Source of the DNA: a virus
DNA length: 64,000 nt
IMG/VR virus record: IMGVR_UViG_3300034105_004543
Coordinates: 1-64,000 of that record
Strand: one strand, 5' to 3'
Both the position numbers and the translations under genes were made by a program. Below the pieces are notes generated by a model. It saw only the letters and a list, made by a program, of their open reading frames with translations, ran no database searches and was not told the DNA's origin. Position 1 is the stretch's first letter. Every line of letters starts with the position of its first letter. Positions 1-64,000 of the stretch are shown here, in pieces.

Positions 1-2
1 GA

Positions 3-2297
3 TGTGGCGGGTTCCATGAGGTCACTATAGACGGCAATATAATGTATATGCCATGCGAAAGTTCTGATTATTATGGTTTAAGAATAGAGCAGCTCGAAAG
101 TGCTTTAAACTTCACGTATATAGGTAGCTATAGATTATTATCATGGGATAAACCATTTGAGAATGTTACTAAATTTAAAGGTTGGATAATAGACACTTTT
201 TATTCAAATAATAGTGGACCCACTCTTGATGCAAATGATATAGCAATAGATTTTAGATATAGTATAGATGGAAGAACATGGTCATTATGGACCAATGTGG
301 GTAGTGCAATTAATGGGTTAACCAATGATTTTTCTGATATTTTTATTATAGAGCTTGATCCAGCGAATAAATTCTATCCCGAGTTTAGATTTACCTCTGT
401 TCTTATCGGTCCTGATGGTGGGATAATTTATAATACTGATGAGCCCATAGACCCATCCATTGTTATAGTTAGTTTCAATTTGGATCTTGAATTTGGTGAA
501 ACCCCTGAAAAGATACAATCAAAACCATTACCTGTTTGCTCTGCAGAAACATCCAATAGACCTGTGGTTTTCTCTGATTGCGGATTTACATTTAAACCAT
601 ATGCTGTTAATAAGGCACTTAATATATACCAAGATTTAAGTCTAATGGTTAATAAAATGTTTGGACTTGATGCTAATTATTATTCGGTTCAGCCACAGGC
701 TAGGGGTAGAGATGTTGTGCTTAGAGAATATACATTATTTAACGTTGTTTCTGAGAAGTGCGTTAAACTTATGGTTAACCAAAACCAATTCCCTGATAAT
801 AAAATAAATTTTGATCCATTCGGATTGAATTATGAGGATCCATTTGAAGTTCAAATGGATAAAAGATATTTCGAATCAATATTTGGAAAAGGCTCGCAGC
901 CTAGAAAAAGGGATATCATATATTTTCCTATAACAAATAGAATATATGAGATAAATTCAACTTATCTATTTAGAGATTTTATGAATGCCCCTGTTTATTT
1001 CAAGATGGAACTTAAAAAATATAATTCCAAAAGTAATACATATTTTAGAGATCCTGCATACAAGGAAGAACTGGACGGTATAAGTCTTACTACTACTGAC
1101 CTATTTGGTGCGGAAGTTCAGAACGAGGAACTTAAAATTGCAAATCCTCAACAATATGCAACCACAATAACACAAATGTCGCAGGATCCTATAAGATCAT
1201 ATATCTATAAGGATCTTCCAGTAATAGGATATGATCTCAATAATAACTGGACTATAGTTTTTAATGATTATTATGATTTATATGCAGGATTTATAGATGA
1301 CTCCGATTTTACATATGCAGCAAAACAATATAGACAGGCAATCAGATATAAACTTTTACCTAAGGTTAGTATAGGAGAGGAGCTAGCATTTACCGCATGG
1401 TTTAGTATAAGGGATCTTTATAACAATCAACAATTAATGAAGAGACCGTATCAGGTTATAACTATAAATATAGAATCGTATGACGATGATTATATAATTT
1501 TTAATTCATATCCTCGAAAACATAATCTGGAAAGATGGGAATCATATGATAGTAATCCTGAGGGATATGTTGCAATAAAGGGTGACCCCGCTCACAGTGG
1601 TGGGTATCAAGTGGAATCAATAATAGATGATTATAAATTTAGGGTTATAAACAAATCCACTGATTTTGCTATTGGACCTATTACATGGAGAATGCAAAAA
1701 GCTCAATCTAGAAATTTGATAAGTGGTCTATATGAGGATCAGAATGGTGATATTAAAGGATTTAGGGCAGATATTATACATTCTGGTGTAATTGATGAAT
1801 TAACAAATCTATTTCTGGAAACTGGAAGTTTAGTTGTTAGATTCAATGATCTTGTTATAAATTCTACACTTCAATTCGTTCCAAAAATGGACGAATGGTA
1901 TGGTATAGTTATAAATTTTTCCAATGTTTACAAGCAGATATCATCGATAATATGGGAAATAACATATGATCCAACTAATAGTTCACCAGACCAATCAAGT
2001 AAGTTGGCTAAGGTCCATGATGATACTAGAATGTTTGTCGATCATATTGTTTTTAATGCTCCTTCCAATATAGTTACTGATAAATACAGTCCATATTATG
2101 GAACTGATAATAATTCATACAAGATATTTACTGGACCAATATATCTTAGTAATATCAGATTATTCAAAAATATGATAGATATAGATAATCAATCAACAGT
2201 GCTTAATCAGAATATAGTTAGAGATTCTCAATTAGCACACATAATAGATAATGCTAAACCTTTGCTAAATATACCAAAATTTGCAAGAAATAAATAA
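3..2297 (+). CDS. Large virion structural protein, 5' end outside window
   Basis: The frame is open to the left edge: sensible residues (CGGFHEVTIDGNI...) precede the first ATG at 42, and that ATG has no convincing leader, so the gene most likely begins upstream. At least 764 residues are encoded. The product is rich in Tyr, Asn, Asp and Ile, with no signal peptide or enzyme motif. The last ~170 residues, ending near GPIYLSNIRLFKN, read like a concanavalin A/LamG-type beta-sandwich. It sits 3 bases before the terminase genes, where T4 carries neck and baseplate genes, so a tail, neck or baseplate role is likely. The virion assignment is inference; the exact part is unknown. Confidence 0.55.
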   Translation, partial: CGGFHEVTIDGNIMYMPCESSDYYGLRIEQLESALNFTYIGSYRLLSWDKPFENVTKFKGWIIDTFYSNNSGPTLDANDIAIDFRYSIDGRTWSLWTNVGSAINGLTNDFSDIFIIELDPANKFYPEFRFTSVLIGPDGGIIYNTDEPIDPSIVIVSFNLDLEFGETPEKIQSKPLPVCSAETSNRPVVFSDCGFTFKPYAVNKALNIYQDLSLMVNKMFGLDANYYSVQPQARGRDVVLREYTLFNVVSEKCVKLMVNQNQFPDNKINFDPFGLNYEDPFEVQMDKRYFESIFGKGSQPRKRDIIYFPITNRIYEINSTYLFRDFMNAPVYFKMELKKYNSKSNTYFRDPAYKEELDGISLTTTDLFGAEVQNEELKIANPQQYATTITQMSQDPIRSYIYKDLPVIGYDLNNNWTIVFNDYYDLYAGFIDDSDFTYAAKQYRQAIRYKLLPKVSIGEELAFTAWFSIRDLYNNQQLMKRPYQVITINIESYDDDYIIFNSYPRKHNLERWESYDSNPEGYVAIKGDPAHSGGYQVESIIDDYKFRVINKSTDFAIGPITWRMQKAQSRNLISGLYEDQNGDIKGFRADIIHSGVIDELTNLFLETGSLVVRFNDLVINSTLQFVPKMDEWYGIVINFSNVYKQISSIIWEITYDPTNSSPDQSSKLAKVHDDTRMFVDHIVFNAPSNIVTDKYSPYYGTDNNSYKIFTGPIYLSNIRLFKNMIDIDNQSTVLNQNIVRDSQLAHIIDNAKPLLNIPKFARNK

Positions 2298-2300
2298 GCT

Positions 2301-3098
2301 ATGCCAAGAAGAAAACCGAAACCGGAGAAGGTTATAGAGGAGAGAATAAAACAGAATCTTGATTCCATATTAATGGATGAGGGGTTTGATGTTTCTTTCG
2401 CTGCTGATTCTGTGGACCTACCTAGAATAAAAACAACGGATCTTATGGATTTTGCTGGAGCTCAAACTTCAGCTGCATCTGATGCTAAGATTCTTATGGA
2501 TTCTCTAGCAGAATTTTATGTTGATCTTAGTACTGAAAATACATCAGCACTACATGTGCAGCATAAGAAAAAGATGGATACCATGAATGTGTCAGCTATG
2601 ATGTTTCAATTGAAGACCGCTCAACATACAATAACAAAAATACTTGAAGAAATAGATCTAGGTAATACAAATCCTAGGCTTTTTGAGGTGTTAGCACAAA
2701 TGCAATCACAGATTATGCAGATGCCCAAAGATTATCAGGCTTACTTGGAAAAAATGGAGCAGAACTATAAAAAATCAAGAATAGAGATAGACGAAAAAAA
2801 GCAGACGAATAGGGTTATTATGGATCAGAATGGTTCAAGTGAATCTTACGGTGCTCCTGTTTCTGCTATGACTGATAATAGTGGCATTAAATCCAGAGGA
2901 ACAAGAGGCATAATGGAGGGACTTAGAGATATAATAGGATCCGAGGTTGTTGATATTACTGCTGAAGTTGTTGAACCAAATGCTGTTGTTAATGCTAAGC
3001 ATAAAAAAATATTTGATCTCGACAATCCTAATATATCAAAATCAGATAATAATATGGATGATGAAGATGGATTTATCATAGAGGATGACCTTTATTAA
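2301..3098 (+). CDS. 16: Terminase small subunit (gp16-like)
   Basis: A 265-residue, mostly helical and charged protein, directly upstream of the large terminase gene with a 2-base gap, which is where T4 gene 16 sits. Residues about 55-160 form long helices. The stretch DAKILMDSLAEFYVDL, followed by EVLAQMQSQIMQMPKDYQ, resembles the central oligomerisation region of T4 gp16 (LMDAAKIFLETA... EVFATLMGQMT). The N-terminus is basic (PRRKPKPEKV) and could bind DNA. The C-terminal third is acidic and low in complexity. It is longer than T4 gp16 (164 aa). It is expected to form the ring that recognises concatemeric DNA and stimulates the large subunit. The assignment rests on position and a weak motif match. 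Confidence 0.6.
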   Translation: MPRRKPKPEKVIEERIKQNLDSILMDEGFDVSFAADSVDLPRIKTTDLMDFAGAQTSAASDAKILMDSLAEFYVDLSTENTSALHVQHKKKMDTMNVSAMMFQLKTAQHTITKILEEIDLGNTNPRLFEVLAQMQSQIMQMPKDYQAYLEKMEQNYKKSRIEIDEKKQTNRVIMDQNGSSESYGAPVSAMTDNSGIKSRGTRGIMEGLRDIIGSEVVDITAEVVEPNAVVNAKHKKIFDLDNPNISKSDNNMDDEDGFIIEDDLY

Positions 3099-3100
3099 AA

Positions 3101-4927
3101 ATGGGAGAAATAATACAGAAAAAGCAGGATCAGATAGAAACATCCCTTTGGAACACAGAGAGGGTTAATGAACTATTAAGAAGAATAGACGAGGAGGGAT
3201 TGGATTATAAGGATGTTGATAATCCATTTTATGAACAGGATCCTGAATTAAAAAAGCCTAGTCTCCAGTGGGAATACACGAGGGATGAGGTTATTGAAAT
3301 GAAAAAATGTGCTGATGATGTTACGCATTTTGCAAAACATTGTAAAGTAATGACTGATTTTGGTCTCGAATACATAAAGCTGAGGGACTATCAGGAATCT
3401 GTCCTGAAGGAGTATCAATCAAATCGTTTCAATGTTTTTGTGGCTCCTAGACAAATTGGAAAATCGATAACATCATCAATAATTCTTGTTTGGTACCTCC
3501 TTTTTAATCACGATAAGAATGCGATGATTCTAGCTAACGTTGGTGATACAGCGGAGGAATTAATGGATAAAATAAAATCCATAATAAAGGGTCTACCATT
3601 TTTTCTTAAACCTGGAATGATAATAAACAATGTGATGACAATGCGTTTTGATAACGGATGCAGGGTTTTAGCTAAAACTACTACGAAATCATCAGGTATT
3701 GGTTTTACTATACATTTCTTATACATGGATGAGTTTGCACATATTAATGATAACTTCATGGAAGCTTTCTTTAGATCAACATATCCTACAGTATCATCAT
3801 CTAAGGTTTCTAGAATTATAATAACTTCAACACCCAACGGTATGAATAAATTCTATGATATCTATCAGGGAGCTATGGATGGTGATAATAGTTTTAATCC
3901 AATAAGGGTTGATTGGTGGCAAGTTCCCGGTAGGGACGAGGCGTGGAAACAGAAAGAAATAGGTAACTTGGGTAGTGAAGAGTTATTTAATCAGGAATAT
4001 GGTAATCAATTTTTAAGTTCTTCCAGCCTATTATTGGGATCAGATGAGCTTAGAAAAATAAAAAAAAATGAAATCGAATATGAATGGAGAGAAATAAGCG
4101 AACTACATAACCATAATATATCATATGAGAATTTCAGATGGCATCCTAAATTTGATCTGGACTCGTGCAACGAGAGAGGTAAAAAATTTGTTCTATCGAT
4201 TGATCTTAGCGGTGGTGGAAAGGGAGATTTTACAGTAATAAATATATTTAGAGTTACCCCTTTACCCAAAGCAGTCATAGAAAAAATTGATGAATATGAG
4301 GATGAAGCGGATTTTTTTGGTCTTATTCAAGTTGGGGTCTTTAGGGATAATGAGATAAAGTTGGAGGACGTTGTCAAGCTTCTCCAGGTTTTATGTGAAA
4401 ATGTATTCACTGTCGATAGGGTAAAGATAGCTCTTGAAATGAACTTTAAGGGTGAGCTTCTCTACGATAAACTAATATCAAGAGATGAATTTTTTGATGA
4501 GATGTTTCTTTTTACTAAGCACTCCGAAAGTGCAAGAACTTTAAAACCTGGTATAAAGTACAATGAAAAAAACAAGATGAAATATTGTGAATTACTAAGA
4601 AGCTTGATAAGGGAGAATAAGATACTTGTTAATGAAAAAAAATGGACCATACCTGAATTATTTACATTTGGACTTAACAATAGAGGAACATATTCTAGTC
4701 AAAGCGGGCACGATGATGTTGCTATGACACTGGTTAATCTACCTGGACTACTGGACGGGTATGATTTCAATCATATGGTAGGAGAAGTGTTTGATGAGAT
4801 GGAGGATAATCTATACAAGGAACTTATAATAAAAAAATTAGAGGGAGATCAGATTTTTGATGATGATAGAAAAGGTCCTTCAACTAAAGAAGGTAAATCT
4901 TACAGCGACTTCAGTAACTTAATGTAG
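3101..4927 (+). CDS. 17: Terminase large subunit, packaging ATPase/nuclease
   Basis: This 608-residue protein matches T4 gp17 (610 aa) in length and layout. The N-terminal ATPase has a Walker A-type loop APRQIGKS (about residues 114-121) and a Walker B strand with catalytic Glu, FLYMDEFAHI (about 206-215); ITSTPNG fits the coupling motif. The C-terminal RNase H-fold nuclease shows LSIDLSGGGKGDF (about 365-377), EMNFKG (about 447-452) and GHDDVAM (about 537-543), which supply the acidic metal ligands. It pumps DNA into the prohead through the portal and cuts the concatemer. It follows the small subunit gene and precedes a late-type promoter for the tail genes. Confidence 0.95.
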   Translation: MGEIIQKKQDQIETSLWNTERVNELLRRIDEEGLDYKDVDNPFYEQDPELKKPSLQWEYTRDEVIEMKKCADDVTHFAKHCKVMTDFGLEYIKLRDYQESVLKEYQSNRFNVFVAPRQIGKSITSSIILVWYLLFNHDKNAMILANVGDTAEELMDKIKSIIKGLPFFLKPGMIINNVMTMRFDNGCRVLAKTTTKSSGIGFTIHFLYMDEFAHINDNFMEAFFRSTYPTVSSSKVSRIIITSTPNGMNKFYDIYQGAMDGDNSFNPIRVDWWQVPGRDEAWKQKEIGNLGSEELFNQEYGNQFLSSSSLLLGSDELRKIKKNEIEYEWREISELHNHNISYENFRWHPKFDLDSCNERGKKFVLSIDLSGGGKGDFTVINIFRVTPLPKAVIEKIDEYEDEADFFGLIQVGVFRDNEIKLEDVVKLLQVLCENVFTVDRVKIALEMNFKGELLYDKLISRDEFFDEMFLFTKHSESARTLKPGIKYNEKNKMKYCELLRSLIRENKILVNEKKWTIPELFTFGLNNRGTYSSQSGHDDVAMTLVNLPGLLDGYDFNHMVGEVFDEMEDNLYKELIIKKLEGDQIFDDDRKGPSTKEGKSYSDFSNLM

Positions 4928-4952
4928 CATCAATAATTCCCGTTTCTTTTTT

Positions 4953-4961
4953 GATATATAG
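4953..4961 (+). promoter_or_regulatory. Putative late promoter box, GATATATAG
   Basis: GATATATAG lies in the 62-base gap between terminase and tail sheath genes, its end 29 bases before the sheath ATG. The same octamer recurs in many other intergenic gaps of this phage and resembles the T4 late box TATAAATA. No -35 element is evident. Confidence 0.55.
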
Positions 4962-4989
4962 TACAGAAGTAAAAATATATTGAAAAATA

Positions 4990-7900
4990 ATGGCAAATAA
5001 GGTAAAAATAGACTATTCTCAATTTAGAGCATCTGGTGTCTATACGCTTGAATTTGACGCATCACAAAACGTCATACTTACATCACAAACAATTAGATTG
5101 GTGGTTGGTTTCTCGAATAAGGGACCTTTCAATACACCGGTTTATATTCCTGATGCAACAACGATGATATCAATCTTTGGTGACATTGACGCGTCTCTTG
5201 AAAATAAAGGATCTTTCTTCCATAGATCAATATTAACTTGTTTAAATGCTGGACCAGTCTTCGCATTAAATCTTTTAAAATTGAACGATAACCGAGAGAC
5301 TTCAGATCCTGACGAGGTTACATATAGATCATTTTCCCTAGATTCTGAGCAATATAACGGAGTAGTTAGTAGCGAATTATACTCTTCCTATTATAATAAG
5401 GAGAGATTCTGGTTTGCCGATCCTAACTATTTCCTTGCAACATTAAGTACTGTTGATCAAGGTAAATTACTAAGTTTAACAAATCTTGGTAAATCCCCTA
5501 TGAGCATAATAATCAGAAAATCTACTGATTCAACTGCTCCTCTAACGGGATATAATATATTTGCAACCGATTGGTATGGTGCTAATAACGTTCCTTCGTT
5601 TATGCATCCGTATGATTATATGAGTGATTATTTTATTGATGTTATTGCTGTTTATGGTGATTGGACAAACTATCAGGCTCTTCACTTGGATCCTCTATGG
5701 AGTAGTTATTTTACAAACAATGGATTTGTAAAATCTAAAATAGATCAATTCCTTGCGAATCCTAATGTTTCTATAGTTACATCTGTTACTGGATGTATAA
5801 TACCAGATTTTGTTGATCTTAATGGTGTTAATAAATATGTACAAACTTTAATAAATAATGATAGCGCATCTACTGGATTATTCTGTGCAATAGACGAACA
5901 AGCATTTGATGATATCTGTAATAATCCTTATAAAATCGATTTAGTTGGTAATCACCTAATAGATGAGCTTAGTGGGGATAGAGATCTTGCAAATCCTAGA
6001 ATAAACTTCTTAAGCTACGATCAGGCATTACAAGCTGATTATTTATACTCACAAAATGTGGTTGGTATAACAGGGGCTACTGGATTTGTTAGTCCTGCAG
6101 GTATCACTGGATATACATCTGGTGCTAAGGTTGGTACATTATTTACAATAACTGGTTCAACCGCTGGTGTATATCAGGGATCATTTGTTCCTTATGATGC
6201 TACTGCTTTTGACGGTACTACCCATTATTTACAAACCCAATCGTCAACTGGCACAACTGCAGGTACATTACAAAATGCTGCACAAATTGCTGCACTTAAA
6301 TCTTTTCTTAATGTTTCTTCCTCGAATGATGAGAAATTTATACTTGGTATTGTTCAGGGAATAGCCGGATTAACCGGAGCATTAATAAGTCAATTCAACG
6401 AGGCTGATGTGGTTAAACTTAAAGTTACTGGAACTAAGGATGTTAGCGGGCAACTTCGTATATTCTGGACACACCCGTTGGATACCGCACAATATAGATC
6501 ACAAGGTATTACTGTTAAACCTACGTATGACCTTACATCATATAATACTGGTGCATCGGGAAGTAATAAACCTTTTTACACGTCATCTTACCAATTTGGT
6601 AATTCTGATTATTTTGACATAATAAGTTTAGCTACCCCAGATGGAGGTACTGGACCAAATGCACCTAGCGGATACACCAATTCCGTAGTTTCTTATAATG
6701 CATCCACATTCTATCAAAATCATAAATATGTGGAGATAACGGATGGTGATTCTATATGGGTTACAGCTACCGGAACTCCAAATCAACAATATCTCGGATT
6801 TCAAAATACTATCGATAGAGATCAATTTAATCTTACGTATGCTAGAGCTTACTCGCAACAGGCTACACTGAATAACAATACAGTACTCAATATTGCAGCA
6901 TTTGGTGCATCATATGCATCTGACAATATAGGTTTACCTGTAGGTGCACAAAATCTGGATATAATATCACAAATAGGCTCAATAAATCAATTTGTCGGTT
7001 GCTCCAAGATAGATGTTACAACATTTACTATAAACGTGGCTAACGGGGTTTCCCCTTTATCTGTAGGGGATTCAGTAGTTTCTACGGATCTTGATATATG
7101 TGAACCTGCTAGCGGTAATAGACAAAACAGACTTACTAAGGTTAAATCCGTTTCACAAACAGCAACTCAGAACATATTAAAAGTAGTTACAGCAAGACCA
7201 GTTTTATATTATTCTGCTGATGGCGGAGCACTTAGAGTACAAAAATTCAAATCTATACCTCAATTCACAACATCCTTTGATTTTACTTATCTTAAGGGGT
7301 TTACTATGAAAGAAAGACATAGACCAAATGGTACTGATGCAAGATTAAATGAGCTACTTGATGTTCTATATAATACGAATATTGCTAAGACACTCGCTTC
7401 TAAAGATGTTATTTCATTTAGATATATCGTTGATACATTCAGTGGTATAATAGGCCCAGAATCTAAATATCAATTCAGTAGACTTGCAAAAATGAGACAG
7501 CAAGCTCTAGCTATTATAAATGCGCCATCCATGGCTCAATTTAGAGCTAGTACGGATCCATCATTTACTGATTCCCCTACTGCTGCTATTCCCTATCCTC
7601 CGTTGAATACATCGTATATAGTTGATGGTGGTAACTTATCACGTAATCCTAGTTACACATTTACTTTACCTAGCGAGGAGGATGGATCTAAATTCTGTGC
7701 ATTCTACTCACCTTATATAGTTATAAGAAATGGTAATAAAAATATTAACGTTCCACCTGCAGCTTACGTATCTAATAATTTCATTAGAAAATTTGCAAAT
7801 GGTGAGCCTTATGCTATTATTGCTGGACAAAAAAGAGGTATACTCAGCGGTGGTAATATAGTTGGTGTTGAGTATGATTTTACCGATGAGGATAGAGGAA

Positions 7901-8337
7901 ATCTCGAACCATTCGGTATTAATCCTATATTAAAAAGAAAAGGAGTCGGTGTGGTTATATTTGGTAACCAAACGGCTTACCAACAAGTAAATTCTGCATT
8001 TAACTTAGTTCATGTTAGGGATCTATTAATTAGTATAGAAAGTGACGTCCAGGAAATACTTGCAAATTATCTTTTCGATTTCAATGAGGATTCGATAAGA
8101 TTGGAAATTAAAACACTTGTTGATAATTACCTTGATGGTGTTAGATCAGGTGGCGGAATATATGTTTATCAGACAATAATGGATTCATCTAACAATACAC
8201 CAGCTATTATAGATATGAATATGGGTATAATAGATATTATAATCGAACCGGCTAGAGGTATACAAAAATTCATAAATAGAATTACAGTTACTAGAACAGG
8301 CGGAATAGCCGCTGGTGGATTTACACAATTCGTATAA
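4990..8337 (+). CDS. 18: Contractile tail sheath protein (gp18-like)
   Basis: A 1115-residue sheath protein. The C-terminal ~170 residues match the conserved T4 gp18 end: NPILKRKGVGVVIFGNQTAY, a helix with VRDLLISIE, GGGIYVYQTIMDSSNNTP, IEPARGIQKFINRITV and a TRTGG terminus. These are the strands and arms that link sheath rings. The N-terminus has the typical VVGFSNKGPFNTPVYI segment. It is far longer than T4 gp18 (659 aa). The extra mass is a Gly/Thr/Ser-rich middle (about residues 350-780), probably surface-exposed domains. It polymerises around the tube on the baseplate and contracts at infection. The two tube genes follow. Confidence 0.93.
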   Translation: MANKVKIDYSQFRASGVYTLEFDASQNVILTSQTIRLVVGFSNKGPFNTPVYIPDATTMISIFGDIDASLENKGSFFHRSILTCLNAGPVFALNLLKLNDNRETSDPDEVTYRSFSLDSEQYNGVVSSELYSSYYNKERFWFADPNYFLATLSTVDQGKLLSLTNLGKSPMSIIIRKSTDSTAPLTGYNIFATDWYGANNVPSFMHPYDYMSDYFIDVIAVYGDWTNYQALHLDPLWSSYFTNNGFVKSKIDQFLANPNVSIVTSVTGCIIPDFVDLNGVNKYVQTLINNDSASTGLFCAIDEQAFDDICNNPYKIDLVGNHLIDELSGDRDLANPRINFLSYDQALQADYLYSQNVVGITGATGFVSPAGITGYTSGAKVGTLFTITGSTAGVYQGSFVPYDATAFDGTTHYLQTQSSTGTTAGTLQNAAQIAALKSFLNVSSSNDEKFILGIVQGIAGLTGALISQFNEADVVKLKVTGTKDVSGQLRIFWTHPLDTAQYRSQGITVKPTYDLTSYNTGASGSNKPFYTSSYQFGNSDYFDIISLATPDGGTGPNAPSGYTNSVVSYNASTFYQNHKYVEITDGDSIWVTATGTPNQQYLGFQNTIDRDQFNLTYARAYSQQATLNNNTVLNIAAFGASYASDNIGLPVGAQNLDIISQIGSINQFVGCSKIDVTTFTINVANGVSPLSVGDSVVSTDLDICEPASGNRQNRLTKVKSVSQTATQNILKVVTARPVLYYSADGGALRVQKFKSIPQFTTSFDFTYLKGFTMKERHRPNGTDARLNELLDVLYNTNIAKTLASKDVISFRYIVDTFSGIIGPESKYQFSRLAKMRQQALAIINAPSMAQFRASTDPSFTDSPTAAIPYPPLNTSYIVDGGNLSRNPSYTFTLPSEEDGSKFCAFYSPYIVIRNGNKNINVPPAAYVSNNFIRKFANGEPYAIIAGQKRGILSGGNIVGVEYDFTDEDRGNLEPFGINPILKRKGVGVVIFGNQTAYQQVNSAFNLVHVRDLLISIESDVQEILANYLFDFNEDSIRLEIKTLVDNYLDGVRSGGGIYVYQTIMDSSNNTPAIIDMNMGIIDIIIEPARGIQKFINRITVTRTGGIAAGGFTQFV

Positions 8338-8377
8338 ATTTCTATTTTTTAGATATCTAAGATAAATATAAGTAATT

Positions 8378-8932
8378 ATGGCAGGACTATCACATTATCA
8401 AAATTCAATATCTTCAATAAACAAGTATGAACCTGTTTATTTGAACCAATTTGAGGTAACTATAATACCTCCAGCTGCTATAGCAGGAGGAAGTATATTG
8501 CTACAACACGTCAGTAAGGTTAATGGACTTTCATTGGACAAGAACCCTGGAACAGTTCAACAAAAATATAAATTCGCTAAAAGGAATTATGCTGGTTCAA
8601 AACCGGAGAATACCTATATGGATCTTAGTATTACATTCAGTGTCAACTTAAATGACGCTAATTCCATGTATGTGTTTAAAACTTTAAGACAATGGTCAGA
8701 TACAATCTATAATCCATTAACTGGAGCGATGGGTCTTAAAAATGATTATACGGGATCGATAGTTATTTCGGTGTTTAATAAAGCTGGTGATGTTTATAGA
8801 AGAATAACATGCAAGGATACGTTTCCTACTAAACCAATTTCTCCAATGAATCTAAACTATACAAGTACGGACCTATATAAAATAGACGACATGGTTTTTG
8901 CTGTTGATTATTGGGACGATCTATTCCTATAA
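8378..8932 (+). CDS. 19: Tail tube protein, copy 1 (gp19-like)
   Basis: A 184-residue protein of the gp19 tube family: short N-terminal helix, NQFEVTIIPP first strand, central beta-barrel, and a conserved end with a strand ...DDMVFAVDYWDDLF, as in T4 gp19 (...FEVTLALDYWE). It follows the sheath gene, as in T4. It should form stacked hexameric rings through which DNA passes. A second copy starts 14 bases downstream, sharing LRQWSD.IYNPLTGAMGLKNDY and the start MAGL-HxxNS. The ATG follows an A-rich leader with no Shine-Dalgarno sequence. Confidence 0.88.
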   Translation: MAGLSHYQNSISSINKYEPVYLNQFEVTIIPPAAIAGGSILLQHVSKVNGLSLDKNPGTVQQKYKFAKRNYAGSKPENTYMDLSITFSVNLNDANSMYVFKTLRQWSDTIYNPLTGAMGLKNDYTGSIVISVFNKAGDVYRRITCKDTFPTKPISPMNLNYTSTDLYKIDDMVFAVDYWDDLFL

Positions 8933-8946
8933 AATAAAAAACATAA

Positions 8947-9522
8947 ATGGCAGGATTACCACATTTTACAAATTCGCTTGCAGGTATAAATAATTTTGAG
9001 CCTGTATTTCTTAACCAGTTTGAAGTACTGATAAGTCCACCTTCCGCTATAGTTGGTGCTAGTACAACTTTTAAGGGTGAAAGTATATTAACTCAACAAG
9101 TTAAATCTATAACTGGTTTAGCTGTTGATATAGCACCTGCTCAAACGGTGAATCAGAACTATAAATTTGCTACTAGAAGATATGCTGGTGGTGAACCACA
9201 AACCAGTGATATGAACCTTTCTATGGAATTTGAGGTGAACCTTAATAATTCGAATTCTATGGAACTTTATAAAATACTTAGACAATGGTCTGATTTAATT
9301 TATAATCCATTAACGGGAGCAATGGGTCTTAAGAACGACTATGTTGGTTCTATACTTATTTCAATATTTAATAAACAGGGTGACGTCTTCAGAAGAATAA
9401 GAATACCCTCATGCTTTATAAGTGAACCTATAAATGCTATGGATCTTGATTATGAGACTCCAGCTATTTATACAGTAAGGACCTCTTGGGTTTGTGATTA
9501 CTGGGAAGATCTATTTATGTAA
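8947..9522 (+). CDS. Tail tube protein, copy 2 (gp19 paralogue)
   Basis: A 191-residue paralogue of the preceding tube protein, colinear over its whole length (NQFEVLISPP, YKFATRRYAGG, IYNPLTGAMGLKNDY, VCDYWEDLFM). The main difference is a short insertion near residue 40 (STTFKGES). The two copies could alternate in the tube, or one could be a specialised ring at the baseplate or neck, as the tube-like T4 gp48 and gp54 are at the baseplate. A strong terminator follows, so the sheath-tube-tube genes probably form one late transcript. Confidence 0.85.
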   Translation: MAGLPHFTNSLAGINNFEPVFLNQFEVLISPPSAIVGASTTFKGESILTQQVKSITGLAVDIAPAQTVNQNYKFATRRYAGGEPQTSDMNLSMEFEVNLNNSNSMELYKILRQWSDLIYNPLTGAMGLKNDYVGSILISIFNKQGDVFRRIRIPSCFISEPINAMDLDYETPAIYTVRTSWVCDYWEDLFM

Positions 9523-9537
9523 AATTATAGTGATATT

Positions 9538-9569
9538 AAAAAAAAGGTCAGATTTTGACCTTTTTTTTT
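9538..9569 (+). terminator. Rho-independent terminator after tube genes
   Basis: A perfect hairpin: an A-run plus GGTCA, loop GATTT, then TGACC and a run of nine T. It is A/T-symmetric and could act in both directions. Confidence 0.85.
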
Positions 9570-9576
9570 GTTGTGT

Positions 9577-9585
9577 GTTATATAG
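9577..9585 (+). promoter_or_regulatory. Possible late promoter box variant, GTTATATAG
   Basis: A one-mismatch variant of GATATATAG just after the terminator, ending 19 bases before the next ATG. Spacing matches the better boxes. Confidence 0.3.
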
Positions 9586-9603
9586 AATAAAAATTAACTT
9601 TTT

Positions 9604-10734
9604 ATGAGTATAGATATATCACCAGAAGAGATATTAAAGATGAGAGAAGAACAAAGTGGAATTGTATATGACGATCCGATTGATGACGAAACCTCTGTTT
9701 CTAACGGACCTGTCATAGAGCAGGAAATAAAAATTAGTAACGAGCAGAAAGAATCCGAATCGACTGAACCAGTGCAACATATTTCACCAAAGGCGGAAAC
9801 CTCCGTAAATCTCGGAAATATAAACGACGGTAAACCCAAACCTGAACCAATCACATCTTTTGGTAAAGCACAGTCATATTCAGATTCTCCATCATTTGAC
9901 ATCGGATGGAAAAATCTCCCCGCTGAATTATTACCATCTAAGGGATTATTTTATCCAAACGGAACAAAAATAGCAATCAGAGCAGCGGATGTTAAGGAGA
10001 TAAGACATTTTTCTACCATTGACGAGGACGATAGATTGGATATAGAAGAAAAACTTGGGTATGTTATAGACAGATGTCTGAGAATGGATTTTCCTGGTGA
10101 AGGTGTAGTTTCTTTTAAAGATCTTGTCCAAGAGGATAGATTCTTTGCAGTTATGGCTATAAGGGATCTAACATTCATAAGTGGGGAAAATTCCATAATA
10201 CTAATTCCTAGGATTAAATGTGAGGGTAAGTCGGAATGTCCGTTTAACGATGGAATTGAATTAAGAACTGGTTCATTAAGATCATATTCATTGGATCCAA
10301 AAATTCTTAGTTACTATAATCCCGCAACTAGAAGTTTTACTTTTGATGTCAAAAAAATTAGTAAAACCATAGAAATGACTGTTCCTACGATAGGTATAAA
10401 CAGAGCTATCAGTGATTTTATTATTTATTGCTCGTCAAAAAATATTGATATTGATGGGGGCTTCTTAAAGATCGCTCCATTTATTCTTAAGGAGTGGAGA
10501 GGATTGAACAATGAAAGAATTCTTATGAAAATGAGGGAAGCCGATTATTGGACCAAGGAGGAATATAGTTTATATTTCGGACTTTCTGAGAAGATAAGGA
10601 TTGGTACGGAGATTGATGTAAAACAAGTTTGTCCGGTTTGTGGTAAGGAGGTCACTGCGGACATTGCCTTTCCCTCAGGGCTCAGATCTCTTTTCGTTAT
10701 TTCAGATATCTTTGGAGAATTACTTGGATATTAA
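9604..10734 (+). CDS. T4_baseplate-type protein (gp26-like hub/assembly)
   Basis: 376 residues. Residues 1-100 are acidic and low in complexity. From LPSKGLFYPNGTKIAIRAAD (about 116) the protein resembles the T4 base plate protein family that includes gp26: 'LPS.G..Y', then DVKEIRHFSTIDEDDRLDIEEKL, an FKDLVQEDRFF segment, IRDLTF, and a C-terminal CPVCGKEVTADIAFPS that could be a Cys pair (CxxC) zinc-ribbon half. It lies between the tube and tape-measure genes. Its likely role is baseplate hub or assembly factor. The gene ends inside an overlap with a second frame that is clearly coding further on. Confidence 0.5.
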   Translation: MSIDISPEEILKMREEQSGIVYDDPIDDETSVSNGPVIEQEIKISNEQKESESTEPVQHISPKAETSVNLGNINDGKPKPEPITSFGKAQSYSDSPSFDIGWKNLPAELLPSKGLFYPNGTKIAIRAADVKEIRHFSTIDEDDRLDIEEKLGYVIDRCLRMDFPGEGVVSFKDLVQEDRFFAVMAIRDLTFISGENSIILIPRIKCEGKSECPFNDGIELRTGSLRSYSLDPKILSYYNPATRSFTFDVKKISKTIEMTVPTIGINRAISDFIIYCSSKNIDIDGGFLKIAPFILKEWRGLNNERILMKMREADYWTKEEYSLYFGLSEKIRIGTEIDVKQVCPVCGKEVTADIAFPSGLRSLFVISDIFGELLGY

Positions 10735-10900
10735 ATTTAGATTATTCTATGAGCATGATCTGGATATGAATTGGGTAGAAAATGTACCCTATTATGAATA
10801 TCAGATATTTTTAGCGAATCTTAATAAAAAAATAGAAGCTGAAAATCTCGAAAACCAAGAAAGTGAAGGACTTAAACAGCTATTCAACTTTTCCCGGTAA
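10724..10900 (+). CDS. Small overlapping tail gene before tape measure
   Basis: A short +1-frame coding stretch overlapping the end of the previous gene. The frame is open from at least 10640, but upstream of about 10720 it is out of frame within the preceding gene. TTG at 10724 (LDIKFRLFYEHDLDMNWVEN) gives 58 residues, and ATG at 10766 a shorter form. The segment 'YEHDLDMNWVENVPYYEYQIF' is well structured and acidic-aromatic. Either translation restarts at the TTG across the previous stop (TAA 10732-10734) or a +1 frameshift fuses it to the upstream protein. The location just before a tape-measure-like gene is where many phages have frameshifted tail chaperones. Its function is unknown. Confidence 0.5.
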   Translation: MDIKFRLFYEHDLDMNWVENVPYYEYQIFLANLNKKIEAENLENQESEGLKQLFNFSR

Positions 10901-10907
10901 TTTTTAA

Positions 10908-10916
10908 AATATATAG
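10908..10916 (+). promoter_or_regulatory. Possible late promoter box variant, AATATATAG
   Basis: A one-mismatch variant of GATATATAG ending 13 bases before the ATG of the tape-measure-like gene, in a 28-base gap. Confidence 0.3.
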
Positions 10917-10928
10917 GATAAACAAAAT

Positions 10929-12575
10929 ATGGCTTTCGACCAAAAACTTATTTCCCAATTATTGGATCTTAGCAGAAATGTTGAGAAACTTTCGGGTGAG
11001 GTTAAAAAAAATACCACAGTCAATAAGGATCTTGTTAAATCAGATTCCACTGAACCAAAAACTGCGGATCAGTCTAAAGATTTATCCAAGATAGCTGAAG
11101 GGTTAAAATCGATGGATCTTAAAGGCCTTAAGGATGAATTTAAAGGCCTTAAAGATGGATTGAAAGGTATAGATAAGCTTGACTTCAGAGGTCTTGAAAA
11201 TGGGCTTAAAAGCCTTGATTTCAAAGGTCTAGAAAAAGGACTGAAAGGATTGGATTTTAAAGGACTTGAGCAAGGCCTGAAGGGATTGGATTTTAAAGGA
11301 CTTGAGCAAGGCCTGAAGGGATTTGATATAAAGGGAATAACTGAATCATTCAGGGGAATAACCAATATTAAGAATCTGGATGTTGGTGGAATGGCTAAGA
11401 ACATCGTATCTGGTGGGGGTGTTAAGGATCTTATATCTGGATCTATTGGTAAAATAGGTAAGGGAATTCTTGGAAGATTTGAGGAAGGAGGCGAGGTTAA
11501 AAAATCTGGTCCTTATCTTGTGGGCGAGAAGGGACCAGAAATTGCTAATTTATCAAAAGATACAACGGTAGTTCCAAATGATAAGACCGAAGCCATATTA
11601 TCAGGTAAACCCGCAGCGGTCAAAACTAGAATAAGACCAGGTAAATACCCATCGGCTGAGCAGATAGAAGCAAAGAAAAAAGAAATAATTGCTTCTGGTT
11701 CTCTATATGATCCCAACGATCCCGCAGAACTTGCGGAGGAGATAGAAGATTACAAGGAGCATTTTAGAATGAAAAGTTTACAGAGTCCTAATAGTGATAT
11801 TAAGGAAACTTTCACTATGGGGGATGTAGCAAAACTTGGAAAATCTACAAACAAAGACGTAAATTCTGAATCAACTTCCGGTATAAAGAGTCAGATGGAT
11901 GTATTATCAAAAGGATCCCCTGATGCTTCTAGCGCAAAGAAAAAATCTAGAAGAGAGAAAAAAGCTGAACTTGAAGAAAAAAAACCGGGACTTTTTTCCA
12001 AATTGTTCTCTAAGGAGAACATTAAGAGTGTTGATGATAAAATAGGGGGAGCAGCAAGTGGATTATTGGGAGGTGAATTAAAAGATAAACTAACCGGAAC
12101 TTTAAAAGGATCCGCAGAGTCCCTTATCAATAAGGAAAGTCTAGGTATCCCCGATTTTGCTAAGAGTACATTAACATCGGGTCTTTCATTTCTTAATAAG
12201 GGATCAAAGGAAAAATCACCAACACTCTTTGGTGATATGAAGAAGAATCTGCCTACACTTTCCAGTATGCCAGGTATTAAATCCAAGGTTGAAGCTGCAG
12301 CATCTAAGGTAGTAAATAATATCGAATCAAAATCACCAATAAATGATATATTGGGAAATAATACCCCACCTGGTATGGCCAATACAGAAACGGTTAAAAC
12401 TGAGGGTGAATCGTCAGCAGCTGGGCCAAAACCTGGCGGGGAAGGAGGTACTATTACAAAAAAAGACATAGATACAATAATATCTTTACTTTCTAGAATG
12501 GGATCTTTACTGGAAGGACCTTTAAGTGTTGCATCCATGGATTCTCCAATAAGACCTGATTCTAGAAGAGTTTAA
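10929..12575 (+). CDS. Tape-measure-like tail protein with amphipathic repeats
   Basis: 548 residues. Residues ~57-140 are amphipathic 11-12-residue repeats (LKGLDFKGLEQG type), two of them identical at DNA level. Next is GGEVKKSGPYLVGEKGPEIA (about 188-207), a Gly-rich motif common in phage tape-measure proteins (YLVGE.GPEI...VVPN). The rest is a Lys/Ser/Gly-rich region with long helices. Length is close to T4 gp29 (590 aa), and it follows the tube and baseplate genes. It probably sits in the tail lumen and sets tail length or takes part in DNA ejection. No membrane segment or lysozyme domain is evident. The family motif is reasonably specific; the rest is inference. Confidence 0.55.
   Translation: MAFDQKLISQLLDLSRNVEKLSGEVKKNTTVNKDLVKSDSTEPKTADQSKDLSKIAEGLKSMDLKGLKDEFKGLKDGLKGIDKLDFRGLENGLKSLDFKGLEKGLKGLDFKGLEQGLKGLDFKGLEQGLKGFDIKGITESFRGITNIKNLDVGGMAKNIVSGGGVKDLISGSIGKIGKGILGRFEEGGEVKKSGPYLVGEKGPEIANLSKDTTVVPNDKTEAILSGKPAAVKTRIRPGKYPSAEQIEAKKKEIIASGSLYDPNDPAELAEEIEDYKEHFRMKSLQSPNSDIKETFTMGDVAKLGKSTNKDVNSESTSGIKSQMDVLSKGSPDASSAKKKSRREKKAELEEKKPGLFSKLFSKENIKSVDDKIGGAASGLLGGELKDKLTGTLKGSAESLINKESLGIPDFAKSTLTSGLSFLNKGSKEKSPTLFGDMKKNLPTLSSMPGIKSKVEAAASKVVNNIESKSPINDILGNNTPPGMANTETVKTEGESSAAGPKPGGEGGTITKKDIDTIISLLSRMGSLLEGPLSVASMDSPIRPDSRRV
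11247..11318 (+). repeat. Two identical tandem 36-bp units
   Basis: Units 11247-11282 and 11283-11318 are identical. Each encodes 12 residues of the LKGLDFKGLEQG repeat within the tape-measure-like gene. Flanking units are diverged versions, indicating recent duplication. Confidence 0.9.
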
Positions 12576-12618
12576 TAAATAATTCCCAAAATTATTATTT
12601 TATCTCGTATTTTTAATT

Positions 12619-12626
12619 TACATTTG
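12619..12626 (+). promoter_or_regulatory. Bacteroidota-type promoter -7 box TACATTTG
   Basis: TACATTTG fits TAnnTTTG, the -7 element of Bacteroidota vegetative promoters, 21 bases before the dCMP deaminase ATG. No clear TTG is seen at -33. Confidence 0.45.
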
Positions 12627-12646
12627 TAGGTATTAAAAAACAATCT

Positions 12647-13210
12647 ATGAATTTCAAGTTTATAATCCACAGTGATATCTCATTTATAACTGATGATTTT
12701 CTCAAAAACCCAACATGGAAGATAAAAAAAAATACATCCGATGGGTGTATATCCTATGAAGTATATTATTCCGATGATACGGATTCACCGCTTGACTCAA
12801 ATCCGAAGGATCATCAGAAGGATTCTATATACATGGAGATGTCTAAAGTCTGGTCAAAAAATTCAAAATGTAAAAGAATGCAGGTTGGATCTTTAATAGT
12901 CAAGGATAAATCTATTATATCTGATGGGTACAATGGATCACCCAGCGGATTTCCTAATATATGTGAGATTGATGACACTACACTTCCATATGTGCTTCAT
13001 GCCGAAGCCAATGCGATAACAAAATTAGCAAGAGGGACTCAAAGTTCCGACGGGTCAACATTATACGTTACTCTATCGCCTTGCTATGAATGCTCAAAGC
13101 TTATAATACAATCGGGTATTAAAAGAGTTGTATTCTCAGAAATTTATAGAAAACCAGAATCAATAGCTTTTCTTGCAGAGGCAGGAATTGAAATCTTAAG
13201 AAAAAAATAA
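12647..13210 (+). CDS. cd: Deoxycytidylate deaminase
   Basis: 187 residues. Zinc-dependent deaminase signature: H118-A119-E120 (Zn ligand plus catalytic Glu) and P145-C146-Y-E-C149 (two Cys ligands). SDGYNGSPSG and RMQVGSLIV before them match dCMP deaminases that convert dCMP to dUMP for thymidylate synthesis. The first ~60 residues (FKFIIHSDISFITDDFL...) are an unusual extension. It follows a host-type promoter and lies 4 bases before the sigma-factor gene, so it is probably expressed early or in mid-infection. Confidence 0.88.
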   Translation: MNFKFIIHSDISFITDDFLKNPTWKIKKNTSDGCISYEVYYSDDTDSPLDSNPKDHQKDSIYMEMSKVWSKNSKCKRMQVGSLIVKDKSIISDGYNGSPSGFPNICEIDDTTLPYVLHAEANAITKLARGTQSSDGSTLYVTLSPCYECSKLIIQSGIKRVVFSEIYRKPESIAFLAEAGIEILRKK

Positions 13211-13214
13211 AAAT

Positions 13215-13871
13215 ATGCAAAGTAAGGAAAAAAACATTCAAAAATTGGCTGGTGAATTTATTAAATTGAGAGATGATAGATCTTTTAGAAATCTATTCGA
13301 GAGATTAAAGCCCGGAATATTGAATCATTGTTTCTTAATAGTTAAAGATCCTTCGTTAGCTGAAGATGCCTTTTTGAATACTATGTCCAAGATATGGCAA
13401 AAAATAGAGCAATATAACGACGAGAGAGGAAACTTTTCAACGTGGTGTTATAATATAGCAAGGAATGAGACCCTTCTATTAATGAAGGAGGAAAAAAAGT
13501 ATTATGCAAGGACAAGTTTGGAGATGGAATTCTTTTCATCCAATAATGAGGTAGGCGATATGGGGGGTACATATAACATGGAGGGGGATCAATCCAATTC
13601 ATTTTTTAATGAAACAAGTAAATTTGAAGAAATATACGAGTCAGTTATAAACGAAATAGAAGGACTACCAGACCTATATAAGAATATTATGATCGATAGA
13701 GAAATCAATAATATGAAATATAAGGACATAGCTGAAAAATATGGTCTTAAGAAAAGATCGGTAGCAACAAGAATAAGAAGAGCAAGAAACAAGATAACAA
13801 AAAATATTGGTGATAATGCATCGGAGGTTATTGCTGGTAGATCAAGAAATAAGGTAAAGAGGGAGGCATAG
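13215..13871 (+). CDS. ECF-like RNA polymerase sigma factor
   Basis: 218 residues with the two-domain layout of group 4 (ECF) sigma factors. Region 2 is at about residues 20-95 (FRNLFERLKP..., SLAEDAFLNTMSKIWQKIEQY, GNFSTWCYNIARNE), containing the core-binding and -10-recognition helices. Region 4 is at about 150-200 (LPDLYKNIMIDREINNMKYK, DIAEKYGLKKRSVATRIRRA), a helix-turn-helix for -35 binding. The linker of ~45 residues is acidic. It presumably redirects host polymerase to a phage promoter class; a second, gp55-like factor is encoded at 20867. It could alternatively be a non-sigma regulator of the same fold. Confidence 0.78.
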   Translation: MQSKEKNIQKLAGEFIKLRDDRSFRNLFERLKPGILNHCFLIVKDPSLAEDAFLNTMSKIWQKIEQYNDERGNFSTWCYNIARNETLLLMKEEKKYYARTSLEMEFFSSNNEVGDMGGTYNMEGDQSNSFFNETSKFEEIYESVINEIEGLPDLYKNIMIDREINNMKYKDIAEKYGLKKRSVATRIRRARNKITKNIGDNASEVIAGRSRNKVKREA

Positions 13872-13927
13872 ATAAATACCAATTGGAAACTTTGATGAGC
13901 TTTGCTGTATAAAATAATAAAAATGTT

Positions 13928-14368
13928 ATGTTTAAATTACCTAGAGTATTAAAAGAGATATCTCTATATCGTGAATATACTAAACAAATAAAATCTGAAG
14001 AACTTAATTCTCCCTTATGGAGTAGAAAAAATCTAAGAAGGGATTATCTTAATAGAATATACACTGTTATAAATTTACCTCCTGAGGTTCTGATGTCTAG
14101 AGATTTTCCTAAGGAATCTAGACCTTCATTTATTCTTAGTGAAATAAAACCCATTAATGACTATCTTAAATCGTTAAATTTAGAGGAACTACTTACCTTA
14201 TGGATAGATCCAGTAAAGGGAACTGACGAGGAATCGTATCTGGTTGTTTATCAGTTTGTATTCAGAGAAATCAGCTGGATTTGGATATTTAGATTTATTT
14301 TAGAGATAGCAATTATTCTAGCTGTGGCTATTAAGTGGAGCTGGTTATGTAATCTATTTGGATTTTAA
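13928..14368 (+). CDS. Unknown protein with C-terminal membrane segment
   Basis: 146 residues. The first ~110 are soluble and mixed-charge (SLYREYTKQIKSEELNSPLW, LPPEVLMSRDFPKESRP). The last ~35 (WIWIFRFILEIAIILAVAIK...) form one or two hydrophobic helices, so this is a tail-anchored membrane protein with most of its mass in the cytoplasm. Its stop overlaps the start of the nuclease gene (TAATG at 14366-14370). The family is not recognised. TATAAAATA in the preceding 56-base gap could be a weak promoter. Confidence 0.6.
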   Translation: MFKLPRVLKEISLYREYTKQIKSEELNSPLWSRKNLRRDYLNRIYTVINLPPEVLMSRDFPKESRPSFILSEIKPINDYLKSLNLEELLTLWIDPVKGTDEESYLVVYQFVFREISWIWIFRFILEIAIILAVAIKWSWLCNLFGF

Positions 14369-15180
14369 TGGTTGAAGCTATAGAAAAAGTTAAGAACGAG
14401 ATAAATTCCAAATTAAAATTTTTTGAAGATAGCAATTTTAATTTCGATGAACCATCCCACGTTTATAGATACAAAGGTGTTAAATTTGATTCTGTTACAA
14501 CATATCTTAAAAATTTTAAAACTCCATTTGATAAGGAATATTGGTCGAAAAGAAAAGCGAAGGAGCAAGGTGTTGATCAATCAGTTATACTTAACAAATG
14601 GAAAGAGAAAGGTGACGTTGCTAATGATTTAGGTACAAGAGTTCATAAATATATAGAGGATTTTTGGAGTGGATTAAATCCAGAATTACCGGAAATTGGC
14701 ACCGAATATAGGACAAGAGTTGATAAATTTATGGATCTATATGCAAGAAAATTCCATTCCCTTGTTCCTTTAAAATCTGAGCTTAGAATATTTTCAAAGA
14801 AATGGAGATTGGCAGGAACTATAGATCAGCCTTTCTTATTTTGGGACTCCAAAAGAAATAAAGTTCTTTTTATCCTTGGCGATTGGAAAACTAATGGTGA
14901 ATTTAAGGACGACAATCATCCAAAGGGCAGATATAAAAAATTACTTAGACCGTTTAATTCACTTTATGAAAATCATCATAATGAATATTCTATACAGATA
15001 TCTCTATATAGATTAATATTGGAAGATGAATTAGGCATAGAATCAGAAAGCGGTTTTTTATGCCATATAGGTCCTGATTCCGAACCAAGGATATATCCAG
15101 CTAAGGATTTGAGAGAACCTTTAAGAGCATATCTTGATCAAAATAGATGTAATAATCTGGATATTTTTGATCTAGCATAG
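14368..15180 (+). CDS. PD-(D/E)XK nuclease, RecB/Cas4-like
   Basis: 270 residues with the ordered motifs of RecB/exonuclease-type PD-(D/E)XK enzymes: a GTRVHKYIE helix (about 89-97), GTIDQPFLFWD (about 150-160; first acidic ligand D153), GDWKTN (about 171-176; D-x-K catalytic pair) and the Q-motif helix YSIQISLYRLILE (about 211-223). It is expected to be a metal-dependent DNA exonuclease or endonuclease for recombination, repair or host DNA breakdown. It is translationally coupled to the upstream membrane-protein gene by a TAATG overlap. Substrate polarity cannot be told from sequence. Confidence 0.8.
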   Translation: MVEAIEKVKNEINSKLKFFEDSNFNFDEPSHVYRYKGVKFDSVTTYLKNFKTPFDKEYWSKRKAKEQGVDQSVILNKWKEKGDVANDLGTRVHKYIEDFWSGLNPELPEIGTEYRTRVDKFMDLYARKFHSLVPLKSELRIFSKKWRLAGTIDQPFLFWDSKRNKVLFILGDWKTNGEFKDDNHPKGRYKKLLRPFNSLYENHHNEYSIQISLYRLILEDELGIESESGFLCHIGPDSEPRIYPAKDLREPLRAYLDQNRCNNLDIFDLA

Positions 15181-15226
15181 AAACAAAATATAAAAAATTA
15201 CTAAAAATATAAAATAAAAAAAAATT

Positions 15227-15757
15227 ATGAGCGAAAATAATAAAAAAAAAGCGATAAAAATTGAAAATGTAAATGCTGGTCCAGGAGCATCGGATGCAGT
15301 TGATTTCAATGATAATGATTTTGTTAGTAATCTGGATCAGGATTTAATCAACGAATTAAATGAAAAACTGGAGGATAAAAAATCTGAGATTAGAACTAAG
15401 GTTTATGCAGTTTCTTGTACTAGAGAGATATTCTCTTTATACAGAGATTTTGTGATAGATAAAGCTGAATGGAATTCAACGGAAGCACTTGGTATTATCC
15501 AAATTAATAAGGAGATTCAAAAAATTGAGAAAGAAGGTATAAAAGACAATGTTATCTATTTAGGTGCTCTTCCTTTAGAGGCTAGCCACTATTTTATCTC
15601 TAAACATAAAGGTGTTGGATTAGCAAGTGCAACTGAATTTATTACATTATACAAAGCTTTCGATCAGGCTTTAAGTGATGCTAAAAAAGATGCCAGCGAG
15701 ATTAAAGATATTGAAGCACAGCTTAATGCAGCAATGCAAGGTATGACTTTAGGATAG
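15227..15757 (+). CDS. Unknown soluble protein
   Basis: 176 residues. A basic Lys-rich start (MSENNKKKAIK) and acidic linker precede a mostly helical domain (about 45-170) ending in an Ala/Met-rich helix (LNAAMQGMTLG). The central YLGALPLEASHYFISKHKG is ordered but matches nothing I know. The leader is A-rich (many AAAT runs) and the gene is closed by a strong terminator, which suggests good expression as the last gene of its transcript. Confidence 0.6.
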   Translation: MSENNKKKAIKIENVNAGPGASDAVDFNDNDFVSNLDQDLINELNEKLEDKKSEIRTKVYAVSCTREIFSLYRDFVIDKAEWNSTEALGIIQINKEIQKIEKEGIKDNVIYLGALPLEASHYFISKHKGVGLASATEFITLYKAFDQALSDAKKDASEIKDIEAQLNAAMQGMTLG

Positions 15758-15763
15758 TATAAA

Positions 15764-15817
15764 AAAACAAACACAAAAAAAGCTAGATTATCGTCTAGCT
15801 TTTTTTGTGTTTGTTTT
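15764..15817 (+). terminator. Strong bidirectional terminator, 24-bp stem
   Basis: A perfect 24-bp inverted repeat (15764-15787 and 15794-15817) with loop TTATCG. The GC core GCTAGA/TCTAGC is followed by seven T. Confidence 0.9.
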
Positions 15818-15821
15818 CTAT

Positions 15822-15830
15822 GATATATAT
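15822..15830 (+). promoter_or_regulatory. Putative late promoter box, GATATATAT
   Basis: Directly after the terminator, its end 26 bases before the ATG at 15856. It restarts transcription for the membrane-protein pair. Confidence 0.5.
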
Positions 15831-15855
15831 CATATAAACTTTAAAATTAATAAAG

Positions 15856-16131
15856 ATGAATAAATTTTTAAATGAACATGGGACTAAGATAATTATTCTT
15901 ATTTTGGTACTTATCTATTTTAAATCGTGCAGTAATGGATCTAACATTAAAGCTTTGAAAAAGGAAGTTGTGAAGATTGAATCCAAAATTGATAGTTTAC
16001 CAACTAGTAGAGATATCAGAATTGAAGGATTAAAAGTGGAAAAAAGAATGATCCAATCGACGGATAGAAAAATATTGGATGTTAATAGGCAAAGTGAAAT
16101 AGAGAAGGAGATAGAGGGACAAAAATTATAA
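15856..16131 (+). CDS. Small membrane-anchored coiled-coil protein
   Basis: 91 residues. Residues 11-25 (IIILILVLIYFKSC region) form a single N-terminal membrane helix or lipoprotein signal; Cys26 follows YFKS, a poor lipobox. The remainder is a charged helix (IKALKKEVVKIESKIDSLP...) predicted as coiled coil. This layout is seen in spanin-type and some tail or lysis accessory proteins, but no family is recognised. It precedes a four-helix membrane protein by 6 bases, so the two may act together at the inner membrane. Confidence 0.6.
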   Translation: MNKFLNEHGTKIIILILVLIYFKSCSNGSNIKALKKEVVKIESKIDSLPTSRDIRIEGLKVEKRMIQSTDRKILDVNRQSEIEKEIEGQKL

Positions 16132-16137
16132 ATTGAC

Positions 16138-16737
16138 ATGCATGATAAAAATAAATTAATTAGAGGATTTATAATAGGTACTTTTGTATCTCTTTATGTA
16201 ATAGTTAGTTGTATTTCAACAATACATGTTATTGATTTCTTTAGATTATCAAATCCTGAATGGCTCTCAATATCACTAGCTATAGCATTTGAAATTGGAG
16301 CAGCAGCATCCCTTGCATCCCTTATTGTTTTACATAAGATGAATAAGTTTATAGTTTGGAGCCTTTTCATAGTTTTAACTATGGTTCAGGCAATGGGTAA
16401 TACATTTTATGCATATTCCCACCTGAATGGCTTTGGTAAATGGATAGAATTATTTAATCTTGTTGATGAGGATCTTATCTATCAGAAAAGAATCCTATCT
16501 ATAATAAGTGGTGCCATATTACCCCTTGTTTCGCTTGGTTTTATAAAATCCCTTGTTGATTATATAAAACCCGAGGATAATACAAAATTGGAAATAGCAG
16601 ATAGCACGGAGCAGGAGATATTTCCGGATAAGGATGAACAGAATACCGAACATAAAAGTACACCTGATCAACCGACAAGTTTAAGAGATTTGGTTTATGG
16701 AGAAACACTGCAAATCGATCCTACTAGGTTACAATAA
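16138..16737 (+). CDS. Four-helix membrane protein, possible holin or exclusion factor
   Basis: 199 residues with four hydrophobic helices at about 8-30, 43-66, 72-95 and 120-142, then an acidic cytoplasmic tail of about 55 residues. Residues such as FEIGAAASLASLIVLHKMNK alternate small and hydrophobic residues, typical of packed helices. No holin family signature is visible; the size is within the holin range, and a second membrane protein is encoded just upstream. It could also be a superinfection-exclusion protein. Function is inference only. Confidence 0.55.
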   Translation: MHDKNKLIRGFIIGTFVSLYVIVSCISTIHVIDFFRLSNPEWLSISLAIAFEIGAAASLASLIVLHKMNKFIVWSLFIVLTMVQAMGNTFYAYSHLNGFGKWIELFNLVDEDLIYQKRILSIISGAILPLVSLGFIKSLVDYIKPEDNTKLEIADSTEQEIFPDKDEQNTEHKSTPDQPTSLRDLVYGETLQIDPTRLQ

Positions 16738-16752
16738 AATAATAAATAATAA

Positions 16753-17469
16753 GTGCAAGATCTAGAAACACCAAGCATTAATAACTACGACGGAGGATCA
16801 TCCTCCCAGTTTCCAGGTGGAAATGAAATATATGGTGGGAGTTCAAATTTTCCAATAGGTCCTAATCAGTATCCTGAAAACGAGTCGGCTCAAAATCCTC
16901 TGGGTGGACCAACGGGGGGATTCAATACGGAATATAGAAATATAGCATTAAATAAAAACCAATTTAAAATTATTGATGCCACCTTTCAGAGGTTTAATGA
17001 ACCTGTTGGCGTAAATTTTATAAAAGAATCTTTTGATGCTGTTTACCAATCCCAGGTTTTGGATTTTCTGGATGTTGCTGATTTTTTCCATCCCCTCCAG
17101 GAATTTTCTAATTATCAGAAACAAACGATTATAATAAATCCAGCAACATCATTCAATCTGGATCCTGGATCTTTTACTGATACTAACGGTGAAATATCAA
17201 TGTTAGTTGCAAAAGCAGAATATTTACCAGATGCTAGTGATGATGATAAAGTTTTATTTTGGGATTATCTAGGATCACAGAGAAATATAATGGGTGGATT
17301 TATGGTTCTAACCGGTGCAATAAAGAAAGGATATAATTGGAAGGGATGGGACATAGATCCATTTAGTACATATAATCACGCAGATATACCTAACAGTGCC
17401 AACGGAGGATTTATATTTACTAATCCAACAAGTATGACGGTGAGATTGACAATAATAACAGCAAACTAA
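16753..17469 (+). CDS. Beta-rich virion-type protein, paralogue A
   Basis: 238 residues from a GTG start; no ATG precedes the Gly/Asn/Ser-rich N-terminal 60 residues (GGSSSQFPGG..., YPENESAQNPLGG). The domain at about 100-238 is colinear with the next gene: PATSFNLDPGSF / DPGRSFLL, then ISMLVAKAEYLPD / VSFIAIKAKFPD, then GGFIFTNPTSMTVRLTII / GGMIFTNPHADFQIKLEI. Such all-beta domains with an Asn/Pro-rich end are common in capsid decoration or fibre-tip proteins. Its function is unknown. Confidence 0.55.
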   Translation: MQDLETPSINNYDGGSSSQFPGGNEIYGGSSNFPIGPNQYPENESAQNPLGGPTGGFNTEYRNIALNKNQFKIIDATFQRFNEPVGVNFIKESFDAVYQSQVLDFLDVADFFHPLQEFSNYQKQTIIINPATSFNLDPGSFTDTNGEISMLVAKAEYLPDASDDDKVLFWDYLGSQRNIMGGFMVLTGAIKKGYNWKGWDIDPFSTYNHADIPNSANGGFIFTNPTSMTVRLTIITAN

Positions 17470-17470
17470 T

Positions 17471-17953
17471 ATGGCAACAAGACCAGTAACGTGTCCATAT
17501 GACACACCGGAAGGATTTAGATTTTATCGGGATAATCTAGTTTTAGATGATGGTATGGGAACTCCCAAAAAATATCTCCCAATGAATGACTTTCTTATAA
17601 ATGTGGATTCATTCTCAAAAAGTAGGGTTTCGTTGGATCCTGGGAGATCTTTCTTATTAAGTCAGAGCGACATTGGTGATAATTTAGGATATGTCTCGTT
17701 TATAGCAATAAAGGCAAAATTCCCCGATACTATAGTTGAATCTAAGAAATATTTAACGTGGGTATATAAGGGACAAACGATGAATATGGGGGAATTAATG
17801 GTGCTTTCTGGTGCTAAACAATATTCAACAGACTCGACATATGAGGGATGGAATCTATCTAAACCTAATGATTATATAAATAATGGCGGAATGATATTTA
17901 CTAATCCACATGCTGATTTCCAGATAAAGTTAGAGATATTAATAGGTAGGTAA
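17471..17953 (+). CDS. Beta-rich virion-type protein, paralogue B
   Basis: 160 residues, starting 1 base after the previous stop. It corresponds to the C-terminal domain of the preceding protein (shared MGELMVLSGA / MGGFMVLTGA, YEGWNL / WKGWDI, NNGGMIFTNP / ANGGFIFTNP) but lacks its Gly-rich arm. The pair arose by tandem duplication and may form a hetero-oligomer. A virion role is inferred from composition and the promoter arrangement only. Confidence 0.55.
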   Translation: MATRPVTCPYDTPEGFRFYRDNLVLDDGMGTPKKYLPMNDFLINVDSFSKSRVSLDPGRSFLLSQSDIGDNLGYVSFIAIKAKFPDTIVESKKYLTWVYKGQTMNMGELMVLSGAKQYSTDSTYEGWNLSKPNDYINNGGMIFTNPHADFQIKLEILIGR

Positions 17954-18005
17954 TAAAATATTTCATTTATGAAATATATAGTAAAAAGTTTCTTGTCCTT
18001 GTATG

Positions 18006-18014
18006 GATATATAA
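18006..18014 (+). promoter_or_regulatory. Putative late promoter box, GATATATAA
   Basis: Ends 22 bases before the ATG at 18036. A one-mismatch copy (AATATATAG, 17973-17981) lies 33 bases upstream in the same 82-base gap, so tandem start sites are possible. Confidence 0.5.
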
Positions 18015-18035
18015 TCAATAAAAAAAAAGTAAACC

Positions 18036-20597
18036 ATGGATTTTATAAATCAAGTTAAAAAAGTAAAAGAAATCACAAAATCTCCGGAGGTAAAAGCTTT
18101 ATGCGAAAGTTTCCTTAGTGGTGATTCAGTTTCTAAGGAGAAACTAGTAGTTTTGATTAGCGAACATAATACATCCATGGATTTAGATAATTCTGGAAAT
18201 AATATACACAATCATATGGATTTAATAAAAAGGGAAGAGTCGGAGATCTCTAAAAAAGCTGCTAATTCGCTTATGGAATCTTGGACCGGTTTAGGAAAAT
18301 CTACATCAGGTAGTAATTCTGGATCATATTCAGATAAACCTAAACAAAATAAAAATGAAGAGGACTCGCTATACGAAAATATCAGCAATTTGGAATCCTC
18401 TGATCTTGTTGCAAAATCATTTATTGATACACAAAGTGTAAAGAATCTTGGTATTAGAAATGCTATAGAAAAGATAAAGGAATCTTCCATCTACACATAT
18501 CCTAAAGCTAAAATTGTTTGTGAACAATATCAATATCTTTTGGAAAATAAAGGAGTTCCTGAATTTTCACTTATCAACAATTTCATAAATGAACTTGCTT
18601 CGTTTTCTTGGGACTCATCAATAGCACCCATTGAGGCGGAATTAAGAGAAAAAGCAAAAACATTTTCCAGAGAAATTGAAGTTGCTAAAGTTTTAGAATC
18701 TATAAAAAATAGCGGAAGCTCTTCTTTCTATTCTGAGCTTTCTGAAACACTTAATGAGTGGTTAGTTTCTGAGAATAAATCTAATGGTCTGTTGGTAAGA
18801 AATATCAGTAAATTTAACTTTAATCCAGTAATCAAAAATCTTATAAACTTTTTGAATATACACGAAAGTACTGATAGCAGAAAATTAGAGGTGCCTGTTA
18901 ATATACAAGGAGAATCTAGCGTTTCTAAAGTTTACTCACCGGTTCTTTTCGAGAACGGAAGAACGTTCTTCTTTATAGGTGGATGTATATTTGAAGCTGA
19001 TTCATCTTCCTTAAGAAAATTAGGAAAATCCGAATATTCTTCTCTACCTGAAAATTATCTAAGACTTTCATTAACGACCATGAAGTCTCATGTAAAAATA
19101 AACGAGTCAGGAATCTCTGTTAAACTTGGTAATAAAATAGTTACCATGATTGAAGAAAATGACAAGGTTTCGGTTTATCTTGGAAAAGACAAACTTAGAT
19201 TTGGTGACACCGTAGGTTTGGCTAAAATAATTGGTCTTGAATCCTCATCATATTTTGGTGTTAATGAATCGGAATCAGTAGGTGACATTATGACCCTTTA
19301 TACAAGCTATTCTTCCGTGGTTGAATTAGATTTTGCAAAATCCATAACATCTAATGTTTATGAGGGTCTTGGAATTAATCTTTTCAAGTGGAATGGTCAA
19401 ATATATCTTCAGAAAATAAATGAGGCTATGAGAGAAAATTCACTTTATGAAGTTAATGGATCTCAAGCTGTTGCTATGGTTAAGAACTTTATGAGATATG
19501 ATATCTCGGAGGGTTTAACAGAATTTCTTGATGGTGAATCTAAGGTTAAATCTGTAATGATAAATGACAGAAGTAAAGTTCTTGAAAATATCTCTAAAGT
19601 GGAAGGTGAGATTACAAAAGTTGAAACGCTTATGGAATCTAATTCATTATACAAAAACTCAAAAGAAATCAAGATTGCACATTCTATGCTTGAAAGAGAA
19701 TTACAATCTCTTAAAAGCAAATGGAATCAAATAAATATAGAGATTCAAAAAGTTGATGCTGATATAAAATTACATGCGGATGTCGATTTATTCGAGGATC
19801 AGAAATTTAACATAGGTTCTTTTGTTAAGGTTAAGGAATCTGGAGATACTGGTAAAGTAATTTCAATCGATAGCTCATCAGGAAGATATACAATCCTTCT
19901 GGATACAGGTAAAACTGAGGATCACCAGATAAATGATCTAGCTGATTTGGACGAGGCTTTAAATAAAGCTGCTGATGATAATGCTGAATCTATGGACTCT
20001 GATGACAATAATGACGATAATGGATCAGTTAAAGAATCTAATAACCTTAATAAATCCAAACTACCTGAAAGTGAGCAAAAAAAAATATTAAAGAAATTTG
20101 CTGGTATGCACGGATTCTCTAAAGCTCCTGGTGCGGATAACGGTCAAATAGAAATGGATGGTGATTCCTTACATGGGTATAATAGAACAATGAACGAGGC
20201 TAAAGCGGATCTTAAGAACAGAACATCTAAAACTAAAGACCCAGTAAATGACAAAAAAGCACAGATGTCTGATATTAAAAATAAATCATTGTCTGTTGCA
20301 AGTGATAAGAAGGAAAATTCTAAATTAACTAAAGGTACATCAAATACTAATTTTGCTGAAGCTCCTGGCGATGATAATATAAACAAAGGTAAAAACGTAA
20401 ATCCAAAAAATAATCTGGGTGCTGCTCCTGGTAATCACAATAAAGTAAACGGTAAAGAATTAGGTAAAGATTTAGTTAGAAAAGCTCCTGAGGGTAAAAA
20501 CAAATCTTCTGAATTTAATGCTAATGATGTGAAAGACGAGGAAGTTTATAACGCTGGTTATAATCTTAAAGAATCTGAAGAAGTAAAAAAAAACTAA
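18036..20597 (+). CDS. Large helical, probably head-associated protein (zero-frame product)
   Basis: 853 residues in the zero frame. Residues 1-130 are charged, with a Ser/Asn-rich linker. Residues ~130-560 are mixed alpha/beta with repeated INE/VNE sites (KINESGIS, GVNESES, KINEAM). A coiled coil lies at about 510-575. A small KOW/Tudor-like barrel is at about 587-632 (FNIGSFVKVKESGDTGKVIS). The last ~200 residues are Lys/Asp/Asn-rich and disordered, with several 'AP(G/E)' motifs (SKAPGADN, EAPGDDN, GAAPGN, KAPEGK). The zero frame stops at TAA 20595-20597, directly after nine A residues; the same style of sequence continues in the -1 frame. Internal head or scaffold role is an inference from the NE sites. 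Confidence 0.65.
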   Translation: MDFINQVKKVKEITKSPEVKALCESFLSGDSVSKEKLVVLISEHNTSMDLDNSGNNIHNHMDLIKREESEISKKAANSLMESWTGLGKSTSGSNSGSYSDKPKQNKNEEDSLYENISNLESSDLVAKSFIDTQSVKNLGIRNAIEKIKESSIYTYPKAKIVCEQYQYLLENKGVPEFSLINNFINELASFSWDSSIAPIEAELREKAKTFSREIEVAKVLESIKNSGSSSFYSELSETLNEWLVSENKSNGLLVRNISKFNFNPVIKNLINFLNIHESTDSRKLEVPVNIQGESSVSKVYSPVLFENGRTFFFIGGCIFEADSSSLRKLGKSEYSSLPENYLRLSLTTMKSHVKINESGISVKLGNKIVTMIEENDKVSVYLGKDKLRFGDTVGLAKIIGLESSSYFGVNESESVGDIMTLYTSYSSVVELDFAKSITSNVYEGLGINLFKWNGQIYLQKINEAMRENSLYEVNGSQAVAMVKNFMRYDISEGLTEFLDGESKVKSVMINDRSKVLENISKVEGEITKVETLMESNSLYKNSKEIKIAHSMLERELQSLKSKWNQINIEIQKVDADIKLHADVDLFEDQKFNIGSFVKVKESGDTGKVISIDSSSGRYTILLDTGKTEDHQINDLADLDEALNKAADDNAESMDSDDNNDDNGSVKESNNLNKSKLPESEQKKILKKFAGMHGFSKAPGADNGQIEMDGDSLHGYNRTMNEAKADLKNRTSKTKDPVNDKKAQMSDIKNKSLSVASDKKENSKLTKGTSNTNFAEAPGDDNINKGKNVNPKNNLGAAPGNHNKVNGKELGKDLVRKAPEGKNKSSEFNANDVKDEEVYNAGYNLKESEEVKKN
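20588..20594 (+). other. Candidate -1 frameshift slippery site A AAA AAC
   Basis: In the zero frame the codons read GTA AAA AAA AAC TAA. The heptamer A-AAA-AAC at 20588-20594 is a classic bacterial -1 slippery sequence, one codon before the stop. I saw no strong downstream hairpin or upstream Shine-Dalgarno-like stimulator. A homopolymer-length error in the sequence would give the same picture. Confidence 0.6.
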
Positions 20598-20761
20598 GTC
20601 GTAACTTCTATTTCGCTCCTAAGGGTGAAAATCAGAATAAACCTGGAAAACCTTTTGTCCAATCTATGAAAGGTAAATTCTCTAAAGCACCTACAGGAAA
20701 ACCTGAGGATGCGGATGATTCTGAGGATAATAACGATGATTCAGACGAGGATAAACAATAA
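20594..20761 (+). CDS. -1 frame extension of the preceding protein
   Basis: Reading on in the -1 frame adds 55 residues (LSRNFYFAPKGENQNKPGK, then KGKFSKAPTGKPEDADD and an acidic end) before TAA at 20759-20761. It carries the same 'AP' motif and composition as the upstream C-terminal tail, and it has no start codon near its beginning. It is therefore best read as the end of the same protein (908 residues in all). A terminator follows 7 bases later. Confidence 0.65.
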   Translation, partial: LSRNFYFAPKGENQNKPGKPFVQSMKGKFSKAPTGKPEDADDSEDNNDDSDEDKQ

Positions 20762-20767
20762 TTTAAG

Positions 20768-20803
20768 AAGAATGTAGTATTTTTTAACTACATTCTTTTT
20801 TTT
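20768..20803 (+). terminator. Rho-independent terminator
   Basis: Stem AAGAATGTAGT (20768-20778) pairs with ACTACATTCTT (20787-20797), followed by T-rich sequence to 20803. It marks the end of the frameshifted gene after 20761. Confidence 0.85.
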
Positions 20804-20866
20804 ATGTGTGAAATCTTTTAGTATTTCTGACTAAAATACTAAATATCCAAATATAATTAAATATTA

Positions 20867-21226
20867 ATGGCAAAAGTTTATGTAAAGAATAGCGAGCTGA
20901 TGGCAGCGGTTATAGAATCGAAAAATGCTGGAAAGCTAACACCCGCAACAATAGATATGTTTAATCTGATGATTGAGGGTATATCTAAAAAGATGTCATA
21001 TAAGGATCCTGAGGATAGAGAGGATTGTATGGCTTTTGCTATGGAAGATCTATGCAAATATTGGAATAGATTCAATCCTGAAAAATCAAACAATCCTTTT
21101 GCATATTTTACACAAATAGCAAAGCATGGATTTGCTAAAGGATGGAAAAAATTGCACCCTCCTAAAAATCCAGTAACTATACCATTCAGTTATATAACAG
21201 GTGAGGATAATTCATATAATATCTAA
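20867..21226 (+). CDS. 55: Late-transcription sigma factor, gp55-like, short form
   Basis: 119 residues. It aligns by eye with the first two thirds of T4 gp55: YVKNSELMAAVIESK (T4 YVNNKELLQAIIDWK), LMIEGISKKMSYKD (T4 LIAEGLSKRFNF), a helix ending in FNPEKSNNPFAYFTQIAKHGFA (T4 ...YKNPHAYITQACFNAF), then a basic KKLHPPK. This is the sigma region 2 core that binds polymerase and the -10 box. T4 gp55 is 185 aa; the C-terminal part that carries the sliding-clamp-binding tail is absent here. It lies beside gp4 and portal genes and probably directs GATATATA promoters. Confidence 0.72.
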   Translation: MAKVYVKNSELMAAVIESKNAGKLTPATIDMFNLMIEGISKKMSYKDPEDREDCMAFAMEDLCKYWNRFNPEKSNNPFAYFTQIAKHGFAKGWKKLHPPKNPVTIPFSYITGEDNSYNI

Positions 21227-21229
21227 ACC

Positions 21230-21715
21230 ATGCCGGATATTAAAAAAGTAAAACCAAACGGGGAATATAAATCCGGAAAATATGATCCTAAAAATCCGGA
21301 TAAGTATATAGGCGATATACATAATATTATCTATAGATCATCATGGGAATACAGATTTTGTACATATTGTGATACAAACGAAGCAATATTAAAGTGGAGT
21401 TCTGAACCTGTTGTTATACCATATTATAATCCATTAGATAAAAAGGATCATAATTATAATGTGGATTTCTATATTAAGGTACTAAAGGAGGATAATACTG
21501 AGCAGGAATGGTTAATAGAGATAAAACCAGAAAAACAAACACAGAAACCACTAATGGAGGGTGTTATGACTTTAGCTAAATTAAAATCTTATAATAGAAA
21601 TATGCAGATTTGGATAACAAATCAAGCCAAATTTAAAGCAGCTAAAGAATGGGCCGATAAAAGGGGATATAGATTCGGTGTTATTGATGAGAATTTTTTA
21701 TTCAAAAGTAAGTAA
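21230..21715 (+). CDS. 4: Head-completion nuclease (gp4-like)
   Basis: 161 residues. Strong similarity in pattern to T4 gp4 (150 aa): SGKYDPKNPDKYIGD (T4 SGKWVPKNISKYRGD), IIYRSSWEYRF (ITYRSNWEKFF), ILKWSSEPVVIPYYNP (IIAWGSETAVIPYF), a WLIEIKPEKQTQKP strand (FFIEIKPKKETQPP), and KAAKEWADKRGYRFGVI (KAAQSLAEKRGIKFRIL). The E-x-K of IEIKPEK is the catalytic pair of a PD-(D/E)XK-like fold. In T4 it finishes filled heads before tail joining. It is 3 bases downstream of the sigma factor gene and upstream of the portals. Confidence 0.93.
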   Translation: MPDIKKVKPNGEYKSGKYDPKNPDKYIGDIHNIIYRSSWEYRFCTYCDTNEAILKWSSEPVVIPYYNPLDKKDHNYNVDFYIKVLKEDNTEQEWLIEIKPEKQTQKPLMEGVMTLAKLKSYNRNMQIWITNQAKFKAAKEWADKRGYRFGVIDENFLFKSK

Positions 21716-21721
21716 AATCTC

Positions 21722-21730
21722 GATATATAA
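21722..21730 (+). promoter_or_regulatory. Putative late promoter box, GATATATAA
   Basis: Lies in the 34-base gap before the first portal gene; its end is 20 bases before the ATG. Confidence 0.55.
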
Positions 21731-21749
21731 ATATCAAAAAATAAAATAA

Positions 21750-23378
21750 ATGGCAGGTTTCGTAAATAATAATAAACCAACAGAGTCACCCGTTGTACAA
21801 AGGATAAGAGAATCAGTTAAAAAACTGAGTACTTTTGGAATGAAGTATGATGATATGGTGATAAGAAATTCACAGGCTGTTGGTGTGACTGAAGCGGCTT
21901 TTCTTAATAAAAATAAAGCCAACGTAGAGGACGAAAGCATGCTATGGTCCCTTGCAAAGCAGGATATTACCACTCGACAATTTATAGGATATTTTGACAA
22001 GGATTATAAGGGAAAGAGGGATTTTTTAAGAATGTTTTCTTTAAATCCTGAGATTGAATATGTACTTGATACTATTTGTGACGAGGCTATAACTTATGAT
22101 CCAGCTAATTTCTTTGCATATCCTGATTTTATAGATCTTACTGATGCAAACGAGAAGGTAAAAGATGAACTTTATGACACATATAAAAATCTCTATGATA
22201 TATGGGGATTCTCTGATGATATAACTGCATGGCAATATTTTAGACAGTTCATTATCGATGGATTTTTGTCATTTGAGATTATTTATGATGATACCGGTAA
22301 AAAAATAGTTGGGTTTAAGGAGCTTGATCCTGTAACATTAATACCCAGCGTGGAGAAACAATTGGATGGAAGTTTTCTTAGTACATGGACTCAATACCCT
22401 CAGGATCCAAAGAAAAAACGTACCCTTTATGATCCTCAGATAATTTATATCTCATATGCTAAGGGAAATTCAATATCAAGAGTTAGTTACATAGAGAGAT
22501 TAATAAGACCATATAATATATTAAGAATTATAGAATATACTAGAGTTATTTGGTCCGTTATGAATGCATCATTTAAAATGAAAATGACAGTTCCGATTGG
22601 CACAAAGTCACAGCAGAAGGGTATGCAGACACTTGGTGAACTTATGAGTATTTATAAGGAAGATATACAGCTTAATGACGAGAGCGGTGAGCTTACTATT
22701 GATGGTAGTCCAAAGATTCAGTTTTATAAGAATTACCTTATGCCTTCAGGAGTTAATGGTACACCAACAATAGAACCAATAAATACAGAGGGACCTAATC
22801 TTAATGATCCCGCTCCTCTAACATATTTCTTCGATAAATTCATATTAGAATCCAAAGTACCTCCTTCAAGGTTTCATAATCCTGATGGTGGTAGTACATC
22901 ACCATATTCGAATGGTGCAGAGGGATTAGACAAGGAGGAAATAAGATTCTATAAATTTATATCCAGACTTAGATCAGTTTTTCAAGAAATATTAATCAAG
23001 CCGTTATGGATTCAAATGATTAATAAATACCCATATCTGGAGAAAGACTTTTTGTTTAAAAGTCAATTAGGACTTAATTATTGGTCCGATAATCCATTTA
23101 AGGAGAACCAAGAAATAGCAAAAATGTCGGGAAGAAAAGAAACTGTTACCGGTCTTGGTGGACTCCTAAATGATGATGGAAAACCATTTTTTTCAAACGC
23201 TTTCCTTATAGAGGAGTATTTAGGTATGTCTAAACAGGATATAATAGCAAATAAAGAAGCTAAAGAAAGAAAAATAAAAGAAAAAGCAGAAGCTGCTAAA
23301 AAAGAAGGAGCTGGTGCAACTGGAGCGGCCGGTGAAAAAAAAGAAGGCGGAGAAGAACCACCACAAGTAACACTATAG
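21750..23378 (+). CDS. 20: Portal protein, copy 1 (gp20-like)
   Basis: 542 residues, close to T4 gp20 (524). Family features include NPEIEYVLDTICDEAI near residue 95, WQYFRQFIIDGFLSFEIIYD (crown and clip region), YIERLIRPYNILRIIE helix, IQFYKNYLMP followed by EGPNLNDPAPLTYFFDKFIL (T4: ENYWFP... LGDIEDVLYFKKKLY), then VPPSRF. The portal dodecamer is the DNA gate at one vertex and nucleates prohead assembly. The C-terminus is Ala/Gly/Glu-rich and ends EEPPQVTL, exactly like the next gene's product. Only 4 bases separate the two. Confidence 0.92.
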   Translation: MAGFVNNNKPTESPVVQRIRESVKKLSTFGMKYDDMVIRNSQAVGVTEAAFLNKNKANVEDESMLWSLAKQDITTRQFIGYFDKDYKGKRDFLRMFSLNPEIEYVLDTICDEAITYDPANFFAYPDFIDLTDANEKVKDELYDTYKNLYDIWGFSDDITAWQYFRQFIIDGFLSFEIIYDDTGKKIVGFKELDPVTLIPSVEKQLDGSFLSTWTQYPQDPKKKRTLYDPQIIYISYAKGNSISRVSYIERLIRPYNILRIIEYTRVIWSVMNASFKMKMTVPIGTKSQQKGMQTLGELMSIYKEDIQLNDESGELTIDGSPKIQFYKNYLMPSGVNGTPTIEPINTEGPNLNDPAPLTYFFDKFILESKVPPSRFHNPDGGSTSPYSNGAEGLDKEEIRFYKFISRLRSVFQEILIKPLWIQMINKYPYLEKDFLFKSQLGLNYWSDNPFKENQEIAKMSGRKETVTGLGGLLNDDGKPFFSNAFLIEEYLGMSKQDIIANKEAKERKIKEKAEAAKKEGAGATGAAGEKKEGGEEPPQVTL

Positions 23379-23382
23379 TAAG

Positions 23383-24999
23383 ATGGCAGGATTTTTAGAC
23401 TTTATAAAACCAAACCAATCAGCATTAGGTAATATACTGAAGAATCTGGGTAGTATATCCAAATTTGGAATGCAGTATGATGATATGATTGTTAGAAATT
23501 CCCAGGCTATTGGTAGAACTGAGGGATCTTTTTTTAACCAGGAGGGAACAGGATATACAAAGGATAGCGCATTCCAATGGACTGCATCCTATCATGATAC
23601 GAAGGTAAGAAAATATATAGCCTACTTTGACAAATCCTATCTGGAAAAGAGAAATTATTTGAGGAAATTCTCAATAAATGGTGAGATTGAATTTATACTT
23701 GATATTATAACAGATGAAGCTATAGTTTATGATGATAGAAATTATTTTGCACAGCCATCTTTTTCCAATATAGATCTAAAGGATAAGGTCAAAGAAAAAA
23801 TAAGCTCACACTTCAATAGGCTCTATAATATATTTCAATTTCAGAATACTGTTCTTGGGTGGCAGTATTTTAGACAATTTATAATAGATGGATTTCTAGC
23901 TTTTGAAATTATTTATGATAATAAAGGTAAGGAAATAATAGGATTCAAGGAATTGGATGCAGTATCGCTTCAGCCAGTTGTTGAGAAGGTTGGTGAGAAT
24001 GAATTTAAACAGTTTTGGTTACAATATCCTGCAAATCCCCAGATGTTTAGAAAACTTACTGATGAACAGGTTATCTACATTTCTTATGCTAAGGGTAACA
24101 CGATATCAAGAACAAGCTATATTGAGAGACTCGTTAGATCCTACAACATACTAAGAATTATGGAGAATTCTAGAGTTATATGGAATGTAATGAATGCAAG
24201 TTACCGAATGAAATTCATTATACCTATTGGAACGCAGTCACCTCAAAAAGCAATGCAAACTCTGGGTCAGCTTATGTCCAGTTATAAGGAAGACATAAGT
24301 ATTAATGATTCTTCCGGTGAATTAACGGTTAATGGTAGACCTAAGGTTCAATTTTATAAAAATTATCTATTTCCCGAGCAGAATGGTGTTTCTCCTCAGA
24401 TATCATCGCTTAATCCAGCAGGTCCGGATTTCAACGTTATGGATAATGTTCTTTATTTCTTTAATAAATTAAAAATGGATTCTAAAATACCATATGCTAG
24501 ATTTGCTGCAAAGAATGGAACTCCAGCAAATTATCAGATAGCAATTGATCAATTAGAAAGGGATGAGATAAGATTCGAAAAATTCTTAAGAAGACTTAGA
24601 TCTATATTCCAAGAAATATTGGTAAAACCCCTTTATATCCAGATGTGTTTGGATTATCCAGAGTTAGCCAAAGATAGAAACTTCAAAGCAAATATTGGAC
24701 TTAATTTTAATAGAGACCTTGAATTTGAAGAACAGGTTGAAATGACAAATCTTAAGAAGAAAGGTGAATTTATAACATCATTGGCTGACCTTAAGATTAA
24801 GGCTGGCGAGGAGGATGTTCCATATTTTGATAATGACTTTCTTATTCAAAGATTTCTTGGTATGTCACCAGATCAGCTCAAACTGAATGAGATATACAAA
24901 AAGAATGAGGAGAAATCCGCTCCCGCTCCTGCGGCCGGGCAACCTCCCGCTTCCGCGGAGGGAGCTGAGGCGGAAGAACCACCACAAGTAACTTTATAA
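23383..24999 (+). CDS. Portal protein, copy 2 (gp20 paralogue)
   Basis: 538 residues, colinear with the preceding portal throughout: FGMQYDDMIVRNSQAIGRTE (copy 1 FGMKYDDMVIRNSQAVGVTE), WQYFRQFIIDGFLAFEIIYD, VIYISYAKGNTISRTSYIER, FYKNYLFPEQ, and the same EEPPQVTL end. All segments that define the fold are intact, so it is not a decaying copy. The two could form a mixed ring, or serve different assembly steps. The 3' end is markedly GC-rich (CCCGCTCCTGCGGCCGGGC region) compared with its surroundings. A terminator follows. Confidence 0.88.
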   Translation: MAGFLDFIKPNQSALGNILKNLGSISKFGMQYDDMIVRNSQAIGRTEGSFFNQEGTGYTKDSAFQWTASYHDTKVRKYIAYFDKSYLEKRNYLRKFSINGEIEFILDIITDEAIVYDDRNYFAQPSFSNIDLKDKVKEKISSHFNRLYNIFQFQNTVLGWQYFRQFIIDGFLAFEIIYDNKGKEIIGFKELDAVSLQPVVEKVGENEFKQFWLQYPANPQMFRKLTDEQVIYISYAKGNTISRTSYIERLVRSYNILRIMENSRVIWNVMNASYRMKFIIPIGTQSPQKAMQTLGQLMSSYKEDISINDSSGELTVNGRPKVQFYKNYLFPEQNGVSPQISSLNPAGPDFNVMDNVLYFFNKLKMDSKIPYARFAAKNGTPANYQIAIDQLERDEIRFEKFLRRLRSIFQEILVKPLYIQMCLDYPELAKDRNFKANIGLNFNRDLEFEEQVEMTNLKKKGEFITSLADLKIKAGEEDVPYFDNDFLIQRFLGMSPDQLKLNEIYKKNEEKSAPAPAAGQPPASAEGAEAEEPPQVTL

Positions 25000-25002
25000 A
25001 TG

Positions 25003-25030
25003 AATGGAATATGAAAATATTCCATTTTTT
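25003..25030 (+). terminator. Rho-independent terminator after portals
   Basis: AATGGAATAT, loop GAAA, ATATTCCATT, then T-run to 25030. The GNRA-type tetraloop adds stability. Confidence 0.85.
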
Positions 25031-25064
25031 GTGTTTATTGTTTTTTTAATTCGCACACTTTTAT

Positions 25065-25072
25065 TACTTTTG
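25065..25072 (+). promoter_or_regulatory. Bacteroidota-type promoter, TACTTTTG
   Basis: TACTTTTG matches TAnnTTTG, with TTG at 25038-25040 about 24 bases upstream (usual spacing 17-23). It lies 24 bases before the ligase ATG, right after the portal terminator, so it begins the replication operon. Confidence 0.55.
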
Positions 25073-25095
25073 TATGGAAATTAAAAAAATTAAGA

Positions 25096-26433
25096 ATGAT
25101 AGAAAAATTAAGATTATTTAAACAACTTGAATCGTTAACTGGTAACGGTTCACAAAAATCCAAACAAGATTTAATAAAATTAAATATAGATGACGAATTG
25201 AAGTACATATTGGATATTTGTTTCAATCCATTTGTGACGACAAAGCTTCATAAACTTCCGTCTAGCGAGATTTTATTAGAAAATAATCATAATCTACGGG
25301 AAGACTTTAGATCCTTATTAGAGGAGCTTAAAATTGCTCCTGCGGCTAATGATAATCTTAGAGGTAGAGCTTGTGATTTAATATCTTCTAGAATTAGTGA
25401 TGATGCTGAAGAGGATATCGAATTAAGAATAATTCTTTACAAGATTATAACAAAGAGAATGAATATAGGTATAGGTGCTAAGGTTATAAATAAAGCACTT
25501 GGCTATGAACTTATACCTGATCCCTCTATGATGTTAGCTACTGATGATCACGAAGTTATAGAGAATTGGAAAAAAATATACTGTGAAGAAAAATATGACG
25601 GTGTCAGAGTTATTGCTATATGCAAATCTGGTGAGATAACATACTTTACTAGAGCTTTTAATGAACTCGATGCAACTTGCCTTTCGAGAATAACATTTTC
25701 TCTCAAAACTGCAATGATCAATAGTGGTCAAGGAATACTTGGCGATTGGTTCTTCGACGGTGAATTAACAGATCTTAATAGAAAATCGGTTAGCGGAAAG
25801 GTTAATCAGATACTAAGAGGAACTGCTTCTAAAAATATAGACGATGATATGTTATTTAATGTCTTTGATTTTGAAGAGGTTATGACATTGAACCATGGAT
25901 CTGGAGTTCTTGATTATCTTACCAGAAGAGCAACATTAGAGAAAGTAACATCATTTCTTCCTGATAGCAGTCCAGTTGTTCTCGGTAGAATGTGGGAAGT
26001 TGATAATTCAGCGGAAGTGGCTGAGATCTATAAACAAATAGTTGCTGATGGCGGAGAGGGTGTTATATGTAAGAGTAATTCAATCTATGAGTGTAAAAGA
26101 TCGAAAACTTGGATAAAACTTAAGGAGGTTAATGATTGTGATCTTCTAGTTACTGGCTGGTATCCAGGAGAAGGTAAAAGAGAGGGATACATCGGTGGCT
26201 TTATATGCACCGATGCATCGGGTACACTTAATGTAAAAGTTGGGTCTGGATTTACTGACAATGATCTTAAATCGTTAAGTGAAACACCGGATCAGCATAT
26301 AGGTAAAATAATAGCGGTTCAGTATAATGTTACAATAGAGGATAAGCATGGCAATCGTTCCTTATTTTTGCCTAGATTTATAGAAGTAAGAAATGACAAA
26401 GATACTGCAGATGATTTAAGTAATAAATTTTAA
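25096..26433 (+). CDS. 30: ATP-dependent DNA ligase (gp30-like)
   Basis: 445 residues. Adenylation motif I is EEKYDGVRV (about 165-173) with the lysine that carries AMP. DWFFDGEL fits motif III, GGEGVICKS (about 318-326) motif IV, and KTWIKLKEV motif V. An OB-fold follows to about residue 435. The N-terminal ~150 residues (helical, ...NIGIGAKVINKAL) resemble the DNA-binding part of T4 gp30 (487 aa). It seals nicks in replication and repair. It heads the replication gene group from a host-type promoter. Confidence 0.94.
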   Translation: MIEKLRLFKQLESLTGNGSQKSKQDLIKLNIDDELKYILDICFNPFVTTKLHKLPSSEILLENNHNLREDFRSLLEELKIAPAANDNLRGRACDLISSRISDDAEEDIELRIILYKIITKRMNIGIGAKVINKALGYELIPDPSMMLATDDHEVIENWKKIYCEEKYDGVRVIAICKSGEITYFTRAFNELDATCLSRITFSLKTAMINSGQGILGDWFFDGELTDLNRKSVSGKVNQILRGTASKNIDDDMLFNVFDFEEVMTLNHGSGVLDYLTRRATLEKVTSFLPDSSPVVLGRMWEVDNSAEVAEIYKQIVADGGEGVICKSNSIYECKRSKTWIKLKEVNDCDLLVTGWYPGEGKREGYIGGFICTDASGTLNVKVGSGFTDNDLKSLSETPDQHIGKIIAVQYNVTIEDKHGNRSLFLPRFIEVRNDKDTADDLSNKF

Positions 26434-26442
26434 TTGATATAC

Positions 26443-27387
26443 ATGATACAAGAATTATTAACAGAAAAGCTCCGTCCCAAGAAACTGGAGCATATGATAT
26501 TGCCTTCAAGGATTTCTAAAGTTTTTGAAAACGGACTGGGTCAAAACATTTTACTTAGTGGCTCACCAGGATGTGGTAAAACTACTCTAGCAAAAATATT
26601 GGCAACACCATTTCCCCATTTATTTATAAATGTTTCCGATGAAAGTTCAGTTGAGACTATTAGAACCAAAATAACTGACTTCTGTTCGACCATATCAGTT
26701 ATGGATGGTAAGTCATCAAAAAAAGTGGTTGTGCTCGATGAGTTTGATGGAGCTTCTGATCAATTTTATAAAGCTCTCAGAGGAACAGTCGAAAAATATG
26801 CTTCCAATACGAGATTCATAGCAACATGCAATTATATTAATAAGGTACCTGATGCTATTCAAAGTAGATTTGAAGTTATTGATTTTAATCCGATAAGTAC
26901 CGATGAGGACGAAAGCCTTAAAGCCGAATGGTCTAATCGTGTAAATCTCATACTCGGAAAAATAGGAGTAACAATAGAGGATGAGGCTTTAATTGAATTT
27001 CAGAAGAGTTATTATCCTGATTTCAGAGCAGCATTGAATAAGATACAAGCTTGGATGATAGAGGGTGTTAAAAATATAGATTCGGCAAGGGTTAAAGAAT
27101 TTGGGTGGTCCTACGAGCATTTATATAACCTTCTGGTTACATCAAAGGATCCGGTTAAGAATTATCAGACTATAGTTGGCGAATATCAGGGTAAAACGGA
27201 CGATGTTATGTCTGCTTTAGGTGAGGAATTCATAAATTGGATAATCAATAATAAACCTGAACTTTCCAAGATTATACCTGCTGTGATTGTTCTTGTTGCG
27301 GATCACCAGGCACAGAGAACACAGGTGATAGATCCAATGGTTTCGCTGTTATCCTTATTTTTCCAAATAGAAAAACTCATCGAGTAA
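26443..27387 (+). CDS. 44: Sliding-clamp loader ATPase subunit (gp44-like)
   Basis: 314 residues from ATG 26443; a TTG 9 bases upstream, abutting the ligase stop, is a less likely start. AAA+ features: LLSGSPGCGKTTLAKI (Walker A, about 38-50), VVVLDEFDGAS (Walker B), FIATCNYINKVPDAIQSRFE (sensor 1 and arginine-finger SRF), with a helical lid and collar. T4 gp44 shows the same order (PSPGTGKTT, VIVIDEFD, PLQSRC). It opens and loads the clamp for polymerase and, in T4, for late transcription. Its probable partner gp62-like gene lies at 29970. Confidence 0.92.
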   Translation: MIQELLTEKLRPKKLEHMILPSRISKVFENGLGQNILLSGSPGCGKTTLAKILATPFPHLFINVSDESSVETIRTKITDFCSTISVMDGKSSKKVVVLDEFDGASDQFYKALRGTVEKYASNTRFIATCNYINKVPDAIQSRFEVIDFNPISTDEDESLKAEWSNRVNLILGKIGVTIEDEALIEFQKSYYPDFRAALNKIQAWMIEGVKNIDSARVKEFGWSYEHLYNLLVTSKDPVKNYQTIVGEYQGKTDDVMSALGEEFINWIINNKPELSKIIPAVIVLVADHQAQRTQVIDPMVSLLSLFFQIEKLIE

Positions 27388-27908
27388 TGGATATCAAGAG
27401 AATAATATTTGTTGGTAAGGCTGCGTCAGGGAAGGACCACGCAAGACAGCAGATGGAAAATTATGGATTTAGATATTGTGTATCCCACACAACAAGACCT
27501 CCGAGGGAGGGTGAGATTAGCGGTGTTGATTATCATTTTATAAGTTTAGATGCAGCCATTCATCATTTTATGCTAAAGAATCTTTTCTGTGAATTTGTTG
27601 AGTTTAATGGTTGGGTTTATGGTACCTCCATAGAGGAATTTGAAAAATCTGATTTATTTATAATGACACCTAGTGGTATAAGTAAACTGAAACCTGAGGA
27701 TCGGAAAGAATCATTTATAGTTTATGTTGATATTCGTGAGGATATCAGAAGAGAGAGGCTACTGAAGCGCAATGATGTGGATAATGTTGATAGAAGATTA
27801 AGTGCAGACGAAAAGGATTTTGAAAACTTTACTGATTTCGACCATAGAATAGCCGATCCTAATTTTGTTATCGATGGAACATTAAAGTGGATAAAATTAT
27901 TGGACTAA
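27387..27908 (+). CDS. Guanylate-kinase-family nucleotide kinase
   Basis: 173 residues. The P-loop is GKAASGKD (about 8-15). The guanylate kinase signature SHTTRPPREGEISGVDYHF (about 31-49) binds the nucleoside monophosphate, and the lid follows in RRERLLKRND. This family phosphorylates (d)GMP to (d)GDP, supporting dNTP supply. Its start overlaps the clamp-loader stop (TAATG). It ends by overlapping the 3' end of the convergent GIY-YIG gene by 4 bases. Confidence 0.88.
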   Translation: MDIKRIIFVGKAASGKDHARQQMENYGFRYCVSHTTRPPREGEISGVDYHFISLDAAIHHFMLKNLFCEFVEFNGWVYGTSIEEFEKSDLFIMTPSGISKLKPEDRKESFIVYVDIREDIRRERLLKRNDVDNVDRRLSADEKDFENFTDFDHRIADPNFVIDGTLKWIKLLD

Positions 27909-28747
27909 TTATAATATTCCCATTTATATCCACCTATTCTTTTGACTGTACCTTTACAGCATCTGCATATATTGGATGCTGTAAATCCTAATTCGCTGCT
28001 TATGCTTTGCATTGAATCCCATATTTTTATGGTATTACCTTCCTGATCTTTTTGTATAATCTTTTTAGAACTTGGATGTTTCCCACCCTTTATACCAAAC
28101 ATTGGATGCTCTTTGCCAATTTTAGCAGATTTCCTCATTTTTTCTTTTGTTTCTTCCGAGTGCTTTGGCATTATATTGGGCTTTTTTAAATGCCCTTGTA
28201 GTTTATCTGATTTATTTTTATATTCCCATATGAACCCGCCTGATGTTTTTCTCTTATTGTTTAATACCGCTGATATGTTTTGTTTAATTATTCCGGTTTT
28301 TTCAGATGCTTCTTTTATTGAATCGAATTCTGCTAATATATTTTTATTTATGTCAAATTGTATAATTGTTTTTGAAAGGATTTTTCTCCATTCTGGTGTT
28401 ATACAAGTAGTACCCTCTCCTCCATTAGTAAGATTACATAGCGGTCCCAATCCTAAGTCAAATCTTCCGATTAATTTTATGTATTTTATTTCATTGACGA
28501 ATGCATTAGCTTCTGTTAAATTTTCTTCTAATTTAATTGCTATTGGTAAACATCCATCGTTTATTAACATTTTCCTAATTTTTCTTTTTTTATATGTGTT
28601 ATTTTTTGACCCATTTATTCCGGTATAAATTCTATTACCACTTCCCTTCCCTACATAGAAGGGTTCATGATCGAATTCTATCTCCCCATATTTATATTTT
28701 CCTGGTTTTCTAGAGTCAAGATAAATGTATACATAATAATTTTCCAT
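27905..28747 (-). CDS. GIY-YIG homing endonuclease with NUMOD domains
   Basis: 280 residues on the opposite strand to all neighbours. The N-terminal GIY-YIG-type domain starts YYVYIYLD, has FYVGKGSGNRIY, and a conserved NLTNGGEGT ending. It is followed by NUMOD1-like DNA-binding units (IKEASEKTGIIKQNISAVLN..., SGGFIWEY; a second near the C-terminus, ISSELGFTASNICRCCKG, GGYKWEYY) and a NUMOD3-like stretch (HSEETKEKMRKSAKIGKEHP, MFG). It is a free-standing mobile gene inserted between the kinase and 5'-nuclease genes. The kinase gene appears intact. Expression needs its own promoter from the right. Confidence 0.9.
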   Translation of the reverse strand: MENYYVYIYLDSRKPGKYKYGEIEFDHEPFYVGKGSGNRIYTGINGSKNNTYKKRKIRKMLINDGCLPIAIKLEENLTEANAFVNEIKYIKLIGRFDLGLGPLCNLTNGGEGTTCITPEWRKILSKTIIQFDINKNILAEFDSIKEASEKTGIIKQNISAVLNNKRKTSGGFIWEYKNKSDKLQGHLKKPNIMPKHSEETKEKMRKSAKIGKEHPMFGIKGGKHPSSKKIIQKDQEGNTIKIWDSMQSISSELGFTASNICRCCKGTVKRIGGYKWEYYN

Positions 28748-28812
28748 TAGCGAAATATTTTATAATATATATCGTATAATAATGAAAGACATAATTCTTA
28801 AATAATTTAAAA

Positions 28813-29970
28813 ATGATAAATATATGCGTGGATGGGAATCATCATTTTCATAAAACTTTCGGTGTGTTTGCTGGGTATGGTAACATGGATCCCGGGAAGG
28901 TATTAAAAGAAAAATCTGAACAAGCAGCTTTTATAAGAAAGGTTGCTACCGATTTATGCTCTTCCCTTAAAATGCTTCCCCAAGGTGGTAGAATAGTATT
29001 TACTGCAGATAGTAGAAGCTGGAGAAAAGACGTGGAAATAGAAAATGGCGGATATAAATCGGGTAGGGTAAGAGATGAAGTTGTTGATTGGACAATATTT
29101 TTTGAGCTAATGACATCATTTGGTGAGCAGCTTGAAAAGATGGGATTTATATTTTCAAGAGTTGAAGGTGCTGAAGGTGATGATCTTTTGATGTTTTGGT
29201 CTGACTATTTTAATCTTAATGGCGAGAATTGTCTTATCATAAGCGGTGATTATGATATGCATCAATTAGCAAGAAAAAATGATAAAGCATGGACTGGTGT
29301 ATGGAATACAAATTCTAAAAAGAATATGCTTTCTGTTCATCAAAAATGGGAGGAATTATGGCTTAATAAGAACGAGTCCGTTGGCATGAGTATATTTAAC
29401 ATGTCATCCGCAATATCTCCTGAGAAAGATAAGTTTAAGGAATTTTTAAAAAAAGTGAAGATTGAGGAAATCGATAGTTATGCTTTCATATTTCATAAAG
29501 TTTTGATTGGCGACGATGGTGATTCTGTTCCAAGTGTTTGGGATTATATGGTTAAAAATAAGGACGGCGAGGATAAGATGGTTAGATTCACAGATAGCAA
29601 GGCTAAAAAAGTTTATGCTGCTTTAACCGAAACGGAATGGATTAATGTCCCCTTTGATTTGCTAATTAAGAATGTGGAATTCCTTAACTGGATAAGTGGA
29701 TTAATACTAAGAACAACCAAAGACGTTGATACAAAGGATAATAGAAAAAAGGTTGCTCTTAATTTTGAGAGAAATCTTATTCTTATGTGGTTAAACTATA
29801 AAGTTATGCCTCCGTTTGTTATAAAAGGTGCTTCCCAAGAAATATCTAGAGGAATGGAAATGCAAAAGAAAAATGTTACACTCGATAGAATAAAAATATT
29901 AGAGGGTAGTGAATGGGTAACAACTGGATATCAACCAAAGGGATTCGATCCCTTTTCATACTTGCAATAA
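28813..29970 (+). CDS. rnh: RNase H / 5'-3' exonuclease (rnh-like)
   Basis: 385 residues. FEN-type nuclease features: ICVDGNHHFHKTF at the N-terminus (first Asp ligand), FTADSRSWRKDV, the YKSGR segment, VEGAEGDDLLMFWSDY and LIISGDYDMHQLA (acidic metal site), then a helix-hairpin region IGDDGDSVPSVWDY. T4 RNase H (305 aa) removes RNA primers and flaps on the lagging strand. Here the protein is ~80 residues longer at the C-terminus. It stands between the homing endonuclease and a gp62-like gene whose start overlaps its stop. Confidence 0.88.
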   Translation: MINICVDGNHHFHKTFGVFAGYGNMDPGKVLKEKSEQAAFIRKVATDLCSSLKMLPQGGRIVFTADSRSWRKDVEIENGGYKSGRVRDEVVDWTIFFELMTSFGEQLEKMGFIFSRVEGAEGDDLLMFWSDYFNLNGENCLIISGDYDMHQLARKNDKAWTGVWNTNSKKNMLSVHQKWEELWLNKNESVGMSIFNMSSAISPEKDKFKEFLKKVKIEEIDSYAFIFHKVLIGDDGDSVPSVWDYMVKNKDGEDKMVRFTDSKAKKVYAALTETEWINVPFDLLIKNVEFLNWISGLILRTTKDVDTKDNRKKVALNFERNLILMWLNYKVMPPFVIKGASQEISRGMEMQKKNVTLDRIKILEGSEWVTTGYQPKGFDPFSYLQ

Positions 29971-30392
29971 TGGAGCTTTTTGACATAGTAAAAAATATAT
30001 TTTCAAAGAACCAGAGAAGCTGGGATTCTGTTGGTAAAAACGATAAGGTTCGTAACTTTTTCATGATTAATAGAATCATGGCTATACAATTTCCAGTTCA
30101 GGCAAATCAATTTAATAAAATGAGAGTAACACCTCATTTTGTTGTTGATTGGTGGAGAAATACTTTATCCAATAGATTTTCCAAACCACCTTCATGGATA
30201 TACACTAAAACAATAAAGAAGGAATCCGTTGGAAAAAAAACAAAATCATCCGATTATAGCGAAGTTGAAAACTTCATCTGTGATAGATATAAGATATCAG
30301 TGAGAGATCTTTCACAGATTAAGAAATTTTATCCTGATAAATATAATGATTGGATGATTGATGTTTCAGATCAGTTAGGTTTAAAAAAATAG
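29970..30392 (+). CDS. 62: Probable clamp-loader small subunit (gp62-like)
   Basis: The start is ATG at 29970, overlapping the rnh stop in TAATG; the frame is open further upstream, but those starts lie inside rnh. 140 residues. The pattern FFMINRIMAIQFPVQANQFN, then a helix with VDWWRNTLSNRFSKPPSWI, then IKKFYPDKYNDWM resembles the gp62 family of T4-like phages (NR.LS...+...AN.MN...RF.KW.K). gp62 holds the gp44 tetramer together. Identification is by pattern only, supported by gp44 nearby. Confidence 0.6.
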   Translation: MELFDIVKNIFSKNQRSWDSVGKNDKVRNFFMINRIMAIQFPVQANQFNKMRVTPHFVVDWWRNTLSNRFSKPPSWIYTKTIKKESVGKKTKSSDYSEVENFICDRYKISVRDLSQIKKFYPDKYNDWMIDVSDQLGLKK

Positions 30393-30403
30393 ATATATAA
30401 GGG

Positions 30404-30940
30404 ATGAAAAATGAAACTGATAAAGTCATTGATAAGGTTCTTTCCGGGATGGATTGGGATGTTATATTTGAGGTTAATAACTGTTTTAAACACGGAATTG
30501 GCGACGGAGTATCAGTTATTCCTGGTGTTAAAAGAAAATCTTTTGCTGATGGTGTAACTAAAAATGATTTAAGGAATGAACTAAAAAGTCTTCTTAAATA
30601 TGTAATAGTAAACAATATCGCTGAATTAGTATACGGGTATTGGATGATATTTTGGAATAATCCAATCTGGACTGAAGAATATCTGGATGAGATTAGAGAT
30701 GAAATGAGTGCAGATGGTGAGGACTTAATGGGTGATATCATTTTAGATCCGACACTGGAAGTGATATATTCGCCTCAGAGAATGTATATTATTGCTAATA
30801 ATATAAAAGCACAAACAGAGGTCGAAAATACAGATTCGCATGCTCTTGATAAGATGCTAAATAAGGCTCTTGATGATGAAAAATTTGAGCTTGCCGCTAA
30901 GATAAGAGACGTTATCAATCTACAAAAAGATCAGAAGTAA
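30404..30940 (+). CDS. Unknown protein with C-terminal UVR-type motif
   Basis: 178 residues. The first ~145 are mixed, with a hydrophobic-aromatic patch (AELVYGYWMIFWNNPIWTEE) but no clear membrane helix. Residues ~146-175 (LDKMLNKALDDEKFELAAKI, RDVI) match the UvrB/UvrC interaction motif, an antiparallel helical hairpin. The motif is found in repair proteins and in proteins that bind them. It lies among repair and replication genes. Function unknown. Confidence 0.55.
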   Translation: MKNETDKVIDKVLSGMDWDVIFEVNNCFKHGIGDGVSVIPGVKRKSFADGVTKNDLRNELKSLLKYVIVNNIAELVYGYWMIFWNNPIWTEEYLDEIRDEMSADGEDLMGDIILDPTLEVIYSPQRMYIIANNIKAQTEVENTDSHALDKMLNKALDDEKFELAAKIRDVINLQKDQK

Positions 30941-30955
30941 AATAATAATTTTTGA

Positions 30956-31435
30956 ATGAAACATATTAAGCGTATAAACGAATATCTTGATGGAGGGGTA
31001 TTTGGAGATACCTACGGTTTAGGTAGTGGAAATGGTGTTATGAAGGTTAGCTATAAACCATTTAGTGATCTCTCTGTATCTGTTGGTCCGGACCCCAATA
31101 TTGACAGAACCGTTAAGGGATCGGAATTCCAGATAGGTGATGTAGTTGAATCCCAACCAATAGATTCAAAGAAAAAGGTAATTGGAGTTATAGTTAGATG
31201 TTTCAGAAACCCCGATAATCAGCAATACAGATATTTTATACAATCCTTCATCGGAGAAAAGAAAAATAAAAAAGTTATAGAAATAAAATCTGATTGTATA
31301 AAATTTGCAGAAGGTGGGGATCACGGAAATATGGAAACTATATCCAAAAGTAAAGCAAGTGAACTCCCTGGATCTGTATATAACTCCAAAACTGTTTATA
31401 GCTCCAGTGAATTGGGACAGGAAAACAACGTTTAA
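30956..31435 (+). CDS. Unknown protein with INE start and KOW-like barrel
   Basis: 159 residues. The N-terminus MKHIKRINEYLDG resembles the short capsid-targeting-like starts seen elsewhere in this window. Residues ~55-110 (FQIGDVVESQPIDSKKKVIG, VRCF..., YRYFIQSFIGE) look like a small KOW/Tudor-type beta-barrel, similar in design to one at about 590 of the protein at 18036. The C-terminus is Ser/Lys-rich and probably disordered. The family is unknown; a packaged internal protein is one possibility. Confidence 0.5.
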   Translation: MKHIKRINEYLDGGVFGDTYGLGSGNGVMKVSYKPFSDLSVSVGPDPNIDRTVKGSEFQIGDVVESQPIDSKKKVIGVIVRCFRNPDNQQYRYFIQSFIGEKKNKKVIEIKSDCIKFAEGGDHGNMETISKSKASELPGSVYNSKTVYSSSELGQENNV

Positions 31436-31481
31436 GAGAAACCAATTCCATTATCTATAGTACAAATAAGAAACCCTATAG

Positions 31482-32387
31482 ATGATATTCGGACACAATC
31501 AAACAAATATATCATATCTTGGTATTCCTAAGAATCCAATAGCAATAGATAGGAGAATATGCTCATATGAGGATATTCTCGATCTTATTTTAGCACTATG
31601 CATAGTAAATTCTAATATATCATCTCGAACTGTTTGTTTAAATCTCGGTGAGCTTGATATCACCAATGAGTTTTTAAACACTGATTATATAGAAGAAGAA
31701 AACCCCTCCGTATCAGGTAGAATAAATGAGATAAATTCTATTATTAATAAAAATTCGATGAGAGTTGTAATTTTTATGGGTAAGGATTATTTTTTGGGAA
31801 GCCAGCTTGGTGAGATCAGAATAAAAACAATCAAGTTACTGGATAAACTTTCCGGAGTTTTAGAGGTTATAGGCATGAATGGTCCTTCCCTGATTATAAG
31901 AATAGGATCAGCTTATGGTAATAGGAAGAAAACAATGAAAGAATTCTGTTCCATGGTAAATAATCTCAAAAAACCGACAATACAAAGATTAACAGTTATG
32001 AATGACGAGAAACCAAGTCTTTTCTCTATAACTGATTTATTATCTGGTGTATATTACGAAACTGGTATTCCGTTATGTTTTAGAATTTTACCGCATCAAT
32101 TTAATGACGGTGGATTATCAATAAGGGAAGCAATGTTTCTTGCAGCTTCGACCTGGAAGGTAAACACAAAACCTTTCTTTTTTCATTCAGAAGCATCTGA
32201 AATAGACATAAATGGTAAACCATTATCACCCAATTGTTCGGATTCACTTACTATGAGGATACCAACTTTCGGTCTTGATGTGGATATTATAATAGATTCT
32301 CCAAACAGGGAACTTTGTTATCTTGAATATCTTAAAACACATAAAGGTCTTCCGCCGACAGTTATTAATAAAATTTCAAAGAAATAA
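31482..32387 (+). CDS. UvdE/UvsE-like TIM-barrel protein
   Basis: 301 residues. The order of motifs fits UV damage endonuclease: VNSNISSRTVCLNL near the N-terminus, RLTVMNDEKPS (family usually ENDDK), TDLLSGVYYETGIPLCFRIL, HQFN, and EAMFLAASTWKVNTKPFFFH (family: ALSTW......HxS). These enzymes nick DNA 5' to UV lesions using a multi-metal site. The metal-binding Glu of the END motif is replaced by Met and the usual HH pair by PH, so activity may be altered. It is a better fit than other TIM-barrel families, but divergent. Confidence 0.5.
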   Translation: MIFGHNQTNISYLGIPKNPIAIDRRICSYEDILDLILALCIVNSNISSRTVCLNLGELDITNEFLNTDYIEEENPSVSGRINEINSIINKNSMRVVIFMGKDYFLGSQLGEIRIKTIKLLDKLSGVLEVIGMNGPSLIIRIGSAYGNRKKTMKEFCSMVNNLKKPTIQRLTVMNDEKPSLFSITDLLSGVYYETGIPLCFRILPHQFNDGGLSIREAMFLAASTWKVNTKPFFFHSEASEIDINGKPLSPNCSDSLTMRIPTFGLDVDIIIDSPNRELCYLEYLKTHKGLPPTVINKISKK

Positions 32388-32411
32388 TTTTTTATCCCCG
32401 CAATATTTGAT

Positions 32412-32419
32412 TATATTTG
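32412..32419 (+). promoter_or_regulatory. Bacteroidota-type -7 box TATATTTG
   Basis: TATATTTG fits TAnnTTTG, its end 17 bases before the exonuclease ATG. No TTG is evident at -33. Confidence 0.45.
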
Positions 32420-32435
32420 TAAGAAAATTATAATT

Positions 32436-33134
32436 ATGTTCAAATTAGAAACAATAGAAAAATTTCTTTATTTTGATGTAGAGACAGTTTGTTCGGAAAA
32501 AGATCTATCTACACTACGAATAAAAAATCCAAGACTTGCTGATCTTTGGAAAAGGAGAGCTATTTATTATCGTGGGGTAAATCCAGAAATGTCCCACTTA
32601 AGTGATGATGATGTTTATTTAGCTAAGGCATCACTTGAACCTGAATTCGCCAAAATAGTTTGTGTTTCTTTTGGATCATTTAGTGACGGCGAGAAAGTTT
32701 TTAAATCTTTTTATGGAGTCGATGAGCTTGATATACTTCAGAAAAGTAATAAAGTTTTCAATAATGCGATGGGAAAAAATTGGAAATTATGTGGACATAA
32801 TATAAAGGGATTCGATGTGCCATGTCTGGGTAAGAGGATGGTATATAATGGAATAAATCCGTCAGTTAATCTACAGGTCTGGGACAAGAAGCCATGGGAG
32901 ATACCATATATTGATACTTCGGACATTTTTGCTTTTGGTAGCTGGACACAGCAGAAGTATTTAAGCTTGGATCTTCTTTCTTGCTCACTCGGTGTCAAAT
33001 CACCCAAAGAAAATATGGATGGTTCTAAAGTTAATGAATACTTTTGGATTAATGAGGCATATGAAGAAATAAAGGAATACTGTGAGATTGATGTTAGAAC
33101 TGTGATGGACGTCTTGGAAAAAGTCTGCTTCTAG
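32436..33134 (+). CDS. DnaQ-like 3'-5' exonuclease
   Basis: 232 residues with the DEDD motifs: F13-D14-V-E16-T (Exo I), GHNIKGFDVPCLGKRM (Exo II, Asp in GFD), and YCEIDVRTVMDV (Exo III, Y-x3-D). The middle resembles the PolB-like exonuclease 2 family of stand-alone proofreading-type exonucleases (WEIPYIDTSDIFAFGSW...). It probably trims 3' ends in repair or recombination. Its own host-type promoter precedes it and a terminator follows. Confidence 0.82.
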   Translation: MFKLETIEKFLYFDVETVCSEKDLSTLRIKNPRLADLWKRRAIYYRGVNPEMSHLSDDDVYLAKASLEPEFAKIVCVSFGSFSDGEKVFKSFYGVDELDILQKSNKVFNNAMGKNWKLCGHNIKGFDVPCLGKRMVYNGINPSVNLQVWDKKPWEIPYIDTSDIFAFGSWTQQKYLSLDLLSCSLGVKSPKENMDGSKVNEYFWINEAYEEIKEYCEIDVRTVMDVLEKVCF

Positions 33135-33153
33135 AAATACCGACAAATACATT

Positions 33154-33190
33154 AAAGCTTTCCCTAGATATATAGAGGAAAGCTTTTTTT
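33154..33190 (+). terminator. Terminator with a promoter box in its loop
   Basis: AAAGCTTTCC (33154-33163) pairs with GGAAAGCTTT (33177-33186), followed by a T-run to 33190. The 13-base loop contains GATATATAG. Confidence 0.8.
33167..33175 (+). promoter_or_regulatory. Putative late promoter box, GATATATAG
   Basis: The box lies in the loop of the terminator and ends 17 bases before the GTG start at 33192. Upstream transcripts would stop here while a late transcript could begin. Confidence 0.5.
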
Positions 33191-33191
33191 T

Positions 33192-34007
33192 GTGGATAGA
33201 GTATTAAATTTTAATTTATTTATAGAAAATGATAATAGCAGAATCTTCGAAAAGGAGGTAAGTGCATTTTATCATGATGAACTAAATCCTATTTTCTGGA
33301 AAAAGAAAAAGGATAAGAATGGAAATGTCGAATGGGTATTCGATCAGCGTGTTAGAAGAAAGCTTTTAAGAATCGCTAATGATTTCTATGAAAAATTCCC
33401 AGAACTTCTAAAGGGAAGGGTAATAAAGGATATCCAATTGACTGGATCGCTTTCAAATTACAACTACACAAATTTCTCGGATCTCGACGTGCATGTTCTA
33501 GTAAATCTGGATGGCATAGATGACGATAATCCAAATATTCTTAAAGCTGCTATAGACGGTATAAGATTCATATGGAATCTTAGACATGATATCTCAATCC
33601 GTGGATATGATACTGAATTATATTTACAAAGGGAGGACGAACCCCATGATTCAACCGGATTATTTTCGTTGCTTGATAATGAATGGGTAAAAAAACCTGT
33701 TTATAATCCTCCATTGATAGACGAGATGGACGTTTCTAAAAAATATGATTCAATTTCATCGGATATAGATAAATTAAGTGTCAAATTAAACAATCTTTCC
33801 GATCTACCAAGTAATGCCAAAGCTTTATACAAAAGGTGTCTTAAACTTAAAGATAAGATACAAAAAATGAGAAAAGAGGGTCTCTCCAGTGAGGGAGAGA
33901 TGTCAATCGGTAATCTTGTATTTAAAAAGCTAAGAAATGATGGATATATAGAAAAATTAATAGATACCATATCTAAATCATACGATAAAATTTACACAGA
34001 AAAATAA
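33192..34007 (+). CDS. Nucleotidyltransferase-fold protein, possible head-packaged effector
   Basis: 271 residues from a GTG start; no ATG is available upstream because of the terminator. Residues 85-100 (GSLSNYNYTNFSDLDVHV) give the GS...DxD signature of the polymerase-beta nucleotidyltransferase fold (G85-S86, D97, D99). IRGYDTELYLQ further on could supply the third acidic residue. The family includes aminoglycoside and protein nucleotidyltransferases and tRNA enzymes; the target here is unknown. The N-terminus DRVLNFNLFIEND resembles a capsid-targeting peptide, hinting that it may travel in the head as T4 Alt does. The C-terminal ~90 residues are coiled coil. Confidence 0.7.
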   Translation: MDRVLNFNLFIENDNSRIFEKEVSAFYHDELNPIFWKKKKDKNGNVEWVFDQRVRRKLLRIANDFYEKFPELLKGRVIKDIQLTGSLSNYNYTNFSDLDVHVLVNLDGIDDDNPNILKAAIDGIRFIWNLRHDISIRGYDTELYLQREDEPHDSTGLFSLLDNEWVKKPVYNPPLIDEMDVSKKYDSISSDIDKLSVKLNNLSDLPSNAKALYKRCLKLKDKIQKMRKEGLSSEGEMSIGNLVFKKLRNDGYIEKLIDTISKSYDKIYTEK

Positions 34008-34015
34008 ATTAAATT

Positions 34016-36790
34016 ATGAACATACTCTTACCTAAAACGGGGAAATATAATATCGGTGATGACTTTCCGCTGATAAGCATACCCACTGATATATCCGAAA
34101 TGAATCCAGTGGAAAAAACATTTGATGATTTTCAGTGGTGGGCGGAGTCCAGCGAGTTTAAAAAATGGATGGATAAGAATAAAAGACAATGGGTAGCTGA
34201 TTCTGAGGACATGACGAAATATGCTGATAGCCTAAGTGATCTTATAAGAGAACACATTGGATCATATGCTTTCGATAATGAAATAAACGAATCTGATGTT
34301 TTATCTTTCGATGAATATGATACAATTAATGAGGCGGGGGAACCTTTATCGGATGAAGCTAAAGTCGGTATAAAATTTCATTATGCTTATAATAAACTTA
34401 AAGCCGATGGTAAATTAAAATCCATTTCGTCTGTTGAAGCTGATTTACCTGCCGGAGCGGAAAAAGCTGTTTTTCTTGTTATGGAAGATCCTGATACAAA
34501 AAAGAGCATCGACGAGACACTAAAAGCTTATAAGATGATTGGTCTACCTGGAGCTTCGGAATCTAAGATAAAAATAGTATCAGTAAAGGAAACATTACCA
34601 GGTGGACCATTGGATCCAGATACGACAACGTCCACCTTAATTCAGGGTGTATTAAAAAGTGCTGGTGAGTATGCAGCTATCGGAGTTGGCGTAGGTGTAA
34701 CCTGGGCAATATTGAGAAAGGTTGGTTATACCGTTGCTGGTGTTTCTGCATTAAAGGCATTAAGGGGTCTTGCTCCTGTTGCTAAGGCTGGAACGGAAGT
34801 TGCGAAAACAAGTGGGACATTAGCAAAAAGCGCAGCATTTCTTAAGAAAATATCTTCTGGTGGAATAAACAAAGTTAAAGTTCTAGGAAACGGATTATTT
34901 AACCTTGTTAAATTTAAAAATAGTGCAGTTGTTGGTAAATCCATAGTAAGAGGGATAAGGGGAGCAAGTAAAGCTGCTGTATTAGGTAAATCCTCAATAC
35001 CTGGAATAATGACAGCATTCAAAACTGGATTAAAGAGAGGCGTTACAAAAGGTGGTGCTAGGTTAATTCCTTTTGTTGGTGAGGTTCTTTTAGCTGTTGA
35101 TGCAATTGGATCAACCTGGAATTGGTTCAGTGATAATCAAGCTCCTAAATGGACTGAAATAGAGGATACGATAGCTCCTGGTAAAGGGGGTAGGGAATTC
35201 AATCCTGGAAAAATAAAAGATGGTACTGCAATAACAATATGTTGGAAACAACCAGCTGGTACTGGGCTTGGTATAGCTACAAGTTTTCTTTATAGTAATG
35301 ACACAAGAACAACCGCTGAATTATTTAAAATAGGCAAATCTAAGGATGGCGGTTCATCGATATTTATTTTAACATCGGTAAATTCTAAAGAATACCAACA
35401 AGCACTTTTAAACTATGCTGCAGTTATAGTTGAAATAAAGGATAAAGATATAAATGCTCAAGGTGGTCTTAATCAGCTGGTAAGATTGGTTGATAATGAA
35501 GATATGGATGTTAAGGTAGCTTATCTGGATAAGCCAGAGGATATGGCTTCCAATTTTAATTTTAAAGGTATATGTGATTGGTCAACTGCCCAAGAATATT
35601 ATGATGCTGCATCGGATCAATATTTAATATCAGATAATGATGCACCAGAGTCCTATGAATATTATTATAAGACAAGTAAGAATGACTATGTGAATGTTTC
35701 TGGTAATCTACTTACCAACGAGGAAATAGGTTCTAAAAGCGATTCTGATATCCAGGATATGTTTGCAAATGCTGATACTAAAATAAACAATACAAAACCC
35801 GAACCGAAGGAAGAAAAACGTAAACCCTTGCCTGGCGACGGAGGTCCTGCTAAGAAAGAGGATGCTAAATTCAAGGAGAAAGAACAAGAAGGTGGTACGA
35901 GTGATACACAGATAGCAGATTCCGAAAACAATAGAGAACTTTGGTTAACACCAATGGTCAACGAATCTGCAAAAACTGGTATGGTTATAAGAAAATTTGC
36001 TGAATTTGAGGATGTGCTGGAGTATGTTGTCACTTCAGGAAAATATCCTGAATATTCAAGTTTGAATGAGAAAACATCCAATGATGATAATCTAGTGCTA
36101 GATGCAGAACAGGCATCAGAGCCAGCTAAGATTGCTGTTTATGCGGTGAGTGATATTGTATATGCAGATCCTGCCGATAGACAATATACTGTGGCAGCAT
36201 TCAAATATTTTATGATAGATCCTGTTGACTTTGACGCACCTGTAGATTCACTAATTGGTGTCGGTATAAATACCAACGAAACAATGGTTGACCCAAGGAG
36301 AGGTGTCTATGAATTTAAGGAGAAAAAGGAAAGGGAGGAGAAGGAGGAAAGAAAACCATCACCGGAAGAAAATCCAGAGCAAGATGATAGCGGATCTAGT
36401 AATACACCAGATTCGAATGATGATAATGACGATGAAAATGAACCAAACAAAGACGATTACTTCATCACTGCAGATCCCGATGATATTAGCATCAAGAACA
36501 GAAAGAATGCAACGGTGATAAGAGATAAAAACTTTAAAGGCGGAATAAACATCGTGGATGAATTCCTTACTGATAAGGAAAAAGAAATTCTAGGTATACC
36601 AACATGGAAAGCAGTAACGTTAGCTAAATCTTTCTTGAATGGACAAGGTGAAGTTATAAAGGTTAAGCTTAAAAATAGATATGCACCAATGTTTAATAAA
36701 GCTAAAACCTATGAAGTTCAGGACGGTGAGGCATTCCAAATTGCTAAAAAATTCGCTGCAGAAGTGGAAGATAGAATAAAATTTCAATAA
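34016..36790 (+). CDS. Large E/K-rich protein with hydrophobic Gly/Ala core
   Basis: 924 residues. Residues 1-120 are acidic and end with SFDEYDTINEAGEPL, a possible prohead-protease site (INE/A). Residues ~205-370 are Gly/Ala/Lys-rich and amphipathic or hydrophobic (AAIGVGVGVTWAILRK, LIPFVGEVLLAVDAIGSTW), as in membrane-active proteins. After a folded middle (~380-580) come E/K/P/D-rich low-complexity linkers (EEKRKPLPGDGG, ENPEQDDSG) and a folded end. It lies 8 bases after the nucleotidyltransferase and immediately before protease and capsid genes. A packaged, ejected membrane-penetrating protein is a reasonable guess. No family is recognised. Confidence 0.55.
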   Translation: MNILLPKTGKYNIGDDFPLISIPTDISEMNPVEKTFDDFQWWAESSEFKKWMDKNKRQWVADSEDMTKYADSLSDLIREHIGSYAFDNEINESDVLSFDEYDTINEAGEPLSDEAKVGIKFHYAYNKLKADGKLKSISSVEADLPAGAEKAVFLVMEDPDTKKSIDETLKAYKMIGLPGASESKIKIVSVKETLPGGPLDPDTTTSTLIQGVLKSAGEYAAIGVGVGVTWAILRKVGYTVAGVSALKALRGLAPVAKAGTEVAKTSGTLAKSAAFLKKISSGGINKVKVLGNGLFNLVKFKNSAVVGKSIVRGIRGASKAAVLGKSSIPGIMTAFKTGLKRGVTKGGARLIPFVGEVLLAVDAIGSTWNWFSDNQAPKWTEIEDTIAPGKGGREFNPGKIKDGTAITICWKQPAGTGLGIATSFLYSNDTRTTAELFKIGKSKDGGSSIFILTSVNSKEYQQALLNYAAVIVEIKDKDINAQGGLNQLVRLVDNEDMDVKVAYLDKPEDMASNFNFKGICDWSTAQEYYDAASDQYLISDNDAPESYEYYYKTSKNDYVNVSGNLLTNEEIGSKSDSDIQDMFANADTKINNTKPEPKEEKRKPLPGDGGPAKKEDAKFKEKEQEGGTSDTQIADSENNRELWLTPMVNESAKTGMVIRKFAEFEDVLEYVVTSGKYPEYSSLNEKTSNDDNLVLDAEQASEPAKIAVYAVSDIVYADPADRQYTVAAFKYFMIDPVDFDAPVDSLIGVGINTNETMVDPRRGVYEFKEKKEREEKEERKPSPEENPEQDDSGSSNTPDSNDDNDDENEPNKDDYFITADPDDISIKNRKNATVIRDKNFKGGINIVDEFLTDKEKEILGIPTWKAVTLAKSFLNGQGEVIKVKLKNRYAPMFNKAKTYEVQDGEAFQIAKKFAAEVEDRIKFQ

Positions 36791-36827
36791 TTCACTAGAA
36801 AGTCGAAAAAATATGGATATATCCGTT

Positions 36828-36836
36828 GATATATAA
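36828..36836 (+). promoter_or_regulatory. Putative late promoter box, GATATATAA
   Basis: Ends 14 bases before ATG 36850 (23 before ATG 36859). A second near-copy, GATATATC, starts at 36816. Confidence 0.5.
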
Positions 36837-36849
36837 GTAACATAAAAAT

Positions 36850-38814
36850 ATGTATAAAATGCCAACAACTAAAAATTTAAACGAAGAATTGGTTTTCATC
36901 CTTGAGAGACAATCATCAGTACTTGAATCTTCAAAGACTGATAATGATGATTATGTACTAGAAGGTACTGCTGCTGTTTTCGGTAAAGAGAATAACAACA
37001 ATAGAATCTACGAAGAAGCTGAATATCTTCCGCACCTAAACTATCTTAATGAGAAAATAGCTCAAAGAAGACTAGTTGGTGAATTAGATCATCCTGAAAA
37101 GTTTGATGTTTCTCTTAAGAACATTTCTCATATAATTGAAAAACTTGATCACGACAAGACTGGAAGGGAAATTAAGATCAAAGTTAGACTTTTAGATACC
37201 CCTATGGGACAGATAGCTAAAAATCTTGTTGATGCTGGTGTTCCTTTGTCAATCTCTTCTAGAGCAGCTGGTTCCGTTGGTAACGATAAAAAAGTACAGA
37301 TTAAAAAAATATTCACATACGATCTAGTTGCTGATCCTGGATTTCAGGACGCACAGCTAGAAAGAGTATACGAAAGCGCTGGATATCACCTTAATGATTT
37401 CTTCGAAATGAGAAATAAAAGTGTTACTAACGATCTTCTTTGTGTAAATGAATCATTAGGTCTAAAAAATGATTCTGACACTAAGATATATAAAGTTGAA
37501 AATAACGAAGAATTTAATAATCTCGTATCAAAATCAGATAAAAATAAGACGATCCTCATGGAGAATAATGAATTTGTGACTGCAGAAGAATTAAACCAAT
37601 ATTCTGTTTTCTTAAAAAAGGAAATGGAATCAATGAATTCTAAAATTGCAGAAATTAAAGAGCAAAAGCAAGTATTAGTTGAATCTAGTGTTGAAGATAA
37701 AAATTCAAACCTTGAAGAAAGAGTTGCTAAATTAGAAAAATATTCTGAGTATTTAGCTGAGAATTTAGATAATGCTATTAAGTATGGTGAATACCTTGCT
37801 GAAAACTTAGACGAAAGTATAAGCTATAGTAAATATCTTGCTGAAAACTTAGATAAGAATATTTCTTACTCTAAATATCTAGCTGAAAATGTTGACAAAT
37901 CAATTTCTTACACTGAGTATGTTGCAGAGTCAACAGATAAAGGAATAGAATATACAAAATACCTTGCTGAGAAATTAGATCAGAATATTCAATATTCTGA
38001 ATATATAGCGGAAAACCTTGATAAAGGTATTTCTTACTCTGAGTATCTTGGTGAAAACTTAGATAAAGGTATAGCCTACTCTGAGTACTTAGCAGAAAAA
38101 TTAAATGATGGTATTGAGTATACTGAATACCTTGCAGAAAATCTTAACAAGAATATTCAGTATTCTGATTACTTAGCAGAAAATGTTAATAAAGGTTTAG
38201 ATTATTCTGATTACCTAGGAGAAAAATTAAAAAAATCAATTTCTTATACTGAATACATAGCTGAAACTGTTAATACAACTAGATACAAAGCTAATGACAC
38301 ATTAAGGGAAAGCGTAGATCTTTCTGCTTCCGCAGGATTAAACGAATCCGGATTTGCTGGAGACTATACAGATCTTACAACAAGAATAGATAGTTTGATA
38401 GAATCAGTTAAAACACAAAAAACTGAATCAAATATAAACGAAGCTTCTAAGTCAATGAAGCAAACAGCCAACACACAAAAGGCAGACGAAGTTCTTAACG
38501 AAAATGAGAACAAAAACAAAACAGGTCTTAATTTTATTGACACAATGCCTGAAGAATACACACAAGTTTGGGAATCACTTACTGAAGGACACAAGCAATC
38601 AATTATTGCTCAAAGTAACTTCTATAGATTAGATACACCTTACCAAGTGAAAAACTTCTGGTCAACACGTCAATTAGGAGCTGCTACTGTTGGAGTTCAA
38701 AAATTAGATGAGAGCGAGAATATTGCAATGCCTAATACACAAGCAAATGGTTATTCTAACGAATATATGAATGCTATTGCTTCTGCATTAGAGAAAAAAT
38801 TTCAAACAAGATAA
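36850..38814 (+). CDS. 21: Prohead protease fused to repeat scaffold (gp21 plus core)
   Basis: 654 residues (645 if ATG 36859 is used). Residues ~25-185 are the gp21-type serine protease: NNNRIYEEAEYLPHLNYLNE, LVGELDHPEKFDV (catalytic His; T4 ALGELNHPP), AGVPLSISSRAAGSVG (catalytic Ser; T4 WIPGVSSRGLGS), FTYDLVADPGF. Residues ~230-295 are helical. Residues 298-478 are twelve exact-length 14-residue units of the type YSEYLAENLDKGIS, two heptads each, strongly predicted as coiled coil. The end has cleavage-like sites (GLNESG, NINEAS, VLNENE). T4 encodes protease (21) and scaffold (22) separately; here they are one chain just before the capsid gene. Confidence 0.88.
   Translation: MYKMPTTKNLNEELVFILERQSSVLESSKTDNDDYVLEGTAAVFGKENNNNRIYEEAEYLPHLNYLNEKIAQRRLVGELDHPEKFDVSLKNISHIIEKLDHDKTGREIKIKVRLLDTPMGQIAKNLVDAGVPLSISSRAAGSVGNDKKVQIKKIFTYDLVADPGFQDAQLERVYESAGYHLNDFFEMRNKSVTNDLLCVNESLGLKNDSDTKIYKVENNEEFNNLVSKSDKNKTILMENNEFVTAEELNQYSVFLKKEMESMNSKIAEIKEQKQVLVESSVEDKNSNLEERVAKLEKYSEYLAENLDNAIKYGEYLAENLDESISYSKYLAENLDKNISYSKYLAENVDKSISYTEYVAESTDKGIEYTKYLAEKLDQNIQYSEYIAENLDKGISYSEYLGENLDKGIAYSEYLAEKLNDGIEYTEYLAENLNKNIQYSDYLAENVNKGLDYSDYLGEKLKKSISYTEYIAETVNTTRYKANDTLRESVDLSASAGLNESGFAGDYTDLTTRIDSLIESVKTQKTESNINEASKSMKQTANTQKADEVLNENENKNKTGLNFIDTMPEEYTQVWESLTEGHKQSIIAQSNFYRLDTPYQVKNFWSTRQLGAATVGVQKLDESENIAMPNTQANGYSNEYMNAIASALEKKFQTR
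37741..38286 (+). repeat. Thirteen 42-bp coding repeats (14-residue units)
   Basis: Twelve complete units of exactly 42 bp run 37741-38244 without indels, plus a diverged thirteenth. Consensus protein unit YSEYLAENLDKGIS. DNA has diverged more than protein, with synonymous changes, pointing to selection on the protein. Confidence 0.93.
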
Positions 38815-38831
38815 AAAAAAGTAAATAAATC

Positions 38832-40553
38832 ATGAAATTGATTAACGAACAAGAAATCTACGATACCTGGTCACCGCTTATTGAAAGCAAAGCTGGTATT
38901 ACAGATGAAGGAAAAAAAGGATGGTTGACTAAATATTGTCACTATCACTCATTAAACGAATCTGCTGGAGCTTATAACTCTTTAGGTGTTGTTAATGGTA
39001 TGGGTAGCGTTGCTCCCCCTGCATTCCCAGGAATGGGTTCATTCCAAGGTGGTAATGCTAATGGTGGTTTCTATAACACAGGTAACCAAGGATCTGGAGA
39101 TAAATTCCCATCTTTATTGCCTTTAGCAATTCAAGTTGCTGCAAAAACTATCGGTTTTGATATCGTTCCAGTTATCCCTATGTCGGGTCCAACAGGTATC
39201 TTATCTTACTTAGATTATGTTTATGCTGGTGGTAAAATTGGTGCTTCTGCTGCTTCTACAGCTGCTGATCAATTAGCTTCTGCTCCAACATTAATTAAAT
39301 TCCCAGTTTATACTGGATCTGGTGCTACTGGTGCTACTGGTGCTACTGCAGCTTCATTCCCAACAGTTGGTGCTACAGGTAACATCTCAACATTACAATT
39401 AACATTTGTGGGTCTTTCTAGAATTGACGGTTTCCCAATATTTGAAGTAATGGGTCTGGCTGCTGGACAAAACATCTCTAACTATATTAATGGTACACCA
39501 ACAGCTCTTACTAACTTTGGTATTGCTGGTCCTGCTTTATCAACAGGAGCTACTTATTCTCCAAATGGTTATGCACCACAATTAGTTAAAGCTTTAGAAG
39601 ATCATATCCAAGGTTTCTCTGGTGCTGGTTTCAACAACACTACTGACTGGCAAGGTCCTTATGTAGATGGTACTAAAACTTACAATCCAATGTTAAGAGG
39701 TGTAGGTGAGTCTACTTACTTCAACTCTATGGGTCTTTCGACTTTCACTAAATTCGTTGAAGCTGAAACTTTCCAAGTTGCTGCTGCAGTTACAACTGAG
39801 CAAATTCAGGATCTTAACAAACAATTCGGTATCGACGTTATCTCAATGATCGAGAACGCATTGGTTAATGAGGTATCTCAAGCTATCAACAAACACATCT
39901 TAGCAAGAGCATTCGCTTTAGGTTGGTCTAACCACGTACAGTTCAACAACGTTGAGCAACAAAACTTAAACTTGAATCTAGTGATTGCTGGTTCTGCTGG
40001 TACAACTGCTTCTTATATAAATAAATCTGACTCTAACGTTAGTATGGCAATTCCTGCTGGTCCTGCTTCAGGTGGTTACGAGAACTTATCAACTCTTCAA
40101 AGAAGATTATTCTCTAGAATCCTTGCAGCTGCAAACGTAGTAGCTAACAGAGGTAGAAGAGGTCCTGCTAACTTCATCGTTACTAACGCTGCTGTAGCAA
40201 GTGCACTTCAAGATATTTCTCAGTTCACTTTCGCACCATTCTCTAACACATTAACACAAAACAACGGTACTTTATACCCTGTAGGTTCTCTTGCTGGTAT
40301 GACAGTATATGTAGATCAGAACATGAACTACAATGATACGAGAGTGTTAATCGGAAGAAAAGGTGGTGATGACGAACCAGGATTAAAATTCATGCCTTAC
40401 ATGATGGCGGAGTCTATCCAGACTATCTCAGAGGGTACGATGAGTCCAAAAATCGCAGTTAAATCTAGATACGCTTTAGTTGAAGCTGGTTTCTTACCTG
40501 AAACTATGTACTTAACATTCTATGTTAACGTACCTGCTGGTGGTTTAGCATAA
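38832..40553 (+). CDS. 23: Major capsid protein precursor (gp23-like)
   Basis: 573 residues. It matches gp23 of T4 (521 aa): MKLINEQEIYDTWSPLIESK start (T4 LLNKWKPLLEG), a propeptide ending at SLNE (L41-N42-E43) before SAGAYNSLG as in T4 FLTE/AEIGG, LLPLAIQVAAKTIGFDIVPV, MSGPTGILSYLDYVYAG, and the C-terminal KFMPYMMAESIQTISEGTMS plus PKIAVKSRYALVEAGF. It forms the hexamers of the icosahedral shell after protease trimming. A Gly-Ala-Thr repeat (GATGATGATAAS) sits in a surface loop. Codon use differs from neighbours (more ATC, AAC, GGT, fewer ATA), as expected for the most abundant product. Confidence 0.96.
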   Translation: MKLINEQEIYDTWSPLIESKAGITDEGKKGWLTKYCHYHSLNESAGAYNSLGVVNGMGSVAPPAFPGMGSFQGGNANGGFYNTGNQGSGDKFPSLLPLAIQVAAKTIGFDIVPVIPMSGPTGILSYLDYVYAGGKIGASAASTAADQLASAPTLIKFPVYTGSGATGATGATAASFPTVGATGNISTLQLTFVGLSRIDGFPIFEVMGLAAGQNISNYINGTPTALTNFGIAGPALSTGATYSPNGYAPQLVKALEDHIQGFSGAGFNNTTDWQGPYVDGTKTYNPMLRGVGESTYFNSMGLSTFTKFVEAETFQVAAAVTTEQIQDLNKQFGIDVISMIENALVNEVSQAINKHILARAFALGWSNHVQFNNVEQQNLNLNLVIAGSAGTTASYINKSDSNVSMAIPAGPASGGYENLSTLQRRLFSRILAAANVVANRGRRGPANFIVTNAAVASALQDISQFTFAPFSNTLTQNNGTLYPVGSLAGMTVYVDQNMNYNDTRVLIGRKGGDDEPGLKFMPYMMAESIQTISEGTMSPKIAVKSRYALVEAGFLPETMYLTFYVNVPAGGLA

Positions 40554-40565
40554 TTTTGACAATCT

Positions 40566-40587
40566 ACCGAATTTTAATTAATTCGGT
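40566..40587 (+). terminator. First hairpin after capsid gene
   Basis: ACCGAATT (40566-40573) pairs with AATTCGGT (40580-40587), loop TTAATT, without a proper T-run. It may stabilise the capsid mRNA 3' end. Confidence 0.45.
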
Positions 40588-40595
40588 TTAAATTT

Positions 40596-40626
40596 AAAGC
40601 TCCGGTGAAACCCGGAGCTTTTTTTA
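40596..40626 (+). terminator. Strong terminator after capsid gene
   Basis: AAAGCTCCGG (40596-40605), loop TGAAAC, CCGGAGCTTT (40612-40621), followed by T residues. The most GC-rich terminator stem in the window. Confidence 0.9.
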
Positions 40627-40665
40627 TTATATAAGATATGTACAATAATAGATATATTTGGACTC

Positions 40666-42417
40666 ATGGAACATTCTAAAGAATTACAATTACTGATAGT
40701 TTCTTTAATAGACTGCAGAGATAGGGGAAAAAGCTCAACTGGAGAGTTTACTAGAATGAGAGGAAAAACATCACTGTTTTCTGAGATTGGTGTACTTACT
40801 GCTTATTTGGATGATGAATGTACCGATGTTGGATTAGCACAAAGATTATATCATCTCCGTGAAAATATTAATTTTGTACAATATTGTGGATGCTGTAGGG
40901 AAAGAGGAATTTTAAATTCTAGAAAATTTCATAGATTAAGTACCGGTTATTTTGCAACATGTGGTTCTAAAGAATGCAAGAGAAAAACTAAAATTAATTC
41001 ATTTAGATCAACAATAGAAGAAAAATATGATGGTAACTATTTCGGAGAAGGTTCAGTAGCTAGAGAAAAATATAAATCAACAATGATTGGGAAATATGGC
41101 GTTGATCATAACTGGAAATCAGGTGAATTGAGGGATGCTGCTGAAACGACAATGATTGAGAAATATGGGGTAAAAAATGCTTTGTCTAATCCTGAAATAT
41201 TGGAAAAAAGAAATCTAACATGTATAAGTAAACATGGAACGTTAGATTTTATTAATTCAGAAAAATCAAAAGCAACAACTTTTATTAAATATGGTAAGAA
41301 TAATGCTATGCAAAATGATGCAATAGCAAGAAAAGTTGCTATGTCCTCATCAGCGACAAAACAGAGGATCTTATCCGATAAATTGGAATTTTTTAATATA
41401 ACACTTCTTAATTATAATTCAATAAGATCCAAATTTTTGTGTAATAAATGCTCAACTGTATTTGATAATCACCCAGTTACTATAAATCATAAGATAAGAA
41501 TAGGATCTGATCCATGTATTAAATGTAATCCACCAAGCCTTACCTCGTCCATAGCGGAGAATGAATTTTCAGATTTCATCACCACAATATATTCTGGAGA
41601 GATTAAAAAAAATGATAGAGAATTATTCAGAGGAAATCCAAAATTTTCTGAGGTTGATGTGTATTTACCTGAATTAAATATAGCTTTCGAGTATAATGGC
41701 TTATATTGGCATTCCGAAATTTATAAGAATCCCACATACCATATTGAAAAAACTCAAAATCTATTATCTAACGGGATTAAGCTGTATCATATTTGGGAGG
41801 ATGATTGGTTGTATAAGAAGGATATAGTAAAATCGATGGTGTCCGCGATATTAGGAACATGTACTAGAATATATGCAAGGAAATGTAGGGTTGATTACGT
41901 TACTTCCGCTGAGTATGTAAAATTTACTAAAGAAAATCATCTGAAGGGTTATTCAACGGCAAGTAAAGTGATAGGTCTTTATTACAATGATGAACTAATT
42001 TCTTTGATGAGTTTTTCGAAAACCCGTAAATTGATAGATTCAAGTACTAGCTTATATGAATATGAATTAATAAGAAGCTGCACGAAAATGAATTATAGTG
42101 TTGTTGGCGGAGCATCCAAATTATTTAATTTTTTCAATAATAATATAGGAAGATCATTAGTAACATATTGTGATGTATCATTTTCTCCCGATTTAACGAG
42201 TACTGCATATAGTAAATGCGGTATGGAATATTTGAAACTAACTAGCCCAGGATATTATTGGGTAATAGACGGAAAAAGATCAAATAGATTAAATTGGACG
42301 AAGCAGAAATTAATAGATGCTGGTTATCCACCAGAGAAAACAGCTGATGAGATTATGACAGGGATTGGTGCATATAAAATATGGGATTGCGGAAACCATA
42401 AATTTTCTAAAAAATAA
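40666..42417 (+). CDS. Large free-standing homing endonuclease (Vsr-like/Hef type)
   Basis: 583 residues. Cys pairs (CGCC, CGSKEC) near residue 70-105 and later CNKC/CIKC suggest zinc binding. Residues ~120-230 hold short repeats of the type MIGKYGVDHNW / MIEKYGVKNAL / FIKYGKNNAM, typical of DNA-binding arrays in phage endonucleases. The nuclease core has EVDVYLPELNIAFEYNGLYW followed by HSE, and LYHIWEDDWLYKKDIVKSM, fitting the Vsr-like EDxHD/PD-(D/E)XK group. The C-terminal part (YYNDELISLMSFSKTRK) is another specificity domain. It lies between the capsid terminator and a late-type promoter, so it is likely a mobile insertion. Confidence 0.82.
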   Translation: MEHSKELQLLIVSLIDCRDRGKSSTGEFTRMRGKTSLFSEIGVLTAYLDDECTDVGLAQRLYHLRENINFVQYCGCCRERGILNSRKFHRLSTGYFATCGSKECKRKTKINSFRSTIEEKYDGNYFGEGSVAREKYKSTMIGKYGVDHNWKSGELRDAAETTMIEKYGVKNALSNPEILEKRNLTCISKHGTLDFINSEKSKATTFIKYGKNNAMQNDAIARKVAMSSSATKQRILSDKLEFFNITLLNYNSIRSKFLCNKCSTVFDNHPVTINHKIRIGSDPCIKCNPPSLTSSIAENEFSDFITTIYSGEIKKNDRELFRGNPKFSEVDVYLPELNIAFEYNGLYWHSEIYKNPTYHIEKTQNLLSNGIKLYHIWEDDWLYKKDIVKSMVSAILGTCTRIYARKCRVDYVTSAEYVKFTKENHLKGYSTASKVIGLYYNDELISLMSFSKTRKLIDSSTSLYEYELIRSCTKMNYSVVGGASKLFNFFNNNIGRSLVTYCDVSFSPDLTSTAYSKCGMEYLKLTSPGYYWVIDGKRSNRLNWTKQKLIDAGYPPEKTADEIMTGIGAYKIWDCGNHKFSKK

Positions 42418-42418
42418 A

Positions 42419-42448
42419 AGGTCACAGATATTAGTGGCTTTTTATTTT
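42419..42448 (+). terminator. Weak terminator after endonuclease
   Basis: GGTCAC pairs with GTGGCT (two G-U pairs) around AGATATTA, flanked by A-run and T-run. Confidence 0.45.
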
Positions 42449-42459
42449 TCATTTCTGTC

Positions 42460-42468
42460 GATATATAG
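42460..42468 (+). promoter_or_regulatory. Putative late promoter box, GATATATAG
   Basis: Ends immediately before ATG 42469 and 22 bases before ATG 42490. The spacing seen at other boxes favours the second ATG as the real start. Confidence 0.55.
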
Positions 42469-42489
42469 ATGATAAAAATAAATAAATTT

Positions 42490-43647
42490 ATGAAAATCAT
42501 TCCATCTTTTGAGGATTTCGAACAGTATGAAGGTCTTATAGAAAATCTAGATCCATCGTTGCTTAAAGAGTTAAGATCCATAGAAATTCCAGAAATAACA
42601 TCCCCTATAAATGAGGGTAGAATTGCTAATTTTTTAACCAATAAACTTTCGAAGTTCCTTCTTGGATCTTTCTCTGGAGTTGGTATGATAGATGAAGCTA
42701 TCAAAGTGGTACTTGCCATTGAACTTGATCTTATTCAGAAATCTAGTGACTTTAAAAAGGAGGTAGCTAAAATTGAAGATCAGATAGACCAGCTCTCCAA
42801 GGAAAAAAACACAGATAAAATCACGGCGTTATCGAAGGAAAGGGAAGCCAAAATGAACGAATTTGATGCATACGAAAAAGCACAGAATCTCAAACTTAAA
42901 AAAGCAAGGGATGTAGCTAAACAAATCGTAAATGGCAATTCTAGAAGAAAGGAATATCTTGATTCCTGTTATGCAGAAAACGAGATAGAAATGGCTGAGC
43001 TTGAATATAGATTAGCAAAGGAAAGATCTGAGGATCAGACAGCATTAAAATCGTACGAGGAGAAACTTGCTAAAGCTAGAGAAGAAGCAGAAGCTAAAGC
43101 CAAGGAGATAGAAGAACAGATGAAGAAAGAGGAGGATAATAAGGAACCTAAGGAAGTAAAAACTGAGGTTTCGTTTGATGCTGAAAAGGAGAAAAAAATT
43201 ATATCAAGAAGAAAAGGTGGTGATGTAATTAAAAGAAAAAATGAACTTGAAAAGGAGATAGCTGATATTAAATCAGATATGGAGAGAAGATTAAATCAAA
43301 TTTCTAATAAGATAAAGAAATCCACTAAACCACTAACGGAAAGATACTTAGAAAATGCAAAACTCGATCTGATAGAGATGGCAACTGCACTTGATTATAA
43401 AAAGGAGCTTCTTTCAACATTTAGAAATCTAGGTAAGAATGCAACTGAAATTGAGAAATCACTTGGTAATAATAAGGAATTTAAGGATGCTATAGATAAG
43501 ATTAATAAAGGTGCGGGTAATGCTAAACAGATAAAAGGTGAGGTGTTAAAAGCATTTAGAGATGCATTCTCAACAGTCGGTATTGGTAAATCTGGTGTAT
43601 TAACTATAGGAATCATAGACAATCTTAAAGAAAAAATAAATAAATAA
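42490..43647 (+). CDS. Coiled-coil protein with capsid-targeting-like start
   Basis: 385 residues from ATG 42490. The ATG at 42469 abuts the promoter box and is unlikely. The start MKIIPSFEDFEQYEG has the Phe-x-x-Phe amphipathic pattern of the T4 internal-protein targeting peptide (MKTYQEFIAEA), and SPINEGRIANF near residue 37 is a possible processing site. A short hydrophobic patch follows (KFLLGSFSGVGM). Then come ~230 residues of E/K/A-rich coiled coil with DQIDQLSKEKN and AREEAEAKAKEIEEQMKKEE. It starts a series of similar genes. A scaffold or internal head role is inferred. Confidence 0.6.
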   Translation: MKIIPSFEDFEQYEGLIENLDPSLLKELRSIEIPEITSPINEGRIANFLTNKLSKFLLGSFSGVGMIDEAIKVVLAIELDLIQKSSDFKKEVAKIEDQIDQLSKEKNTDKITALSKEREAKMNEFDAYEKAQNLKLKKARDVAKQIVNGNSRRKEYLDSCYAENEIEMAELEYRLAKERSEDQTALKSYEEKLAKAREEAEAKAKEIEEQMKKEEDNKEPKEVKTEVSFDAEKEKKIISRRKGGDVIKRKNELEKEIADIKSDMERRLNQISNKIKKSTKPLTERYLENAKLDLIEMATALDYKKELLSTFRNLGKNATEIEKSLGNNKEFKDAIDKINKGAGNAKQIKGEVLKAFRDAFSTVGIGKSGVLTIGIIDNLKEKINK

Positions 43648-43649
43648 TC

Positions 43650-44552
43650 ATGACTTTAAAATTTAAAGATTGGGATCAACTCAACGAGGCTAGCATAATC
43701 GATAAAGTAAAAAACTGGTTTAGTAGCAAATTTGGCGGACCTATAGCTAAGATAGATGATATCGTGGAAGAATATAGATCTGCTGAGGGTGATTATGTGG
43801 ATGAATGGGAAAAACTTAAAGGTGAACTCGACAAACTTGATCTTGAGAAGGGTCAAACCAAAAGTGATCCAGCTGAACTTAAAAGAATTGAAAAATTCAT
43901 AGATAAAAATAATCAGGCATTGGAAGCTGGAGAAAAGGCCCATGCTAAGAGGATAGATCTTATTATGAAGGAGGTTAAGCAGGAAATCAATGGCGATACA
44001 AAACTTAGAAAATACTGGGAATATAATAAAACAAAGGTTGACGCTGAGGTTGCTGAAGAAATGTATAATAGAGCTAAGAATTTAGCAGATGCAGCATTGG
44101 GTAAATCCCTATACAATAAATACAAATCGACTGTTATAAAAGCTAAAGAAAAAGATTTAGAATTTAGAAAGTTGTACGGAGATCTCATAGGCGGTACAGG
44201 GAGAGGCAAAGAAAATGAGCCAAATTCCACTGTTCCTGGTGGGGGATCTACTGGATTAAGCGATTCCCAAATGGAACAGTTTTTAAATATGTCCATAACT
44301 GATTTTTCAAAAAGCTCTAGAACCATGGATAAGGGTGATATTAGAGAACTAGTTTCTTTTCTTATAAGAAAAAGAAATGATCTCTACGTACAGATGGATC
44401 TTGAAAGAGATGCTCTTAATGAACTAATAGCTAGAAAGCAAGGTGCTGGTGCAACTAAAGAAAGCGCAGCAACTAAGCTTAAAGAGATACGTGAAAAATA
44501 CATGGATAAGATCAGGGATCTTAGAGGAAAAATAACTGTGGTTAGAAGATGA
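43650..44552 (+). CDS. Coiled-coil protein with LNE-A targeting-like start
   Basis: 300 residues. The start MTLKFKDWDQLNEASIID places L11-N12-E13 before A14, the same positions as in the protein at 51809 and very like T4 MKTYQEFIAEA. The rest is charged helix with coiled-coil character; a Gly/Pro-rich break (GGTGRGKENEPNSTVPGGGS) at about 188-207 separates two helical halves. Its TGA stop overlaps the next start (ATGA). Probably an internal head protein, by inference. Confidence 0.6.
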   Translation: MTLKFKDWDQLNEASIIDKVKNWFSSKFGGPIAKIDDIVEEYRSAEGDYVDEWEKLKGELDKLDLEKGQTKSDPAELKRIEKFIDKNNQALEAGEKAHAKRIDLIMKEVKQEINGDTKLRKYWEYNKTKVDAEVAEEMYNRAKNLADAALGKSLYNKYKSTVIKAKEKDLEFRKLYGDLIGGTGRGKENEPNSTVPGGGSTGLSDSQMEQFLNMSITDFSKSSRTMDKGDIRELVSFLIRKRNDLYVQMDLERDALNELIARKQGAGATKESAATKLKEIREKYMDKIRDLRGKITVVRR

Positions 44553-44809
44553 TAACATTTAATTCGTTTAGATTACTCGAAGAAGAATCAGAGGCAACAA
44601 AAATACAGCAACTAAGATTGCAGTTGTCCCAAAATTTTGATGAGTTAACTGATGCAAAATCTATTAAAAAAGAAGGTGATCCAGCCTCTGAAGCAGCAAG
44701 TCTTGATCAGCAAGCAGCAGTTCATATTAAAGTATCCAATACAATGAAAGCTCTTTCAGCAGAAATTAAAAAACAACCAAAAACAGTAGCTACGCCTGCT
44801 GCAACATAA
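44549..44809 (+). CDS. Small helical protein with targeting-like start
   Basis: 86 residues. MITFNSFRLLEEESEATK again shows the Phe-x-x-Phe-x-L-L-E-E pattern, and the remainder is a Gln/Ala/Lys-rich helix ending in KKQPKTVATPAAT. The size and basic, helical character are like T4 internal proteins IPI-IPIII. It is coupled to the upstream gene by a 4-base overlap. Confidence 0.55.
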   Translation: MITFNSFRLLEEESEATKIQQLRLQLSQNFDELTDAKSIKKEGDPASEAASLDQQAAVHIKVSNTMKALSAEIKKQPKTVATPAAT

Positions 44810-44821
44810 ACTAATAAAGAT

Positions 44822-47362
44822 ATGAATCAATATTTAAAAAATAATCCTGTAGCTAGATCAATATTCGAAAACCATAGGGAGGAGACAATCGGAAATCTAT
44901 TCGAAAATGAAGTTGTTGATGCACTTTTAAGAACCATCTGCGATGCTTGCTTGGATATCTACCAAAAGATAACTTTCGACGTAGCACCGGGTAGTGACAG
45001 AAATCCTAATGGTACCAGAGAAAAGCTTAGTCCACTTGTTGATGCAAAAAGTATTACTAATCTTATAGCTATTCTTAGAAATGACTCAGCAGAAAATGCA
45101 GTCAGAAATCCAGCTTATGCTGATTCTAAAAATCTATATTTGCAATCCCTTGAAAAATATACAGAGGCCTTAAAAGTTGCATGTGATATAAACAAGTCAA
45201 ATGAAAAATTCATACTTGATTATATCAAAGCCTGTGCTAACGTTAAGCAGAAGCAAACCGAATATATGGCAAAAGCATATAAGGATGAAATGGAAGCTAA
45301 AGTTAATGATTCTGAATCTTACTATTTTGGGGAAGACATCGTGGACGTAAACGAAAGTGGAATTTTTACTGGATATAGAGGTAGAGTCGAGGATCTTAGA
45401 AAGATATTGACTAATCTTATACTCTCATCTAAAGACAAGACATCAAAGAATGGGTACGGCAGGGATTGGCAAACAACATTTGTTGATCTTGATGAAAAAA
45501 GAAAAATCCTGGATATAAACAAGGGAGCATTCGGTGAGAAGGATAAAAAAGCACTAGATGAATTGGAAAAGCAAGTTGATAAATATAGACTTGAGTTTAT
45601 AAAAGCTTCCAATATCGCAATAGATAAATCATTAGCTGCTGTTGAAAATGACGAGGAACTTAATGGAGCTTATGGTGATGTTAATACACTCTGTGACGAA
45701 GCTAAATTGTTAAAAACTAGAGCTGAATCCCAATATACAACCGCTATAGTCGCAATAAAGGATGAGCATAAAGAAAAGGAAGAGGTTTTTAATAAGACTT
45801 TATTTCCTATAAGTAAGGGTAATACTGATGCGGATGATAAATTTAAAGATAGCGGATTAATCTTTGCTATTCAGAAAGCTCTTTGTGATGGTATACCATC
45901 GGCTGGAAAATTAATAAGATCTAAAGGTGGACCTAATGGTAAATATGGACCAGCTACCAAGTCCGTTATTGCAACTATACAAAAGATGGAGGGAAATAAA
46001 AATGTTAATGGTGAAATAGATCAGGCTTTGCTTACTGATATACTTTCTTCTGATTGGGTCTCCACTGCAAATAAGACAGCAATAAATAAAGCATTGGATA
46101 TTGCAAAAGTTAAAATGAATGATGGTCTTTCGACTGTTTTCTCCTTCAGTGATTTCGTGGGTGAGAGTAATAAAGTTAATGAAGGAAAGATTACCATCAA
46201 TAATGATGATTTTGAAAAAGAATTGGCTTCCCAATACAATCAATCTATTTCTGTAGAACCTCTTTCCCAACCCAAAAGTAAATCCCAACCAAAGGAAGGT
46301 GAGGAGGATGGTGACACTGATTCAAGTGGATCAAAATCAGCGGATGCTAATAAGCTTGCAGAAAAGCTTAGAAGCGTTTATAAAATTGATGTTGAAGGAA
46401 AAAACTTTACAAGACCTGATGGATCACTTAAACCTTCGTATAATCCCAAATTCATGGAAGCTTGGATAAAAGCTTTAGATGGTGTATCTACCTCTCCTGG
46501 AGACTATGGATATTTCTTTAATGATGGGGGTTTATATAAAATAAACAGAAAAGAAACATCTCTAAAATCACCATCGAATTGGTCTAAATTTGAAAAAGTT
46601 GATGAGAAAGACGATGCTTTTCTATTCTTTAAAAACAACGCATCACATTTTAAGACAATCGGATATATTAATGGTGCTAAAAAATATGATGCTCTTAATA
46701 AATTTGCATCAGCAATTTCTGAAAATAAACTAAAGAAATTTAATAATATATCAAAAAAGATTGGAAGTATATTAATGAATAAAGAGACTCCCTTCATATC
46801 AATGGAAAATATGAAAGGTGATATAAAAACGGTATTTGATATTGCTTTAGATACCAATTCTACGAATCCTGATATGGGAGTATATGAATTTGTATTATTA
46901 AATACACTGCTTGTTTCCGTATCCAATTGTGTAACGTATGACCCAGATAAGAAAAAATATATTCCTTGTATTAAATGGATTTCTGATAACATTTTAACTG
47001 AAGAAGTTTGTCAGGGTGTTGCTGATGATAGATTATTAAATGACGATGCTCCCGACGGTTCATTATTAATATTCACTAAGGACACATTAATTAATCCAAA
47101 AAGAAGCGATATAGAATCCATATTGAATAAAAAAAATAACGACGGATGGTCCAATCAGAAAGAACTTTCATCTCTTGCTCCGCTTATTAAATTGAGACCT
47201 GGAACAGGAATGAAGACAGCTAAAGGTATAGTTATCCTGAATCTTAGAAGAATTTCTAAAACGATATATCCAGCGATTTCTAATCTGTGTAAGAGAATGA
47301 ATACTGTTGAATTTAAAGATTTTCCTCAGGTGCTACCAAATAAATGTATTGAAATAAAATAA
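44822..47362 (+). CDS. Large protein with peptidoglycan-binding-like domain
   Basis: 846 residues. The N-terminal ~330 residues are helical and charged. Residues ~345-410 (KLIRSKGGPNGKYGPATKSV, then IATIQKMEGNKNVNGEIDQA) fit the PG_binding_1 pattern (G.DG.+G..T...+..+Q...G...G..+). VNESGIFTG (~175) and NKVNEGKIT (~460) are possible protease sites. Residues ~560-650 form a folded domain with GDYGYFFNDGGLYKI. It lies at the end of the coiled-coil gene series and is closed by a strong terminator. It may be an internal protein that binds cell wall on ejection, but could act in lysis. Not assigned. Confidence 0.5.
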   Translation: MNQYLKNNPVARSIFENHREETIGNLFENEVVDALLRTICDACLDIYQKITFDVAPGSDRNPNGTREKLSPLVDAKSITNLIAILRNDSAENAVRNPAYADSKNLYLQSLEKYTEALKVACDINKSNEKFILDYIKACANVKQKQTEYMAKAYKDEMEAKVNDSESYYFGEDIVDVNESGIFTGYRGRVEDLRKILTNLILSSKDKTSKNGYGRDWQTTFVDLDEKRKILDINKGAFGEKDKKALDELEKQVDKYRLEFIKASNIAIDKSLAAVENDEELNGAYGDVNTLCDEAKLLKTRAESQYTTAIVAIKDEHKEKEEVFNKTLFPISKGNTDADDKFKDSGLIFAIQKALCDGIPSAGKLIRSKGGPNGKYGPATKSVIATIQKMEGNKNVNGEIDQALLTDILSSDWVSTANKTAINKALDIAKVKMNDGLSTVFSFSDFVGESNKVNEGKITINNDDFEKELASQYNQSISVEPLSQPKSKSQPKEGEEDGDTDSSGSKSADANKLAEKLRSVYKIDVEGKNFTRPDGSLKPSYNPKFMEAWIKALDGVSTSPGDYGYFFNDGGLYKINRKETSLKSPSNWSKFEKVDEKDDAFLFFKNNASHFKTIGYINGAKKYDALNKFASAISENKLKKFNNISKKIGSILMNKETPFISMENMKGDIKTVFDIALDTNSTNPDMGVYEFVLLNTLLVSVSNCVTYDPDKKKYIPCIKWISDNILTEEVCQGVADDRLLNDDAPDGSLLIFTKDTLINPKRSDIESILNKKNNDGWSNQKELSSLAPLIKLRPGTGMKTAKGIVILNLRRISKTIYPAISNLCKRMNTVEFKDFPQVLPNKCIEIK

Positions 47363-47368
47363 TAAAAT

Positions 47369-47417
47369 TTTACACAAAAAAAGGAGGATCTTAAAAATCC
47401 TCCTTTTTTTGTGTAAA
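47369..47417 (+). terminator. Strong bidirectional terminator, 21-bp stem
   Basis: Perfect inverted repeat 47369-47389 / 47397-47417, core GGAGGAT/ATCCTCC with flanking A and T runs. The right arm overlaps the -7 box of the next promoter. Confidence 0.9.
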
Positions 47418-47421
47418 TTTG
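47414..47421 (+). promoter_or_regulatory. Bacteroidota-type -7 box TAAATTTG
   Basis: TAAATTTG fits TAnnTTTG and lies 41 bases before the kinase ATG. Its first bases belong to the terminator stem. Confidence 0.45.
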
Positions 47422-47461
47422 TAGGGCCGAAATCAAATTAATTTTTGCATCTATAATATTT

Positions 47462-48016
47462 ATGATATACGTATTTGAAGGACCCAGAAATTCGGGAAAG
47501 ACATACCTTTCCAAAGCTATAGAAAGAAGCTTGCTTATAAAAAGATTCCAATTTGACTTTGGTAGCTATTTTAATCTATTGGAATTATCAAGTAAAGATA
47601 ACAGGGAAGCTCATACATTCTCCATGGGTAAGGAACTTATGATAATGCAAATGGCCAGAGATCTTAAAAGATCACTTCCTGATTATATACATGATAGAGG
47701 TATATTAACCGTTCTAGCTTGGGGTCTATCAGAGAATAGAATAACTGAGGCTGATGTTATAAAGCAGATAGAATTTATAAGGGAGCATGATCTCATGTCC
47801 GAAATTACCATTATCTATGTTAATGGTGTGAATCCTGACAAATCTGATAGAAATAAGGATCAGTGGGATTATGCGGAACTAGATGACAAGGAGAGATCTG
47901 CTTTTAAATTTGTTATTTTTAAATTCATGGAACTTGGATTTCAAAATGTAAAGATCTTCGAAAACAAATTTGATGCCGAGAGCATCGAGACATTAAAGAA
48001 TTATATAAACGATTAA
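47462..48016 (+). CDS. P-loop kinase, thymidylate-kinase-like
   Basis: 184 residues. The Walker A loop is FEGPRNSGKTYLSKA (about 5-19), and YIHDRGILTVLAWGLSE near residue 75 resembles the DR motif of nucleoside/nucleotide kinases (thymidylate kinase: ...DRY..S..AY). A lid-like segment SDRNKDQWDYAELDD follows. It probably phosphorylates a (deoxy)nucleoside or its monophosphate. It is 12 bases upstream of the asparagine synthetase gene and shares its host-type promoter. Other P-loop kinases are possible. Confidence 0.6.
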   Translation: MIYVFEGPRNSGKTYLSKAIERSLLIKRFQFDFGSYFNLLELSSKDNREAHTFSMGKELMIMQMARDLKRSLPDYIHDRGILTVLAWGLSENRITEADVIKQIEFIREHDLMSEITIIYVNGVNPDKSDRNKDQWDYAELDDKERSAFKFVIFKFMELGFQNVKIFENKFDAESIETLKNYIND

Positions 48017-48028
48017 ATAGATATAATT

Positions 48029-49435
48029 ATGTGTGGTATAATACTAACAACCGGAGCTGGTACGAATCCCGAAATATTAGATTCTATAAAGCATAGAGGT
48101 ATAGAAAGTCACAAGGAATCTTTCGGTAACATTACATTGTGTCACCATAGGCTTCCAATTCAAACTTTGGATGGTGATAACTGGGGACAACCGATTGAGG
48201 TCGCTAAGGACATCTATATGATGTTTAACGGGGAGATATTCAATTATGATCAGAACCTATTTTCATCCGATACTGAATATCTATGTAATCTCTTTTCTAA
48301 ACTAAACGGAGTTAATCTTGAATTCTTCTCCGCTATATACATACCTCACATATGCACATGGGACGGATTTTGGTCGATAGTTTTATATAGCACTGTAACT
48401 GGTCAGGTAATATCATTTACTGATCCACTCGGAAAGAAGTGTCTCTATAAGAATGAACTTGGTGAAATTTGTTCCGAAATTAAAGGTCTATACACCAATA
48501 ATTCTAAAATAGATGAAAAGTTCATAAGCACAGTTAGAAAATTTGGATATAATACCGACAACAGAACAGCCTATACAAACATAAAGAGGCTTCTACCAAA
48601 CACATTGTATTCTTGGAATATGGAATCACCTATGTTTGAACAGACCTATGCTGAGTATTATAGAATATGGGACACTCCAATTCCTGAGCTTAAAGATGCT
48701 GACTATGAAACACATAAAGATTGGTTATGGGACAAGATGTTCGAGAGTGTTAATAATAGGCTTGTTTCTAGAAACTATCCTATATCAATATTGGTTTCAG
48801 GTGGACTTGATTCCGCGATAATTGCAGCGATTCTGAAAGAAACTGGTGCTGATGTTAAATGGTTTAGTATAGAGAATGGTGAAACCCCCTTTGTTAATGA
48901 TTTAGAAGCTCATTTAGAGACTTCTACAAATTTTCTAGACTATGATATGGACTCGGAAAAAAATGCTCTTATATACGCCCAATGGAACGAATCACCCATA
49001 GATCTTGGTTCCGTAATTCCCCAATATCACCTGTTTGAATCCATTAGAAAAAATACTGATTATAGAATAGTTATAAGTGGCGATGGCTCTGATGAGCTAT
49101 TTGGTGGTTACTCACGTATACACGAGTACGATTCACAAAAATCTGATATATTCCAAGAGCTTAGCTTTTATCATCTGCCAAGACTTGATAAGATGTCAAT
49201 GGCTCATACTCTAGAATTGAGATCACCATTCTTAAATAACGACATCATCAGATTTGCAATGCACCTTCCATTAGAATGGAGAACTGATAAAAAAATACTA
49301 AAGGACGCATTTGGTCCGATGCTTCCTGATTCAGTCGTAAATAGAAAAAAAGAAGCTCTGAAAAATCCTGAAATAAAGGAGAATAAATTAGCATATAGAC
49401 AAAAAGCTGTGGATTTGTTCCTATCCAAAGCCTAG
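48029..49435 (+). CDS. asnB: Glutamine-hydrolysing asparagine synthetase (AsnB-like)
   Basis: 468 residues. Class II glutaminase: Cys2 nucleophile (MCGIILTTGAG), IKHRGIESH, MFNGEIFNYD. Synthetase domain: PP-loop SILVSGGLDSAIIAA (about 253-267), ISGDGSDELFGGYSR, and LDKMSMAHTLELRSPFLNND. All catalytic motifs are present. It is shorter than E. coli AsnB (554 aa), mainly in the glutaminase domain. It makes asparagine from aspartate, ATP and glutamine; some relatives amidate other substrates. With Asn-rich virion proteins, boosting asparagine supply is one possible reason for carriage. Confidence 0.87.
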   Translation: MCGIILTTGAGTNPEILDSIKHRGIESHKESFGNITLCHHRLPIQTLDGDNWGQPIEVAKDIYMMFNGEIFNYDQNLFSSDTEYLCNLFSKLNGVNLEFFSAIYIPHICTWDGFWSIVLYSTVTGQVISFTDPLGKKCLYKNELGEICSEIKGLYTNNSKIDEKFISTVRKFGYNTDNRTAYTNIKRLLPNTLYSWNMESPMFEQTYAEYYRIWDTPIPELKDADYETHKDWLWDKMFESVNNRLVSRNYPISILVSGGLDSAIIAAILKETGADVKWFSIENGETPFVNDLEAHLETSTNFLDYDMDSEKNALIYAQWNESPIDLGSVIPQYHLFESIRKNTDYRIVISGDGSDELFGGYSRIHEYDSQKSDIFQELSFYHLPRLDKMSMAHTLELRSPFLNNDIIRFAMHLPLEWRTDKKILKDAFGPMLPDSVVNRKKEALKNPEIKENKLAYRQKAVDLFLSKA

Positions 49436-49459
49436 TCTTTATTAATCTGAATCTTCTTG

Positions 49460-49468
49460 GATATATAC
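49460..49468 (+). promoter_or_regulatory. Putative late promoter box, GATATATAC
   Basis: Ends 19 bases before ATG 49487. A TTG at 49457 in the same frame lies in front of the box and is therefore unlikely to be the start. Confidence 0.5.
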
Positions 49469-49486
49469 ATAAATAAAAATCTAAGA

Positions 49487-50140
49487 ATGACAAGAATAGT
49501 TAAAAATTTCGATTCTTTCTCAAGAGAGGAGCAAATCCATGAAGATTTTGATATTATGGGATTACTAGGTAAAACTGTAGGATATCTGGGCGATGGATTT
49601 ATCGATACAATAAAACAAAAATTTACTGCTAGACTATTAGAAAGATTAGGGATAAAGGAAGATTCATTAGCTTCTGAATTTGTTCAGCAGGTTGTTTCCA
49701 GCATAGATATGAAGGAATGGCCAGGGATACTTAGCGGTGATAATGATAATATGAAATTCTTCATACCTAAAATTGCAGAGGCTATACAATTCACATTAGA
49801 AAGGAAGGGATTCGAAGGGATAACAAGTACTTTAGGTTTAGAACCTAATGGTATGATAATGAGAACTATAGTAAATACTCTACAGGATAAAGGAACAGGT
49901 AAAGCTAAAATTGAAAAATTTCTTTTTGAATTACTGGGCGATGGTAATATTGCATCTGAAACAGTAGCATCCCTGGATGATAAGGATAAAGAAAAGTTTA
50001 CAAGTGCACTCACAAAAGTAGCTAGTAAAAAAGTAAACTATAAACCAGGAACAACCGATTCCAGTACTGATGGCGAATCATTTCTTGGAAATATAATGGG
50101 TGGTTTGCTTGGAGGTAACGGAGCAGCAGCAACAGTATAA
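49487..50140 (+). CDS. Unknown protein with targeting-like start
   Basis: 217 residues from ATG 49487. The start MTRIVKNFDSFSREEQIHED has the Phe-x-x-Phe amphipathic pattern seen in this phage's other candidate internal proteins, with Glu sites before Asp. The body is mixed alpha-helical (GYLGDGFIDTIKQKFTARLL, LQDKGTGKAKIEKFLFELLG) and the C-terminus is a Gly-rich tail (GNIMGGLLGGNGAAATV). No family is recognised. Confidence 0.55.
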   Translation: MTRIVKNFDSFSREEQIHEDFDIMGLLGKTVGYLGDGFIDTIKQKFTARLLERLGIKEDSLASEFVQQVVSSIDMKEWPGILSGDNDNMKFFIPKIAEAIQFTLERKGFEGITSTLGLEPNGMIMRTIVNTLQDKGTGKAKIEKFLFELLGDGNIASETVASLDDKDKEKFTSALTKVASKKVNYKPGTTDSSTDGESFLGNIMGGLLGGNGAAATV

Positions 50141-50155
50141 AAATAAAGACCAGTA

Positions 50156-50491
50156 ATGAATCAAAAAGATGTAAGCAAAAGGGATATATTAGATTTTGAA
50201 AAATTTCTAACAAAAGTACATGATGATAAGTATAAGCCATTTGCTCCGATAAATCAGGAGGATAGAAGTGATGCTAGTGGGTTATCAAAAATAAAAAGGG
50301 AGGCAAGATATGATTTCGTCGGTTATGCTGATGCAGTTTTTGCACATGATTCAAAAATAGATGTACCTGGATATAGAGTTGATGCTGGAGGAAAGTCAGG
50401 AATGGCTGATGCTGGTGCTTTTGGTACAGCTTTTAATGCCAGTGAATCTGAAAACAATGACGTATTTATTAAGAGATTATCCGATTTTTAA
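50156..50491 (+). CDS. Unknown small protein
   Basis: 111 residues, with charged helical N-terminal ~50 residues and a Gly/Ala/Asp-rich C-terminal half (GGKSGMADAGAFGTAFNASE). It is 15 bases downstream of the previous gene and followed by a bidirectional terminator, so it ends that late transcript. No recognisable motif. Confidence 0.55.
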   Translation: MNQKDVSKRDILDFEKFLTKVHDDKYKPFAPINQEDRSDASGLSKIKREARYDFVGYADAVFAHDSKIDVPGYRVDAGGKSGMADAGAFGTAFNASESENNDVFIKRLSDF

Positions 50492-50505
50492 TTAATAATA
50501 CACAC

Positions 50506-50544
50506 CATAATAAAAAAGGAGCATTATGCTCCTTTTTTATTATG
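50506..50544 (+). terminator. Bidirectional terminator between convergent genes
   Basis: Perfect 18-bp inverted repeat 50506-50523 / 50527-50544, core GGAGCA/TGCTCC, loop TTA. The stop codon of the minus-strand gene (50540-50542) lies within the right arm. Confidence 0.9.
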
Positions 50545-51265
50545 TAATAGTTTCTATGAATCTTTCTTTTGCCAATTTATATATATCCGAATTTTCATCG
50601 AAGTCCTCATATATTTCTATTACATATAATTCCGGTGATACGTTTTTTTCTATTGAGAATGCATCTAATATTTCATGGTATATGAACTCGTAATTCATAG
50701 AATACCTAGAATTTTTTAGTATTATTTTTTTCAGTACACATATTTTTTTATTGCCATTCTCCGTTTTTAAAGTTACTCCTCCTTGCCAATAATATGGTAT
50801 GATCTTATCATTCACCATATTTCTTATTATTAATATACCAGAATTAACTGGATCTTCCTTTTCTAGATTAAATTTTGATTGTACTTTGAATATTTTAATT
50901 TTCGATTCCTCGTTCTTTAACATATCTAGGAATATTTCTGAGTATTCATATAGTGTTTCTAGTGAGGATTCTATTATCATCAATATGGATTCTTTTTTCT
51001 CCCGATCAAGATTAGCAAAATTAAAATTTTTAAGGTAACTTTTTTCACTATCTGTCAACTGTGAAATTATAGTTTCCCCTATTTTATTATTCTTTTTAAA
51101 TTCGTTTAAAGACTTGATTATTTTCGAAACAGCCCTTAATATTGGATAGCAATTTTTAGAATTTATATTTTTACTTATGGATTTCAAGTAATCCAATAGA
51201 ACATATTCTTTATGCTCTGGGTCTATTGGTTCTTTAATGAACCAGATGGTGCTTAGGTTTTTCAT
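50540..51265 (-). CDS. Unknown minus-strand protein
   Basis: 241 residues, transcribed against the neighbours. The first ~125 residues are helical and Lys-rich (YLKSISKNINSKNC, AVSKIIKSLNEFKKNNKIGE). Later strands include ILIIRNMVNDKIIPYYWQGG, and the end is acidic (YVIEIYEDFDENSDIYKLAKE). No homing endonuclease, nuclease or regulator motif could be found. It shares an 84-base divergent promoter region with the gene at 51350. Confidence 0.6.
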   Translation of the reverse strand: MKNLSTIWFIKEPIDPEHKEYVLLDYLKSISKNINSKNCYPILRAVSKIIKSLNEFKKNNKIGETIISQLTDSEKSYLKNFNFANLDREKKESILMIIESSLETLYEYSEIFLDMLKNEESKIKIFKVQSKFNLEKEDPVNSGILIIRNMVNDKIIPYYWQGGVTLKTENGNKKICVLKKIILKNSRYSMNYEFIYHEILDAFSIEKNVSPELYVIEIYEDFDENSDIYKLAKERFIETIT

Positions 51266-51291
51266 CTTTAACTTTTAGAAGTTTGATCTGT

Positions 51292-51300
51292 TTATATATT
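51292..51300 (-). promoter_or_regulatory. Possible late promoter box (minus), AATATATAA
   Basis: Read on the minus strand, AATATATAA lies about 27 bases before the ATG of the minus-strand gene. It is a one-mismatch variant of GATATATAA. Confidence 0.3.
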
Positions 51301-51323
51301 TACACCATAAATTTTTTAAAATT

Positions 51324-51332
51324 GATATATAC
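51324..51332 (+). promoter_or_regulatory. Putative late promoter box, GATATATAC
   Basis: Ends 18 bases before ATG 51350, in the divergent gap. Confidence 0.5.
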
Positions 51333-51349
51333 TTTAAAAATTTATATCA

Positions 51350-51796
51350 ATGAAAAAAATAAACGAGGGAAGGATCTATGATTATTCAGCTTTTACTGAT
51401 AGTAAGAAACCAACTAATACCAGTGATTACACATTTGGGATGGAATTGGGATATACCGATATCGACATATATAATAGACCGGAAGAATATGATAACATTT
51501 CTGATGCTAAGATTTTTATAGATTATTCAGTTAACCTTATAATAAAAAAATCCGGTATAGACAGCATAGATATGGTTGTTAATTCAATGGAGCTCGATTT
51601 TGAAATTGATGATTATCCCAACGATACTAGAGAATTCGATATTGATCTCATCCCAGGCAGAACAATAGATTATAATCAAATATCCATTGATAAAGGGGAA
51701 GTTCTTATACCATCCTATCCTAAAGAAGTAAAAATTGATATGGGAAAATCAACAGATGCTAAAAATTTTAAAATAAATGTGATTTTTGGATCATAA
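51350..51796 (+). CDS. Unknown beta-rich protein with MKKINE start
   Basis: 148 residues. MKKINEGRIYDYSAF contains an INE/G site like SPINEGRIANF in the protein at 42490. The body is Asp/Ile-rich and predicted mostly beta (FDIDLIPGRTIDYNQISIDK). No family is recognised. It is co-transcribed with the following gene (12-base gap) from a late-type box. Confidence 0.55.
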   Translation: MKKINEGRIYDYSAFTDSKKPTNTSDYTFGMELGYTDIDIYNRPEEYDNISDAKIFIDYSVNLIIKKSGIDSIDMVVNSMELDFEIDDYPNDTREFDIDLIPGRTIDYNQISIDKGEVLIPSYPKEVKIDMGKSTDAKNFKINVIFGS

Positions 51797-51808
51797 TTAA
51801 AGAAATAT

Positions 51809-52771
51809 ATGAAGATTTTAAACTTTAAAAATTTTATATTGAATGAAGCAACCTCCCAGATATATGATGAAATTAGCGGGGTTAATTCCATGTCTGATAA
51901 TGGGTACGAATTAGAAGCTGAGAAATTTGATAATGAAAATCATACTGCACCATTTGGAAAGATTCTTCTAACCAAGAATTTAGCAAATAATATAAGATTG
52001 TCTTTTAATAATTATAAAGGTAAAAAAATTAGTGATTTGTGGATACCTAAAGACCATTGCGATGTTAGTGATATTAATGACGATACCACTAAAATAACAA
52101 TACCAGGAAATAGTGCATGGCTAGAAATTGATGATAATAGATCCAAAGTAGAGGATTTTATAGAGGATCTTTATAATAGTAAGATGAGAGAAAAATTATA
52201 TTCCGGTGATTTAGTTGACACCATAAGGGACGACATATATTTCATAATGAATATAATTGGGATACCGTGTGAGGTTATCGATGTTAAAAAATTAGACGGT
52301 GATAATGAATATGAGGTTATTCTCGATAATGGAATTTCAATAGATGTTAATAAAAAATCATCTGAACAGTTAATAGGAAGCTTTAAAATGTATAAAAATA
52401 ATGGTGAATCATCACCATCGGTTGAAATAAAGAGCAAAAACGGGAAACATAACTTTTATTTTTATAATGAAGATCTACCAAATCTGGATGACGAATCGGA
52501 TCTATCCGATGTAAAAAAGAATCATAGACTTTATTACCTATTAAAAAAGTCATTAGGTGTGGACGATAATGATGATAGAGAAAATTTTTATAAATATTTT
52601 GAAGAAAAATTAGGTAATTTTAAAGACGAAAATGACACTAATCTAAGTCCAGAGATGAAAAAATCTAGGATTGATGATGGAAAAAAATTGAAGGATCTTA
52701 AAAATATAGCAAATACGTTTAAGAACGAGGACGAAATAAGAAAAATATTTCCAAAAAACTTAGTAAATTAA
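51809..52771 (+). CDS. Unknown protein with LNE-A targeting-like start
   Basis: 320 residues. MKILNFKNFILNEATSQIYD matches the T4 targeting peptide pattern closely; L11-N12-E13 precedes A14. The mature part is Asp/Asn/Lys-rich, with mixed strands (DIYFIMNIIGIPCEVIDVKK, VILDNGISIDVNKKS) and a long charged C-terminal helix. No enzyme motif is seen. It is probably an internal head protein, by inference from the start. Confidence 0.58.
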   Translation: MKILNFKNFILNEATSQIYDEISGVNSMSDNGYELEAEKFDNENHTAPFGKILLTKNLANNIRLSFNNYKGKKISDLWIPKDHCDVSDINDDTTKITIPGNSAWLEIDDNRSKVEDFIEDLYNSKMREKLYSGDLVDTIRDDIYFIMNIIGIPCEVIDVKKLDGDNEYEVILDNGISIDVNKKSSEQLIGSFKMYKNNGESSPSVEIKSKNGKHNFYFYNEDLPNLDDESDLSDVKKNHRLYYLLKKSLGVDDNDDRENFYKYFEEKLGNFKDENDTNLSPEMKKSRIDDGKKLKDLKNIANTFKNEDEIRKIFPKNLVN

Positions 52772-52790
52772 TACTAAAATAACGAAACAA

Positions 52791-52833
52791 AACTCCATTA
52801 TATAATCTACAATGTTTATGCAATGGAGTTTTT
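52791..52833 (+). terminator. Terminator with long loop
   Basis: AACTCCATT (52791-52799) pairs with AATGGAGTT (52822-52830), followed by TTT. The 22-base loop is longer than usual. Confidence 0.6.
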
Positions 52834-52875
52834 GTATACAAAGGATCCTAAATTGAAAAAAGAAAAATAAATAAA

Positions 52876-53532
52876 ATGGTATTTAGTATTAAAAATCTTT
52901 TTTCGTCAAAAAATAAAAAACAGAAAAGAATGAATTTAGCTGAAATTAAAACTGTGGATGAAATAAGAGCCATATATGGTAATATGGAATTTCAATGGAT
53001 TAAAGGTGATAATATGGGATCGATTGAATCTTATAAGAATGTTACCTCAATCGGTGAAGATTATTTTATTGAATTTACCAGTGGAAAAAGGATGAACATT
53101 AATCTGTTAGATGAGTTTTTAATGTATTATCCAGCTCCGCCTAAGCAAGATTTAGGTCTAAGAGCCGAATTTACTGAGGTTATGAGTAAGCCATCCAGTG
53201 TAACATCAATAGTATACAGTGATGCTTATCCTATAAACCAATCTGAAGAATCACCGATATATAAGTTACTTAGAAAGCAGAAAAAAAATTCAGTAGAGGT
53301 TTCAATAAAGCTCAAATTGAATTTACCATCAAAGGAACTTTATAGTGTTTTGTCTAGCTCTTTCGATGATGCAGAGAAGGATATAATAGATTTTGTTCTT
53401 TCCGGTGTTGATATAGAAGATATAAAAGCATCACTTGCTGATTCGATAAGACAATCATATTATGTTTCCGAAAAAAAAGAAACAACAAAATCGGGAAAAA
53501 ATCAGTTGAATAAAAAAGAAGACGATGAATAA
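52876..53532 (+). CDS. Unknown protein upstream of Nudix gene
   Basis: 218 residues. Basic start (FSSKNKKQKRMN), then a domain with EIRAIYGNMEFQWIKGDN and FIEFTSGKRMNINLLDEF, an Ile/Leu-rich strand section (VEVSIKLKLNLPSKELYSVL) and a charged helical end. It overlaps the Nudix gene by 8 bases, so the two are translated together. No known family. Confidence 0.58.
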   Translation: MVFSIKNLFSSKNKKQKRMNLAEIKTVDEIRAIYGNMEFQWIKGDNMGSIESYKNVTSIGEDYFIEFTSGKRMNINLLDEFLMYYPAPPKQDLGLRAEFTEVMSKPSSVTSIVYSDAYPINQSEESPIYKLLRKQKKNSVEVSIKLKLNLPSKELYSVLSSSFDDAEKDIIDFVLSGVDIEDIKASLADSIRQSYYVSEKKETTKSGKNQLNKKEDDE

Positions 53533-54112
53533 AAAAGAAAAAATACTATTAGAAACACCAAAATTTAAGGTTGTTGAGAGGAATGAAAAACCTGGTGTAG
53601 TATCGAGCGTTGAAACGGTTATGATACTGCCGTTTATAAGTGATGATCAGGGACTTCCGCTAATGATCGGTGTTCTCAAGGAAGAGAATCTTTTTAGGGA
53701 GGGCGGTAATTCTCAAAGCTTAATAACAGGAACCTGCGAGGATGAGGATCCAGATTATTTGGCAACAGCAAAAAGAGAATTATTAGAGGAATCTGGGTAT
53801 GATGTTGCTGATAGTAATAAGTGGTATTTTTTAGGAACAGTATCCGGAAATAAATTTGTCGACAAGGAATATCCTGCTTTTGCTGTTGATGTTACTGGAA
53901 TAGAAAAGGGTAAAGCCAAGGGTGATGGATCTAAACAAGAAAAGAATGCAGTCTTTCATTTTATACCAGCGAATGATGTTGTGAAAGCAAGGGATATATT
54001 TATACCTGGTCTTTTTCTAAAATTGTTTAAATTTGTAGTTGGTATGGATTTATATAACAGAGAAGATTCAGTTTTTGGTAAACCCAGTGGATTTAGTGAG
54101 GTTGAACTTTAG
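53525..54112 (+). CDS. Nudix hydrolase
   Basis: 195 residues. The Nudix helix core R84-E85-L-L-E88-E89-S-G91 is intact (AKRELLEESGYDV), preceded by Gly69 in LITGTCEDED; the loop before the helix is about one residue off the standard spacing. GTVSGNKFVDKEYPAFAVDV follows as in ADP-ribose-type members. It cleaves a nucleoside diphosphate linked to X; substrate not determinable. T4-like phages carry Nudix enzymes that act on nucleotide sugars or NAD-related molecules. Confidence 0.85.
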   Translation: MNKKEKILLETPKFKVVERNEKPGVVSSVETVMILPFISDDQGLPLMIGVLKEENLFREGGNSQSLITGTCEDEDPDYLATAKRELLEESGYDVADSNKWYFLGTVSGNKFVDKEYPAFAVDVTGIEKGKAKGDGSKQEKNAVFHFIPANDVVKARDIFIPGLFLKLFKFVVGMDLYNREDSVFGKPSGFSEVEL

Positions 54113-54124
54113 CATTTAATTTTT

Positions 54125-54415
54125 ATGAGCAACAGAAAAGAAAGAAGACATATTTTAAGATCTATGGGACTTTTGAATGTATCTAAAAATGATCCATTTA
54201 ATAATAAGCTTAAACTCGAGGAGGGTAAGAATAAACATAGAATACATTTACAGAGAATTAAAAACGAACAAATAAAGAAGGAAAATAGAGGAGATTCGAG
54301 TGATGATTTCTTTATATATAGACAGCAGGAATCCGAATATTCTTCATTTCGATCCATGTTGATCGAAAGAGATTGGAATAACCTGGAATCAAATGATGAT
54401 AATGCAGGAAATTAA
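54125..54415 (+). CDS. Small basic unknown protein
   Basis: 96 residues. Lys/Arg-rich N-terminal two thirds (SNRKERRHILRSMGLLN, KNKHRIHLQRIKNEQIKKEN) and an acidic C-terminus. It could bind nucleic acid. Its 3' end overlaps the next gene by 23 bases. No known family. Confidence 0.5.
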   Translation: MSNRKERRHILRSMGLLNVSKNDPFNNKLKLEEGKNKHRIHLQRIKNEQIKKENRGDSSDDFFIYRQQESEYSSFRSMLIERDWNNLESNDDNAGN

Positions 54416-54728
54416 AGTAAATTTTTATTTATCAAAATATTCACCAAAGGAAGCCAAGAAAAGATCCACCATCGGATCTGATTTTTATGTTGTTGATATA
54501 TCAAAAATTATAAGGGATCTTGGCTATGAACTTGATAATCTTACCAGTGAATCAGAGTTCGTGATAAACTACACTATTCGAAAGAAAATACTACAAGGAA
54601 TATATAGTACAAAGTGTGATGGTATACTTGTGTGCTATAAGAATATAAATCAGGATTTTATAGAGAATCTTGAGAATCTACTAGACGAACACCCAGAAGA
54701 AATACAGTATACCATTCACGATCTTTAA
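54393..54728 (+). CDS. Small unknown protein
   Basis: 111 residues from ATG 54393; ATG 54402 (MQEIKVNFYLS) is an equally plausible start. It is mixed alpha/beta with VNFYLSKYSPKEAKKRSTIG and an acidic C-terminal helix. It lies 16 bases before the baseplate module. No known family. Confidence 0.5.
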   Translation: MMIMQEIKVNFYLSKYSPKEAKKRSTIGSDFYVVDISKIIRDLGYELDNLTSESEFVINYTIRKKILQGIYSTKCDGILVCYKNINQDFIENLENLLDEHPEEIQYTIHDL

Positions 54729-54744
54729 AAAAGATTAGTGATAT

Positions 54745-56595
54745 ATGAATCCAATATTTAACAGCGGAGCTAGCGCTCCTTCTCTAGAGGAATTAAGAGG
54801 TAAGGGTGTAGTAAATGACATTGTACAAAAATGGAGTAATTTAGGTTCCGGCAATATATTTAAGGGTCCTACCGCAAGGACCCTTTTCTACGAGGCGGGA
54901 AAGAGAAAACCCGGTAAATATGGACAATTTCTATTTTATTCGCTGGGAAATCACGAGAACAACTTTATTGATGCCTATTATAGATCTGAAAATAGACAAT
55001 ATAATAGATCAATATCTTCGAAAAAATCCAAAAATCCATCTGCTGGTTTTCTAGTAAGAGAAACCTCTGCTCTTGAAGCTGTGTCTGTCAATTGTAATAG
55101 TATATTTAGCGGATTCACAACAAATTTCGAAAAAAACATAGTTGGTGGCATGGCAGCTCCGTATTACTGGAAGGATTTCCTTTTCTGTAAGTATTATGCA
55201 ACAATACCGAATAACTATATGCTAACATTAAGAAGATTCCCAACACCAGTTCTCGATAATCTTTCTGTTCCAGCCGCTCTTAAATCATCATCAGCTTATA
55301 ATGCGGAGGGTGTAGGTAGACCTGTTGCGCAAGCTGTAACTTGGTTTGGTGGTAATACCGGTAATAAATTAAATGATATTATTCAATTTAGTACTGGTAT
55401 AAAATGGAAATCAAAGGAACAGTCAGCTGAAGTTATACAGCAAGCTATGTCCCAGGGTTTTCTAGATGATACCAGTAGAATTTTTGGAGATATTTTTGGT
55501 GGTCTTGGTGATGGCGCTGAAATAAGAAATACTAAAGCACTTCTTAATGCAGCTGTCATAGCGTCTGATCCAAATAATACTAGTGTTGCTAATACTAAGT
55601 TTATGAAGTTTAGAGATTTGATGAAGAATGGTGAGAAAAATGCTGGTCTTCTTAGTGAATACATATGGACATCCGTAGATGTAGTAAACAAAACTAATAT
55701 TAGGGATATTGGTCTACCGTTCACCTGGGGAGCTGGAGACGGTATAACGGTTACTTTTGAATATGATCTAACTTCAGTTGGAGAGGTAAACACAAAAGCT
55801 TCCATGCTGGATATAATAGGTAATCTATTAAGTATTGGAACAAATTACGGATCTTTTTTAACCCCCGATTTTAGATACAATTCTAATTTTCCAGCTTTTG
55901 GTTTTCCTGGTGGTAGCAGAGGACTTGAAATGTTCTATAGAGACCCAATACAATTTGTTCTTGATTATGCAGAAGAGCTAGTAAATCCAGCATCCAGCGC
56001 CAAGACATCAGCTGATATTAATAAAGGTTCCTTTGGCGATAATAACGATATATCTAAATTAAAGAATGCTCTCGAAACTGTTACCAAAAACAACGGGAAT
56101 CCTGCTGCCGCTATAGAGGCTATAAAAAAAGAATTTGGCGGAGCTGCTGGGAGATTATTACAAACTACATTTACGCCAGGATTTTTTGAACAATATCAAT
56201 TTCCTGCCAGTTTGTTGACGGGAGCTCCTATTGGTGAATGGCATCTTGTTGTTGGTAATCCATGTAACCCTATAGCAATGATAGGTAATCTTATATGCGA
56301 AAAAGTGAAAATAGATTTTGGCGAAGCATTGGGACCCGATGATTTTCCAACCTCAGTTAAAGCAGTATTCAGCTTGAAACACGGTAGGGATAGGGAAAGA
56401 GGTGAGATAGAGAGTATATTTAATAGAGGTGACGGTAGATTATATCAATCATCTATGCCGACAACAGCCAATGCACAGTCTTACGATGCTATTTCAACGG
56501 TTGACGGAAGAACATTAAAAAATGCAGTGTCCGACATTTTCGATCAGAGAGCATATGGTGGATTCTCTAGTGATCAAACATCTCCAGGTAGATAA
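54745..56595 (+). CDS. Baseplate/tube-junction-like structural protein
   Basis: 616 residues, first gene of the baseplate module. The C-terminal part has GAPIGEWHLVVGNPCNPIAM, then IGNLICEKVKIDFGE and LGPDDFPTSVKAVFSLKHGR, a beta-barrel pattern like tube-related baseplate proteins (T4 gp48/gp54 class). The N-terminal 200 residues carry Tyr/Asn-rich strands, and a helical Ala-rich section lies at about 400-480. It is likely a ring that joins baseplate and tube. The assignment comes from pattern and position, not a firm family match. Confidence 0.45.
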   Translation: MNPIFNSGASAPSLEELRGKGVVNDIVQKWSNLGSGNIFKGPTARTLFYEAGKRKPGKYGQFLFYSLGNHENNFIDAYYRSENRQYNRSISSKKSKNPSAGFLVRETSALEAVSVNCNSIFSGFTTNFEKNIVGGMAAPYYWKDFLFCKYYATIPNNYMLTLRRFPTPVLDNLSVPAALKSSSAYNAEGVGRPVAQAVTWFGGNTGNKLNDIIQFSTGIKWKSKEQSAEVIQQAMSQGFLDDTSRIFGDIFGGLGDGAEIRNTKALLNAAVIASDPNNTSVANTKFMKFRDLMKNGEKNAGLLSEYIWTSVDVVNKTNIRDIGLPFTWGAGDGITVTFEYDLTSVGEVNTKASMLDIIGNLLSIGTNYGSFLTPDFRYNSNFPAFGFPGGSRGLEMFYRDPIQFVLDYAEELVNPASSAKTSADINKGSFGDNNDISKLKNALETVTKNNGNPAAAIEAIKKEFGGAAGRLLQTTFTPGFFEQYQFPASLLTGAPIGEWHLVVGNPCNPIAMIGNLICEKVKIDFGEALGPDDFPTSVKAVFSLKHGRDRERGEIESIFNRGDGRLYQSSMPTTANAQSYDAISTVDGRTLKNAVSDIFDQRAYGGFSSDQTSPGR

Positions 56596-56610
56596 AAATA
56601 AAATATTTAT

Positions 56611-57204
56611 ATGTCAAGTTTTCTTATAGATACAATAGCAAAAAATAAAAGCGTGTTCAATCCGAATCCAATGCAAGATGCAAATTCTTATGGAATATGG
56701 AACCTTACTGAGGCATCTGTTAATTATGCTGGTGGTATGAGTCTGGATGATTTTTTTGTTGTTACTGAGTATTATCAGATGAGACCTGATCTTGTTGCTG
56801 CAATAAAATACGGTGATCATGGTAAAGTTGGATCGTTACTTAAATTTAATGGTATAAGTAATCCATTTGCCATCAGGGAGGGAAATGTTCTTCTTATACC
56901 GAATCCAAAATCCATCGATGATTCATTTAATACCAGAAAAATATTAAGCCAATCTCAAGCTCAAGCAGATAATAATACAAATACTAATCAGAATACAGTG
57001 TTTAAGAAAAATCAGGAAAGCAAGAAATTTAAGGTTAGCGATGCTAGAAGAAAATTTCTTGAACAGAAAGTTAAAAATCAACCAAATATTGTTTTACCTC
57101 CTAATGTATTGCAACCAGACGAGAAAACAATAATGAAGAAGGATGGATTCTTGGTATTTGCACCTAGTGCAGGCGGGGGAGGATTTAATAAACCTACCAA
57201 TTAA
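56611..57204 (+). CDS. LysM-like baseplate protein
   Basis: 197 residues. Residues ~50-110 read YYQMRPDLVAAIKYGDHGKV, then LLKFNGISNPFAIREGNVLL and IPNP: a LysM-like unit (conserved Ile-x-x-Gly...Leu-x-Ile-Pro at its end). LysM modules occur in baseplate wedge and hub proteins, where they pack against other parts rather than bind wall. The C-terminus is Lys/Gln/Asn-rich. It sits between the tube-junction-like and hub-like genes. Probable baseplate component. Confidence 0.5.
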   Translation: MSSFLIDTIAKNKSVFNPNPMQDANSYGIWNLTEASVNYAGGMSLDDFFVVTEYYQMRPDLVAAIKYGDHGKVGSLLKFNGISNPFAIREGNVLLIPNPKSIDDSFNTRKILSQSQAQADNNTNTNQNTVFKKNQESKKFKVSDARRKFLEQKVKNQPNIVLPPNVLQPDEKTIMKKDGFLVFAPSAGGGGFNKPTN

Positions 57205-57206
57205 TA

Positions 57207-58748
57207 ATGACGGAAAAGGATATAAAAATAAATTCTATAGCTCTCAATAACATCAAACTTGATGAGATGATTATGGTTGATAATGCGGATGGTTCGGAAG
57301 ATCCTAATATTAAGAGGGAAACTAATTCCTCCGCAGAAAAAGCTACTGGTCTAAATTCTCCATTTGTTGTTATTAACGGATATAGCGTTTCCAGATACAT
57401 GCGAAATTTCAGCTTGGACCTTTGCGGATTTATCCCAGTTATAAAATTTACTTTTGCCGCAGCGGATACTATATTTATGTCAGTAAATTATCCCAAGGAT
57501 GGTGATATAGTTTCTGTTTATATAAGATCAGCAGACAATTATTATAAACCATTTAGAATGGATTTTTTAATACTTAGTGTGCTAGGTGACGTTTCCAGTG
57601 CATATTCGGAGAGAGGAACAGATCCGGAGGGTGAATATTTTAGATTTAGTATTGTTGCTGAATGCTATATTCCTGGTTTATATAAGCAGAGAATAAAAGC
57701 ATTTCCTAATATTCCTTCGATTGATGCTTTGTTAGAGGTGTCACAGGAACTGAATTTAGGATTCTCTACCAACGACAAATCCACTAATGATATAATGTCA
57801 TGGATCTGTCCTAATTATTCATACTATGACTTTATACAGGAAGTTTCAATTAGGGCATATAAGGATGATGAAACAAGTTTTTATGATTGCTGGATAGATT
57901 CTTATTATAACTTGAATTTTGTAAATTTAGGCTCACAATTTTCTTTTGAAGGTATATCTAAAGAAACAGCTTATTTTACTCCTGGGTATACGCCTGATGG
58001 AATAAAGGTTGATGCTGCTGTTCCCGGAACACCAGCTCCAAAAACAGAAGCTGTTCCATTGGTTCTAACAAACTTTGCTGGTTCCAATATAACCCCATTT
58101 TTTATAAATGGTTATACATTAACATCCAGAGCCGGTAATAATTCAAATTCTATGGGTTATGTAACTAATATAGGATTCTATGATGATATAGATCAGAAGG
58201 TTGATCCGAAAGAAAAATATGTAAAATATAATATCGAGTCATTAACGACCGATGTAGTTTCCACCGGTATAATGTTACAAAAAGGTAGGGTTAGAAGTTC
58301 GGATTATAAGGAAGAAACAAGATCAGAGTGGTTAGGTGTCCTTAATAGATTTTCAGATGGCTCTGGTGTACATCAAAATTATTTGCATTCAAAATTTCAG
58401 AATTTAATAAATATTAATGATGTAACAAAAATAACATTAGAAGTTGAGATTTCGACATATTATCCGGGTATAATAAGGGGACAAGTTATACCAGTTTCTA
58501 TATATGTTACCAAATCTGGTAATAGACAACAGAACGTTGGACAGGTTCCAAATAATAAACCAAACAACACAAGTACACCAACTCTGGATTCGTTCCTTTC
58601 CGGTAATTATGTTGTTATGGGAATGGAAGTTACCTGGTCATCCACAGGTAAGATGCGGGAAAAATTGATATTATCTAAGAGAACATGGCAGGCTAATTCG
58701 TCTGGTCCGGTTCAAAGATCTTTCCCTAATAATATAGTGAATAAATAA
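57207..58748 (+). CDS. Baseplate hub protein (gp27-like)
   Basis: 513 residues. Hub-type pattern: an N-terminal tube-like barrel (YSVSRYMRNFSLDLCGFIPV, IKFTFAAADTIF, GDIVSVYIRS), then STNDIMSWICPNYSYYDFIQ and a segment SFYDCWIDSYYNLNFVNL, where hub proteins read out a helper domain before a second barrel. The last barrel has LEVEISTYYPGIIRGQVIPV and a MGMEVTWSSTGKMREKLIL end. T4 gp27 is 391 aa. It should sit on top of the spike gene product encoded at 61214 and under the tube. Confidence 0.55.
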   Translation: MTEKDIKINSIALNNIKLDEMIMVDNADGSEDPNIKRETNSSAEKATGLNSPFVVINGYSVSRYMRNFSLDLCGFIPVIKFTFAAADTIFMSVNYPKDGDIVSVYIRSADNYYKPFRMDFLILSVLGDVSSAYSERGTDPEGEYFRFSIVAECYIPGLYKQRIKAFPNIPSIDALLEVSQELNLGFSTNDKSTNDIMSWICPNYSYYDFIQEVSIRAYKDDETSFYDCWIDSYYNLNFVNLGSQFSFEGISKETAYFTPGYTPDGIKVDAAVPGTPAPKTEAVPLVLTNFAGSNITPFFINGYTLTSRAGNNSNSMGYVTNIGFYDDIDQKVDPKEKYVKYNIESLTTDVVSTGIMLQKGRVRSSDYKEETRSEWLGVLNRFSDGSGVHQNYLHSKFQNLININDVTKITLEVEISTYYPGIIRGQVIPVSIYVTKSGNRQQNVGQVPNNKPNNTSTPTLDSFLSGNYVVMGMEVTWSSTGKMREKLILSKRTWQANSSGPVQRSFPNNIVNK

Positions 58749-58763
58749 AATAATTGAAAGCCA

Positions 58764-61211
58764 TTGGGAGCAACAGATAAAGAGAGAAGTTTATTTCTAA
58801 AAGGATTTAAACTTTCTAAGCAAGGTCAATATGAAGATCCAACATATTTAGGATTTAAGATTGTTATAGATTTTGGAAATCTACCTATAAATGGCGAGGA
58901 CGGATTACCTCCTAGTCCACTCTTTAGAGAAACAAGTTATAATAACGATAGAGGTAATGATTTCTTTGGTAGGAATCCATTTGGACAGGAACAATACGAT
59001 TTTAGGACCCAAACAAATACCTCTTTCTATAGTGCTATAAGCTATTTGGAGGAGAGAGAAGCTGACTTTAGCAATTCTGGTGGTAAAAGAGCGGATATGT
59101 TAAAGCAATTCAAAAACACATTCAATGATTTATTAACAAATTCCCCTTGGTTTATACAATCGATAACTGGTCTGGATGAGCTTATGAAGGTTCCTAGAGG
59201 TGGATATCAAACGCAATCCGAGACATCATCGGTATTTAATGTTCAAAGAACAATGGGCAAAACCTTAACTTTTAATACTTTGGAATCTATGAATCTTAGG
59301 GTAACAGCTATGGCAGACCTTTATAACCAAGCAACTTTCGATTATGATTTTATGCGTGAACTTGTACCAAGGAATCTTAGAAAATTTACGATGTACATAT
59401 TTGTTTCTGAGATAAGAAACTTCTTTAAGACCTCGAGATTACTAGGGTCATCAACAGCTTTAACAGCACTAGACGGCTTATCTTCCCTGCTGGCTTCTGG
59501 TAATAACCCAGGAACCAATATCGCTTCTTCAACCAACGTCGCTCAAGAACAAAATAAAACTTTTAGTAATGGTGGTCCAGGTAATATAAATCCTGCCAGT
59601 CCTTTTAACGCCTTCGTTGGTAATATATTTAATCAAGCTGGACTTGATAATGATTTTTCTTTATTGAAAAATCAACAGGACCAATCTGGTATAAAGCCTA
59701 TGCTTGTTTTTGAATGTAAAAATTGTGAATTTGACTTCAGTGAAAGTACACCCATACAGAATCAATTGTATGCTGGTACCAATCAAGGTAGTGCCACTCC
59801 AGAAGCACAGAAGTTTAAAATACATGTTGGTAAAGTGAGAATGAGAAACCAATATCCTAATATAAGATCGGACGGTAAACCATTAATCCTTGGTGATAGC
59901 TGGGATTCCGCTAGATCATCCGTCCAAAAATCTCCTCCCGCTGACATAAATGATATATTAAGTGTAGGTGGTGAATTACTAACAAATTTTGTAAGTAATT
60001 CATTGAATGACCTTATAAATGAAGGTGTTACAAATCTTGCTAAAAATTTGGAGGGAATAGATAAGGCAATTTTAGGTAATGCATATAGTTTCAACCCAAG
60101 CGAGCTTTTGTCAAATCTTTCATTCAACAGTGCTCAGGATTTTCTTTCCCAACTAGGAGGAGCAAATATAGGAATAACCAAAACAACACTACCGAATCCG
60201 CAATCGATGGGTCTTGGTGGTCCTCCAAATAGGGTTTATAATTCACCCTCTGGTGATGCTTATCCAAAATCACCCGGAGGTGATCTTGGTCTTCCGCAAA
60301 GAATCTATAATGCACCTTCCGATGATGCTTATCCAAAATCACCTGGTGATGACCTTGGTCTTCCGCAGAGAGTTTACCCAGCTCCTGTTGGAGATGTATA
60401 TTCAGAATCACCTGGACCTGATTTAGGTTTGCCCGATAGAATCTATCCTGCTCCTGTAGGTGACGAATACCCAACATCACCAGGATCTGATCTTGGATCT
60501 CCGGATAGAATCTATCCGCCAACGACAGGTGACGAATACCCAACATCACCAGGATCTGATCTTGGATCTCCGGATAGAATCTATCCGCCAACGACAGGTG
60601 ACGAATACCCAACATCACCAGGATCTGATTTAGGTGCACCTGATAGGACATATCCGCCAACGACAGGAGACGAATACCCAACATCACCAGGATCTGATCT
60701 TGGATCTCCAGATAGAATCTATCCGCCAACGACGGGTGACGAGTATATTAAATCACCAGGACCCGATTTAGGTGCACCTTCACGAATATACAAATCTCCA
60801 AGTGGTGATGAATACCCAGGATCACCAGGACCTGACTTAGGTTTACCCGGTAGAATTTATAAGAATGCTTCTGGCGATGAATACGTGGGATCACCAGGAC
60901 CTGATTTAGGTTTACCCAACAGATCATATGAAGGTGTAAATGAAAATGTGTACCCGAATCAAGGGGTTGTTTCCGCTAATGGAAGATTGATAAACGAGAA
61001 TAATAGTTTTCAACAATCACCAGGAAGTGTTTATACTTCACCACCGATAAACACAAACCCAATATCAAGGGGAGATATGGGTAAAATATATCCACCCACA
61101 AGCGGGGACTTTTCTTTAGAAACACCACTAAATCTCGGGAACCTAAAGCCACATACTAAATATAATATAAGTACTGATGGATTTAATGGTGATATAAATG
61201 ATTTTGAATAA
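58764..61211 (+). CDS. Baseplate protein with 23-residue Pro/Gly/Asp repeats
   Basis: 815 residues from a TTG start (no ATG until well inside). Residues 1-~330 are a folded structural domain (LGFKIVIDFGNL, LVPRNLRKFTMYIFVSEIRN), and ~330-500 continue with PMLVFECKNCEFDFSEST. From residue 500 to 729 there are ten consecutive 23-residue units of the type YPTSPGSDLGSPDRIYPPTT plus GDE. The repeats are Pro/Gly/Asp/Tyr-rich, without hydrophobic core, and probably form an extended stalk or calcium-binding sheath. It is placed between hub and spike genes. The folded part looks like a tube or baseplate family, but I cannot name it. Confidence 0.55.
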   Translation: MGATDKERSLFLKGFKLSKQGQYEDPTYLGFKIVIDFGNLPINGEDGLPPSPLFRETSYNNDRGNDFFGRNPFGQEQYDFRTQTNTSFYSAISYLEEREADFSNSGGKRADMLKQFKNTFNDLLTNSPWFIQSITGLDELMKVPRGGYQTQSETSSVFNVQRTMGKTLTFNTLESMNLRVTAMADLYNQATFDYDFMRELVPRNLRKFTMYIFVSEIRNFFKTSRLLGSSTALTALDGLSSLLASGNNPGTNIASSTNVAQEQNKTFSNGGPGNINPASPFNAFVGNIFNQAGLDNDFSLLKNQQDQSGIKPMLVFECKNCEFDFSESTPIQNQLYAGTNQGSATPEAQKFKIHVGKVRMRNQYPNIRSDGKPLILGDSWDSARSSVQKSPPADINDILSVGGELLTNFVSNSLNDLINEGVTNLAKNLEGIDKAILGNAYSFNPSELLSNLSFNSAQDFLSQLGGANIGITKTTLPNPQSMGLGGPPNRVYNSPSGDAYPKSPGGDLGLPQRIYNAPSDDAYPKSPGDDLGLPQRVYPAPVGDVYSESPGPDLGLPDRIYPAPVGDEYPTSPGSDLGSPDRIYPPTTGDEYPTSPGSDLGSPDRIYPPTTGDEYPTSPGSDLGAPDRTYPPTTGDEYPTSPGSDLGSPDRIYPPTTGDEYIKSPGPDLGAPSRIYKSPSGDEYPGSPGPDLGLPGRIYKNASGDEYVGSPGPDLGLPNRSYEGVNENVYPNQGVVSANGRLINENNSFQQSPGSVYTSPPINTNPISRGDMGKIYPPTSGDFSLETPLNLGNLKPHTKYNISTDGFNGDINDFE
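60261..60950 (+). repeat. Ten 69-bp coding repeats
   Basis: Ten exact-length 69-bp units, each encoding 23 residues. Units 4, 5 and 7 encode identical peptides, and neighbours 4 and 5 are almost or fully identical at DNA level, showing recent expansion. Outer units are more diverged. Confidence 0.93.
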
Positions 61212-61213
61212 TT

Positions 61214-61891
61214 ATGCCTAGTGAAAAAACATACCTTGGACAGATAGTTGATATTAACGATCCTCTTAAGCAGGGAAGAGCCAGAGTTTCTGTATTTGGG
61301 TTGTTCGATGATTTAGCAGTTGAGAATATACCCTGGGCGGAACAAAATTCGTGTTTATCTTTTGGTGCCAATTATGGTGGCGGTAATATAACAGTTCCTA
61401 GATTGGGTGCTGTTGTATCTGTTCATTTTGAGGAGGAAAACTACTATAAGATAACATACGATTATATAAAGGAGCAATCCCATGATATTGCTGCCGAATT
61501 GCAAGAAGAAAATTCATACGAGGGAACGCAGTCTCTAGTTTATGATGGTGAAGCTCTCCCTGGTGCGCTTAAGATAATATACACTAGAAAGAAGGGTCTT
61601 GTCATATCCCTTGGCGATGCTAAGGTTCAATTGGATACACAAAATGGTGGTGAGCTTAGAATCGTTGTTAAAATGGGAGAGGATGAGATACGGATGGAAA
61701 AAAAGAAAGTAATCGTAAAGTGTGAAAATATAGAACTTGGAGAAGGTGCTATAGAAAAGCTAGTTAAAGGTAGTACTTTCTTAAAATATTTCAATACCCA
61801 CACGCACCCGACCGGAGTAGGTCCATCTGGAACACCCATTGTTAAAATGACTGATAAACAGCACCTAAGTCAGGTATCAAAAACTAAATAA
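61214..61891 (+). CDS. Central spike protein, gp5/gpV-type, no lysozyme domain
   Basis: 225 residues. The N-terminal OB-fold: YLGQIVDINDPLKQGRARVS, VENIPWAEQ, PRLGAVVSVHFEE, as in T4 gp5 and gpV-type spikes. Residues ~105-190 are a short beta-helix (VISLGDAKVQLDTQNGGELR, KMGEDEIRMEKKKVIVKCEN). The end has FNTHTHPTGVGPSGTPI, an HxH metal-binding tip typical of membrane-piercing spikes. T4 gp5 carries a lysozyme domain between OB-fold and helix, absent here, so wall digestion must be supplied by another protein. Confidence 0.82.
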   Translation: MPSEKTYLGQIVDINDPLKQGRARVSVFGLFDDLAVENIPWAEQNSCLSFGANYGGGNITVPRLGAVVSVHFEEENYYKITYDYIKEQSHDIAAELQEENSYEGTQSLVYDGEALPGALKIIYTRKKGLVISLGDAKVQLDTQNGGELRIVVKMGEDEIRMEKKKVIVKCENIELGEGAIEKLVKGSTFLKYFNTHTHPTGVGPSGTPIVKMTDKQHLSQVSKTK

Positions 61892-61893
61892 TA

Positions 61894-63747
61894 ATGGCAG
61901 CAGATTGGGTAACATTCATAACTAAGGTTAGTGATAAATTGGGATCTCAGTCCATTAAATCCTATGATGAAATGGCGGATTTTCTTAAAAAGGAATACAT
62001 CTCTGCGACAGTTGGTAAAGCGGCATCACCCTATGGGGAAATCCACGTCAAGGGAAAGGATAAAGTCATGTTGGATGGTTTTAAAAAGGGATTTAAGATG
62101 CTTTATGAGAAGGGCGATCTATCATTTGAGGATAAGCAAACAAATCCAGAATACGCAGATTTAGATGTGCAGCCACCTACTGTAGATATATCGGATGCTG
62201 CGGATCAGGTGGAACTTGATTTTAGAGATTGGACTGATACAAACAAAGCGACAATACCAGATTTTACATATTCACAATTTTTTTCCCAATATCCAAATTT
62301 TCCCGCTGATAGGAATCAAGCAGTTATAGAGATAGCTAGAAAAATATTGCATCAATTTGATGGTACTGGTTCATATTTGCAATGGATGTATTCCTTGAGA
62401 ACAGGAGCATACAGTAACTGGGGAAATTTAATAATGGATCAGGTGGTGAAATTAATAAAATCTGAAGTTGATCGTCCTCTTCAGCCCGGGGATCTTGTTA
62501 GAGGTTATGCGAAGTATAGGAACGCCGACACAATATATTTTGTTAAAACGATCGACGGTGGTATTAATGCAAGCTCATATACCACAACCGAACCTTCTGG
62601 ATTCAACAGCGGCTTTGGAAATTTCACAAACCAATCGAGTTTAAAATTGAAAGATGCATTTAATTTAATAAAGGGTGATGTGAATGTAGATAGCATGGAC
62701 CTTACTAGTTCAGCTATCGGTGTTACTAATAAAGAAAAATACCCCCTTGATAGAAGTGATCTTGTGGAGGGAAAAATTGTATCCGTATCTGGTTTGGATG
62801 GAGCTAAAACAACAAAAATATCAATTTTTAGTAAGCAGTATAATAGAACTTTAATAAAGACACTAATTCCAGGAACTATAAACAGAAAGCTAGATGTGAA
62901 GGAGATTGCTGCAAATTTGCCCTCAGTTTTACTAAGTGATAAATTATTACAAGAACAACATTATGCAAATCCAAAAAAAATACCTGATTATCTTACCGCT
63001 GAATTTATAACCACTTTTACATACTCTGCTAAATATGATACTAAGTATTTGAAGGCCTGGCTGGGGTCAAATAATCTTTCGGATTCAATCATAAAGAAAA
63101 TAGAATCTGAATTTGATGATTCATATCAGTATGCTGATGAAATATTTGGCTTATTTTCTAATAATCTTGCAAGAAGTGGATTTTTTACTAGAAATATAAA
63201 TTATCTGGGTGGAAATCAGTCAAATATAAATTATAAATTCAATTTTAATTCAGAAAAGCAACGACGCGATCGAAATAAAAGAATCGAATATGGAGCGGAG
63301 GAGGAAAGATACAGAAATCTTAAAATTAGATGGATCAATGAGATAGCTGAGGAAGCTAGAAAAAACTCAGATCTAGATAAGCCCGAGGATCCTTATGATG
63401 TTATGGCTAAAGGGGTACTTGATTATTGGAAATCTTGTGCACAAAAACCACTATCAAAGGAACCCGCTGCTCCACCGTGTGTTATTTCCCTTCCGCAAGG
63501 TGGTCTTTACGTTCCTATATATTATGGAAGCCAGACAATGCTTGGTAATAATATGAGAAGAGCTTTCAATACAGGAAAAAGATTTAATGAACCATTCGAA
63601 AAACCAATTGCTTCCAAATTGGTAGCATCAGCCCTTGCCTATTCTTTTGGTATGCATTTGCTCGAATTAAAATTCATTTATCGTGGTGGTATACCTGGTC
63701 CGAATGGTCCAGTTCCTATGATTGGCTTTATACCGCTCGTCTACTAA
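61894..63747 (+). CDS. Large baseplate/virion protein
   Basis: 617 residues. The N-terminal part is helical (KSYDEMADFLKKEYI), and residues ~140-210 (FTYSQFFSQYPNFPADRNQA, VIEIARKILHQFDG) are ordered. The C-terminal ~75 residues have GGLYVPIYYGSQTMLGNNMR, RAFNTGK and a helix ALAYSFGMHLLELKFIYRGG. It starts 2 bases after the spike gene, so it is probably a baseplate component. No signal peptide or catalytic motif. Not recognised by family. Confidence 0.5.
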   Translation: MAADWVTFITKVSDKLGSQSIKSYDEMADFLKKEYISATVGKAASPYGEIHVKGKDKVMLDGFKKGFKMLYEKGDLSFEDKQTNPEYADLDVQPPTVDISDAADQVELDFRDWTDTNKATIPDFTYSQFFSQYPNFPADRNQAVIEIARKILHQFDGTGSYLQWMYSLRTGAYSNWGNLIMDQVVKLIKSEVDRPLQPGDLVRGYAKYRNADTIYFVKTIDGGINASSYTTTEPSGFNSGFGNFTNQSSLKLKDAFNLIKGDVNVDSMDLTSSAIGVTNKEKYPLDRSDLVEGKIVSVSGLDGAKTTKISIFSKQYNRTLIKTLIPGTINRKLDVKEIAANLPSVLLSDKLLQEQHYANPKKIPDYLTAEFITTFTYSAKYDTKYLKAWLGSNNLSDSIIKKIESEFDDSYQYADEIFGLFSNNLARSGFFTRNINYLGGNQSNINYKFNFNSEKQRRDRNKRIEYGAEEERYRNLKIRWINEIAEEARKNSDLDKPEDPYDVMAKGVLDYWKSCAQKPLSKEPAAPPCVISLPQGGLYVPIYYGSQTMLGNNMRRAFNTGKRFNEPFEKPIASKLVASALAYSFGMHLLELKFIYRGGIPGPNGPVPMIGFIPLVY

Positions 63748-63779
63748 AAAATCCTGCAATTTAAAGGAACTAAAGATGT

Positions 63780-63788
63780 GATATATAG
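63780..63788 (+). promoter_or_regulatory. Putative late promoter box, GATATATAG
   Basis: Lies in the 83-base gap before the last gene; its end is 43 bases before ATG 63831, a longer leader than at other boxes. Confidence 0.45.
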
Positions 63789-63830
63789 TATAATTAATAG
63801 TAATGTATAATCATCTAAAAACTAAAAAAA

Positions 63831-64000
63831 ATGAATTCAGATTTCTTAGAAAATTTTGAATGGGAGCTACCTAACGGATTATCCCTCAATTCTAAAATCA
63901 AATCACCGGCAGGATCTAGAATATATTGCCACGAACCTTACGCTGAGGAGCTAGCGAAACTTTATTTTTCGAGTAATGATAAATTTGAGGGCGGATCTAA
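63831..64000 (+). CDS. Start of a gene running off the window
   Basis: ATG follows an A-rich leader (ACTAAAAAAA) and the frame is open to the edge: 56 residues beginning MNSDFLENFEWELPNGLSLN, with PAGSRIYCHEPYAEELAKLY. No function can be assigned from this part. Confidence 0.6.
   Translation, partial: MNSDFLENFEWELPNGLSLNSKIKSPAGSRIYCHEPYAEELAKLYFSSNDKFEGGS

Follow-up and report, generated by a model that had tools for sequence, protein, structure and literature searches.

The window analysed here is a stretch of 64,000 nucleotides of viral DNA (positions 1 to 64,000 of IMG/VR record IMGVR_UViG_3300034105_004543). On its plus strand an open reading frame of 853 codons (18036–20597) ends in GAA GAA GTA AAA AAA AAC TAA. 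This end comprises a run of nine A residues (A9; 20585–20593), the heptamer A AAA AAC (20588–20594) and the zero-frame stop codon TAA (20595–20597), which lies directly 3' of the AAC codon and terminates the 853-residue product; the zero frame therefore ends one codon past a heptamer embedded in nine A's, as originally predicted. On the same strand the -1 frame stays open from 20594 to 20761, that is, for 55 codons followed by TAA (20759–20761). It begins CTA AGT CGT AAC TTC TAT TTC GCT CCT and specifies the 55-residue peptide LSRNFYFAPKGENQNKPGKPFVQSMKGKFSKAPTGKPEDADDSEDNNDDSDEDKQ, which has the AP-motif character of the upstream part of the protein that the prediction had ascribed to it. A plus-strand intrinsic terminator hairpin with a 14-bp stem (z = -6.5) follows at 20765–20800, confirming that the tail stops just short of a terminator, and the stem is also found in relatives. 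The next gene (20867–21226, plus strand) codes for a gp55-like late sigma factor and follows the site in every one of the 42 groups of relatives described below.

The 853-residue protein consists, in order, of a helical N-terminus, two beta-rich regions, a coiled coil, a small SH3/KOW-like beta unit and a disordered end. An AlphaFold model (pTM 0.36) likewise shows a core of helices and beta structure together with a coiled coil and approximately 145 disordered C-terminal residues, which carry (F/L)xxAPG and GYNxxE repeats. No known head protein emerged as a homolog: there was no PHROG match, no Pfam hit over the cut-off and no PDB match at E ≤ 0.001. BFVD yielded eight fold matches at E ≤ 1e-3, some of them to proteins from the Tenacibaculum phages PTm1 and pT24. 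Only one is annotated, as DNA ligase, and its TM-score is low; the others are uncharacterised. The low TM-scores reflect the flexibility of the model. Profile searches revealed no homolog in phages PTm1, pT24, MaF61, MA9V-1 or PAU, and no relatives were found in prokaryote genomes. LR756500 and the Lak phages contain distant homologs which lack both the tail and an A run at the gene end; in LR756500 the gp55 neighbour is retained.

The window is A-rich, with seven A9 runs on the plus strand. Since A9 is not rare in such a sequence, the arrangement in a single genome could be due to chance and a comparative test was needed. A second A9 within the 853-aa gene (20077–20085) is absent from relatives, which indicates that long A runs are not retained for their own sake. 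Among the gene-end A runs of the window, only that of the 853-aa gene is followed by a long -1 extension.

More than 100 relatives of the protein were located in IMG/VR. Seventy-eight loci have a readable gene end and form the comparison set; they fall into 42 groups, defined by more than 10% difference across the 150 nt 3' of the run, with core identity down to about 37%. The run is A9 or A10 in 78 of 78 loci, whether in the gene or in a separate tail ORF, so that the slippery site is conserved among homologs, a check which the original prediction had proposed. By group the length is exactly A9 in 36 of the 42 and A10 in the other six, with no other length. The conserved tail is encoded in the -1 frame in 40 groups and never in the +1 frame; it is fused in frame in one group and forms a small ORF of its own in another. 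In 39 groups the zero-frame TAA occurs 0–3 nt past the run, and in L024 it occurs 35 nt past it. A pattern scan of 2.9 million viral contigs recovered the same context with A9 in 39 cases, and with A8 or A10 in none.

The tail itself shows the pattern LSRxFxFAP, FV or FI, GKxSKAPxGK and then an acidic end (LSRNFYFAP...GKxSKAPxGK). Its dN/dS in the -1 frame is about 0.01–0.25, with synonymous sites often near saturation, indicating strong purifying selection at the protein level on the shifted-frame extension. Run, stop and -1 tail are thus all conserved despite near-saturated synonymous divergence. The tail was not found on other proteins in eight genomes, barring a weak match to an in-gene repeat in G009.

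Homopolymers are error-prone and some relatives are fused in frame, so that the window could in principle hold a misread A10 in one continuous ORF, or a decayed gene with a relic tail. Yet an identical A9 recurs in independent contigs from many metagenomes with no A8 or A10 variant in that context, the shift is -1 whatever the flanks and the codon phase, purifying selection acts on the tail, and the fused relatives are altered 3' of the run (CCCC) without having gained an A. Short-read biases may be common to IMG/VR contigs, but such biases would not preserve the -1 relation across contexts. From the conservation of run, stop and tail together with the dN/dS values, we regard sequencing error, a pseudogene and chance as excluded for practical purposes. 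Poly-A runs are also prone to replication slippage, which might alter the genomic run length and toggle the tail by phase variation; neither the 78 loci nor the pattern scans contained a genomic variant that fuses the frames by length only, and this explanation is very improbable.

Separate translation of the tail, by re-initiation or from its own start past the TAA, would agree with three relatives (L152, L153 and L161) in which an ATG of its own opens a separate tail ORF. Against it, none of the 42 groups checked has an ATG, GTG or TTG among the first 12 codons of the tail, most have no ATG anywhere in it, and neither the A run nor the -1 relation would then need conserving; we consider it highly unlikely. 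In the window an internal ATG (the Met of QSMKGKF) is located roughly midway through the tail.

These comparisons strongly support a programmed -1 frame change that would provide the gene with two C-termini. Two products from one gene, as predicted, are likely, and it is plausible that the two lengths are made in a set ratio. The arrangement looks like a deliberate and ancient device. The remaining part of the original prediction, namely that the change is made by the ribosome at A AAA AAC, is a possible reading but fits less well. Programmed frameshifts have mostly been demonstrated in individual model phages; here the change is conserved throughout a broad family of huge, uncultured phages, in most of which automatic annotation misses the last 55 residues.

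Two mechanisms have to be weighed, and we favour slippage of RNA polymerase on the run as the probable one, while both may act. The run of nine to ten A's is kept in four run/codon arrangements (GTA AAA AAA AAC, GAA AAA AAA AAT, GAA AAA AAA ACC and TCA AAA AAA AAA GCT); an uninterrupted stretch of about nine or more is thus maintained independently of codon phase. The wobble base 5' of the AAA AAA block is A in 39 of 39 groups, as against 43% expected from codon usage, although the groups share descent and naive probabilities overstate significance. Six codons for five amino acids supply this A (GTA, TTA, CTA, TCA, GAA and CAA), and neighbouring wobble bases vary freely. Any of the four bases may follow the run, at the last position of the heptamer; AAC and AAT are the codons found most often.

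Long runs are also avoided elsewhere in the coding sequence of these phages, for which other causes are possible. In 470 kb of such sequence, compared with synonymous shuffles, A9 occurred 8 times against 26.6 expected (0.30), and A10–A12 were absent where about 20 were expected; A8 was mildly depleted (57 against 83) and A6 and A7 were not. In the window alone the count of long A runs (5 against 6.6 expected) is not significant. A run of about nine A's is the length at which selection against slippage shows in many bacteria, and in the Thermus dnaX gene A9 gives about 50% slippage (PMC1088944); in magnesium chelatase cassettes in E. coli A7, A9 and A11 gave 10, 40 and 63%, respectively (PMC3711429).

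In programmed -1 ribosomal frameshifting the mRNA would be faithful, and the tRNAs on AAA AAC or AAA AAA would slip back one base. Every shift-type group does possess a heptamer of the X XXY YYZ type, A AAA AAN or A AAA AAA, with A AAA AAG or A AAA AAA in 8 of 39 groups; the TAA directly 3' of the site could pause ribosomes, and the g-t gene of the archaeal virus HCTV-2 has been reported to use A_AAA_AAC (PMC5009743). A AAA AAC is, however, a weak site in E. coli, where the best heptamer ending is AAG (PMC5009743), and the last heptamer codon is free here (AAC, AAT, AAG or AAA). Moreover, a heptamer leaves unexplained both the run of at least nine in four codon phases and the conserved preceding A. 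Neither kind of stimulator expected in bacterial -1 ribosomal frameshifting was found to be conserved. No downstream RNA structure is conserved among the relatives (mean z -0.2 to -0.5 for pseudoknot-free folds), and a stimulatory structure was consequently rejected. A Shine-Dalgarno stimulator was likewise rejected, as no such element is conserved and the window genes show no preference for one (3 of 49).

Phase-independent length, the wobble A, the free 3' base, the absence of a conserved stimulator and the depletion of runs of at least nine A's together favour transcriptional slippage. The strongest argument against it is that the tandem heptamers A AAA AAA and A AAA AAN together span A9 and could partly explain the wobble A and the run length; the depletion of long runs could, in addition, stem from replication slippage. 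Ribosomal frameshifting as the sole mechanism seems unlikely to us, while deserving to be taken seriously.

Under transcriptional slippage, an RNA polymerase, presumably that of the host, would slip on the run and produce mRNAs with A9, A10, A8 and other lengths. The A9 mRNA would give the 853-residue protein ending EEVKKN, the A10 mRNA a protein of 908 residues with the tail (EEVKKKLSRN...) and the A7 mRNA one of 907 residues, also with the tail; products of A8 or A11 mRNAs would stop within about five codons. The ribosome, too, may contribute by -1 slippage at this position. We rejected a phage-encoded RNA polymerase as the slipping enzyme, since no match to a beta subunit was found in eight relatives of 218–435 kb, records which may themselves be fragments.

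The layout is rearranged in the clade of L024, L127, L160 and L152, for which tree support is SH-aLRT only. In L127, L071 and L047 the run is A10 followed by GCT TAA, and in L024 and L051 it is displaced by one position relative to the codons with the tail still in -1. The tail is fused in frame in L160, L064, L065, L070, L091 and L095, which read TCA AAA AAA AAC CCC AGT CGT; compared with the shift-type genes it is the bases 3' of the run that differ, with no extra A. In L152, L153 and L161 the main ORF stops earlier and the tail occupies a second ORF, which has an ATG of its own and begins MSSNKILDFFSYINEENADVKKNLSRNFYF. Both fused and split forms retain A9, where one added A would truncate the product within a few codons. 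In the fused lineage slippage would yield the short form, and we count retention of A9 in these genes in favour of transcriptional slippage. Together with the phase-changed and A10 relatives, the fused and split forms are natural experiments that help to tell transcriptional from ribosomal slippage by sequence.

Three further observations concern the relatives. At 11617–11839 of L066, and also in L087, L093, L152, L153 and L161, a separate ORF of 74 aa encodes the tail behind a leader that resembles a capsid targeting sequence, MSSNKILDFFSYINE. L160 and L152 have a PG_binding_1 domain (two copies in L152) inserted at residues ~120–172 of their homolog of the 853-aa protein; among the tested relatives, only fused or split ones have this insertion. 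Finally, the main ORF is broken early in L041 (6001–7392) and L151 (from 2945), and in L041 the remainder runs on in the -1 frame, still ending ...DLKKN.

The closest known system is dnaX of Thermus thermophilus, in which A9 near the 3' end of the gene likewise leads by transcriptional slippage to two products, tau and gamma (PMC1088944). The fused relatives share its layout, with the long form in the template frame and the short form made by slippage, whereas most members of the present family need slippage for the long form; moreover, dnaX serves replication and the gene described here belongs to a phage head module. Transcriptional slippage also occurs in tssM1 of Citrobacter (A11) and tssM3 of Yersinia (A9), a family in which slippage can produce either the long or the short form, depending on the relative (PMC4256274), an exchange like that seen here between fused and shift-type genes. 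Among tssM homologs poly-A runs are rare, while here the run is present in every readable member found. As in E. coli dnaX and gpG/gpGT of phage lambda, the latter from a phage assembly gene, a minority product would acquire a C-terminal extension from the -1 frame; E. coli dnaX, however, depends on a stem-loop together with an internal Shine-Dalgarno, neither of which is conserved here, and gpGT is a tail chaperone, as which nothing marks the 853-aa gene. IS elements with A8 or A9 resemble the present case in that ORFs (ORFA–ORFB) are fused by transcriptional slippage on a homopolymer, but there the outcome is transposase expression and here it is the addition of a short C-terminal peptide.

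The surroundings of the gene form a head module with a gp4-like head closure protein, two portal proteins, an S77 prohead protease, the major capsid protein, terminase and sheath. T4-type prohead proteases cut after Glu in short motifs, such as LIE in the case of gp21 and AxE in SPN3US (PMC9026906, PMC5694885). A motif of this kind, GYNLKE (20556–20573, plus strand), which resembles a site for a gp21-type protease and might act as one, precedes the run in the window. In all 42 groups an [L/I/M/V]xE motif, usually GYN(L/I)xE(S/A), lies in the disordered C-terminal region, a few residues ahead of the Lys-Lys that the run encodes. The strict form [LI]xE occurs 4–9 residues before KK in 35 of the 42, as compared with a mean of 3.9 and a maximum of 10 in shuffles. 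Similar sequences are found in the capsid protein of the window (SLNE-SAGAYN near residue 44) and in the tail ORF of the split lineage, whose short leader ends in INE like a capsid targeting sequence. The internal proteins of T4, which have a capsid targeting sequence cut off by gp21, offer a parallel in their LxE-type sites and in the S77 protease of the cluster; they are, however, not frameshift products, and cleavage in the present case is putative.

From the [LIM]xE motif before the site and the head-module context we infer a role in the head. In our working model, which we put forward tentatively, the 853-aa protein would be a head or core component cut at LxE sites by the S77-type protease, and slippage would set the fraction that carries the terminal SRNFYFAP...SKAPTGK peptide. 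The PG_binding_1 domain in two lineages speaks against this in that it also fits an injected or cell-wall-acting protein. For the reading as a programmed frame-change gene, in which RNA polymerase slips on the run, in a family of huge T4-related phages, we would give a probability of roughly 0.68. It is a more doubtful proposition that this lineage of dsDNA phages uses polymerase slippage on a fixed A9 or A10 to dose a head peptide released by the protease, with the roles of the two forms swapped in the fused genes and the peptide freed in the split ones. The head module would in any case contain an unnamed gene for a protein with two alternative C-termini, and the dosage of its conserved peptide seems to be important.

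The host of this family of huge T4-related phages is probably a member of the Bacteroidota. The 49 genes of the window have A-rich leaders, with peaks of A near -16 to -11 and at -4, and no Shine-Dalgarno preference, as expected for Bacteroidota hosts; the annotated relatives of the capsid protein are mostly phages of Bacteroidota.

Several other features of the module were observed. In L154, L156, L157, L163, L164 and L169, and in this clade only, 1–2 kb separate the tail from the gp55-like sigma gene. A homing-endonuclease-like gene adjoins the capsid gene in the window (40666–42417) and in L100 (6453–8069), and LR756500 contains another endonuclease-like ORF between the sigma gene and gp4. 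The two portal-type genes of the window (21750–23378 and 23383–24999) are in tandem and both belong to phrog_213, where T4 has a single gp20. The S77 prohead protease (36850–38814) is fused to a long stretch in which YLAE(N/K)-type repeats recur about a dozen times; it looks like a combined protease and scaffold, a single polypeptide that contains many of its own cleavage sites.
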